From: Rhodospirillales bacterium RIFCSPLOWO2_02_FULL_58_16
GTDB lineage: Bacteria; Pseudomonadota; Alphaproteobacteria; Rhodospirillales; 2-02-FULL-58-16
Reading direction: 5' to 3'
Assembly: GCA_001830425.1 (NCBI GenBank)
Contig: MIAA01000052.1
Span: 134,154 to 177,549, forward strand
DNA length: 43,396 nucleotides
A program made the position numbers and the translations under genes. Positions 1-43,396 of this stretch are shown here, in pieces (within the stretch, counting starts at the first letter, position 1; every line of letters begins with the position of its first letter). Under the pieces are notes generated by a model. The model was not told the origin of the DNA, made no database searches, and worked only from the letters and a program-made list of their open reading frames with translations.

Positions 1-67
1 CCTTCGAAAGGGGGAGGATTAATTCTAAACCCGCCGACAATATAATGTTTCCCATCATCAAATGCCG

Positions 68-775
68 TTAATTACCGACCGTCGGCATCACCACGATTTC
101 TACCCGCCGGCCGAGAGATTGCCGCGTTTCCACAGGCATGTCGGACAGTTGGGAAAAATAACTGTCGGCATAGCCATAGGGAATGATCTCATCGGTATAT
201 CCCGAACGGCGTATAGTGTTGGCGACGGAGACGGCGCGGGCCAGCGACAGCTCCCAGTTGGAACTGTAATCTCCGCCGACGGGAGGCAGAGAGTCCGTAT
301 GACCGTTGACGCCGACCTGATTGCCGATATTGCGCAGGACGCCGCCGAGATTAAACAAGGCTTCCCGCGCCCCTTCCGAAAGGACGGCGCGACCCGGCTG
401 GAAAAGCATATCGCCGGGCAAAGCGATGATCAGACGATCTTCAAGAAGCATGATATGACTTTTACCGAGAAACGGATCGCCTATAACCGCTTCTTCAAGC
501 ACTCCGTCCAGATAATCCAGATTAATCGCCTGTTTGCGGAAAAGTTTGGCGATATTGAACTCGGCCGTAGCCGCCGCCATCGGCCCCGAACCCGAAGGAT
601 TGAGGGCCTGGGAGAGGGCATCGGTCAATGATTTCCATTTATCGGGGTTGACGTCGGACATAGAGAACAACATGACGAAAAAGGTCAGCATCAGGGACAC
701 CATGTCCGTGAAAATGTACATCCATGCCATGCTGCCGACCGGCGGCTGCAGATAATCGGCGGGTTTTATTTCCAT
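68..775 (-). CDS. MotB-like stator protein with OmpA domain
   Basis: This 235-residue protein has the layout of a flagellar motor MotB protein. A short cytoplasmic N-terminus is followed by one membrane segment at about residues 16-38 and a C-terminal OmpA/MotB peptidoglycan-binding domain at about 100-230, including a NGHTDSLPP motif. Asp24 lies at the start of the membrane helix (IFTDMVSLML), where MotB carries its ion-binding aspartate. In the known family, MotB pairs with MotA to conduct ions and anchors the stator to peptidoglycan. It is the last gene of the minus-strand flagellar run, 30 bp after a second MotB-like gene. No motA is visible; it may lie beyond the left edge or elsewhere. 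Bases 1-67 show no further gene. Confidence 0.85.
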   Translation of the reverse strand: MEIKPADYLQPPVGSMAWMYIFTDMVSLMLTFFVMLFSMSDVNPDKWKSLTDALSQALNPSGSGPMAAATAEFNIAKLFRKQAINLDYLDGVLEEAVIGDPFLGKSHIMLLEDRLIIALPGDMLFQPGRAVLSEGAREALFNLGGVLRNIGNQVGVNGHTDSLPPVGGDYSSNWELSLARAVSVANTIRRSGYTDEIIPYGYADSYFSQLSDMPVETRQSLGRRVEIVVMPTVGN

Positions 776-805
776 AACCCTTCTCGGCCAACTTTCATCA
801 GGTTG

Positions 806-1540
806 TTACGGTACGCTTTTTCCGCTCTCGCTCTTATTAACGGCGTCGTCCTTGCTTGGAGCCGCCGTTTTGAACTTCAGGCGCGTTTCCTCAATGCTTC
901 GGGTATAGAACCAGATATTTATTTCATCAGGATCGCCGGCCTTGATGCCGATTGAAATGCTGTCGGGGGGAGCGCCGCGCGCCGATAACTCACGGGCGAC
1001 GACGCCGGCGCGCGCCATTTCAAGGGTTTGTCCGATAGGAAGGCTTTTGTCGCCGACGTAGGGGCTGCCGATTACAAACTCCATATCATGACGGAGGCCC
1101 GGCGGTCGTTGATTCAGCGAGGCGACGATCCGATCCAGCAGCGGACTCTGCGCCGGTCTGATCTCGGCTTTGCTGTCAAAGAATACGGCGTCGGTCGGGA
1201 TTTGAACGTGCATCAACTGTCCCGGCTGAACAATCGCCACCTTGGCGATGCGCAGGGAGGTTGCGAACAAGCCGGTGATTTCTTCCTGAAAAGCCTGGCC
1301 CGTCAGTCCGCCGCCTTCTTCCGACGGGGAAGCGGTAATCTCGGTCGCCGGCGGCACTATATTGGCGAAGGTCGCCGTAACGCTGCCGATGGCGGCCTTT
1401 TGCTTGCTTTCCTCAAACGTGGAGATGCTTATCAAAAGAAGGAAAAAGGAAAGAATGAGGAGGTAAAGAGACAGATAGAGAAAAACCACGCCTCTGCCGC
1501 CTTCGGAGGAGGATTGCGGAGGGGAAACAAAATCTTCCAT
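806..1540 (-). CDS. Second OmpA/MotB-like membrane protein lacking the channel aspartate
   Basis: This 244-residue protein has one N-terminal membrane helix (about residues 17-38), a Ser/Glu/Gly-rich linker and a C-terminal region resembling a divergent OmpA/MotB domain (about 105-225). The membrane helix (RGVVFLYLSLYLLILSFFL) contains no acidic residue, so it could not serve as a MotB ion-binding helix on its own. It sits between cheY and the aspartate-containing MotB-like gene, all on the minus strand, so an accessory or heteromeric stator role is a reasonable inference. A non-flagellar peptidoglycan-associated role is the main alternative. Confidence 0.7.
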   Translation of the reverse strand: MEDFVSPPQSSSEGGRGVVFLYLSLYLLILSFFLLLISISTFEESKQKAAIGSVTATFANIVPPATEITASPSEEGGGLTGQAFQEEITGLFATSLRIAKVAIVQPGQLMHVQIPTDAVFFDSKAEIRPAQSPLLDRIVASLNQRPPGLRHDMEFVIGSPYVGDKSLPIGQTLEMARAGVVARELSARGAPPDSISIGIKAGDPDEINIWFYTRSIEETRLKFKTAAPSKDDAVNKSESGKSVP

Positions 1541-1582
1541 ATCGCGTTAGTCTGAATTTACAGGCGGCGCGCCCCGCGCCAT

Positions 1583-1975
1583 TCAGAAATTACCCAGCAC
1601 GCTGACAAGCTTTGATTTCAGGGTTTCCGCGTTGAACGGCTTGACGATGTAGTTGGAAACCCCGGCCTCTTTGGCGGCAATGACGTTTTCCGACTTGCTT
1701 TCAGCCGTGATCATGATGAAGGGAAGCGACTTCAGCTTCGGATTCGGATCGGCGCGAACCTCCCTGAGGAGCTGAATTCCCGTCATCGGCTCCATGTTCC
1801 AATCGGAAATTATCAATCCGAAGTTACCCTGACGCAGCTTTGCCAACGCCATGGAGCCGTCGGTCGCTTCGTCAACGTTATTGAATTTTAACTGACCGAG
1901 TAAGTTACGCAGGATTCTCAGCATGGTTTTATAGTCATCCACCACCAAGACATTCATATTCATATCGACTGCCAT
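1583..1975 (-). CDS. cheY: CheY-type chemotaxis response regulator
   Basis: This is a stand-alone receiver domain of 130 residues with no output domain. All receiver landmarks are visible: the acidic pair Asp13-Asp14, the phospho-acceptor Asp58 (IISDWNM), Thr90 (IMITAES), Tyr109 and Lys112 (YIVKPF). Phosphorylated CheY is known to bind FliM at the flagellar switch, and fliM lies about 1.3 kb upstream in the same run of genes. Several close start codons exist (residues 1, 5 and 7). The first is used because it keeps a short lead before the first beta strand. The 128-bp gap upstream to the motE-like gene holds a small AT-rich hairpin at 2038-2056. Confidence 0.9.
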   Translation of the reverse strand: MAVDMNMNVLVVDDYKTMLRILRNLLGQLKFNNVDEATDGSMALAKLRQGNFGLIISDWNMEPMTGIQLLREVRADPNPKLKSLPFIMITAESKSENVIAAKEAGVSNYIVKPFNAETLKSKLVSVLGNF

Positions 1976-2103
1976 TTAACGCTCCATATTCGGCTCGTCC
2001 CCGACTTAAGCACAGAAACCACGTCCGAGCTTTAAGCCTAATTCCTAAAGAATTAGTTGATATTAGTTAGATCAAGGAAATTATATTAGCAACCGTTTTC
2101 AGA

Positions 2104-2793
2104 TTACCCGCCCGCGCTTGGACCGGATTTTGGAAGGTTTCTCAAGCGCGACAGTTCAACGGTAATTTCCGTCGCCCGCGCCGGATTCATCTTGGACATG
2201 ATCGGCGCCAGCTTGTTTTCCTTCATGCGTTCCGCCACCAGAAGAAGCGTGTCCATGTCCAGTTCCTGGAAAATAAGGGCGGCGTCCTTCGGTTTCATCG
2301 CCTCGTAAATTTTTACCAGACTGGCCACCTTGGCGTTTTGTTGCTCGTTATAAGTCTTGATGAGCTTGGAAATAGTGTCCTGGAACAGTTTGAGTTCCTC
2401 GACCTTCTTGTCGATTCGCGACTCTGCGGCTTTAAGCAACCCCTGGCGCTGACTGATCTCTGTTTCCCGCCGGTCCAGAAGTTCGCGGCGCTCGGCAAGC
2501 TTTTGCAGCAACTCGATCTCTGTCTGCGTCAGCAGCGTCGGGTCTTCCACGGCGGGGGAAGGCGCGGGCGGAGTCGCCTGACCGTCTTGTTTGGCCGGGG
2601 CGGCCGGGGCAGCAGGGGGAGCGGCCGGAGGAGCGGCGGCAGCCTGTTGGGCCTTGGCCTCGGATACGGATATCGAGCCGTTCAGAACGCCGTCAAACCC
2701 GTCCCAGATATCCCCGACCTTTACCGTAAGCATAAGGGCCGCCGCAAAAATGGTTATCGGCAGGAAGCGCACTCTGGAGAAAAAATTAATCAT
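2104..2793 (-). CDS. MotE-like flagellar protein (MgtE N-terminal-like domain)
   Basis: The protein has 229 residues: one N-terminal membrane segment or signal anchor (about 9-25), a long Ala/Pro/Gln linker (about 45-85), a coiled coil (about 90-150) and a C-terminal domain with the KPKDAALIFQELD ... RMKENKLAPIMSKM pattern seen in MgtE N-terminal-like domains. Alphaproteobacterial flagellar loci often carry such a protein, called MotE in rhizobia, where it chaperones the periplasmic motor protein MotC. Family membership is well supported; the exact partner here is inferred. It begins 15 bp after the DUF6468 gene, consistent with co-transcription. Confidence 0.75.
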   Translation of the reverse strand: MINFFSRVRFLPITIFAAALMLTVKVGDIWDGFDGVLNGSISVSEAKAQQAAAAPPAAPPAAPAAPAKQDGQATPPAPSPAVEDPTLLTQTEIELLQKLAERRELLDRRETEISQRQGLLKAAESRIDKKVEELKLFQDTISKLIKTYNEQQNAKVASLVKIYEAMKPKDAALIFQELDMDTLLLVAERMKENKLAPIMSKMNPARATEITVELSRLRNLPKSGPSAGG

Positions 2794-2808
2794 GGTTGCA
2801 CCATCATC

Positions 2809-3291
2809 TCAACGCGCCGCCTGGAGCGCTTTCAGAAGTTCACGCTCCGCTTCGGATCGAAGCTTGGGAGCGTTGTTTTCTTTATCAATGCCGCTTTTTG
2901 TTTTTTTCTCTTTATTTTGCGGCGGGGATTCGGCGCCGAGGTGATATTCGGGAACCGGGCGAGGTCCGAATCCGCCTTCATTTCTGGCTTCGCGCACCAT
3001 TTCCTCCAGCCGGTCGGCGGCGGAACCGCCCCGGTCGATAAGAAACACCAGATCGTCCCGTAACGCCTGGGCCTTGTCGATGCGGTCCTGTAGGCCTCCG
3101 GCGGTATTTTTTAATTTGCCGATGCTGTCTCCGGCCCGCTCCATGGCTTCGCCGAATAATTTGGCCAGTTTTTCCAATTCCATTTTTTCATTGCGGAAAC
3201 GACTGAGCTTCCGATTAAGCACCATGGCGTAACAAATGGTGACGATCAGAAGAACGGCGAGAAATACATCAAGGGCCAACGAAAAAAGCAT
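2809..3291 (-). CDS. DUF6468-type flagellar-locus protein
   Basis: This 160-residue protein has an N-terminal membrane helix (about residues 4-24), a predicted coiled coil (about 30-110) and a charged Lys/Glu-rich tail. The layout and its place between fliM and a motE-like gene match the DUF6468 proteins found in alphaproteobacterial flagellar operons, whose function I do not know. The ATG follows the fliM stop by 2 bp, and the ribosome-binding sequence AAGGAG lies inside the last fliM codons, so the two genes are translationally linked. Confidence 0.7.
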   Translation of the reverse strand: MLFSLALDVFLAVLLIVTICYAMVLNRKLSRFRNEKMELEKLAKLFGEAMERAGDSIGKLKNTAGGLQDRIDKAQALRDDLVFLIDRGGSAADRLEEMVREARNEGGFGPRPVPEYHLGAESPPQNKEKKTKSGIDKENNAPKLRSEAERELLKALQAAR

Positions 3292-3293
3292 GA

Positions 3294-4454
3294 TCAGTCA
3301 CTCCTTCTTTCAATCAGGCGATTCTCTATGCGGATAGCCATGTGATCGCCTTTCCTGCCCATTTTGCCGGAGTACAGCGAAACATCGCCGCACCTTAAAT
3401 CAACCAGAGAATCAGGCGTAGCATCAAACATTATCCGCGAGCCGACCTTGAGGTTAAAGACCTGGCTGAGACGCATGATCTGTTTGTCAAGCACCGCTTC
3501 CAGGGGAACATCGGTCAGCCACAATTCCTCGGCCAGATGGGTTTCCCAGATGGAGTCACGCCCGAACTTTTCGCCCATGAACATTTGCAGGAGCAGTTCG
3601 CGAACCGGCTCCAGCGTGGCGTAGGGCAGCAACATCTCCAGACGTCCGCCACGGTCTTCCATGTCGATTCGCAGGCGGACGACGATAGCGGCGTTGCTGG
3701 GCCTTGAAATCGTGGCGAAACGCGGGTTGGTTTCCAGCCTTTCAAAGCGGAAAGTCACCGGACTCAAAGGCTCAAAAGCGGCGCTGAGATCATTGAGCAT
3801 CACATGGATCATGCGTTCCACCAGGCTTCGCTCGATGGTGGTGTAGGGTCGGCCTTCAATCCGCATTGCCGCCGTGCCGCGCCGGCCTCCCAGCAGGACA
3901 TCGACAATCGAATAAATCAGCGATGAATCAACGGTGATCAAGCCGAAGTTATCCCATTCCTCGGCTTTGAAAACGCTCAGCATGGCAGGCAGCGGAATAG
4001 AGTTCAGATAATCGCCGAAACGTGTTGACGCGATGTTATCCAGCGACACTTCGACGTTGTCGGACGTAAAGTTGCGCAGGGAAGTAGACATAAGGCGGAC
4101 CAGCCGGTCAAACACCACCTCCAGCATCGGCAACCGCTCGTAGGAAACAAGCGCGCTGCTGAGAATGGCCTGGATGCCGGATTCGCCGACGGTGTCGGTG
4201 CCTTCGTCATCAAAGCCGAGAAGGCTGTCGATTTCATCCTGGTTGAGAACGCGGGTTGACGTGGCGCCGCCGGCGGCGGGAGCGGCGGCGGCGCCGCCGC
4301 CGCCCATTGACGCTTCCCACTCGGCGGCAAGGGCATCTTGTTCGCTGCCGCTGCCGCCGCCGGCGGCGGGAGCGGGAGCGCCGCCGCCGAGCGAAGCTTC
4401 CCATTCGGCGGCCAGGGCGTCTTGGTCCTCATCAGCTTCGGCGGAAACAGTCAT
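3294..4454 (-). CDS. fliM: Flagellar motor switch protein FliM
   Basis: FliM forms the middle of the flagellar C-ring, binds CheY-P and FliG, and sets the direction of rotation. The protein has 386 residues, longer than the usual roughly 330. The canonical CheY-binding peptide (LNQDEIDSLLGF) lies at about residues 70-81 instead of at the N-terminus, followed by the middle domain and a C-terminal SpoA-type domain (about 310-380). The extra N-terminus carries two near-identical copies of QDALAAEWEAS (residues 11-21 and 39-49) separated by Gly/Ala/Pro-rich linkers. Similar acidic-aromatic repeats are familiar from alphaproteobacterial FliN. It lies downstream of fliL and 2 bp before the DUF6468 gene. 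Confidence 0.93.
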   Translation of the reverse strand: MTVSAEADEDQDALAAEWEASLGGGAPAPAAGGGSGSEQDALAAEWEASMGGGGAAAAPAAGGATSTRVLNQDEIDSLLGFDDEGTDTVGESGIQAILSSALVSYERLPMLEVVFDRLVRLMSTSLRNFTSDNVEVSLDNIASTRFGDYLNSIPLPAMLSVFKAEEWDNFGLITVDSSLIYSIVDVLLGGRRGTAAMRIEGRPYTTIERSLVERMIHVMLNDLSAAFEPLSPVTFRFERLETNPRFATISRPSNAAIVVRLRIDMEDRGGRLEMLLPYATLEPVRELLLQMFMGEKFGRDSIWETHLAEELWLTDVPLEAVLDKQIMRLSQVFNLKVGSRIMFDATPDSLVDLRCGDVSLYSGKMGRKGDHMAIRIENRLIERRSD

Positions 4455-4512
4455 GGCGCATTGTCTCGTTGATTAAAAACCGGTTCAAGCATAATCCCCG
4501 CAATTTCCGGGG

Positions 4513-5064
4513 CTACTGGACAAGCATTTCCTTGAATAACACATCGTTGACCTTGGCCGGGGCCGCCGCCGCGCTGACTCTCATAAGCAGTTCCTCGCGT
4601 AACCGGTACATGCCTTCCGACCCCTTGAGATCCTCAACCCTCAGCTCCCGCAGGTAAACCTGAAAGTTATCAATAACCCTCGGCATTACTCCCTCGATTT
4701 TCGGTATATCTTCCGCTTTCTCCAGCTCCAGACTGATGCGAATTTTCAAAAAAACAGATTTGCGTCCGCCCGTATTGAGATTAACCAGAAGTTCCGGCAA
4801 TTCATGAAAGACGGCGGTTGCCGGGGCCGCCTCTTCCCCGCCATCCGCTTTCTTATGGCCGCCGCCCGCCACCATTTCAATCAACGGGTCCATCAGGCCG
4901 GTAAAGTAAGCGGCGGCGGCTCCGCCGACCACCAGGAGCAAGGCGACGCCGATGAGGATAAGGAGTTTCTTTTTGCCGCCTTTAGCGCCGCCTTCGCCTT
5001 CTTCTCCTTCTTCGGCGGCCTCTCCTTCGCCGCCTTCCTCCTGTTCATCATCATCATCGGCCAT
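4513..5064 (-). CDS. fliL: Flagellar basal body-associated protein FliL
   Basis: FliL is an inner-membrane protein that surrounds or stabilises the stators at the basal body. This copy has 183 residues: an Asp/Glu/Gly-rich cytoplasmic N-terminus (about 1-28), a Lys-rich patch, one membrane helix (about 33-53) and a periplasmic domain with the FliL pattern (ELPELLVNLNT ... FLKIRISLEL ... PRVIDNFQVYLREL). It is the first gene of the minus-strand flagellar run and is divergent from flgF across a 338-bp space. It is separated from fliM by 58 bp. Confidence 0.92.
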   Translation of the reverse strand: MADDDDEQEEGGEGEAAEEGEEGEGGAKGGKKKLLILIGVALLLVVGGAAAAYFTGLMDPLIEMVAGGGHKKADGGEEAAPATAVFHELPELLVNLNTGGRKSVFLKIRISLELEKAEDIPKIEGVMPRVIDNFQVYLRELRVEDLKGSEGMYRLREELLMRVSAAAAPAKVNDVLFKEMLVQ

Positions 5065-5337
5065 TTTTCACGCACCCGTAATAACGACAGACCCAATTCA
5101 ATCAGCGCCGAACAGGGACAATATAAATCTTTCAGGTTAATAAGTGGTTGAAATCCGCCCGACTCGAACGGCTCAGCCGATATTACCCCGCCGACCACTA
5201 TACAGTAACACCAATCTTCAAGCGCTAGGATATGCGGGCAATAAGTGCCGGGCAACCCATACCCGACATCTTGGATAAAATTGCTGATTCTCCGCCAAAA
5301 AACCACATAACATATTGTTTCTAAAGGATTCATGCGC

Positions 5338-5356
5338 TTGGCATGAGGTATGCAAG
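5338..5356 (+). promoter_or_regulatory. Sigma-54 (-24/-12) promoter for flgF operon
   Basis: TTGGCATGAGGTATGCAAG contains GG at 5340-5341 and GC at 5352-5353 with exactly 10 bp between, the invariant geometry of RpoN promoters, and near-consensus flanks (TGGCA and TGCA). Initiation would fall near 5365, about 38 bp before the flgF start. The rest of the 338-bp fliL-flgF space (5065-5402) shows no gene I can support and no clear promoter toward fliL. Confidence 0.7.
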
Positions 5357-5402
5357 CCTACCCGTCTAACAGCAAAAACTTAGTTTACGGGAATCTGGTA
5401 AA

Positions 5403-6140
5403 ATGGAAAACACATCAAGGGTAGCTCTTTCCAGTCAAGACAGTCTGCGCCGGCAGTTGACCGTTGTCGCCAACAACATCGCCAACATGAACACCACCGG
5501 CTTCAAGGGCGAGAAAATGATGTTCGTCCAACATTTGGTGCAAAGCAAGGGCGGAGAAAAGATTTTCGGCGATAAAATCGCCTATGTCCGCGATGTCGCA
5601 ACCGTGCGCGATCTGTCCGAAGGCCCCATACAGACGACCGGGAATCCGTTAGATGTCGCGATAAGCGGCGAGGGATTCTTCGTTGTCAAAACCGCAGATG
5701 GAGAACGCTACACCCGCAACGGCAATTTTAAACTAGACGATACGGGACAACTGGTTACGCAGCGAAATGACCCGGTTCTCTCGGATAGCGGACAGCCGTT
5801 TGTCTTCAGCGCCAGGGACACGGAAATCAACATCTCCAGGGACGGCGTCGTCTCCACGGAGAACGGCGAGCTGGGCCGGATGCGCGTCGTTCGTTTTGAC
5901 AACGAGCAGCAGTTGCGCGCGACCTCGTCCGGTCTTTACTCCGCCGGCGGCGGCGCGCCTCAGAACGTCGCCAAACCGGACATCATGCAGACCATGATCG
6001 AAGGCTCCAACGTTCAGCCCATTATCGAAATCACCAGAATGATTGAACTGAACCGGGCCTACGGCGCGGCGCAAAAGTTCATCGACCGTGAAGATGAGCG
6101 CATCCAGAAGATGGTTCAGGAATTCGCCAGAGTGGCATAA
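5403..6140 (+). CDS. flgF: Flagellar proximal rod protein FlgF
   Basis: FlgF is a proximal rod component of the flagellar basal body. The protein has 245 residues, the normal size. It shows the rod-family N-terminal signature (LRRQLTVVANNIANMNTTGFKGE), the central GEGFFVVKTADGERYTRNG segment and the C-terminal family motif region (VQPIIEITRMIELNRAYGAAQKFI). It is the first gene of flgF-flgG-flgA-flgH and follows a sigma-54-type promoter. The next gene starts 35 bp after its stop. Confidence 0.94.
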   Translation: MENTSRVALSSQDSLRRQLTVVANNIANMNTTGFKGEKMMFVQHLVQSKGGEKIFGDKIAYVRDVATVRDLSEGPIQTTGNPLDVAISGEGFFVVKTADGERYTRNGNFKLDDTGQLVTQRNDPVLSDSGQPFVFSARDTEINISRDGVVSTENGELGRMRVVRFDNEQQLRATSSGLYSAGGGAPQNVAKPDIMQTMIEGSNVQPIIEITRMIELNRAYGAAQKFIDREDERIQKMVQEFARVA

Positions 6141-6175
6141 GAAAAACAAGATTAAGACAAGAAAGGAACGGGAAA

Positions 6176-6961
6176 ATGAGATCTTTAAGCGTAGCGGCAA
6201 CGGGAATGCTTGCCCAGCAGCGTAACGTGGAAGTTATTTCCAACAACCTCGCCAACATGAATACTACGGCGTTCATGCGTCGCCGGACGGAATTTCATGA
6301 CCTGTTGTATCAGAACCTGCGCCGCGTCGGCTCCACCTCATCGGATGCCGGCACAATCGTGCCCTCGGGCGTTCAGTTGGGATTGGGAGTCAAGCTGGCG
6401 GCGGTTTATCGCATCCATGAACAGGGAAATCTGAGCGCGACCGACAACACGTTCGACATGGCCGTTCAAGGCAAAGGCTTCTTTCAAATCCTGCTGCCCA
6501 GCGGCGAGACCGGTTACACGCGGGATGGAACTTTTCAGTTGGACGCCAGCGGAACAATCGTCACTCATGACGGCTACACCCTGCAACCGGGAATCACGGT
6601 GCCCAACAACGCCGTCGATGTGACCGTCAACAGCAGCGGCCAGGTCCTGGTCAAAGAACAAGGCAAGGTCAGCCTGAAGAACGTAGGGCAGATCCAGATC
6701 GCCGTATTTCCCAACGAAACCGGCCTCCAGGCCATGGGCGATAACCTGTATCAGGAAAGCCCCGCCTCGGGAAAACCGACCACGGGCAATCCCGGCGACA
6801 CCGGATTCGGCTCCCTGCTTCAGGGGTTCCTGGAAACCTCGAACGTTAATGCCGTCGAGGAGATATCCAACCTGATTTCGGCGCAAAGAGCCTATGAAAT
6901 GAATTCGAAAGTCATTCAGACCTCAGACGAAATGATGAGCACCCTGAATCAGATGAAATAA
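6176..6961 (+). CDS. flgG: Flagellar distal rod protein FlgG
   Basis: FlgG builds the distal rod that crosses the periplasm. This 261-residue protein matches the standard length and carries the N-terminal rod signature (LAQQRNVEVISNNLANMNTTAF), a GKGFFQILLPSGETGYTRDGTF core segment and the C-terminal VEEISNLISAQRAYEMNSKVI motif. The ribosome-binding sequence GAAAGGAACGG lies just upstream of the ATG. It is 35 bp after flgF and 11 bp before flgA. Confidence 0.95.
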   Translation: MRSLSVAATGMLAQQRNVEVISNNLANMNTTAFMRRRTEFHDLLYQNLRRVGSTSSDAGTIVPSGVQLGLGVKLAAVYRIHEQGNLSATDNTFDMAVQGKGFFQILLPSGETGYTRDGTFQLDASGTIVTHDGYTLQPGITVPNNAVDVTVNSSGQVLVKEQGKVSLKNVGQIQIAVFPNETGLQAMGDNLYQESPASGKPTTGNPGDTGFGSLLQGFLETSNVNAVEEISNLISAQRAYEMNSKVIQTSDEMMSTLNQMK

Positions 6962-6972
6962 GGAGTCTGATC

Positions 6973-7974
6973 ATGAAAATCAGCATCTTGTCCTTTGTTT
7001 TCGCCGCCGTATTGCTGGCGGCCCCGGAAGCCCTCGCCGCCAAGGAGTCAAAGACCGTCGCCGAAGACCTGCCGGAGAAGAGCAAACAGGTTCTGCTCCA
7101 CGAATCGGTAATTGTCGCCGGCAGGATGGTGCGGCTCGGCGACTTTTTCGCCAATGCCGGAGAAAATGCCGATATCCCCGTGGCTTATTCGCCCGAACCC
7201 GGAAAGCGGGCCACTTTCGACGCCAACTGGCTGTTTCGCGTGGCGCAGGCTTACAAAGTAAACTGGCGGCCCTTGAGCGTTCACGAAAAGACCGTTGTCG
7301 AGCGCGAAAGCATCGTCATCAGGCGCGAGGAAATCGAAGACCATATTCTGGCCGCGCTCGTCGACAAAAACACAGGCGTAACCGCAGACATGGTCGTGGA
7401 AGTGAGCAATCGCACGTTACGCCTTTACGTCCCCGGCGACGCCGAAGCCACCTTGTCCGTTGACGACATCGAATACGACCGGCAGTCCAATCGCTTTACG
7501 CTCAACATTGCCGCCCCGGCCGGCGACCCCGCCGCCAAGAGCGTTCGGGTCACCGGGAAGGTGTTCAAGGTAAACGACGTGCCTGTCCTTACGCGGCGGG
7601 TGCTGACCGGCGAGGTTATCGCCCTGAAGGACATAGAATGGATCAAATCACGCGACGGGCGGTTGCAGAGCGACACCATTCTCAGCGCCGAGGGTCTTGT
7701 CGGCAAGGCCCCGGTAAGGAGTCTGCGCCCCGGCGCCCCGGTGCGCGCCTCGGATGTCCGCCGACCGATCATGGTCACCAGGGGCGGCTTGGTAACTATG
7801 GTGCTCCGCTTGCCGGATATGGTGCTGACCGCCCAGGGCAAGGCCATGGACGATGGCAGCGACGGCGACGCCGTTCGCGTCACCAACACCCAAAGCAACA
7901 CCGTGGTCGAAGCGGTGGTGACCGGGGCCGGCACGGTGACGGTCAGGTCCACAAGCTCCGTGGCCATAAACTAG
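6973..7974 (+). CDS. flgA: Flagellar P-ring assembly chaperone FlgA
   Basis: FlgA is a periplasmic chaperone for assembly of the P-ring protein FlgI. The protein has 333 residues, longer than the roughly 220 of enteric FlgA, as is common in alphaproteobacteria. A Sec signal peptide spans about residues 1-22 (ending ALAAK). The C-terminal half holds the SAF-like domain with RRVLTGEVIALKDIEWI, followed by the beta-rich FlgA tail (RGGLVTMVLRLPDMVLTAQG). An AAGGAG ribosome-binding site precedes the ATG, and flgH starts 10 bp downstream. No flgI gene lies in this window. Confidence 0.9.
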   Translation: MKISILSFVFAAVLLAAPEALAAKESKTVAEDLPEKSKQVLLHESVIVAGRMVRLGDFFANAGENADIPVAYSPEPGKRATFDANWLFRVAQAYKVNWRPLSVHEKTVVERESIVIRREEIEDHILAALVDKNTGVTADMVVEVSNRTLRLYVPGDAEATLSVDDIEYDRQSNRFTLNIAAPAGDPAAKSVRVTGKVFKVNDVPVLTRRVLTGEVIALKDIEWIKSRDGRLQSDTILSAEGLVGKAPVRSLRPGAPVRASDVRRPIMVTRGGLVTMVLRLPDMVLTAQGKAMDDGSDGDAVRVTNTQSNTVVEAVVTGAGTVTVRSTSSVAIN

Positions 7975-7984
7975 GAGACATGTC

Positions 7985-8749
7985 ATGAACCGCAAAATAA
8001 TTCGTCATACGCTTCGCCTCGCCGCGACGGCCATGATTGCGTCGGCTCTGGTCGGCTGCAATACGTTGTCCCGTCTCGCCGATGTCAACGGCGGCCCCAA
8101 GGTGAGCAATATCACCAATCCCACGGTGCGGCCGGGCTATCAACCGGTCAGCATGCCCATGCCCGCCCCGGCGGTCGTTGAGGAAAACCCGAACTCCCTG
8201 TGGCGCGCCGGCGCCAGGGCGTTCTTCAAGGACCATCGCGCCAAAGAGGTGGGGGACATCATAACCGTTTCGCTCTCCCTGTCTGATTCGGCAAAGCTCA
8301 CCAACGTAACGACGGGCGTGCGCGAAGATACCCAGAATTCGGATCTGACCGCTTTCCTGGGCTGGGAGGCTGAACTCGCCAAGAAGCTCCCCCAGGCCAT
8401 CAACACCGCAGCCGACATTGTCAACCTCGGCACCAAAGGCAATACCAGCGGCGACGGCGCGATTGATCGAAAAGAAGACATCGCCCTGACTTTTGCCGCC
8501 GTGGTCACCCAGGTCCTGCCTAACGGCGCCCTTGTCGTCTTCGGCCGTCAGGAGATCAAGGTAAACAGCGAGATGCGCGAGCTGATGCTCACCGGGGTGA
8601 TCCGTCCCGAAGATATCGCTTACGACAACACCATTGCTCATACCAAGATTGCCGAGATGCGCGTTACTTACGGCGGTCGCGGATCGCTCAGCGATCTCCA
8701 GCAACCGCGCTGGGGCACACAGCTTCTGGACATCATCTTCCCGTTCTAA
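7985..8749 (+). CDS. flgH: Flagellar L-ring lipoprotein FlgH
   Basis: FlgH forms the outer-membrane L-ring. The protein has 254 residues with a lipoprotein signal ending in the lipobox ALVGC (Cys25). Conserved FlgH features follow: SLWRAGARAFFKDHRAKEVGDIITV near the start of the mature domain, LPNGALVVFGRQEIKVNSE, and a C-terminal LTGVIRPEDIAYDNTI segment. It is the last gene of the flgFGAH run and is followed by a strong intrinsic terminator. The usual downstream flgI/flgJ are absent here. Confidence 0.94.
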   Translation: MNRKIIRHTLRLAATAMIASALVGCNTLSRLADVNGGPKVSNITNPTVRPGYQPVSMPMPAPAVVEENPNSLWRAGARAFFKDHRAKEVGDIITVSLSLSDSAKLTNVTTGVREDTQNSDLTAFLGWEAELAKKLPQAINTAADIVNLGTKGNTSGDGAIDRKEDIALTFAAVVTQVLPNGALVVFGRQEIKVNSEMRELMLTGVIRPEDIAYDNTIAHTKIAEMRVTYGGRGSLSDLQQPRWGTQLLDIIFPF

Positions 8750-8783
8750 GTTCAGCGACATAAACTGATCTGGAACAAACTCC

Positions 8784-8817
8784 AAGGCCGATGCTGAAAA
8801 GCATCGGCCTTTTTTTT
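8784..8817 (+). terminator. Rho-independent terminator after flgH
   Basis: AAGGCCGATGCT (8784-8795), a GAAA tetraloop and the perfect complement (8800-8811) run into an uninterrupted T tract. This is a textbook intrinsic terminator that closes the flgF-flgH transcript and insulates the toxin-antitoxin pair downstream. Confidence 0.93.
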
Positions 8818-8854
8818 GGATTGTTGCGAAAACAAAAAAGCAAAATTATGCTTA

Positions 8855-8884
8855 TTGTTAAAACGGCATACTTTATTATATAAT
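8855..8884 (+). promoter_or_regulatory. Sigma-70-type promoter of the MNT/HEPN pair
   Basis: TTGTTA at 8855-8860 and a perfect TATAAT at 8879-8884 are separated by 18 bp in an AT-rich stretch unlike the surrounding DNA. Initiation would fall near 8891, giving a leader of about 25 nt that still contains the GGAG ribosome-binding site (8904-8907) before the ATG at 8917. Confidence 0.65.
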
Positions 8885-8889
8885 ATGCC
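8865..8889 (+). promoter_or_regulatory. Candidate operator palindrome over the -10 box
   Basis: GGCATA at 8865-8870 and its complement TATGCC at 8884-8889 are 13 bp apart and bracket the TATAAT box. A dimeric repressor bound here would block the promoter. The next gene begins with a ribbon-helix-helix-like domain, so autoregulation is a natural inference. Confidence 0.5.
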
Positions 8890-8916
8890 ATATATGTTGT
8901 TTTGGAGTTTCCGGCG

Positions 8917-9357
8917 ATGCCGACAACAAAACGTATCATCGTTCCTTTCTCCGACGACGACCTTGGAATGATTGAAGCCTTTCGGCGCGCCAACGCCATT
9001 TCCACCCGAGCCGGAGCCATCCGCCGCCTGATTCGTGACGGGGCGCGGGGAGGCGGAGCCGCCAGCGGGCTGGCCGGAGTTATTCAGACTCTTAGAGATC
9101 ATCGTCGGGAACTCTCTGAATTGGGCATTCGCCATGCCGCCGTGTTCGGTTCGGTGGCGCGAGGCGAGGCCGGGCTTGAGTCAGACGTTGATATTCTGAT
9201 TGAATTTGACAAACGGCGCTTTCCCGACCTTTTCAGCTATGCCGGAATTTGTCGGCGCATCGGCGAAATAATGCCCGGCGCCGATGTGGTGGAGACGGGT
9301 TCATTGGCGGAAAGCATCCACAACCGGATTGTCGGCGAGGCCGTCCGTGCCTTCTGA
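8917..9357 (+). CDS. RHH-MNT fusion antitoxin (nucleotidyltransferase)
   Basis: The predicted 146-residue protein joins two parts. Residues about 4-44 (KRIIVPFSDDDLGMIEAF...AIRRLIRDG) look like a ribbon-helix-helix DNA-binding domain. Residues about 58-146 are a minimal nucleotidyltransferase with the GSVARGEAGLESDVDILIEF motif: Gly78-Ser79, Asp90 and Asp92, with a possible third acidic residue near Asp123. MntA-type proteins are antitoxins that AMPylate the partner HepT toxin. The ATG at 8917 is preferred to the in-frame TTG at 8902 because GGAG lies 9 bp upstream. The downstream HEPN gene overlaps its end by 11 bp, as expected for a two-gene toxin-antitoxin unit. Confidence 0.8.
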   Translation: MPTTKRIIVPFSDDDLGMIEAFRRANAISTRAGAIRRLIRDGARGGGAASGLAGVIQTLRDHRRELSELGIRHAAVFGSVARGEAGLESDVDILIEFDKRRFPDLFSYAGICRRIGEIMPGADVVETGSLAESIHNRIVGEAVRAF

Positions 9358-9688
9358 ACGCGCCCGTGAGTGGTTGGAGGATATTTCCCGAAACATCCGG
9401 CTTATCAAGGACTTCATCGAGGGTCTGGATCAGGCCGGGTTCGCGGCGGACGCCAAAACCCGCTATGCCGTCCTTCATGCCCTGCTGACCATATCGGAAG
9501 CTTCACGGCGACTGCCCGACAATATCAAGGGCCGACATCCTGACATCCCCTGGCGGGACATGGCCGATGCCGGTAACATCTATCGTCACGAATACCACAG
9601 CCTCAGCGTACCCATTGTTTGGAAGACGGCAAGTGAAAGCCTCGGCCCCATTAAGAAGGTAGTGGAAATGGAACTGGCGAACTCATAA
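9347..9688 (+). CDS. HEPN/HepT-like (DUF86) toxin
   Basis: Starting at the GTG at 9347, which overlaps the upstream gene, this encodes 113 residues with the four-helix look of a DUF86/HEPN protein (REWLEDISRNIRLIKDFIEG ... RYAVLHALLTISEASRRL ... GNIYRHEYHSLSVPIVW). HepT proteins are RNases neutralised by a cognate MNT protein. The usual catalytic RNxLVHxY stretch reads GNIYRHEYH (residues 76-84): Gly stands where the motif Arg is normally found, and an Arg sits next to the His instead. This GN..RHxY variant is, to my recollection, common in alphaproteobacterial members, so RNase activity is uncertain. An upstream in-frame extension exists but reads through the antitoxin gene and is unlikely. 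Confidence 0.82.
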   Translation: MPSERAREWLEDISRNIRLIKDFIEGLDQAGFAADAKTRYAVLHALLTISEASRRLPDNIKGRHPDIPWRDMADAGNIYRHEYHSLSVPIVWKTASESLGPIKKVVEMELANS

Positions 9689-9703
9689 ATGGAGACCTCT
9701 CTC

Positions 9704-10300
9704 ATGCGCGGCTATTTCGGCATCGGCGTCGAGCGAATATCCAAGGCCGGGAATGTCGGCGCCTTGTTCCGCACGGCCCACGCCTTCGGCGCCGGTTTCG
9801 TGTTTACCGTAGCCGCCGTCTATGCGCAAAGCGAGGGGGGCAAAGCCGACACCTCGGATGCGCCTGGGCATGTGCCGTTCTACAGTTTTCCCGATGCGGC
9901 CTCGCTGTTGCTGCCCAAGGGCTGTGCGCTGGTCGGCGTCGAGTTGCTGGATGAAGCCGTGGATTTGCCGAGCTTCCGCCATCCCCGATGCGCGGCGTAT
10001 GTCATGGGACCGGAGCGGGCCTCGCTGTCGGCAGAGATGACGGCGCGCTGCGATCATGTGATCAGGATACCGACCCGCTTTTGCGTCAACGTCGGCATCG
10101 CCGGAGCCATCGTCATGTATGACCGGCTTTTAAGCATGGGCAGCTTCGCCCGGCGTCCGGAGCGGTCGGGCGGTCCCGTCGGGCCGGTAAAGGAACATGT
10201 CTTCGGACAGCCCGTTTTCCGCAAAAAATCCGTCCTCGGCGAGAACGCCGACAAGTTTCTCGACCGGCCGCCTCTGGACGATAGGGCGAGGGAGGATTAA
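9704..10300 (+). CDS. SpoU/TrmH-family RNA 2'-O-methyltransferase
   Basis: This protein of about 198 residues has the SPOUT-fold motifs of SpoU methyltransferases: GNVGALFRTAHAFGAGFVF near the N-terminus (motif 1), AAYVMGPERASLS (motif 2) and IPTRFCVNVGIAGAIVMYDRLL (motif 3). Such enzymes transfer a methyl group from S-adenosylmethionine to ribose 2'-OH in tRNA or rRNA; the target cannot be told from sequence. It lacks the N-terminal substrate-binding extension of RlmB. The ATG at 9704 is preferred to the ATG at 9689 because GGAG lies 9 bp before it. The C-terminal 40 residues are basic and probably flexible. Confidence 0.85.
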   Translation: MRGYFGIGVERISKAGNVGALFRTAHAFGAGFVFTVAAVYAQSEGGKADTSDAPGHVPFYSFPDAASLLLPKGCALVGVELLDEAVDLPSFRHPRCAAYVMGPERASLSAEMTARCDHVIRIPTRFCVNVGIAGAIVMYDRLLSMGSFARRPERSGGPVGPVKEHVFGQPVFRKKSVLGENADKFLDRPPLDDRARED

Positions 10301-10311
10301 AACACCGGCCT

Positions 10312-10815
10312 ATGAGACATCTCTTTCCTATTATGCCCCTGGCTATTGCGCTCGGTCTTCCGGCGCCGGCTTTTGCCGAGCTTATCGATAACTTCGGCGA
10401 CTGGAGCGCCTTCGTCGAAACCGAGGCCGCCGGCACTACATGCTTTATCGCCTCCGAGCCGAAAAAATCCAAGGGCGAGTACGCCAAGCGCGGAGATGTC
10501 AATTTTATGGTGACTCACCGCCCGGCGGAAAAATCCCTGAATGTGATCAGCTTTGATTCCGGCTACACCTACCAGAGCGGCAGCGAAGCCGTCGTAGCCG
10601 TCGGCAAAAGTGAATTTCGCCTGTTCACCGACGGCGGCGTCGCCTGGGCCTATGACGCCGAGGCCGACAAGGCGTTGGTCGGCGCAATGCGCGCCGGTTC
10701 CACGATGACCATCACCGGCACGTCGAATCGCGAAACCCTTACCGTCGATACTTACTCGCTGACCGGCTTTGCCGCCGCCTACGCGGCCGTCAACAAGGCC
10801 TGCGGGATTAAATAA
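10312..10815 (+). CDS. Invasion-associated locus B (IalB)-family periplasmic protein
   Basis: The 167-residue protein has a clear Sec signal peptide (about residues 1-22, ending APAFA) and then an IalB-like domain that starts with FGDWSAFVE and contains [15 protein letters not shown]. It has two cysteines (about residues 43 and 165) that could form a disulfide. IalB-family proteins are widespread in alphaproteobacteria; the name comes from Bartonella invasion, but the general role is unknown. It lies between the methyltransferase and rlmN on the same strand with short gaps (11 and 8 bp). Confidence 0.8.
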
Positions 10816-10823
10816 GGGACGCC

Positions 10824-11927
10824 ATGACCGGGGAACGAATCAGTCTTTTGGGCCTGAGCCGCGACCAACTGGCGGCGGCGCTGGCGGAAGCGGGCGAGAA
10901 GCCGTTTCGCGCCAAGCAGGTCTGGCACTGGATATATCACCACGGCGAGACCGATTTCGCCCGCATGACCACGCTGTCGAAAACGGCGCGCGGCAAGCTG
11001 GCCGAGATGTTCACCGTGGAGCGCCCGCAAACGGTTACCCGACAGAACTCGACCGACGGTTCGATCAAGTGGCTGCTCAGGTTCGCCGACGGCAACGAGG
11101 TCGAGACCGTATTTTTGCCGGAAGAGGATCGGGGCGCGTTGTGTATCTCCACCCAGGTCGGATGTACGTTGAGGTGCGCTTTCTGCCATACCGGCACCCA
11201 GCTTTTGGTCCGCGACCTGACAGCGGGAGAGATCGTCGCCCAGGTTATGGCGGCGCGGGACGCCATTAACGAGTGGCCTCGCGCCAAGAAGGACAGGCTG
11301 CTCACCAACATCGTGGTCATGGGCATGGGCGAGCCTCTGTTCAACTATGAGCAGGTGGCGAAAGCGCTGATGATCATCATGGACGGCGAGGGCCTTTCCA
11401 TCTCCAAGCGGCGCATTACCCTGTCTACGTCGGGCGTGGTTCCCATGTTCCGCCGCCTCGGCGAGGAAACAGGGGTCAATCTGGCGGTCAGCCTGCACGC
11501 CCCCAACGACGAGCTGCGCAACAAACTGGTCCCCATCAACAAAAAGTATCCGCTCAAGGAACTTATCGAGGCATGCCGCGAATATCCCGGCGCTCACAAC
11601 GCCCGGCGCATCACCATTGAATACATCATGTTGAAGGACGTCAACGACACCCCCGAACATGCCCGCGAACTGGTGCGTCTGGTCAAAGGCCTGCCGGTAA
11701 AGTTCAACCTGTTGCCTTTTAACGAGTGGCCGGGAGCGCCTTTTAAATGCTCGACGCCTGAAACGATAACAAGCTTCGCCGAATTCCTCAACAATGCCGG
11801 CTATTCGGCGCCGATAAGAAACCCTCGCGGCCGCGACATCATGGCCGCCTGCGGCCAGCTTCGCTCCGTCAGCCGACGCGAAAGATTGAGCCGACACAAG
11901 GCGCGCCTCGCCGCCGGCATAGAATAG
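10824..11927 (+). CDS. rlmN: Dual-specificity rRNA/tRNA adenine-C2 methyltransferase RlmN
   Basis: RlmN is a radical-SAM enzyme that methylates C2 of A2503 in 23S rRNA and A37 of some tRNAs. The 367-residue length is normal. The 4Fe-4S motif CTLRCAFC (Cys114, Cys118, Cys121) is followed by [18 protein letters not shown], the [13 protein letters not shown]-binding segment, and a C-terminal MAACGQL bearing the cysteine that is transiently methylated. The N-terminal accessory domain ([13 protein letters not shown]) is present. It follows the IalB-like gene by 8 bp. Confidence 0.96.
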
Positions 11928-11984
11928 AATTGCGGAATTAAGAAGAATTATACCAATGGCCGTAAAGAATGGCCCTGAAAAATC

Positions 11985-12060
11985 CTCCCCCTTGCTTCAA
12001 GGGGGAGTTAGGGGGTCGTTGCAGCAACCTCCCCTGCCCCTCCTTGGTAAGGAGGGGAAA
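11985..12060 (+). repeat. Double-hairpin G+C-rich intergenic repeat (copy 1)
   Basis: Two hairpins lie side by side: CTCCCCCTTG/CAAGGGGGAG (11985-12007) and CCCCTCCTT/AAGGAGGGG (12037-12057). The second, with its leading AACCTCCCCTGC, recurs almost exactly in inverted orientation upstream of polA (38228-38263). This marks a dispersed REP-like element. It fills most of the 276-bp space between rlmN and the lipoprotein gene, in which I see no other gene. Confidence 0.75.
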
Positions 12061-12203
12061 GCGCGGGAGCCGGCGGTTGATCGGCCAGGCAAGGAAATCT
12101 TAATTTTTTGGCGTTAGGATGGTCGTTATGCTATCATATTGACCCATTGGTTCCCCTCGATTTCGGGACCGACCGGCAGAAGCCGGGTCGAAAGGAGGAT
12201 TTG

Positions 12204-12707
12204 ATGAAGAAAGTCTCCGTCGTTACCTTATCGCTTATGGTCGCCGCCTGCGGCGGCTCCTTGGATGTCGGCGATCTTAAAAACGTGAGCAATGGCGAGG
12301 CTCTGGGAGCCGGTTTGGGCGCTATTGTCGGCGGCGTCGCCGGGTATCATTTAGGCAACGGAGTAGGCCAAATGTTATTCACCGCAGCCGGCGTCATCGT
12401 CGGCGGCAGTAGCGGGTATCTTGTGGGCCGTCGCCTCGGACCCTCGGATCAGGCGCGCTATAACAACACCGCCAGGAACGCCCTGGCCACCGTTTCCGAC
12501 GGACAGGCCATGAGCTGGAGTAATCCGAAAACCGGCAGCAGCGGCGTCTTCAGGCCGACCAGCACCTTCCGTCCGGGGAACGACTACGCCGTTTGCCGCG
12601 ACTACCGCGCCGTAGTCTCCGTCGACAAGGAAATGCTGAGAAACGACGGGACGGCGTGCCAGCTCTCGGACGGACAGTGGGTGGCCTTCGAAAACGGGAC
12701 GGGCTGA
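12204..12707 (+). CDS. Glycine-zipper surface lipoprotein
   Basis: The 167-residue product has a lipoprotein signal with lipobox VAAC (Cys16). A glycine-zipper region follows at about 35-78 (GEALGAGLGAIVGGVAGYHL ... GVIVGGSSGYLVGRRLG). The C-terminal domain resembles the outer-membrane 17-kDa surface-antigen type (ALATVSDGQAMSWSNPKTG ... CRDYRAVV ... ACQLSDGQWV). This suggests an outer-membrane-associated lipoprotein of unknown role. The ATG at 12204 is chosen over upstream in-frame starts because AAAGGAGG lies at 12191-12198 and the signal peptide begins there. Confidence 0.82.
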   Translation: MKKVSVVTLSLMVAACGGSLDVGDLKNVSNGEALGAGLGAIVGGVAGYHLGNGVGQMLFTAAGVIVGGSSGYLVGRRLGPSDQARYNNTARNALATVSDGQAMSWSNPKTGSSGVFRPTSTFRPGNDYAVCRDYRAVVSVDKEMLRNDGTACQLSDGQWVAFENGTG

Positions 12708-12744
12708 CCCCCCCGTTACTCTTCTGTGGCAAGGAGGCGCCGAC

Positions 12745-13572
12745 GTGCGCATCGGGCGCCTTATGAGCGGGTTCATCACCGTTTTGGCGGCCTCCTATTT
12801 CTTGATGGTCGCCGCTCTGTTCCTGTTCCAGCGCAGCCTTCTGTACTTTCCCGATACTTCGGTTCCGTCGCCGACGGCGAGCGGCGTTGCCGAAATGCGG
12901 CCGGCGATCTTGCGGACTGCGGACGGCATTGACCTTCGCTCCTGGTACAGGGCGGCGCCGCCGGGAAGACCGACGATAATTTTCTTTCACGGCAATGCCG
13001 GAAATATCGGGAGTCGCAGCGACAAGGCGCGCCCTTACCTGGACGCCGGGTACGGTCTGCTGTTGCTCGAATATCGAGGGTATGGCGGGAATACGGGAAA
13101 ACCGACGGAAGAAGGCCTTTACGCCGACGGCCGCGCCGCCCTCGCTTTCCTTGCCGGCGAAGGCGTCAAGCCGGAATTAACGGTGCTTTACGGCGAATCT
13201 CTCGGCTCCGGCGTCGCCGTCAGGATGGCCGCCGAGATGGCGCAGGAAACTCCCGCCGCCGCGCTGGCGCTGGAGGCGCCGTTTACCTCCGTCACCGACG
13301 TTGCCGCCCATCACTATCCCTATGCTCCGGTTCGTCTGCTGAACAGGGACAAGTTTGATTCCGCATCCCGCATCGCCGGCGTCAGATGTCCGCTGTTAAT
13401 CATCCATGGCGAAAATGACGGCACGGTCCCCGTAAAATTCGGACAAAAGCTTTTTGCTCTGGCGCAACAACCCAAGGAAAGCCGTTGGCTCGCCGGAGTC
13501 GGACACAATGAAATATACGACTTCGGCGGGGCCGACGCCGTGCTTGATTTTTTGAAACGCTCTAATCTTTAG
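12745..13572 (+). CDS. Membrane-anchored alpha/beta hydrolase (Bem46-like)
   Basis: This 275-residue protein has one N-terminal membrane helix (about residues 10-30) and an alpha/beta-hydrolase domain. The oxyanion segment IIFFHGNAGNIGSR, the nucleophile elbow GESLGSG, an acid in HGENDGTVPV and the catalytic His in GVGHNEIYDF are all visible, so the triad is intact. Such Bem46/YfhR-like proteins are serine hydrolases facing the periplasm or membrane; the substrate is unknown. Translation probably starts at the GTG at 12745, which has AAGGAGG 7 bp upstream; an ATG at 12763 is the alternative. The 138-bp gap after it holds nothing I can support. Confidence 0.85.
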   Translation: MRIGRLMSGFITVLAASYFLMVAALFLFQRSLLYFPDTSVPSPTASGVAEMRPAILRTADGIDLRSWYRAAPPGRPTIIFFHGNAGNIGSRSDKARPYLDAGYGLLLLEYRGYGGNTGKPTEEGLYADGRAALAFLAGEGVKPELTVLYGESLGSGVAVRMAAEMAQETPAAALALEAPFTSVTDVAAHHYPYAPVRLLNRDKFDSASRIAGVRCPLLIIHGENDGTVPVKFGQKLFALAQQPKESRWLAGVGHNEIYDFGGADAVLDFLKRSNL

Positions 13573-13710
13573 AATCTTGTTGATAAATTTATTAACTCCT
13601 TGACTTTCCACGATTTTACTATAGCATGGACGTTGGGTAAGTGTAGGTGTGGATCATTCCGCCTTGCGCTTGCCCGGGCGTGGGTTTTGTTAGTATAAAT
13701 CGAGGCGCGG

Positions 13711-14127
13711 ATGAGTCAGGTTTCCAACTTATCGACAACATCGGTCGTGCCGGGGAATCGTGCGCCCACCGGGCTGAGTTCCATTGCCTCTTTCGAGCGT
13801 CATCCGATAGAAGGGATAAGCGGCGGAGTCGGCGTCAGTTTTAATGACGCCTCGTTCAGATTCGAGAATGAAAAACAAGATGTTGATGACCGCAAGGCGC
13901 GGTCGGGCGGCAACTATGCGGGCGGCAGGTTCAACGCTCCCAGCCAAACATTCGCCGCCATGTTCGAGGTCGGCGATGCCTTTAGTCATGGCACCGGTTA
14001 TGCGGCGGCGGGCGGACGGGGGTTCGTCGGGCATATCGCCAAGGCCGTGCATGTCTACGAAACCACTTCCAGAGTCGTTCACGGCCACAACAACCCCCTC
14101 GGCGCGTCCCTGAGCATCAGCCTTTAA
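13711..14127 (+). CDS. Hypothetical protein before an orphan rod gene
   Basis: I do not recognise this 138-residue protein. It lacks a signal peptide or membrane helix and is rich in Ser, Gly and Ala, with a polar N-terminus and a central segment FNAPSQTFAAMFEVGDAF. It ends with a hydrophobic GASLSISL tail. The GAGG at 13702-13705 could serve as its ribosome-binding site. Its position 149 bp before a FlgC-like rod gene suggests a flagellum-linked role, but that is context only. Confidence 0.55.
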   Translation: MSQVSNLSTTSVVPGNRAPTGLSSIASFERHPIEGISGGVGVSFNDASFRFENEKQDVDDRKARSGGNYAGGRFNAPSQTFAAMFEVGDAFSHGTGYAAAGGRGFVGHIAKAVHVYETTSRVVHGHNNPLGASLSISL

Positions 14128-14170
14128 TGCCGAGTGTGATGATGAGGGGATAGGGGGATAAAAGGGAGAT

Positions 14171-14193
14171 GGAGGGATGAATATCCTCCTTTT
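14171..14193 (+). terminator. Possible weak terminator
   Basis: GGAGG-G-AT and AT-CCTCC pair around a GAAT loop and are followed by TTTT. The stem is short with one bulge, so this is a weak intrinsic terminator candidate between the 138-residue hypothetical gene and the rod-like gene. Confidence 0.35.
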
Positions 14194-14276
14194 CACGTCG
14201 GCGTCGTTTTTCATGTAATATCAGAGTGTGATGTGCGTCATTGTCGGATCGATGTAAATCGGGTTAGAATCGCACT

Positions 14277-14606
14277 ATGACTATTTCAGGCATCATGTCC
14301 TCGGCGGTTTCCGCCCTCAATGCTGAAAGCAGCAAAGTTGCCGCGACCGCCGACAATATCGCCAATATGTCCACCGAGGGATATGCGGCCAAGGAAGTGC
14401 GCGCCACGACCCTGGTCACCAGGCAGACATCCGGCACGGCTTATGCTCCGGGAGGCGTCAACATCGCCGTGCATGAGACCGGACAAGTGGATATAGGAAA
14501 TGAGTTCGTAAAGTTGATCCAAGCCAGGCTTGCCTACGGCTTTAACGCCCAGACGCTGAAGACCGGCGAAGAGATGGCGCGGTCATTGCTTGATGTCGTT
14601 GCCTAA
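14277..14606 (+). CDS. FlgC-like flagellar rod-family protein, short orphan copy
   Basis: The 109-residue protein has the N-terminal rod-family signature (SGIMSSAVSALNAESSKVAATADNIANMSTEGY) and the C-terminal motif (GNEFVKLIQARLAYGFNAQTLKTGEEM) shared by axial proteins. The middle is compressed compared with FlgC (about 134 residues). It is distant from the flgFGAH operon and does not sit beside flgB or fliE, so it may be an accessory or specialised rod component rather than the main FlgC. Confidence 0.75.
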   Translation: MTISGIMSSAVSALNAESSKVAATADNIANMSTEGYAAKEVRATTLVTRQTSGTAYAPGGVNIAVHETGQVDIGNEFVKLIQARLAYGFNAQTLKTGEEMARSLLDVVA

Positions 14607-14612
14607 AGCATC

Positions 14613-15221
14613 ATGTCATCCGCCGTTGAATCCGTTTTTGATATCGCTTTCTGGTTTGTCGATACGGCGTTGAGCCAAAACGAATACCTTCAACCGCAAA
14701 AACTTCATCGATTGCTGTTCCTGTCACAGGCCTACTACTCGGTAGCGTTCGGCGGGCGGGCGCTGATGCCGGCCGTTTTCATCGCCGGAGACATGGGGCC
14801 GGTTGAACCCAATGTTTACCGGGCCTTCGCCAAAGGACGCCCGGATATCGACGCCGATTTATTCCTTTCGGAGGAAATCAAGTCGTTCCTTGAAAGCATC
14901 TGGCGGCGGTTCGGCAATCATACGCCTGATCGCCTTGCGACTTTGACCAAGGATACCTTGGCTTACAAGCAGGCCTTTAAAAAAGGCCCGCGAACGGAAA
15001 TCCCCCTTCAGGCAATGCGCCATTCATTCGCCGTAGGCCGCGAGACGCCTTCCGTTGATCAGGTCGTCAAACCCAAGGTGATGCGCTCGCAAACCGGCGC
15101 ATCGGTGACGGTTAAGGCCTGGAAACCCAAGGCGACCGCCGCCGAAAGCACCCCGCCGATGGCGACGGCCCGGCCTCCCGTGACAAAGCGGGGCCGCCCG
15201 TGGCCGCCGACGATTAAATAA
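14613..15221 (+). CDS. SocA/Panacea-like (DUF4065) protein with basic tail
   Basis: Residues about 5-110 resemble the DUF4065/SocA (Panacea) antitoxin domain: FDIAFWFVDTALSQNEYLQPQKLHRLLFLSQAYYS followed by GPVEPNVYRAF, the hallmark K(L)xxLLFxxQ...GPV pattern. In Caulobacter SocA is an antitoxin and proteolytic adaptor; Panacea proteins often pair with toxins. No toxin gene is adjacent here. The C-terminal 65 residues are basic and Pro/Thr/Ala-rich and contain a KRGRPWPP AT-hook-like motif, suggesting DNA contact (inference). It starts 6 bp after the rod-like gene. Confidence 0.68.
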   Translation: MSSAVESVFDIAFWFVDTALSQNEYLQPQKLHRLLFLSQAYYSVAFGGRALMPAVFIAGDMGPVEPNVYRAFAKGRPDIDADLFLSEEIKSFLESIWRRFGNHTPDRLATLTKDTLAYKQAFKKGPRTEIPLQAMRHSFAVGRETPSVDQVVKPKVMRSQTGASVTVKAWKPKATAAESTPPMATARPPVTKRGRPWPPTIK

Positions 15222-15290
15222 GGCGCCGTTAATAATTCGGTAACGACCGGCGGGGTATCATTTCCTTCTTTACCGGAAGGATTGGGCGTC

Positions 15291-15431
15291 ATGGTTGCTT
15301 TAGAAGAGGCAAAATTTTCTCAGGTTCTGGATACTCCGATTACATGGCTGGCCGTCGCTTATGTCGGCCTGACCATAATGGTCTTGTTCTGGGAAGACTT
15401 CACGGCGATTTCCGCCTGGATCATCTCATGA
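15291..15431 (+). CDS. Small single-pass membrane protein (46 aa)
   Basis: An ATG with GGAAGG about 10 bp upstream (15275-15280) opens a 46-codon frame. The product begins MVALEEAKFSQ, then has a hydrophobic stretch (about residues 17-33: TWLAVAYVGLTIMVLFW) and ends ISAWIIS. The hydrophobic helix and the ribosome-binding site support a real small membrane protein; I do not recognise it. Confidence 0.5.
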   Translation: MVALEEAKFSQVLDTPITWLAVAYVGLTIMVLFWEDFTAISAWIIS

Positions 15432-15464
15432 ACGCCGCGAGAAAGATAAACAGGAGATGCGGCC

Positions 15465-15659
15465 ATGTCTGACCGTGATCGCTTTGCGCTCATCCAGAAG
15501 CAATGCCGGCATATTTCCCGATGGATCGAAGAGGCGGAGAGAGCAACCGATATCGCCAAGGCGGAACGGCTCTACCTCAAGGCCAGAGAGCAGATATGCG
15601 CCGTCGCGGACGCCGTGAAATCCGGGCTGGCGCACATGGATATCCCCAAGGCCGCCTGA
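15465..15659 (+). CDS. Small alpha-helical hypothetical protein (64 aa)
   Basis: This 64-residue frame has an AGGAG ribosome-binding site at 15452-15456, 8 bp before the ATG. The product is charged and predicted helical throughout (DRFALIQKQCRHISRWIEEA ... AERLYLKAREQICAV). It has no signal or membrane segment. It stops immediately before the convergent mtnA gene. Function unknown. Confidence 0.5.
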   Translation: MSDRDRFALIQKQCRHISRWIEEAERATDIAKAERLYLKAREQICAVADAVKSGLAHMDIPKAA

Positions 15660-16751
15660 TCAGCGCTCCGGGTACAGTTTCTTCAGTCCGGCTTTTGACG
15701 CTTCGCATACGCCGCGTTCGGTAATCAGTCCGCTTACCAGCCGGGCCGGGGTTACGTCAAAGGCGTAGTTGGCGACCGGACTGTTTCTTGGGGAAATAAG
15801 CACCTTTGTTATCTTGCCGTCTTCGCCCAGGCCGGACATGTGGGTGACTTCCTGCGGGCCGCGTTGCTCAATGGGGATTTCCCTGACGCCGTCACTGATG
15901 GTCCAATCGATGGTGGGGCCGGGCAAAGCGACGTAAAAGGGAACATTGTTATCCTTGGCGGCCAACGCCTTGAGATAAGTGCCGATCTTGTTGCAGACGT
16001 CTCCCGAGGCGGCAGCGCGGTCAACGCCGGTGATGCACAGATCGACCTCGCCGTGTTGCATCAGATGGCCGCCGACGTTATCGACGATCAGGGTGTGCGG
16101 CACGCCGTGCTTGTCCAGTTCCCAGCAGGTGAGACTTGCGCCCTGGTTGCGGGGGCGGGTTTCATCCACCCAGACATGGACCGGAATGCCGGCGTCATGC
16201 GACTTGTAGACAGGGGCCAGCGCCGTACCCCAATCAACGGCGGCCAGCCAGCCGGCGTTGCAGTGGGTAAGCACGTTGACGCGCTTCGGCTTGCCCTTGG
16301 CCTCCCAGGCCGCCTTGATCAGCGCCATGCCGAAATCGCCGATGGCCGAGCATATTTCCACGTCCTCGTCGGCGATCCCGGCGGCCCGTCGCCAAGCGGC
16401 GGCCCGGCGCTTGCCCTCGGCCAGGGGTTTCAGCAGGGAGCGCATATCGTCCAGCGCCCAACGCAGATTGACGGCGGTGGGGCGGGTCGCCAGCAATGTT
16501 TCATAGGCAACCGCAAGCCCCCGGTCGGAGGTGTCGTCTTTCATCGCCAGGGCCATGCCGTAGGCGGCGGCGGCGCCGATCAGCGGCGCTCCCCGCACCA
16601 GCATGTCGGCGATGGCCGTCGCCGCCTCCTTCATGGCATTAAGCCGCACGGTTGCGAATTCATGGGGCAGCCGCGTCTGGTCGATGATCTCCACCGTCTG
16701 CCCGTCCCCGACCGGCCATATGGTGCGATAATGTTTGCCGTTTACCTTCAT
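15660..16751 (-). CDS. mtnA: S-methyl-5-thioribose-1-phosphate isomerase MtnA
   Basis: MtnA isomerises methylthioribose-1-phosphate to methylthioribulose-1-phosphate in methionine salvage. The 363-residue protein shows the family hallmarks: [20 protein letters not shown] near residue 50, THCNAGWLA with the catalytic-region Cys, [17 protein letters not shown], and [21 protein letters not shown] with the catalytic Asp. It starts 3 bp after the mtnP stop, so the two form an operon that converts methylthioadenosine to methylthioribulose phosphate. Confidence 0.95.
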
Positions 16752-16754
16752 CCC

Positions 16755-17654
16755 CTACTCTTTCTTTTTCCCGCCGAGGACACGGCCGGCGATGGCGCCC
16801 AGTTTGACGATCATCTTGGGGTCCTGGACTCGCGGATCGGTGATGACGGCGCAACTCAGCGCCGTATGACAGCCGTTAGGGCATGGCACCTTGCGGCCGG
16901 TCAATGCGGGCGCCGTCTTTTTCACCAGGGAGCGCCCCTTGTCGGCGTTGTCCAGCAACACCTTTATTATAGAGTCAACGGTGACATGGTCGTGATCGGG
17001 ATGCCAGCAATCATAGTCGGTGACCATGGCGACGGTGGCGTAGCACATCTCGGCCTCGCGGGCGAGTTTGGCCTCCGGCATGTTGGTCATGCCGATAACG
17101 TCGCAACCCCAACTGCGATAGAGTCGGGATTCGGCCAGGGTCGAGAACTGGGGGCCTTCCATGGCCAGATAGGTTCCGCCGCGCTGAAAGGGAATGTCCA
17201 GATCGACCAACGCCGCCTCGACGGCGTCGCCGAGTCTGGAACATACCGGATGGCCCATGCCGACATGGGCGACCAGACCGGCGCCGAAGAAGCTCTTGGG
17301 CCGCGCAAAGGTGCGATCAATAAACTGGTCAACGATGACGAAAGTCCCCGGCGGAAGCTCTTCTTTTAATGAGCCGCAGGCGCTGACGGACAGTATCTCG
17401 GTGACGCCGGAGCGCTTGAGGGCGTCGATGTTGGCGCGGTAATTAAGATCGCTCGGCGAAAAGCGGTGGCCGCGACCGTGGCGGGGCAGAAAAACCATCG
17501 GCTGCCCGTCCAGATCGCCGAACAGCAGCTCGTCCGACGGCTCGCCGAAGGGCGACTCGACCTTTTCCCAGCGGGTGTTTGAAAGCCCGTCAATTTCATA
17601 AACGCCGCTGCCGCCGATGACCCCGATCACCGGAGGCGTGCCTAATTTCGCCAT
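16755..17654 (-). CDS. mtnP: 5'-methylthioadenosine phosphorylase MtnP
   Basis: MtnP phosphorolyses methylthioadenosine to adenine and methylthioribose-1-phosphate. From the ATG at 17654 the protein has 299 residues. It shows the phosphate-binding IGVIGGSGVYEIDGL, the FLPRHGRGHRFSPSDLNYRANI segment and the substrate motif MEGPQFSTLAESRLYRSWG with GMTNMPEAKLAREAEMCYATV. The 17654 start is chosen over an upstream in-frame ATG (17696) because a GGGGGAAG ribosome-binding sequence precedes it and conserved sequence begins shortly after. Confidence 0.94.
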   Translation of the reverse strand: MAKLGTPPVIGVIGGSGVYEIDGLSNTRWEKVESPFGEPSDELLFGDLDGQPMVFLPRHGRGHRFSPSDLNYRANIDALKRSGVTEILSVSACGSLKEELPPGTFVIVDQFIDRTFARPKSFFGAGLVAHVGMGHPVCSRLGDAVEAALVDLDIPFQRGGTYLAMEGPQFSTLAESRLYRSWGCDVIGMTNMPEAKLAREAEMCYATVAMVTDYDCWHPDHDHVTVDSIIKVLLDNADKGRSLVKKTAPALTGRKVPCPNGCHTALSCAVITDPRVQDPKMIVKLGAIAGRVLGGKKKE

Positions 17655-17779
17655 GCCTGCTTCCCCCCTTGTCTGTCTTGCCCGGAAACGGCGCACAGTC
17701 TTTCAGGTTCGCCCGGCGCCTTCAACTGTTAACAAGCGGAACTATTGCCTTAACAACTACCACCCCTTAAAACTTCCTC

Positions 17780-18052
17780 ATGTTCGGATTCAGCCTGACC
17801 AAACTTATTTTTACCGTCCTGGCGGCAATGGCCGTGTGGTACGGCTTCAAGTTGTTCATTCGCATACAGGAAATGCGCGAGGACAAAATCAGGGCGAGTG
17901 TGCGCTCGGGCGGCGGCCCGGTCTCCGGGGCCAAACGGGATAAATCGTCCGCCGGCAAAATAAAGGACATGGTTAATTGCAAGGTCTGCGACGCCTATGT
18001 CATCGCCGACAGCCCCGCATCCTGCGGCCGCGACGACTGTCCTTATGCGTGA
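17780..18052 (+). CDS. Small membrane protein with C-terminal cysteine cluster
   Basis: The 90-residue protein has one N-terminal membrane helix (about residues 6-26) and a soluble tail that ends in a possible zinc-binding site: CKVC followed about 15 residues later by CGRDDC. This resembles the small PP0621-type proteins with a zinc-ribbon-like tail. No ribosome-binding site is obvious. Function unknown. It is divergent from mtnP across a 125-bp space with no other gene. Confidence 0.6.
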   Translation: MFGFSLTKLIFTVLAAMAVWYGFKLFIRIQEMREDKIRASVRSGGGPVSGAKRDKSSAGKIKDMVNCKVCDAYVIADSPASCGRDDCPYA

Positions 18053-18081
18053 CCCCGCCTTGACCCCGCCTTGACCACGCC
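18049..18081 (+). repeat. Three tandem 11-bp repeats
   Basis: The unit TTGACCCCGCC occurs at 18060-18070, with single-base variants at 18049-18059 and 18071-18081 (GTGACCCCGCC, TTGACCACGCC). It lies between the small membrane protein and glyQ. Two copies contain a TTGACC that could serve as a -35 box for glyQ, but no convincing -10 follows. Confidence 0.6.
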
Positions 18082-18131
18082 GTAATCTCCCGTCGCACCG
18101 TCAAACATCAACAACCGACTGCCCCGGCGCC

Positions 18132-18984
<853 letters not shown>

Positions 18985-18992
<8 letters not shown>

Positions 18993-21062
18993 ACTGCTTC
19001 TTGAAATCCGCAGCGAGGAAATCCCGGCGCGGATGCAGGCCGCCGCCGCCGATGATCTGAAACGGCTGGTAACCGACGGCCTCAAGACCGCCGGCCTGAC
19101 TTTTAGCGCCGCCCACGCCTATGTGACGCCGCGCCGATTGGCGCTGGCGGTCGAAGGCCTGCCCCTCGCCCAGCCGGACGTTAAGGAAGAAAAGCGCGGC
19201 CCCCGCGCCGACGCGCCGCAAGCCGCTATCGACGGCTTCCTGAAAGCCGCCGGCGTGACGCTTGACCGCTGCGAGAAACGCGAGACGGCCAAAGGCGCCT
19301 TCCTGTTCGCCGTCGTCGAAAAGAAAGGCCGGCCGACGCCCGGCGTTTTCTCGGACATCCTCGGCCCCGTTATCTTGTCATTCCCGTGGCCAAAGTCCAT
19401 GCGCTGGGGGAGTTTGCCGAACAGATGGGTTCGCCCGCTGCAATCCATTGTCATCCTGTTCAACGGAAAGCCGGTTAACCTGACTGTCGGCTCTTTGGAA
19501 TTCAGCAATACGATATGCGGCCACCGCTTCCACGCCCCCAAGCCGTTCACGGTCAAGGATTTCGCCGACTACAAGTCCAAGCTGGCGCACGCCAAGGTGA
19601 TGCTGGACGCCGCCGAGCGCCGCCGGGTGATCCATGACCAGGCCGAGCGTCTGGCCTCTGCGGAAGGCCTTAAACTCAAAGCCGATCAGGGATTGCTCAA
19701 CGAAGTCGCCGGTCTGGTCGAATGGCCGGTGGCGCTGATGGGGCGCATCGACGACCGCTTCATGACCCTGCCCCCGGAAGTGTTGAGCACCGCCATGCGC
19801 TCGCACCAGAAGTATTTCTCGTTATTGAACGCCGACGGCTCGCCGGCCCCTCGCTTCATCGCCGTCGCCAACATAGAGGCGACGGACGGCGGCAAGGCCA
19901 TCATCGCCGGCAACGAGCGGGTGCTGCGCGCCCGTTTATCCGACGCCGAATTTTTCTGGAATCAGGATCGCAAAAAAAGGCTGGAGGACAGGTTGCCGGC
20001 GCTCGCCGGGCGGGTCTTCTACAAAGGCCTGGGGTCCATGTTCGACAAGGCCGAGCGCATCGCCGAACTGGCCGGTAAACTGGCCGTCTATACCGGCGTC
20101 GATCCCGTCTCGGCGGAACGCGCCGCCCGGCTGGCCAAAGCCGACCTGTCGTGCGGGATGGTCGGCGAGTTCCCGGAATTGCAGGGGATCATGGGCGGCT
20201 ACTACGCCCGCGCCGACGGCGAAGACGAAGACGCAGCGGAGGCCGTTGCCCGGCACTATGCGCCCCAAGGCCCGAATGACGCCTGCCCGAACCGGCCGTT
20301 GGCGGTCACCGTGGCGCTGGCCGACAAGATCGACACCCTGGTCGGCTTCTTCGGCATTAACGAGAAACCTACCGGCTCCAAGGACCCGTTCGCCTTGCGC
20401 CGCGCCGCGCTGGGAGTGATCCGGCTGATCATCGAGAATGATCTTAAAATGCCCCTGCTCAATGTTTTCAAAACAGCTCATGAAGTCTTCGGCAACGATG
20501 CCTTCAAGACGGCCCCCGATAAATCGGCCGGCGAGTTGCTGTCGTTCTTCGCCGACCGCCTCAAGGCGCATCTCAAGGAAAAGGGCGTGCGCCACGACCT
20601 GATCTCCGCCGTCTTCGCGGTTGACTCCGGCGAGGACGATCTGGTGCGCCTGCTGGCCCGCGTTGGCGCGCTGCAAGGCTTCCTTGACGCCGACGACGGC
20701 GCCAACCTGCTGGTCGCCTACCGGCGAGCCGCCAACATCCTGCGCATTGAGGAGAAAAAAGACGGCCTGTCCTATAACGGCGTCGCCGACGAAAAGCTTT
20801 TCGCCGAAGACGCCGAACGCATCCTGTTTGATTGCCTCGCCACGGTCGGCGCCAAGAGTCAGGAAGCCCTGAAGGACGAGAGGTTTACCGACGCCATGAC
20901 CGAACTGGCCGGGTTAAGGACGCCGGTTGACGCATTCTTTGATAAAGTTACGGTGAATTGTGAAAATCCCGGCTTACGCGGGAATCGTCTCAAGCTATTA
21001 TCGCAGATCCGTTCAGCCCTCGAAGGGATAGCGGACTTTTCCAGGATCGAAGGAACTGAAAA

Positions 21063-21066
<4 letters not shown>
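18985..21066 (+). CDS. glyS: Glycine-tRNA ligase beta subunit GlyS
   Basis: GlyS binds tRNA-Gly and completes the alpha2-beta2 enzyme. The 693-residue protein has the family N-terminus ([15 protein letters not shown]), the [11 protein letters not shown] segment, an HD-like region around [48 protein letters not shown], and a C-terminal anticodon-binding domain ([19 protein letters not shown]-like). It overlaps glyQ at its start and shares an ATGA overlap with ppdK at its end, so the three are one transcription unit. Confidence 0.96.
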
Positions 21067-23744
<2,678 letters not shown>

Positions 23745-23844
23745 CCCTTGCCGCTGAAAAAGGTGAAGCGCGGAAATTTCAAATGTAATATACAGCCCTG
23801 CTGACTCCATGCCGCCCTGCAAGCTCCAAGGATGCCGACCGATT

Positions 23845-25587
23845 ATGACGAAGCCTCTCAGAATTACGGAATTAGTGCTGCGCGACGCTCACCAGTCCCT
23901 GCTGGCGACCCGTATGCGCATCGAAGACATGCTCCCTATTTGCCCCAAGCTGGACGATGTAGGGTTCTGGTCGCTGGAAATGTGGGGCGGCGCCGTCTTT
24001 GATTCATGCATCCGTTTTCTCGGAGAAGACCCGTGGGAGCGTCTCAGGCGCCTCAAGGCGGCGCTCCCCAAGACGCCGTTGCAGATGCTGTTTCGGGGTC
24101 AGAACATTCTCGGCTACCGCAATTACGGCGACGATGTGGTGGACAAGTTCGTCGAGCGTTGCGCCGCCAACGGCATAGATGTCTTCCGCATCTTCGACGC
24201 CATGAACGACATCCGCAACATGGAGCGGGCGATCAAGGCGACGATATCCGCCGGCAAGCACGCCCAGGGGTGCGTCTCCTATACCTTAAGCCCGGTCCAC
24301 GACCTGAACTACTGGCTGGACCTGGCCAAGAGGCTGGAGGACATGGGGTCTCACTCCATCTGCATCAAGGACATGGCCGGGCTGATAACTCCTTACGCCG
24401 CCGAGGAGTTGGTGAGTCGCCTGAAGGAAACCGTGGCGCCGCCTATCGTCCTGCACAGTCACGCCACCACGGGGATGAGCACGGCGGCCATTGTCAAGGC
24501 TTCCGAAGCCGGCGTCGATATTGTGGATACCGCCATCTCGACGATGAGCATGACCACCAGCCATTCCGCCACCGAGTCGGTGGTCAAGATCATGGAAGGA
24601 ACCGGGCGCGACACCGGCCTTGATCTGGCGCTACTGGAAGAGATCGCTCATTACTTTCGTCCGATCCGCAAGAAATACGCCCGCTTCGAGGGATCGATCA
24701 AAGGCGTCGATTCCCGCATCATTCTGGCGCAGGTGCCGGGCGGCATGTTGACCAACATGGAAAGCCAGCTCAAGGAACAAGGCGCGCTCGACAAGATGGA
24801 CGCCGTCCTGGAGGAGATTCCCAAAGTCAGGAAGGAGCTGGGCTATCTGGCGCTGGTGACGCCGACCTCGCAGATCGTCGGCACCCAGGCGGTTTTCAAC
24901 GTAATGATGGGCGAGCGTTACAAAACCATCACCAAGGAGACCGGCGCCGTCCTTAGGGGGGAATACGGCTCCACCCCGGCGCCGGTGGATAAGGCGTTAC
25001 AGGCCAAGGTCCTGAAAAAGGGCGAAAAACCCATGACTTGCCGTCCGGCGGACATGATAAAGCCGGAGATCGACAGGCTCACCGTCGAACTTGGAAAGAT
25101 CGCCGAGGAAAAGAACCTCAGGCTCGCCGATGAGATGATCGAAGACGTGCTGACCTACGCTCTTTTCCCGCAGGTTGGTCTTAAATTCATGGAGAACCGG
25201 GGCAACCCCGCCGCTTTTGAACCGATGCCCACGGGAGAAGAGCCGACGGCCGCCGCCGCTCCGGCAACGACAGGCGGCGTCGAGAGCTATCGGGTGGTGG
25301 TCAACAGTGTCGAATATGAAGTGGAAATAGGCCCGAGCGGCGAGGTGGCTTCCGCCCGGCCGACGGCGGCGGGAGACAAGATTCTCCGCTCGCCCATGGC
25401 CGGCATCGTCTGGAAGATAGCGGTCGGCGACGGCCAGACGGTGAAGTCCGGCGACGTGATCGTCATCCTGGAAGCCATGAAAATGGAAACTGAAGTGCGC
25501 GCCGCCAGGGATGGCGTAATCACCGACATCAAGGTTAAGGAAGGCGACGCCGTACAGGCCGGGGACACCCTCCTCACCATAGAATAG
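23845..25587 (+). CDS. Biotin-dependent carboxyltransferase, oxaloacetate decarboxylase alpha type
   Basis: From the ATG at 23845 the protein has 580 residues. The N-terminal TIM barrel has the 5S/OadA signature [16 protein letters not shown], the [15 protein letters not shown] loop and the metal-binding HSHATTGM. A PycA_OadA-type domain follows (about 310-450), and the C-terminus is a biotinyl domain with the biotinylated lysine in EAMKMETE. Such proteins serve as the alpha subunit of Na+-pumping oxaloacetate decarboxylase or as the carboxyltransferase half of a two-subunit pyruvate carboxylase. No beta/gamma subunits and no biotin carboxylase subunit lie nearby, so the reaction cannot be fixed. 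It follows ppdK by 100 bp. Confidence 0.88.
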
Positions 25588-25597
25588 CTTTGCCTGG

Positions 25598-25990
25598 TTA
25601 TCCGACCAGAGCTTGCAATCGCTCTTCGGAGATGTTCAGCGCCGCAGCCATTTCCGTCAGCAACGCCGTTTCCTTGATATCCAGTTCGTCGGCGCCGGCG
25701 ATGTGCAATGCGGCGAGGATCAATTCATCCTTTATTTTGTCGCCGAGTCTGCCCGCGAGTCCGGCCAAATAAGCGGGCAAAGGAACATCGTCAACATGGT
25801 CGGACAGGGCGATCTCGTCGATTTCCCATTGTTTGAGGGGTCTGCCCGCATGGCGTTCAAATACGGCATTGATGCCGTCGATCTCGCTGAATTTGAGCTT
25901 GCCGTCAACCATGGCCATGGCGGTCACCACCTTCAGGAAAATCGGCTGAATCTGCTCTGCCGATTCCAGCATTCCTCCATCGTCGGTCAT
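25598..25990 (-). CDS. TerB-like helical protein
   Basis: The 130-residue protein is fully helical and has the look of a TerB/DjlA-type domain: IQPIFLKVVTAMAMVDGKLKFSEIDGINAVFE, then KDELILAALHIAGADELDIKETALLTEMAAALNISEERL. These acidic repeats resemble metal-binding TerB domains linked to tellurite resistance or membrane stress, but the role of single-domain versions is not established. The ATG is preceded by GGAGGACAGAC. It is convergent with the oadA-type gene, 10 bp apart. Confidence 0.65.
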   Translation of the reverse strand: MTDDGGMLESAEQIQPIFLKVVTAMAMVDGKLKFSEIDGINAVFERHAGRPLKQWEIDEIALSDHVDDVPLPAYLAGLAGRLGDKIKDELILAALHIAGADELDIKETALLTEMAAALNISEERLQALVG

Positions 25991-26049
25991 GTCTGTCCTC
26001 CCCGTTTATCCATACGGATTAAAGAAGTTATTTGAAGATTTGGCAAGAA

Positions 26050-26103
26050 AAAGGCGGGGCCGCCGGCAAGCGGGAGGACTTTCCGGGCTGTGGCCCCGCC
26101 TTT
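26050..26103 (-). terminator. GC-rich hairpin with minus-strand T tract
   Basis: AAAGGCGGGGCC (26050-26061) pairs perfectly with GGCCCCGCCTTT (26092-26103). Read on the minus strand, the stem runs into TTTTTCTT, so it has the form of an intrinsic terminator for a leftward transcript. It lies 60 bp upstream of the leftward TerB-like gene, which would make it an attenuator or the end of a small RNA. The enclosed 30 bases can form further structure. The rest of the 341-bp space 25991-26331 contains no gene I can support. Confidence 0.5.
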
Positions 26104-26331
26104 AAGCCGCCGCCCCACGGGGAGAGTTGGGGGGAGTCTGGAACGGCTGCATTGCCTAACATTTTAAGGCTAACAACCTGATCCTTAACCTTCACTGAAG
26201 CGCGTATTCAGCCGACGTTCATGATTGTGCCGCCCTATCGGCATGGCTATAACCTTTGGCCTACTTTACTTTAATTCTAAAATAATACACCATTCGGGCC
26301 GGTTGTTGCTGTCGGAAAGGAGCAATAAGAG

Positions 26332-26715
26332 ATGCATTCCGCCGGATGTGACCTCGATGTCGGCATACCCGAGATAGACCGTGAGCATGAGGCTATCTTC
26401 GAGTTGAGCCGGGAACTCGAACGATCCGTTGTTCTGGATCAACCACGGGAAGAAGTGCGACCGTTGTTATCGGCTGTGGCGGCGGCCACCAAAACCCATT
26501 TTGAAAATGAAGAACGCATCATGGCCCCGCTCCACCTTAAAAATGAAGACAGACACAAGGCCGAACATCGCCGTCTGCTGCAATACCTGGGCGACATTTA
26601 CGAAAAAATGAATAATCCGCAAGAGAACTGGCGCCACCAACTCTCCGACATAAATGATCTCCTGTTCCGTCATATCATCGTATTTGACATGGAATGCAAG
26701 AATCATCACCCCTGA
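26332..26715 (+). CDS. Bacteriohemerythrin
   Basis: The 127-residue protein has all seven ligands of a hemerythrin non-heme di-iron site: His19 (EIDREHE), His56 and Glu60 (THFENEE), His75 and His79 (HKAEH), and His114 and Asp119 (HIIVFD). Single-domain bacteriohemerythrins bind or sense oxygen (or NO). AAGGAG at 26317-26322 lies 9 bp before the ATG. A class III cyclase gene follows on the same strand, about 56 bp downstream of the stop, so a link between oxygen binding and a nucleotide second messenger is a reasonable inference. Confidence 0.9.
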   Translation: MHSAGCDLDVGIPEIDREHEAIFELSRELERSVVLDQPREEVRPLLSAVAAATKTHFENEERIMAPLHLKNEDRHKAEHRRLLQYLGDIYEKMNNPQENWRHQLSDINDLLFRHIIVFDMECKNHHP

Positions 26716-26771
26716 AACATCGCCGGATGTACAATAGGGGCATCTTTTATTCCCGCTGCGGTGACCCTGAT

Positions 26772-28025
26772 ATGGACAAGCCCTCGCCCGCTATTGCCGA
26801 TCACGCCAATCCTTTCGTTGATTGGCTGTTGTCCGACGGCCTGAACATTACCGGCTCAAAAGAGCTGGTGGGGCGGCTGGCCGAACGGCTGGTGAAAGCG
26901 GGGATGCCGTTGTTCAGGATGCGGGTTCTTATCCGCACCCTGCACCCTCTGACCTTCGCCACCCATTACACATGGCGGAGCGACACCGGCAAGACCGAAG
27001 TCTTCTCGCCTTCAAACGAAGCGCTGCAAAAGCCCATCTATCTGCAAAGCCCGATCGCCGCCGTCCTCGAAGGCTCAGGCGCCATCCGCCGCCGGCTGGA
27101 AGATAAAACGCAGGAACTCGAATTCCCCTATTTCAAGGAGCTACAGGCCGAAGGCGGCACCGATTATGTGGCGATGCCGATGGTCTTTCATGACGGAAAA
27201 ATCAACGCCGTTACCCTGGCTTCCGCCGCGCCCGGCGGTTTTAATGATGAAGACCTGAAATTGGTATCAGGCATGTTGCCGCTGCTGTCGCGTATGCTGG
27301 AAGTTTTCGCCGTCCGCCAAACCGCCAAGACCCTGATTGAAACCTACATCGGCAGACATACGGGAAAGCGCGTTCTTGACGGCTTGGTCAAGCGCGGCGA
27401 CGGAGAAATGATTCACGCCGTTATCTGGTTCTGCGATCTCAGGGACTCATCAAAGCTGGCCGAGTCATTGCCCCTTGAGAGCTTTCTTGCCGTGCTCAAC
27501 GATTTTTTTGACTGCATGGCGGGGGCGATTCTCAAGCACGGCGGCGAGGTGCTGCGCTTCATCGGCGATGCGGCGCTGGCCATCTTTCCCTTCGATGAAA
27601 AATCCAAGATGTTCGAGGACGTCTGTCATTCGTCCAGAAGCGCCTGCGCCCGCGCCCTGTCGGCGGCGCATGAGGCGCGTAAAAGCATAAAGGAACTCAA
27701 CATTGATCGCCAAGGCAAGGGCCTGGCTCCGCTGCGTTACGGAGTGGCTCTGCATGTCGGCGATGTCATGTACGTCAATATCGGAACGCCGCAACGCCTT
27801 GAGTTCACGGTTATCGGCAGGGCCGCCAACGAGGCGGCGCGTCTTGAGGAGTTGTGCAAAAACCTGGATCACCAGATCCTGATCTCGCCCGATTTTCCCC
27901 GCTGCAACTCAAAACAGATGGTTCCCTTAGGCCCCCACCGCCTGCGCGGCCAGACCGAAGACTGGAATGTCTATACCCTCGCCGAGGAGATGGATAAGGC
28001 ATGCGCAACTTGCTACGACAAGTAA
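26772..28025 (+). CDS. Class III adenylate/guanylate cyclase with N-terminal sensory region
   Basis: From the ATG at 26772 the protein has 417 residues. Residues about 10-190 form a poorly conserved, probably GAF-like sensory region. The catalytic domain (about 210-385) has both metal-binding aspartates, Asp222 (IWFCDLRDSSKLAESL) and Asp266 (EVLRFIGDAALAIFP). It also has the EFTVIGRAANEAARLEELCK helix with the Asn/Arg pair used in catalysis. The nucleotide made (cAMP or cGMP) is not certain. An in-frame ATG upstream at 26727 and a longer frame overlapping the hemerythrin gene exist, but lack a better ribosome-binding site. Confidence 0.85.
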   Translation: MDKPSPAIADHANPFVDWLLSDGLNITGSKELVGRLAERLVKAGMPLFRMRVLIRTLHPLTFATHYTWRSDTGKTEVFSPSNEALQKPIYLQSPIAAVLEGSGAIRRRLEDKTQELEFPYFKELQAEGGTDYVAMPMVFHDGKINAVTLASAAPGGFNDEDLKLVSGMLPLLSRMLEVFAVRQTAKTLIETYIGRHTGKRVLDGLVKRGDGEMIHAVIWFCDLRDSSKLAESLPLESFLAVLNDFFDCMAGAILKHGGEVLRFIGDAALAIFPFDEKSKMFEDVCHSSRSACARALSAAHEARKSIKELNIDRQGKGLAPLRYGVALHVGDVMYVNIGTPQRLEFTVIGRAANEAARLEELCKNLDHQILISPDFPRCNSKQMVPLGPHRLRGQTEDWNVYTLAEEMDKACATCYDK

Positions 28026-28043
28026 TCTGTCCCCTTGGTTATT

Positions 28044-28277
28044 AACCACGGATGCACGCGGATAAACACAGATAGAAGATTTTCATAGGACGAAACCTGT
28101 TTGAATTGATATCCATGGCCCAAAATGACTTCGCGCCTTTGCGCCTTCGCATGACCGACCATGTTTCACGCAAAGACGCGAAGACGCGAAGTCATGATGA
28201 AGGATAAGCCGCCGCGCGGATTGAAAAAACAGTCTTGATATCTGCGTTTATGCGTTCATCAGTGTTCATCCGTGGCT
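28044..28277. repeat. Nested long inverted repeat between cyclase gene and mscS
   Basis: The outer arms are 28044-28074 (AACCACGGATGCACGCGGAT...) and 28239-28277 (its approximate complement, ending ...GTTCATCCGTGGCT). Inner arms are 28126-28150 (TGACTTCGCGCCTTTGCGCC...) and 28169-28194 (complement of TGACTTCGCGTCTTCGCG...). The two motifs are of the short dispersed-repeat type. The right outer arm runs into the end of mscS and supplies its stop codon and last residues. The 233-bp space otherwise shows no gene. Confidence 0.8.
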
Positions 28278-29581
28278 ATTTTTATAGGAAAGGCAGGCGG
28301 CGCCGATTTGATGTGAACGTCCATCTTGGGACTGGGGATAGAGATGCCGTGCTCCTGAAACCTGTCCCAGATGCCGAGCATAATCTCGCTCTTGACGTTG
28401 GCGATGCCGTTCTGGGGATCGTCGATCCAGCACCTGACCTCGATATTGACGGAACTGTCGCCGAATCCGATCAGAAGGCATTCCGGGCGCGGAGTCTTGA
28501 GTATCCGCGCCGCGTTGTCGGCGGCGTCCAGGCATAGCTTCATGGCGCGGCGGATGTCACAATCATAGGCGACGCCGACCGGCGCCCTCAGGCGCAGCAG
28601 CGAGTTGGTGTGGGACCAGTTCTCGACGCGCTGGGTGATCAGTTCTTCATTGGGAATCAAATGTTCGGCGCCGTCCTGGGTAAGCACCGAGACATAACGC
28701 GCCCCCAGCGCATTGATCGAGCCGTAGGTATCGCCGATAGCGATGATGTCGCCGGGCTTTACCGACTTGTCCATCAATAAAATCAGGCCGCTGATCAGGT
28801 TTGACACCACCTTTTGCAGGCCGAAGCCGATGCCGACGCCGACGGCGCCGCCGAACACGGTGAAGGCGGTCATGTCGATGCCGACGTTGCTCAATGCCGC
28901 CATGACGGCGATGGCGATCAGCGATATGCTGAGGAACTTGCTGAACAGCACCTTGACCGAAGGCGTCAGGTTGGGAGAACTCCTGATGCGTTGCTCCAAA
29001 ACATCGGACAGGGTGGTGGCGATCCACAAAAAGACGGCCAGCGTCAATGCCCCTTTGATCACCGTCAGCGCCGACAGCCTAAGCTCGCCCAGCATGATGT
29101 ACATGCTGTCCAGGAACCCGATGGCCGGGTCGAGGAGGTTGACTATGTTCAGTGCGGCGATGGTCCAGGCGGTGACGGCGATGAACTTGGACCAGACAGG
29201 ATCGCGGACCAGCCCCGAAGTCAGGCGGATGACTATCCAGGCGGCGAGAAGACTGACCGTGATGGTCATCAGATGGTGGGGCCGGCCGGCGCCGGCGGCG
29301 ATGGCCGTCAACAGCCATTGCGCGGCCAGCCAGGTAAGCGGTAGGCTGAGCAATTCGGCATGGTTGACAACCGGATCGAAACGCTTGTTAAACCAGGGCT
29401 GTGTCTTGAGCCTGCCGAACAGGCCGGTCACCCTGGACTCGGCCTTGCGGGCAATCAGAAAAACAGCGGCGATGACCAGTATCTGGACCAGATTGCCGAC
29501 GACCAGGACATTCCCCAGGAACCATGTCCTGGCTTCTGTCAGGAGAGCTTGCAAGGCTTGCCAGTCAAAGAACGTATCCAT
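28259..29581 (-). CDS. MscS-family mechanosensitive ion channel
   Basis: The 440-residue protein has several N-terminal membrane helices (about residues 20-220) and the MscS core. The pore helix region GGAVGVGIGFGLQKVVSNLISGLILLMDKS is followed by the beta domain SVKPGDIIAIGDTYGSINALGARYVSVLTQDGAEHLIPNEEL. These channels release solutes under osmotic downshock. The extended N-terminus puts it with the larger MscS-like (YnaI/MscM-type) proteins. Its final codons and stop lie inside the inverted repeat at 28239-28277, so the C-terminus (ATDEH) may have been changed by the repeat. Confidence 0.9.
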   Translation of the reverse strand: MDTFFDWQALQALLTEARTWFLGNVLVVGNLVQILVIAAVFLIARKAESRVTGLFGRLKTQPWFNKRFDPVVNHAELLSLPLTWLAAQWLLTAIAAGAGRPHHLMTITVSLLAAWIVIRLTSGLVRDPVWSKFIAVTAWTIAALNIVNLLDPAIGFLDSMYIMLGELRLSALTVIKGALTLAVFLWIATTLSDVLEQRIRSSPNLTPSVKVLFSKFLSISLIAIAVMAALSNVGIDMTAFTVFGGAVGVGIGFGLQKVVSNLISGLILLMDKSVKPGDIIAIGDTYGSINALGARYVSVLTQDGAEHLIPNEELITQRVENWSHTNSLLRLRAPVGVAYDCDIRRAMKLCLDAADNAARILKTPRPECLLIGFGDSSVNIEVRCWIDDPQNGIANVKSEIMLGIWDRFQEHGISIPSPKMDVHIKSAPPAFPIKIATDEH

Positions 29582-29636
29582 AGGTCGATTGTATACCGTT
29601 TTTGCTTTACAATGACAAAAGAATGGCGGGCTATGC

Positions 29637-29665
29637 TTGACATGAGCATACCGTAGACGTATTCA
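29637..29665 (+). promoter_or_regulatory. Sigma-70-type promoter of hisG
   Basis: TTGACA (29637-29642), the full -35 consensus, is followed after 17 bp by TATTCA (29660-29665). Initiation would be near 29672, about 30 nt before the favoured hisG start at 29704. Confidence 0.55.
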
Positions 29666-29703
29666 CCCGCGTATCCTCATACCCGCACATGACAGAGAAG
29701 CAA

Positions 29704-30576
29704 ATGCCTAACCTGAGATTTGGAATTCCCAAGGGTAGCCTCGAAAACGCCACCATCGAGCTGTTTTCCCACGCCGGCTGGAACATATCGACCAGTTCGC
29801 GCAACTATTTCCCGACCGTCGATGACGATGAGATGACGTGCGCCTTGGTGCGCGCCCAGGAAATGGGACCGTATGTGGCCGGCGGCACGCTGGACGTGGG
29901 GCTTACCGGACAGGACTGGGTGAAAGAGACCAACGCCGATGTGGAGACGGTCTGCGATCTGGTCTATTCCAAGGCCTCCGACAAACCGGCGCGCTGGGTG
30001 CTGGTGGTGCGGCAGGACTCGCCCGTTAAATCGGTCAAGGACCTTGAGGGCAAAAAGGTCTCTACCGAACTGGTCGGCTATACCAGGCGTTGGCTGAAGG
30101 AAAACAACGTCAACGCCGAGGTGGAATTTTCGTGGGGCGCCACCGAGGCCAAGGTAGTCGAAGGGCTGGTGGACGCGGTGGTGGAAATCACCGAGACCGG
30201 CAGCACCATCAAGGCCCATGGCCTTCGCATCGTCTGCGATGTGTTGCGCACCCACACCGTCATGATCGCCAACAAGACGGCAATGGCCGATCCGTGGAAG
30301 AAACAAAAAATAGAGCAGATCGCCCTGCTGCTGAAAAGCGCCCTTGCCGCCCACGAGAAGGTGTTGATCAAGCTTAACGCCCCCAAGGACAAGATCGATG
30401 CGATCATAAAGCTCCTTCCCAGCCTCAACGGCCCCACCGTCAGTCACCTGTACAACAGCGACTGGCTGGCCGTGGAGACGGTGGTCAGCCGCAATCAGGT
30501 GCGCGATTTGATTCCCAGGCTGAAACTCGCCGGCGCCGAGGGAATCCTGGAACTGCCGCTGCACAAGGTCAGTTAA
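29704..30576 (+). CDS. hisG: ATP phosphoribosyltransferase HisG, long form
   Basis: HisG catalyses the first step of histidine synthesis, joining ATP and PRPP. The 290-residue protein starts with [18 protein letters not shown] and includes [12 protein letters not shown] and the PRPP-binding-type segment [23 protein letters not shown]. About 75 further residues form a C-terminal ACT-like domain ([24 protein letters not shown]), the feedback-inhibition module of long-form HisG. Long-form HisG does not need HisZ. The ATG at 29704 is preferred over 29689 because a purine-rich GAGAAG precedes it and it starts at the family N-terminus. Confidence 0.92.
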
Positions 30577-30600
30577 CGGTTTGCAATCGAATGGAATCAT

Positions 30601-30705
30601 CCCCCCTCACCCAGCTTCGGGTAAGGCGCATCGTGCCGACGCGCCAACCCTGCGCAACCCTCTCCCCCCCGCAAATCGCGGGGGGAGAGGGAAGGGTGAG
30701 GGGGG
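30601..30705. repeat. Nested hairpin element between hisG and the glycosyltransferase fusion
   Basis: CCCCCCTCACCC (30601-30612) and GGGTGAGGGGGG (30694-30705) are perfect 12-bp outer arms. Inside are GGCGC/GCGCC (30625-30645) and a long CCCTCTCCCCCC/GGGGGGAGAGGG hairpin (30658-30691). It lies between two convergent genes and may act as a bidirectional terminator, but it has the form of a dispersed intergenic repeat. Confidence 0.75.
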
Positions 30706-30710
30706 TGGCG

Positions 30711-32792
30711 TTATTTAAAAATGTCTTTGGCGACTCTGCCGAACAGCCGCAAGGTCAACGGCCGATTGAAAAGCACATTGGTCGACATGGCGCACTCGTA
30801 GGTGCACATACATCTCGAGTCTTTGATCCGTTTGCGTAGTTTTTGCGCTTCCGGAGATTTGATTATATCTTTGAAAGACGGCGACGATTCTGCTTCCGAC
30901 AGCGCGCCGATGGAGTCGTCAAGCACCTCGCAGGGCTGAACCCGACCATCCTCGAAGATGATATAGCTCAGGGTTCCGGCGGTGCACGGCGTTACGAACT
31001 CATTATTCTTCGCCACCCGGTAGATGAGTTCTTTTTGCATTATTTCCTTGGCCTTTAACAGTTTTCCGGCAAAAAATCCGTAATTTTTTGAGAGGGAATC
31101 TTTTAATATTTTCTCATAGGCCTTAACCGTCAGGTAATACCCGTCGATGACTTCCTCGGGAACCGGAGGATGATCGAAAGAGTGATAACGGAAAAGATTT
31201 ATGGAGATGGCGCTGGGCCGGAAATCATCGGCGATCTCCTTGATGAAGGCCGGTGAAACCTTGTAATTATCAGGCGTTACCGTAGTGGTTACATTCAGGT
31301 ACAGATTCGGATAAAACTTTTGGAGAGGACGAAGCCGCTCCATTGTTTGCCTTGCGCGCCCGAATGAGCCTTCGCCCCGTATGGAATCATGAACTTGCCG
31401 GGGGCCGTCGAGGGAAAGAAACACCAGGAGGTTCATTCGCTCATGGCGTTGAAGAATTTCCTGAACCGCCCTGAAAGTCTTTTCCACATACCAGCCGTTG
31501 GTCGGAAGGCTGAATATGTGGGGGCGGCAATTGCGCTGTATAATCCCCGTTAATTCCACCAAATCATTTCTCAGAACAGGCTCTCCACCGGCCAGGGAAT
31601 ACCAGAGAACGGGACCGATCTCGCGGGTTGCCTTATCCACTGCGTTCAGACTCATCTCGCCGGGGTCTTTAGCGTCCAATTCCTCCTTATAGAAACAGTG
31701 CCTGCACCTGAGGTTACAGCGGGCCGTGACAAAATGAATGATTTGGATGGGAGACCCCGTTCGCGCTACCACGCACGCAAAAGCCATGAATAAATCCGAT
31801 AACGAACGAGCCTCTTCCAGCGCACGTTTTGAGTACCAGACTGCGGCTGAACTCGCTATGGCCGCCGTCACGGACATGCCGAGAAACGGCCACACCGCCA
31901 GGGCGCGCAGTTTCCAGGCCGGCGGCAGGCCTTTAAGCATGACGGGCCAAAGGGCCACAGGGCAGGCAAGCAGCAGCAACAAGATTCCGGCAATCGCCGG
32001 CGTCAACGACGCAGGAACAACCGCCGACAATACCGCCCAGAACGGAACAAGCGCCCCGGCAAGCCAGGTAAGAACAATTGCCGGGCCGAGCTTCGCTGAC
32101 GATCCCTTGAAAACATGCGGGTAACGCCGGCGGACCTGAAACGAATTGAATGCCTTGTGATAGTAGTCGGCAAGAAAGCCCTTGAAGTCGTAATTTTTGT
32201 AGTGGACCGCTTCGAAATCATGGGTAATCTCGAATTTAATTCCAAGATTTCGACAACGTGAAAAGAACTCTACATCTTCATAGGTTTCAATCGAGTTGTT
32301 GAATCCCCCGACCTCTTCAAAAAAATTTCGCAGCATAAGAAAATGCGAGGAAGCCCACCAGTCATCGGAATCCGACGATGGTTTTCTGGTCATCCGATAG
32401 TCCAGAATCAGGTTTTGCAACAGGGGAAAGAACGGATCATTTTCCCGGTCGGCTATATAATGCCCGCAAATAACGCTTTGAGTTTTTCTTCGTACCGCCT
32501 CGATAACGGCGCTCCGTGATCTTTCCGTAAAAACTACGTCGGAATCCACAAAGATCAGATACTCCCCCTTTGCCCTGGCGGCGCCTATATTTCTTGCCGC
32601 GCCGGCCGGAGTGCGCCTTTGCAGCCAAACCAGCGTTACGTCTTCATCGACAACATCCGGCTTTTCGGGCGATGAATCGACGACAATGATTTCAAGCGCC
32701 CCGATGCCCCGCAATGAATTGATCACCGTGGACAGATGGGGGCTTTTGTAGGACGGAATTATTATTGATAGAGAAAGATTCGTCATCGCCAT
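30711..32792 (-). CDS. Glycosyltransferase-2 / radical-SAM (SPASM) fusion protein
   Basis: One 693-residue frame carries two enzymes. Residues about 6-230 are a family-2 glycosyltransferase (LSIIIPSYKSP, the DXD-type FVDSD at 81-85, then SIETYEDVEFFSRC with the catalytic-region acidic residues). Residues about 236-320 hold two or three membrane helices. Residues about 350-690 are a radical-SAM domain with CNLRCRHC (Cys359, Cys363, Cys366), AGGEPVLR and LSLDGP. A SPASM-type auxiliary-cluster tail follows: Cys603-x12-Gly-x4-Cys621, then the CMCTYEC cluster (Cys661, 663, 667). Membrane tethering suggests action on a lipid-linked glycan or a membrane-bound peptide. The substrate is unknown, and no frame break is visible between the halves. 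Confidence 0.88.
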   Translation of the reverse strand: MAMTNLSLSIIIPSYKSPHLSTVINSLRGIGALEIIVVDSSPEKPDVVDEDVTLVWLQRRTPAGAARNIGAARAKGEYLIFVDSDVVFTERSRSAVIEAVRRKTQSVICGHYIADRENDPFFPLLQNLILDYRMTRKPSSDSDDWWASSHFLMLRNFFEEVGGFNNSIETYEDVEFFSRCRNLGIKFEITHDFEAVHYKNYDFKGFLADYYHKAFNSFQVRRRYPHVFKGSSAKLGPAIVLTWLAGALVPFWAVLSAVVPASLTPAIAGILLLLLACPVALWPVMLKGLPPAWKLRALAVWPFLGMSVTAAIASSAAVWYSKRALEEARSLSDLFMAFACVVARTGSPIQIIHFVTARCNLRCRHCFYKEELDAKDPGEMSLNAVDKATREIGPVLWYSLAGGEPVLRNDLVELTGIIQRNCRPHIFSLPTNGWYVEKTFRAVQEILQRHERMNLLVFLSLDGPRQVHDSIRGEGSFGRARQTMERLRPLQKFYPNLYLNVTTTVTPDNYKVSPAFIKEIADDFRPSAISINLFRYHSFDHPPVPEEVIDGYYLTVKAYEKILKDSLSKNYGFFAGKLLKAKEIMQKELIYRVAKNNEFVTPCTAGTLSYIIFEDGRVQPCEVLDDSIGALSEAESSPSFKDIIKSPEAQKLRKRIKDSRCMCTYECAMSTNVLFNRPLTLRLFGRVAKDIFK

Positions 32793-32794
32793 GC

Positions 32795-32825
32795 TTGTCT
32801 ATGCAACCCGGAAGTTTGCTATAAT
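32795..32825 (+). promoter_or_regulatory. Possible sigma-70-type promoter for the GT-C-like gene
   Basis: TTGTCT (32795-32800) and TATAAT (32820-32825) are 19 bp apart, slightly long, in the 140-bp divergent space between the glycosyltransferase fusion and the plus-strand membrane protein. Initiation would be near 32832 with a leader of about 100 nt. Confidence 0.4.
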
Positions 32826-32932
32826 CCGCCATTTACCGGATATTGTCAGGTTGTTTGTGCATGACAAAAGAACACCCCCGGCGATGATCGGCAAAAGACC
32901 TATGTAGAGCGCGTTGAACTGAAAGGCGCCGA

Positions 32933-34441
32933 ATGCGATTATTTACAAATTTAGCCGTAGCGGGAGCGGCGTTGTGTTTGACGCTTTTTGCCGTAAGATT
33001 TTCTTCGGCGATCTCATTAACCGAGCCTTTGCAGCTTCACACCACCGGAGATGAATTCACAAATATATTTTATGTATGGAAGTATACCCAAGGTCAGCCG
33101 ATCTACAACGACCCTTATGAGAGTCCTTACAGCCTGTTTGTCTACAACCGGCTCTTTCCCGCCGTCTATGGGACGTTTTCCAAGGCGATAATGTGGGTTT
33201 TCTCGTTAGAGGACGCTTGGCTGCCGACCGTCTCCCGCCTCTTGACCCTGATCGCCGCCTTTGCAGGCGCGGCGGCATCATACATTTCATTCGTCCGGGC
33301 ATCGGAAGCCCATGATAATTCACGAAAGGCGTTATGCCTGGGGTTTGCGATTTTCATTATGTTCGGTCCCCTGATCGGCTTCTGGGCGCTGACGGTCAGG
33401 GCCGATCTTTGGGCCATGTTTTTTGAAATTATCGGCATTACGCTGTTTTTGGCTTATTACCCCCGCAAGCGCATTTCTGCCGTCTTGTTCGTGGTCGTCG
33501 CCGTGTATCTGGCCTGGTCCTTCAAGCAGGGCAATATTTTCTCGGCCGGAGGCGTCGGCCTGCTTTTGCTGGCGCGGCGCGACTGGAAGCCGTTGCTTGT
33601 TCTGGCGACGTTGCTTCCGACCGCCTGGGCCGTCACCTTTTACATCGGGGATGAACTTTGGCTCCGCTCCATCACGTTGAATGACTACCCGCTCCTGCCT
33701 ACCGTCGAACGGATGGTCCGAAACATGGCGAACTTCGGCGTTAAGTCCGGTCCCCTTTTATTTTTTCTCGCGGCCTTGGCGGCGGTCGCCTTCAAGTCAC
33801 GCGACCGCCTGATGTCCCTGTGGCGGAACGATGCGTTCATGCTCACTTCGGGAGCGGCGGCCTGCGCCCTGACCCTGTCCATCCCGGCAAGCGCCCAGCA
33901 CGGCGGGGCGGAAAACTACTTTTTTACCCTGTCCTATTTTCTCGGTTTAATGATCATGGCGAGTCTTCCCATGCTGGTTCGGGAAGGAGGGGCGGCGTTA
34001 AAGTGGCCCATATTGGCCGGAAGCGTCGGCTGGGGAACCTTGCTCGTTGCCGTTATTCTGGTTTTATCCGGCGTTGCCGGAGTTACCGACATACGCCCGC
34101 AACACGAGGCTTATACGCGCATGAAACAATGCGCCGACACCCTTCCCCGTCCGCTGTTTATTAACACCCCATACATGGGCCTGCCCTGGATGACGCCGGG
34201 AAATACCCCCTATGTCTTTTCATTCGTTTATTATAAGGAGCGGGCGCTGGGGAAAAAATTCCAGGACGGCGGCATCGGCGGCCTTATCGCCAAAGGCGCT
34301 TTCAACGCCGTCGTCGCCTTCGATTCAGAAGGAGTCGTCGATGGAGCGTCGCTGGACGGCTATACCCTGACGGAGCGCCCTCAGTGTCCCGATTTATACG
34401 TTTATCTGCGCAATCCTTCCGCTGAACAGGGCCGGAAATGA
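32933..34441 (+). CDS. Polytopic GT-C-like membrane glycosyltransferase candidate
   Basis: The 502-residue protein has about nine or ten membrane helices. An acidic pair in the first extracytoplasmic loop (HTTGDEFTNIFYVWKYTQGQ, about residues 37-56) resembles the catalytic loop of GT-C glycosyltransferases such as those in the ArnT/PMT superfamily. A YNDPYESPYSLFVYNRLFP segment follows, with a soluble C-terminal tail. Such enzymes move sugars from polyprenyl-phosphate donors. Specificity is not predictable. It overlaps the next gene by ATGA and belongs with the glycan island. Confidence 0.65.
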   Translation: MRLFTNLAVAGAALCLTLFAVRFSSAISLTEPLQLHTTGDEFTNIFYVWKYTQGQPIYNDPYESPYSLFVYNRLFPAVYGTFSKAIMWVFSLEDAWLPTVSRLLTLIAAFAGAAASYISFVRASEAHDNSRKALCLGFAIFIMFGPLIGFWALTVRADLWAMFFEIIGITLFLAYYPRKRISAVLFVVVAVYLAWSFKQGNIFSAGGVGLLLLARRDWKPLLVLATLLPTAWAVTFYIGDELWLRSITLNDYPLLPTVERMVRNMANFGVKSGPLLFFLAALAAVAFKSRDRLMSLWRNDAFMLTSGAAACALTLSIPASAQHGGAENYFFTLSYFLGLMIMASLPMLVREGGAALKWPILAGSVGWGTLLVAVILVLSGVAGVTDIRPQHEAYTRMKQCADTLPRPLFINTPYMGLPWMTPGNTPYVFSFVYYKERALGKKFQDGGIGGLIAKGAFNAVVAFDSEGVVDGASLDGYTLTERPQCPDLYVYLRNPSAEQGRK

Positions 34442-35391
34442 GCATCAATCTCTACGACTATAACAAAAATATTTACAGCCAGAACGGCGAGGATGGAATC
34501 ATCGAAAAATTGCTGTCCGTTTTAAATATGACCGGCGGTTATTTCGTTGAATTCGGCGCATGGGACGGAAAGCATTGGAGCAACGCCTATCATCTTTATG
34601 AAAAAGGCTGGAAAGGCTGTTTTATTGAAGGAGATCAAAAACGCTTCACGCGGCTTTGCGCCAACATTCCCGATGAGACCGTGCTGAAAATCAATGCCCT
34701 TGTTGAAGAAGACGGCGACAATTCACTCGACAGCCTGCTACAAAAACGCGGCGTTAAGGACATTGATTTCCTGTCTGTGGATATTGATTCCGATGACTTG
34801 CGGGTTTGGGAGGGAATAAAGCATTTCAACCCGAAAATAGTCATCGTTGAATATAATCCGGTTATTCCGTTCGACACCAGATACATAAATCCGAAGGGAA
34901 AAATGAATGGAAACTCGGCGCTTTCAATCCATGAATCCGCTAGGTCGCGCGGCTATGTCCTGATCGAAGGAACCAACACAAACCTGATATTCGTAAAGCC
35001 GGATATCATCAAGAACACAAAAATACGCGAAAAAACCTTGCAGGAAATAAAGGATCAGACCTTCCAGTTGAGATATTTTTTCAGTCAGGACGGAACCCTT
35101 CTGCACAATTACGAAAAAATAAATAATGAAGGCATCACTGAGTTATTCCCCATTCCGTGGTCGCTTTCATTCGGCATACAGCCTGTGCCTAAAATATTCC
35201 GGAAATACTATGACCGCGTTAATTACGGCAGCGTTTTGTTTTCATTCACGGCGGCAATTTTTCGATGCCCAATTCAGATGTTCAAGCTGGTGAGTTTGTT
35301 CATAAAGACTATTTTTCATGGCAGAACCCTCAAGAAATCCCTTTCGCTGCTCATGAACAAGGCGGCCCTGACAAAAAGTCTCAAAGAATAA
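34438..35391 (+). CDS. FkbM-like SAM-dependent methyltransferase
   Basis: The 317-residue protein has a class I methyltransferase N-terminus: SQNGEDGIIEKLLSV, then GYFVEFGAWDGKHWSNAYHL (the SAM-binding glycine loop region) and GCFIEGDQKRF, then DFLSVDIDSDDLRVWEGI. FkbM-type enzymes often methylate sugars in polysaccharides. The C-terminal 100 residues are less conserved and contain a short hydrophobic stretch. The gene is clearly more AT-rich than polA next to it, which suggests acquisition. It overlaps the upstream membrane glycosyltransferase gene by 4 bp and converges with polA. Confidence 0.72.
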   Translation: MSINLYDYNKNIYSQNGEDGIIEKLLSVLNMTGGYFVEFGAWDGKHWSNAYHLYEKGWKGCFIEGDQKRFTRLCANIPDETVLKINALVEEDGDNSLDSLLQKRGVKDIDFLSVDIDSDDLRVWEGIKHFNPKIVIVEYNPVIPFDTRYINPKGKMNGNSALSIHESARSRGYVLIEGTNTNLIFVKPDIIKNTKIREKTLQEIKDQTFQLRYFFSQDGTLLHNYEKINNEGITELFPIPWSLSFGIQPVPKIFRKYYDRVNYGSVLFSFTAAIFRCPIQMFKLVSLFIKTIFHGRTLKKSLSLLMNKAALTKSLKE

Positions 35392-35392
35392 T

Positions 35393-38149
35393 CTAATGCG
35401 CCTCGTCCCAGTTGGCGCCGGTTTTGGCGTCAACCACCAGGGGAACATCCAGAACGGCGGCTGATTCCATGGCCTCCTTGACCAGGGCGACGGTTTCTTT
35501 GACCTTGGCCTCGGGAACCTCGAACACCAGTTCGTCGTGGACTTGCAGCAGCATGCGGACGTCGCGCAGACCCGCTTTGTCAAGGGCGCCGGGCAGGCGG
35601 ATCATGGCGCGCTTGATGATGTCGGCGGCGCCTCCCTGGATGGGAGCGTTGATGGCGGCGCGTTCGGCGAAGCCGCGTATCTGCGGGTTCTTGTCGTTGA
35701 TGCCTTTGGCGTAGCATTTACGCCCGAACAGGGTGGTGACGAAGCCTTTGCTTCCGGCTTCCGCTTTAGTGCGCTCCATGTAGGCGTTGATGCCGGGATA
35801 GCGTTCAAAATAGGCCTTGATGTAGTCGGCGGCCTGGCCGTTGGAAATGCCCAGTTGGCGGGCCAGTCCGAAAGCGGAAATGCCGTAGATGATGCCGAAG
35901 TTGATGGCCTTGGCCTGACGGCGCACCATCGGGTCCATGCCCTCGACGGGAACTCCGAACACCTGCGAGGCGGTGATGGCGTGGATGTCCCGGCCGTCGC
36001 GGAAGGCTTCCTTCAGCGACTCGATGCCGGCGACATGGGCCAGCAGCCTCAATTCGATCTGGGAATAGTCGGCGGACAGCAGCACATATCCCGCTTCGGG
36101 GATGAAGGCCCGGCGAATCTTGCGGCCCTCGGCGGTGCGGACAGGGATGTTTTGCAGGTTGGGGTCTGATGACGCCAGCCGCCCGGTGGAGGTGGCGGCC
36201 ATCGAGAACGAGGTATGGACCCGCCCCGTGCGCGGATTGATCTGGTTGACCAAAGCGTCGGCATAGGTGCTCTTGAGCTTGGCGATCTGCCGCTGGTCCA
36301 GGACGCGGGCCGGCAGATCATGGCCCTGGGCCGCCAGCCCCTCCAGCACGTCGTGGTCGGTTGAATAGGCCCCGGCCTTGCCCTTCCTGCCGCCGGGCAG
36401 CCCCATCTCGTCAAACAGGATTTCACCCAGTTGCTTGGGCGAGTTGACGTTGAAATCACGACCGGCCAGCCTGTGAATTTCCGTTTCCATTTCGGCAAGA
36501 CGGCCTGCGAAATCGTTGCTGAGGGCCTTCAGTCCGGCGGCGTCGACCTTGATGCCGTTCTTTTCCATGTCCGCCAGCACGCCGATCAGCGGGCGCTCGA
36601 TGGTCTCATAGACCGCCGTCATGCGCTCGCTTATCAGGCGCGGCTTTAACAAGCGGTGCAGGGCCAGGGTGACCTCGGCGTCTTCGGCGGCGTAGTTCAC
36701 CGCCTTGTCCAGCGGAACCTGATCAAAGGTAATCTTGCTCTTGCCGGAACCGGCCACGTCCTTGTACCTGATGGTCCGGCGGTCAAGGTGGAGCAGGGCC
36801 AGTTCGTCCATGCCGTGGCCGTGCAGTCCGCTTTCCAGCACATAGGACAACACCATGGTGTCATCGACCGGGGTGATATTGATGCCGTGCTGTGACAGCA
36901 CCAGCATATCGTACTTGATGTTTTGCCCGATCTTGAGCACCGAAGGGTCTTCCAGCAGAGGCTTGAGCAGGGCCAGGGCCGCGTCCATGGGAATCTGCTC
37001 GGGAGCCTTGCCACCGCCGCTGCCGTGGCCGTCGCCTAAATCGAAGGCTCCCTGCGCCGCCGGCGTCTTGTGGCCGAGGGGGATGTAGCAGGCGCGCCCC
37101 GGTTTGACGGACATCGACACCCCGACCAGATCGGCGGTCATGGCGTCCAGCGATGTGGTTTCCGTATCGACGGCGAAGGCGCCGGCCTCGACCGCCTCGG
37201 CGATCCACCGCTTCAGGCCGTCTATCGTCTGAACCGATTGATAGTCGGGTTTGGTTACAGGCGGCGGCGCGTTTTCCGCCGGAGTCGCAGCGCCATGACG
37301 GTTCTGAACCCGCCTGATAAGCGACTTGAACTCCTGCTCCCTGAGAAACGTCAGCAACATCTCGGTATCGGACGGCCTGACCGCCAATTCCGCAAGCGGT
37401 GTTTCCAGCGGAACATCGTCCTTGAGAGTCACCAGCTTCTTTGACAAGCGGGCGAGATCGGCAAATTCGATCAGGCTTTGGCGGCGCTTGGGTTGGGCGA
37501 TTTCACCGGCGCGGGCGAGCAGGGTTTCCAGGTCGCCGTATTCCGTAATCAATTGCGCCGCCGTCTTGATCCCGATGCCGGGGACGCCCGGCACGTTATC
37601 CGATGAATCTCCGGCCAAAGCCTGAACGTCGATTACCTTATCGGGGCCGACGCCGAATTTTTCCTCCACCTGCCGGGGGCCGATCACGCGGTTCGTCATG
37701 GCGTCCAGCATGTTGACGCGCCCGCCGACCAGTTGCATCAGGTCCTTGTCCGAGGAGACGATGGTCACTTCGGCGCCGGCCTTTGCGGCCCGGCAGGCAT
37801 AGGTGGCGATCAGGTCGTCGGCCTCGAAGCCCGGCATTTCGATACATGTCACGTTGAGGGCGCGGGTGGCGGCGCGCACCAGATCGAATTGGGGGATCAG
37901 GTCATCGGGCGGCGGCGGACGATGGGTCTTGTATTCGGGATAGATGTCGTTGCGGAAAGTCTTGCGCGCCGCATCGAAGATAACGGCGATGTGATCGGCG
38001 TCGGTTTCTTCAAGCAGCTTCATCAGCATCGAGGTAAAGCCGTAGACCGCGTTCACCGAAACGCCGTCGGAACGGATCATCCGCTCCTTGATGCCGAAAT
38101 AGGCGCGAAAAATGAACCCCGATCCGTCGATCAGGAAAACGTGCTTCAT
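35393..38149 (-). CDS. polA: DNA polymerase I PolA
   Basis: PolA fills gaps and removes primers during replication and repair. The 918-residue protein has all three domains. The 5'-nuclease (about 1-290) includes DGSGFIFRAYFG and SSDNVPGVPGIGIKTA. The 3'-5' proofreading domain (about 300-510) has the intact DTETTS motif. The polymerase domain has motif A (DYSQIELRLLAHVAG), motif B (RRQAKAINFGIIYG) and motif C (VHDELVFEV). It converges with the FkbM-like gene 1 bp from its end. Upstream is an intergenic repeat and then the inserted element. Confidence 0.97.
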   Translation of the reverse strand: MKHVFLIDGSGFIFRAYFGIKERMIRSDGVSVNAVYGFTSMLMKLLEETDADHIAVIFDAARKTFRNDIYPEYKTHRPPPPDDLIPQFDLVRAATRALNVTCIEMPGFEADDLIATYACRAAKAGAEVTIVSSDKDLMQLVGGRVNMLDAMTNRVIGPRQVEEKFGVGPDKVIDVQALAGDSSDNVPGVPGIGIKTAAQLITEYGDLETLLARAGEIAQPKRRQSLIEFADLARLSKKLVTLKDDVPLETPLAELAVRPSDTEMLLTFLREQEFKSLIRRVQNRHGAATPAENAPPPVTKPDYQSVQTIDGLKRWIAEAVEAGAFAVDTETTSLDAMTADLVGVSMSVKPGRACYIPLGHKTPAAQGAFDLGDGHGSGGGKAPEQIPMDAALALLKPLLEDPSVLKIGQNIKYDMLVLSQHGINITPVDDTMVLSYVLESGLHGHGMDELALLHLDRRTIRYKDVAGSGKSKITFDQVPLDKAVNYAAEDAEVTLALHRLLKPRLISERMTAVYETIERPLIGVLADMEKNGIKVDAAGLKALSNDFAGRLAEMETEIHRLAGRDFNVNSPKQLGEILFDEMGLPGGRKGKAGAYSTDHDVLEGLAAQGHDLPARVLDQRQIAKLKSTYADALVNQINPRTGRVHTSFSMAATSTGRLASSDPNLQNIPVRTAEGRKIRRAFIPEAGYVLLSADYSQIELRLLAHVAGIESLKEAFRDGRDIHAITASQVFGVPVEGMDPMVRRQAKAINFGIIYGISAFGLARQLGISNGQAADYIKAYFERYPGINAYMERTKAEAGSKGFVTTLFGRKCYAKGINDKNPQIRGFAERAAINAPIQGGAADIIKRAMIRLPGALDKAGLRDVRMLLQVHDELVFEVPEAKVKETVALVKEAMESAAVLDVPLVVDAKTGANWDEAH

Positions 38150-38206
38150 GGGAGTTCTTTCTATATCGGCAATTACTTAAAGAGCTTGTGACAACACAGC
38201 ATTTAA

Positions 38207-38263
38207 CCCCTCCTAGGAGGAATTTTTCCCCTCCTTACGAAGGAGGGGGCAGGGGAGGTTAAC
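38207..38263 (-). repeat. G+C-rich intergenic repeat (copy 2)
   Basis: A 12-bp perfect palindrome CCTCCTAGGAGG (38209-38220) is followed by the hairpin CCCCTCCTT/AAGGAGGGG (38228-38248) and CAGGGGAGGTTAACTCC. Reverse-complemented, 38228-38263 matches 12024-12059 almost base for base, so this is a second member of the dispersed repeat family. A further perfect hairpin, TTAAGCCG/CGGCTTAA, lies at 38280-38301. It occupies the space upstream of polA (38150-38328), which shows no gene. Confidence 0.75.
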
Positions 38264-38328
38264 TCCCCGATCTTCAGGCTTAAGCCGTTAAATCGGCTTA
38301 ACTATGTAACTATATCATCACATACCGC

Positions 38329-38388
38329 CCGCCTGAGTAAATGCTGTTCCGCCGATAGTGAAATGGTAGTATGGTTTTCTCGAATTCG
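38329..38388 (+). repeat. 60-bp direct repeat, left copy (element boundary)
   Basis: These 60 bp are identical to 40999-41058 (both run CCGCCTGAGTAAATGCTGTT ... TTCTCGAATTCG). Beyond the repeat, 13 of the next 21 bases still match the sulP 5' edge, including GATGCCG, so this copy is a decayed duplicate of the sulP leader. The sequence ends in the palindrome CGAATTCG. It forms the left border of the insertion between polA and sulP. Confidence 0.95.
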
Positions 38389-38461
38389 CAAACTATCTGT
38401 GGGATGCCGTTTGTGGGCAAGTATCGGGTTATCTTTCAGTAATCATCAGCCTACTGGAAAA

Positions 38462-40123
38462 ATGATGGTAAGCCGCCTAATTAACAATCGAGGTAGCCTT
38501 GCGGATCAACCAAGGCCAGTGGCCGAGCAAATTCGGGGCAACACACCAACAATCCGCCAAGTTATCAATGTCACCGCTTCTATTGCCGGTAAAGACAAAC
38601 CGGCAGCTATTAAGATGGCAAAACAACAGTCTCTTATGTGGGTACAAAAGAGAGTAGGTAAACTTACAGAAACTGCTTGGTCATTCGAAGATTTTGAGCA
38701 CCTAATACCTGGATGTTCCGCAGCCGCAGTCACCATTAAGAGAGAAAATATCGATTACTGGGTTGTTCGATGTGATGATCCAGACAAAAAGGTCGCGGGG
38801 AGAACATGGACGACAGAGATTACGGTTGCGCTGAAAGACAATCAGGCCACTTTCGGCTTGAGGCTTATGGCTACCGGCAGGGGAGATTTGTCGGATTTCA
38901 TTCCGTCTGTCCCGGGGATTGTAAGGCAAGTCAGCGAAAATCCCGGTCTTGTCCGCATTGGGCGAACTATCAGCGATCTGCCATGGATTATTAAAGATAA
39001 TGACTCATTAAATGAGATGCTCGATTTAATTGAGGACTCGAAGAGGAAAAATCCAGTCTATGTTGTTTCATTGAATGAATACGAGGATGATCCCAAGACA
39101 GCCTCAATCGACGTTTTTGATATTGCCAAACGGTGTATCGGTATTGCACATATTGTCGTCGTTCCCGGCGAATTGACTTATGGAATATCTGATCGTTTCG
39201 GGAAGATGTTTTCGGTTTATCGCGGTGCTGTACGAACCTATAAAACGGGGTTCAATCTTGATGAGGATACACCGTTTACTCACCCAATAGCTTTGCCAGA
39301 GACTATAAAACAGTGGGAAGGTGGTGGGGCTGATGGTTTTGTTGCCATGTTGGCAAGAAATGCGGCATCCGAAAGTTTGGCTCGCATCGATCATGAGAAA
39401 GACCTTCCAAGCTTTTCAAAAGTCAAACAACATGCAATCGAAATGCGCCGTGAGACGGCTGTTGATGATGAACTGCTAAATCTAGCATATCAGGAAATTG
39501 AGGAGAAGGGTAAGCAATCAGCCGAATGGGAGGGGATGGCTTTAGAGGAAGAAGAAAAGCGGAAAGACGTAGAACATACAAAAAAAGAGTTGGAAAGCCG
39601 CTTATACTGGCTTCAGAAGCGCAATGATGACCTTGAAACAAAAATTAAGGAAATCACCAATAAATCAACTGATCACGACACCCCCATTCCCGAATCCCTT
39701 GATGAACTTGGCGATTGGACAAATAAATACCTCGCAGGCCGCATAATAATGGCAGGGAGGGCTTTGCGGTCTGCTAAAGGGGCAGTTTTTGACGATGTTG
39801 GCCTTGTTTACAAGGCATTATTGCTGCTCGCCAATGAATACCGAGAAAAGATGCTCGGAAAAGGGCAAGAAGCATTTGATAAAAAGCTTGAAGAACTTGG
39901 CCTTGGATGTTCGGCCACATTCGCAGGCGGTTTGGCCGGTGAACAAGGCGATACTTACTTTCTTAAACATGAAGGTCGTAAGCGTGAGCTAAATATGCAC
40001 CTGAAATATGGCAACGCCCACAATGAGTCTCGCTGTATGCGGGTTTACTTCTTTTGGGATGAGGAACGGAGCCTAGCTGTCGTTGGTTCCCTGCCGGCGC
40101 ATTTGCGAACAAGAGCGACTTAA
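38462..40123 (+). CDS. Unrecognised ~553-residue protein of the inserted element (possible defence protein)
   Basis: I do not recognise this protein. It is visibly more AT-rich than its neighbours. From the ATG at 38462 it has an alpha/beta N-terminal part (about 60-305, with PVYVVSLNEYEDD, AKRCIGIAHIVVVPGE and GAVRTYKTGFN), a coiled coil rich in Glu/Lys (about 342-402), a helical region (LAGRIIMAGRALRSAKGAVFDDVGLVYKALLLLANEYREKM in the frame, about 424-465) and a compact C-terminal module (LKHEGRK then RCMRVYFFWDEE and VVGSLPAHLRT). That ending is reminiscent of small RelE/HigB-like domains, but this is a weak resemblance. The frame is open to 38363 inside the repeat; the later ATGs fit better, though ribosome-binding sequence is weak. 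A role in phage defence is inferred from context only. Confidence 0.75.
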   Translation: MMVSRLINNRGSLADQPRPVAEQIRGNTPTIRQVINVTASIAGKDKPAAIKMAKQQSLMWVQKRVGKLTETAWSFEDFEHLIPGCSAAAVTIKRENIDYWVVRCDDPDKKVAGRTWTTEITVALKDNQATFGLRLMATGRGDLSDFIPSVPGIVRQVSENPGLVRIGRTISDLPWIIKDNDSLNEMLDLIEDSKRKNPVYVVSLNEYEDDPKTASIDVFDIAKRCIGIAHIVVVPGELTYGISDRFGKMFSVYRGAVRTYKTGFNLDEDTPFTHPIALPETIKQWEGGGADGFVAMLARNAASESLARIDHEKDLPSFSKVKQHAIEMRRETAVDDELLNLAYQEIEEKGKQSAEWEGMALEEEEKRKDVEHTKKELESRLYWLQKRNDDLETKIKEITNKSTDHDTPIPESLDELGDWTNKYLAGRIIMAGRALRSAKGAVFDDVGLVYKALLLLANEYREKMLGKGQEAFDKKLEELGLGCSATFAGGLAGEQGDTYFLKHEGRKRELNMHLKYGNAHNESRCMRVYFFWDEERSLAVVGSLPAHLRTRAT

Positions 40124-40145
40124 ACATCATATAACCATCTTGAAA

Positions 40146-40166
40146 TGTATGCCTTGCGGGCGTACA
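40146..40166 (+). promoter_or_regulatory. Candidate operator upstream of the DUF1778 antitoxin
   Basis: TGTATGCC and GGCGTACA are near-perfect complements (one mismatch) flanking TTGCG, about 28 bp before the antitoxin start. DUF1778/TacA-type antitoxins bind such palindromes through their ribbon-helix-helix domain to repress their own operon. Confidence 0.5.
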
Positions 40167-40193
40167 CTGGGGTTCGGGTTTCGGAGAATGGAT

Positions 40194-40475
40194 ATGCCCA
40201 GAACAGCCCAACGCCAAGACCGCATCAGCCTGCGCCTAAGCCCACAGTCAAAACATAAGCTGGAGCGCGCCGCCGCCTATTCCGACAAGACGCTGACCGA
40301 CTTCGTGGTTGATGTGGCCATGCAGAAGGCGGAGACCATTGTTCGCGAGCATGAGGTCATCACGCTGACGCCTGAGGAGTGGGAACGGTTCAGGGAGTCG
40401 CTTCTCAACCCGCCCGAGCCTAACGACAACCTCAAGAAAGCCTTTGCCTGGTACGGACGGGTAACCGGGGGATGA
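40194..40475 (+). CDS. DUF1778 (TacA-like) ribbon-helix-helix antitoxin
   Basis: From the ATG at 40194, with GGAG 7 bp upstream, the protein has 93 residues. The N-terminal RHH segment (QDRISLRLSPQSKHKLERAA then LTDFVVDVAMQKAETIV) is followed by the toxin-binding tail ITLTPEEWERFRESLLNPPEPNDNLKKAF, the conserved DUF1778 end. TacA-type antitoxins neutralise GNAT toxins that acetylate aminoacyl-tRNA. The toxin gene overlaps its stop (ATGA). Longer in-frame starts are possible but have no ribosome-binding site. Confidence 0.92.
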   Translation: MPRTAQRQDRISLRLSPQSKHKLERAAAYSDKTLTDFVVDVAMQKAETIVREHEVITLTPEEWERFRESLLNPPEPNDNLKKAFAWYGRVTGG

Positions 40476-40981
40476 CCGATTTTCGCGTTCCGAGCGTCCT
40501 GCCGCTCGGCCCGCATCATGATCGCGGCACCTTTTCCTGCGGGGAGAAAGCGCTGGACGATTACCTTCAAAACCATGCCGGTCAGGACATGCGACGAAAC
40601 GTCAGCAGCGTGTTCGTGGCCGTCGGCGAGCCGTCGGCGACGATCATCGGATACTATACATTGAGCGCCACCAGTTTCAGCCGTAACGATCTTCCTGAAG
40701 CCTTGGCCCGCAAGCTGCCGCACTACCCTATTCCCGCCGCTCTGATCGGACGGTTGGCGGTAGATCGGCGTTTTCAGGGGCGGAATTACGGCAAGTTTCT
40801 GCTTATCAACGCCTTCGAGCGGGTCATGCGGGCCAATGAGTCTTTGGCAATTCATGCCTTGGTGGTTGAGGCGAAGAACGAGAAAGCAATATCATTCTAC
40901 GAAAGGTACGGCTTCGAGCTGTTCTCCGGACATTCGCAGCGCCTCTTTCTTCCATTGGCTAAACTTATGCCCCGCTTTTAA
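40472..40981 (+). CDS. GNAT-family (TacT-like) toxin
   Basis: The 169-residue protein is a GCN5-related acetyltransferase of the TA type: FSCGEKALDDYLQNHAGQDMRR near the N-terminus, the acetyl-CoA site IGRLAVDRRFQGRNYGKFLL, and FYERYGFEL containing Tyr143, the position of the catalytic tyrosine in TacT. TacT enzymes acetylate the amino group of charged tRNA and stop translation. The usual Q/R-x-x-G-x-G loop reads Q-G-R-N-Y-G (102-107), with Asn in place of the first Gly. It is coupled to the antitoxin by a 4-bp overlap and ends just before the right repeat copy. Confidence 0.92.
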   Translation: MTDFRVPSVLPLGPHHDRGTFSCGEKALDDYLQNHAGQDMRRNVSSVFVAVGEPSATIIGYYTLSATSFSRNDLPEALARKLPHYPIPAALIGRLAVDRRFQGRNYGKFLLINAFERVMRANESLAIHALVVEAKNEKAISFYERYGFELFSGHSQRLFLPLAKLMPRF

Positions 40982-40998
40982 TCGTCTCCGAACTTTTT

Positions 40999-41058
40999 CC
41001 GCCTGAGTAAATGCTGTTCCGCCGATAGTGAAATGGTAGTATGGTTTTCTCGAATTCG
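40999..41058 (+). repeat. 60-bp direct repeat, right copy (sulP leader)
   Basis: This copy is identical over 60 bp to 38329-38388 and runs directly into the sulP ribosome-binding site GGAGG (41058-41062). It is the intact, presumably original, version. Removing one repeat copy plus the material between would restore polA-sulP adjacency and delete 2,670 bp. Confidence 0.95.
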
Positions 41059-41073
41059 GAGGTTGTCTGCAAG

Positions 41074-43317
41074 ATGCCGGTCAATGGCCCGTCACTGTCC
41101 GCGTCGTCGCCGATGAAATTACTGAAGCCGGAAGACCCGGCCGGCGATTTTTGGGGCGGCCTCGCCGCCATGCTGGTCGCCCTGCCCGCCGCCATCGCTT
41201 TCGGCGTCACGATCTACGCGACGCTGGGCGGCGCCAACGCCGCGCTGGGCGCGTTGGCCGGGATTTTGGGAACCACCGCGCTCGGGCTTGTCGCCCCGGC
41301 GCTGGGCGGCACCAACCGGCTTATCACGGCGCCGTGCGCCCCGGCGGCGGCGGTGCTGTCGGCATTCGCCATTGAAGCCGTGCGCTCCGGCAGTCCGGTT
41401 GAAACCGTCTTGCTGCTGCTGGTTCTGCTCGGCCTTCTGGCCGGCGCGTTGCAAGTGCTGTTCGGCGTTCTGCGGCTGGGCCGCCTGATCAAGTACATGC
41501 CCTATACCGTGGTCAGCGGCTATCTGTCCGGCGTCGGCCTGATCATCATCGCAAGCCAGACGCCGAAATTTCTCGGCGCGCCCAAAGGGATGACGTTTTG
41601 GGAGGCGCTGGCGTCCCCCGATGTCTGGAGCCGGCAGGGGATAATCATCGGCGCCGTGACGATTGCCGTGATGCTCGGCGCTCCGCGTTTGATCAAGGCG
41701 GTTCCGGCGGCGATCCTCGGCCTGGGGGCCGGCGTAGCCGCCTACTTCATTCTCGCCGCGTTCGATCCGGCGCTGCTCACCCTTGACGCCAATCCCCTGG
41801 TCGTCGGCGCCCTCGGCGGCGGCGGCGGCATGGGCAGCTTTGCCGACGCTTTCAACAGCCGATGGGACTCGATTGCAAAAGTAGGCTTTGAGCAGTTAAA
41901 GACGTTGGCGATACCGGCCCTTACGCTGGCCGTTCTGCTGTCCATCGACACGCTGAAAACATGCGTGGTGCTTGATGCCTTGACCCGCTCGCGTCACGAT
42001 TCCAACCGTGAACTGATCGGCCAGGGTTTCGGCAATATCGCCGCCGGGATGATCGGCGGCATTCCCGGAGCAGGCACCATGGGGGCGACGTTGGTGAACA
42101 TCTCCAGCGGCGCCCGCAGCCGCTTGTCCGGCATAATCGAGGGCGTGCTTGCGCTGCTGGCCTTTCTGCTGCTGACGAATCTGATTTCCTGGGTTCCGGT
42201 GGCGGCGTTGGCCGGCATTCTGATCGTTATCGGCGTACGCATGATCGACCGCAACAGCTTCCAGTTCCTCAAATCGCGCTCGACCATTCTCGACTTTGCG
42301 GTGATCGTCGCCGTGATCGGCTCCGCGCTGACGATAAGCCTGATCGTCGCCTCGGGAGTAGGCGTCGCGCTGGCCGTTGTTTTATTTATCCGCGAACAAA
42401 TTCGCGGCTCGATCATTCGCCGCAAGGTGCTGGGAAACCAGATTTTCTCCAAGCGCATCCGCACCAGCGATGAAATGGAGATTCTTATCTCTCGCGGCGA
42501 CCGCGCCGCGATCATCGAGTTGCAGGGCAGCCTTTTTTTCGGCACCGCCGATCAGCTTTATTTGTGCCTTGAGCCGGAGATAAAAACCCGCGAGTTTGTA
42601 ATCCTCGACATGCGGCGGATTCAGACCGTGGACATCACGGCGGCGCATCTGCTTGAGCAGATCAAGGATATGATGATCGAGCGCGGAGGCTTTTTGATCT
42701 TTAGTAATATTCCTCAGGACCTGCCGTCGGGGCGCGACATGGAGAAGTATTTTTCCAAGGTCGGCCTTATGCGGTCGAAAAGTCCGGTGCGGGTGTTTCC
42801 CACCCTGGACGAAGCGCTGGAGTGGGTCGAAAATCGCATCATCGAAGAAGCCGCCCTGGCAAGAGACGATGAAGTTTTGTTGGAGCTGGATCAGGTCGAA
42901 CTGTTCAGCGGCCGCAAGGAAAAGACTCTGGCGGCGCTTGAATCGTGCATGGAAAAGCGCAGCGTCGCCGCAGGCGGGCGCATCTTCACGCGGGGCGAAG
43001 AGGGTGACGAGCTTTTCCTGATTCGTCGCGGCGCGGTCCGCATCCAGCTTCCGCTTAACGACCGGCAATCGCACCATCTCGGCACCTTCGGTCGCGGCGC
43101 TTTTTTCGGCGAAATGGCCTTCCTTGACGACGACGCCCGCTCGGCGGACGCGGTGGCGGTCGCCGATACGGAACTCTTTGTGATTTCACGCAAGACCTTC
43201 GACAAATTTGCCGAGGAACACAAAAAGGTGGCCATCAAGATGATGGAAGGCTTGGCCAGCGTGCTCGCCAACAGACTGCGCTACACCAACGCCGAACTGC
43301 GGGTGCTGCAATCGTAG
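41074..43317 (+). CDS. SulP-family anion transporter with STAS and cyclic-nucleotide-binding domains
   Basis: From the ATG at 41074 the protein has 747 residues. The SLC26/SulP transporter core (about 20-380) begins with FWGGLAAMLVALPAAIAFGV and has roughly a dozen membrane helices. A STAS domain follows (AIIELQGSLFFGTADQLYLCL ... FVILDMRRIQTVDITAAHLL), then a C-terminal cyclic-nucleotide-binding domain (about 620-720) with the phosphate-binding cassette GAFFGEMAFLDDDARSADA. Such fusions suggest anion uptake gated by cAMP or cGMP; the anion (sulfate, bicarbonate or other) is unknown. The ATG at 41041 lies inside the repeat; 41074 is chosen because GGAGG lies 11 bp upstream. Downstream (43318-43396) shows nothing further. 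Confidence 0.9.
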   Translation: MPVNGPSLSASSPMKLLKPEDPAGDFWGGLAAMLVALPAAIAFGVTIYATLGGANAALGALAGILGTTALGLVAPALGGTNRLITAPCAPAAAVLSAFAIEAVRSGSPVETVLLLLVLLGLLAGALQVLFGVLRLGRLIKYMPYTVVSGYLSGVGLIIIASQTPKFLGAPKGMTFWEALASPDVWSRQGIIIGAVTIAVMLGAPRLIKAVPAAILGLGAGVAAYFILAAFDPALLTLDANPLVVGALGGGGGMGSFADAFNSRWDSIAKVGFEQLKTLAIPALTLAVLLSIDTLKTCVVLDALTRSRHDSNRELIGQGFGNIAAGMIGGIPGAGTMGATLVNISSGARSRLSGIIEGVLALLAFLLLTNLISWVPVAALAGILIVIGVRMIDRNSFQFLKSRSTILDFAVIVAVIGSALTISLIVASGVGVALAVVLFIREQIRGSIIRRKVLGNQIFSKRIRTSDEMEILISRGDRAAIIELQGSLFFGTADQLYLCLEPEIKTREFVILDMRRIQTVDITAAHLLEQIKDMMIERGGFLIFSNIPQDLPSGRDMEKYFSKVGLMRSKSPVRVFPTLDEALEWVENRIIEEAALARDDEVLLELDQVELFSGRKEKTLAALESCMEKRSVAAGGRIFTRGEEGDELFLIRRGAVRIQLPLNDRQSHHLGTFGRGAFFGEMAFLDDDARSADAVAVADTELFVISRKTFDKFAEEHKKVAIKMMEGLASVLANRLRYTNAELRVLQS

Positions 43318-43396
43318 GATTGCCTTAAATAGTCGACCGTTAATAAGCCGGGTTGAGTGCTGATTGAGGCATTATTACGACCCATATGGCGGCGAT

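Follow-up and report, generated by a model that had tools for sequence, protein, structure and literature searches.

We identified a 693-aa protein, encoded at positions 30711–32792 (minus strand) of the window, the whole 43,396-nucleotide stretch of DNA analyzed here, that joins a family 2 glycosyltransferase (GT2) through membrane helices to a radical SAM (rSAM) enzyme with a SPASM/twitch-like auxiliary domain. Judged from sequence comparison, the fusion is the rarer form of a widespread two-gene GT2 + rSAM module. Our leading interpretation, to which we give a probability of roughly 55%, is that the protein is a membrane-bound glycan enzyme: it would add a sugar, radically modify that sugar or its acceptor, and feed a GT-C pathway. 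Comparisons of sequences and structures establish its domains, the recurrent pairing of GT2 with rSAM, the conservation of the fusion, and its location among polysaccharide genes.

Domain architecture and topology of the fusion protein

The frame starts with ATG and is uninterrupted, agreeing with the sequence-only reading, which had described a single unbroken frame carrying a DXD motif at residues 83–85, two or three membrane helices, a radical SAM core with the motif CNLRCRHC, and a Cys-rich tail (C-x12-G-x4-C plus CMCTYEC). Each of these elements was recovered. Residues 1–232 (32097–32792) form a GT2 catalytic domain of the GT-A fold, with a Glycos_transf_2 match at residues 9–141 (Pfam PF00535, 9.6e-15; 55.3 bits vs a cut-off of 23.3) and a DSD motif at residues 83–85 (32538–32546), in which D83 and D85 are invariant in all seven fusions, placing the domain in glycosyltransferase family 2.

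The membrane segment spans residues 233–343 (31764–32096). Hydropathy and the AlphaFold model agree on two clear transmembrane helices (236–255 and 261–285) followed by a long, hydrophobic-to-amphipathic helix (291–343), so the earlier count of two or three was correct. Similar hydrophobic helices are carried at the C-terminal ends of GT2s encoded as separate genes.

The radical SAM core occupies residues 344–560 (31113–31763) and matches Radical_SAM at residues 355–490 (Pfam PF04055, 6.2e-10; 39.9 bits vs a cut-off of 29.5). Its [4Fe-4S]/SAM motif, CNLRCRHC at residues 359–366 (31695–31718), supplies C359, C363, and C366 in the CxxxCxxC arrangement typical of the superfamily, with the Cys kept in 60 of 61 relatives, and a GGE motif lies at 402–404. 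The auxiliary-cluster region (30792–30986) contains five Cys, C603-x12-G616-x4-C621E ... C661-x-C663-x3-C667, the last three within CMCTYEC (661–667), and all five are present in 61 of 61 relatives. The Pfam SPASM match at residues 603–664 (21.1 bits) falls just below its cut-off of 21.5; with five Cys only, the pattern C-x12-G-x4-CE...CxCx3C is shorter than the canonical seven-Cys SPASM pattern (C-x9-15-G-x4-C ... Cx2Cx5Cx3C ... C).

An AlphaFold model built with an alignment input of 53 sequences reached a mean pLDDT of 90.3 and a pTM of 0.90. In VIA-align comparisons, residues 329–690 superpose on SkfB (Z 23.5), the nearest structure, then on BlsE (Z 22.7) and on DesII (Z 19.2), with further matches to SuiB, anSME, ChlB, and PqqE. 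The aligned ranges (329–678 with SkfB, 336–690 with anSME, 344–693 with ChlB) correspond to a SPASM/twitch-type fold. Residues 1–318 superpose on hyaluronan synthase (Z 21.6) and cellulose synthase BcsA (Z 19.5), so the helices following the GT2 domain resemble, in the model, the membrane/interface helices found in membrane-bound GT2 enzymes, although both of these matches are processive polymerases without an rSAM domain. Because the structural matches of the GT2 part range over enzymes with protein, lipid, and polymer substrates, they do not fix its acceptor, and no relative of established substrate came to light.

Helices 236–255 and 261–285 likely form a hairpin, and helix 291–343 may be embedded in the membrane or run along it; it is unlikely to be a third membrane crossing that would place the rSAM domain outside the cell. 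Since separate rSAM genes start directly with the core and have no obvious signal or membrane helix, we infer that the rSAM domain is cytosolic.

Conservation of the fusion

The sequence-only reading had allowed that homologues might always be two separate genes and the fusion an assembly error or accidental read-through. Most relatives are indeed two genes, but the 693-aa frame is clean, and whole-genome searches for the same domain order turned up full-length fusions in six further genomes (G339, G076, G044, G133, G793, and G027). The closest orthologues, from two other genera, match over nearly their full length (42% identity in G339, 36% in G076) and form one clade with the window fusion (support 100); the linker and membrane segment are conserved across these three. 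As the six further fusions come from independent genomes, the artefact explanation fails, and on sequence comparison we regard it as refuted by conserved orthologues, leaving it a negligible probability. The remaining fusions (G044, G133, G793, and G027) are more divergent. Across all seven, one to five fusion events are possible, and a topology test did not reject a single origin for the fusion of the window and that of Caenispirillum (AU p 0.17). A 707-aa ORF at locus L030 was also considered as a reversed rSAM–GT2 fusion and set aside, because its rSAM sits in a different frame and the locus thus holds two genes.

A widespread GT2–radical SAM module

Among 75 non-redundant family members, 31 have the gene order GT2→rSAM, 29 have rSAM→GT2, and seven are fused; no GT2 was found for the other eight, two of which lie close to the end of their stretch. 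Thus 67 of the 75 (89%) are fused to a GT2 or lie within 700 bases of one on the same strand. The same GT2 model, which was trained on part of the family's own GT2s, placed a GT2 beside 0 of 18 rSAM genes of other subfamilies in the same group of genomes. The scan pattern was derived from the rSAM end alone, so GT2 adjacency was not built into it. Gene overlaps of 1 or 4 bases are common in GT2→rSAM pairs (∼13 loci), and functional coupling of the two domains is supported.

A scan of genome contigs with a single-protein query returned no matches, and an alignment query found 46 loci in Planctomycetota, Nitrospirota, Pseudomonadota, archaea, and others. The earlier suggestion that coupling the two activities in one protein is unusual is not supported insofar as it makes the combination peculiar to this protein, which is the less common, fused version of the widespread two-gene module. 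Each half is known in kind; in the open-licence full-text literature we could not find a description of GT2/rSAM-SPASM fusions or pairs in glycan pathways, nor of their widespread pairing.

The genome of the window itself encodes two further separate pairs, about 20–28 kb into contig C2, accompanied by GT1, GT2, FkbM, PMT-like GT-C, and SGNH genes. On that contig (L009:5047–18582), two gene groups run divergently, and in each of them a separate rSAM + GT2 pair is accompanied by genes for a GT-C-like membrane protein and an SGNH hydrolase-like product. Further radical SAM genes also occur near the fusions of G076 (L107:8270–9289) and G339 (L111:7329–9406), the latter as a separate rSAM/GT2 pair ∼28 kb from the fusion.

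Genomic context

Divergent from the fusion gene, a 502-aa membrane protein is encoded at 32933–34441 (plus strand). Its AlphaFold model (pLDDT 83.9) gave 13 structure matches at E ≤ 0.001, all to GT-C-fold oligosaccharyl-/glycosyltransferases (PglB, AglB, OST, ArnT, ALG9, and ALG12), bearing out its earlier description as GT-C-like. An FkbM-like methyltransferase gene (34438–35391, plus strand; 317 aa) overlaps it by 4 bases, scoring 24.3 bits vs a cut-off of 22.7 for PF05050 and 17.1 vs 37.7 for NCBIfam TIGR01444. In the other genomes with a fusion, neither gene lies beside it, and we rejected them as fixed companions that travel with it. Of the order's 317 genomes, 34 encode a member of the GT-C family, most of them lacking the fusion; among 14 homologous GT-C loci examined, a B12-rSAM gene lies within 1.5 kb in five and a radical SAM gene in one.

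The surface-glycan setting proposed from the sequence finds backing around the other fusions, whose neighbours are nucleotide-sugar, polysaccharide, and flippase genes: UDP-glucose dehydrogenase, RmlD-like, TylF methyltransferase, and GT87 genes at L110, a Wzx-type flippase at L108, UDP-GlcNAc 2-epimerase and polysaccharide deacetylase at L121, NAD epimerase and B12-rSAM at L107, and B12-rSAM at L109. GT-C proteins and methyltransferases are also encoded near other fusions. Polysaccharide genes surround fused and separate copies alike, often with B12-rSAM genes nearby; B12-rSAM genes also adjoin archaeal pairs.

A longer conserved cassette surrounds the pair in Nitrospirota, Gammaproteobacteria, and some Alphaproteobacteria, with HpnJ-like B12-rSAM, FAD amine oxidase, YeeE, rhodanese, and PMT_2 genes among its parts. 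At L064:6776–17584 it comprises rhodanese, GT2, rSAM, HpnJ-like B12-rSAM, FAD amine oxidase (PRK07208 type), TusA-like, YeeE/YedE sulphur transporter, and PMT_2 GT-C genes and a DsrE-like 100-aa protein, linking sulphur trafficking with a glycan/glycolipid pathway. Similar cassettes, not every one with all parts, are found at L034, L038, L043, L047, L055, L056, L058, L063, L074, L076, L078, and L113. Two tandem related ORFs of 60–70 aa (L064:12995–13201 and 13243–13428, minus strand) each encode a product with a single hydrophobic segment and a C-terminal end that is conserved and contains Tyr, with homologues in L055, L063, L074, and L113. The small conserved ORFs of the cassette were considered as RiPP precursors and discarded; by eye they are TusA-like, universal-stress-like, or single-TM proteins and not obvious precursors.

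Proposed function and alternative explanations

As a membrane-bound glycan enzyme, the fusion would help to build glycans on the cytoplasmic side of the inner membrane. Its GT2 domain, anchored there by the helices, would take a nucleotide-sugar as donor and pass the sugar to an acceptor in the membrane, which may be a lipid carrier or a lipid-linked glycan still being extended. On the cytosolic side, the adjoining rSAM domain would use SAM and its [4Fe-4S] cluster to abstract hydrogen from this sugar or from the acceptor. The residue would thereby be oxidised, epimerised, deoxygenated, or rearranged, and the auxiliary cluster would transfer electrons; this radical step could come before or after sugar transfer. 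After flipping, the product would serve a GT-C enzyme, for example the one encoded next to the fusion, and the FkbM-like enzyme might add methyl groups as decoration. ArnC–ArnT type pathways run in a comparable order (GT2, on-carrier modification, then GT-C transfer), and the neighbouring GT-C protein matches ArnT (TM 0.56/0.53), although the on-carrier step there is a deformylation and not radical chemistry. The combination of glycosyltransferase and rSAM chemistry on a lipid-linked sugar has a precedent in HpnI (GT), HpnK, and HpnJ (rSAM), which convert lipid-linked GlcNAc to a cyclitol ether (PMC12583986).

That precedent, in which a glycosyltransferase and an rSAM enzyme act in turn on a membrane-lipid sugar (PMC12583986), also favours an HpnI/HpnJ-like role: a hopanoid, diglyceride, or ether lipid of the membrane would be glycosylated by the GT2 and its headgroup sugar rearranged by the rSAM domain, the end product being a membrane lipid and not a surface polysaccharide. 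The HpnJ-like B12-rSAM of the Nitrospirota/Gammaproteobacteria cassette (209 bits vs a cut-off of 577.6) and the B12-rSAM genes beside archaeal pairs point the same way. The fusion is, however, not an HpnJ: the 25 best-scoring NCBIfam hits of the window protein do not include TIGR03471, a PF02310 match is lacking, and HpnJ is a separate gene whose relatives here carry a B12-binding domain, whereas the fusion has none and bears a SPASM/twitch-like auxiliary domain. With fusions located among nucleotide-sugar, flippase, and polysaccharide genes, and with GT-C genes that fit polyprenyl-phosphate sugars, we consider both the headgroup chemistry and a membrane-lipid end product unlikely. It is more doubtful still that the domains are simply co-localised, the rSAM domain altering a free nucleotide-sugar (or cofactor) that the GT2 then uses, with no lipid-linked radical step. 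In its favour, DesII, which matches the rSAM fold, is a deoxysugar deaminase whose substrate is a free TDP-sugar. BlsE, the second-best match to that fold, acts on a sugar too; both are soluble enzymes of free nucleoside- or nucleotide-sugars without a GT2. One fusion order and both gene-pair orders show only a joint need of the two functions. Nothing speaks directly against co-localisation: the fusion and the translational coupling hint at channelling, which this reading accommodates as well as the membrane-bound glycan enzyme does.

A peptide product had also been entertained in the sequence-only reading: the rSAM domain would cyclise or crosslink a short peptide that the GT2 glycosylates, yielding a RiPP or glycopeptide like mycofactocin, whose MftF and MftC are a known GT2 + rSAM pair (PMC7491314). 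In NCBIfam, the GT2 part matches MftF best, the weak matches of the rSAM part are mostly to SPASM maturases, and the top structural match, SkfB, is a RiPP maturase. Against this, the mycofactocin scores are far below their cut-offs (58.8 vs 280 for MftF and 48.6 vs 265 for MftC), the MftB chaperone is absent in seven genomes, PqqD/RRE genes are missing from the vicinity of all fusions (PqqD genes, where present, are on other contigs), and a comparison of small ORFs around the three closest fusions (window, L110, and L107) found none shared that could be a peptide substrate gene. These findings weaken the glycosylated-peptide idea, which now seems quite improbable. SkfB, anSME, and PqqE share the core fold and an auxiliary-cluster C-terminus with the fusion, but they act on peptides or proteins, are not GT2-fused, and differ from its five-Cys pattern.

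Beyond the proposed membrane-bound glycan enzyme of the window, one may tentatively envisage a general class of “glycan radical maturases”, GT2 and five-Cys radical SAM domains, fused or coupled, although we think such a class somewhat less probable than its absence. Across several bacterial phyla and archaea, its members could, again tentatively, attach sugars to membrane carriers and afterwards remodel them by radical chemistry. Radical SAM enzymes with auxiliary clusters are mostly known as peptide and protein modifiers; an rSAM family so closely tied to membrane GT2s, 89% paired or fused across several phyla, suggests routine radical chemistry on glycans or glycolipids. If glycan radical maturases exist, surface glycans may contain sugar residues not yet seen in them. 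The CE...CxCx3C pattern beside a GT2 offers a sequence signature for finding such pathways, and the fused proteins a convenient single-chain target for testing.

Other genes in the window

A 586-aa ORF at 38363–40123, with no significant Pfam or NCBIfam match, sits in a stretch whose GC content (0.44–0.48) is markedly lower than that of its surroundings. At 41041–43317, a single protein combines a SulP-type transporter with a STAS domain and, at its C terminus, a cyclic-nucleotide-binding domain.
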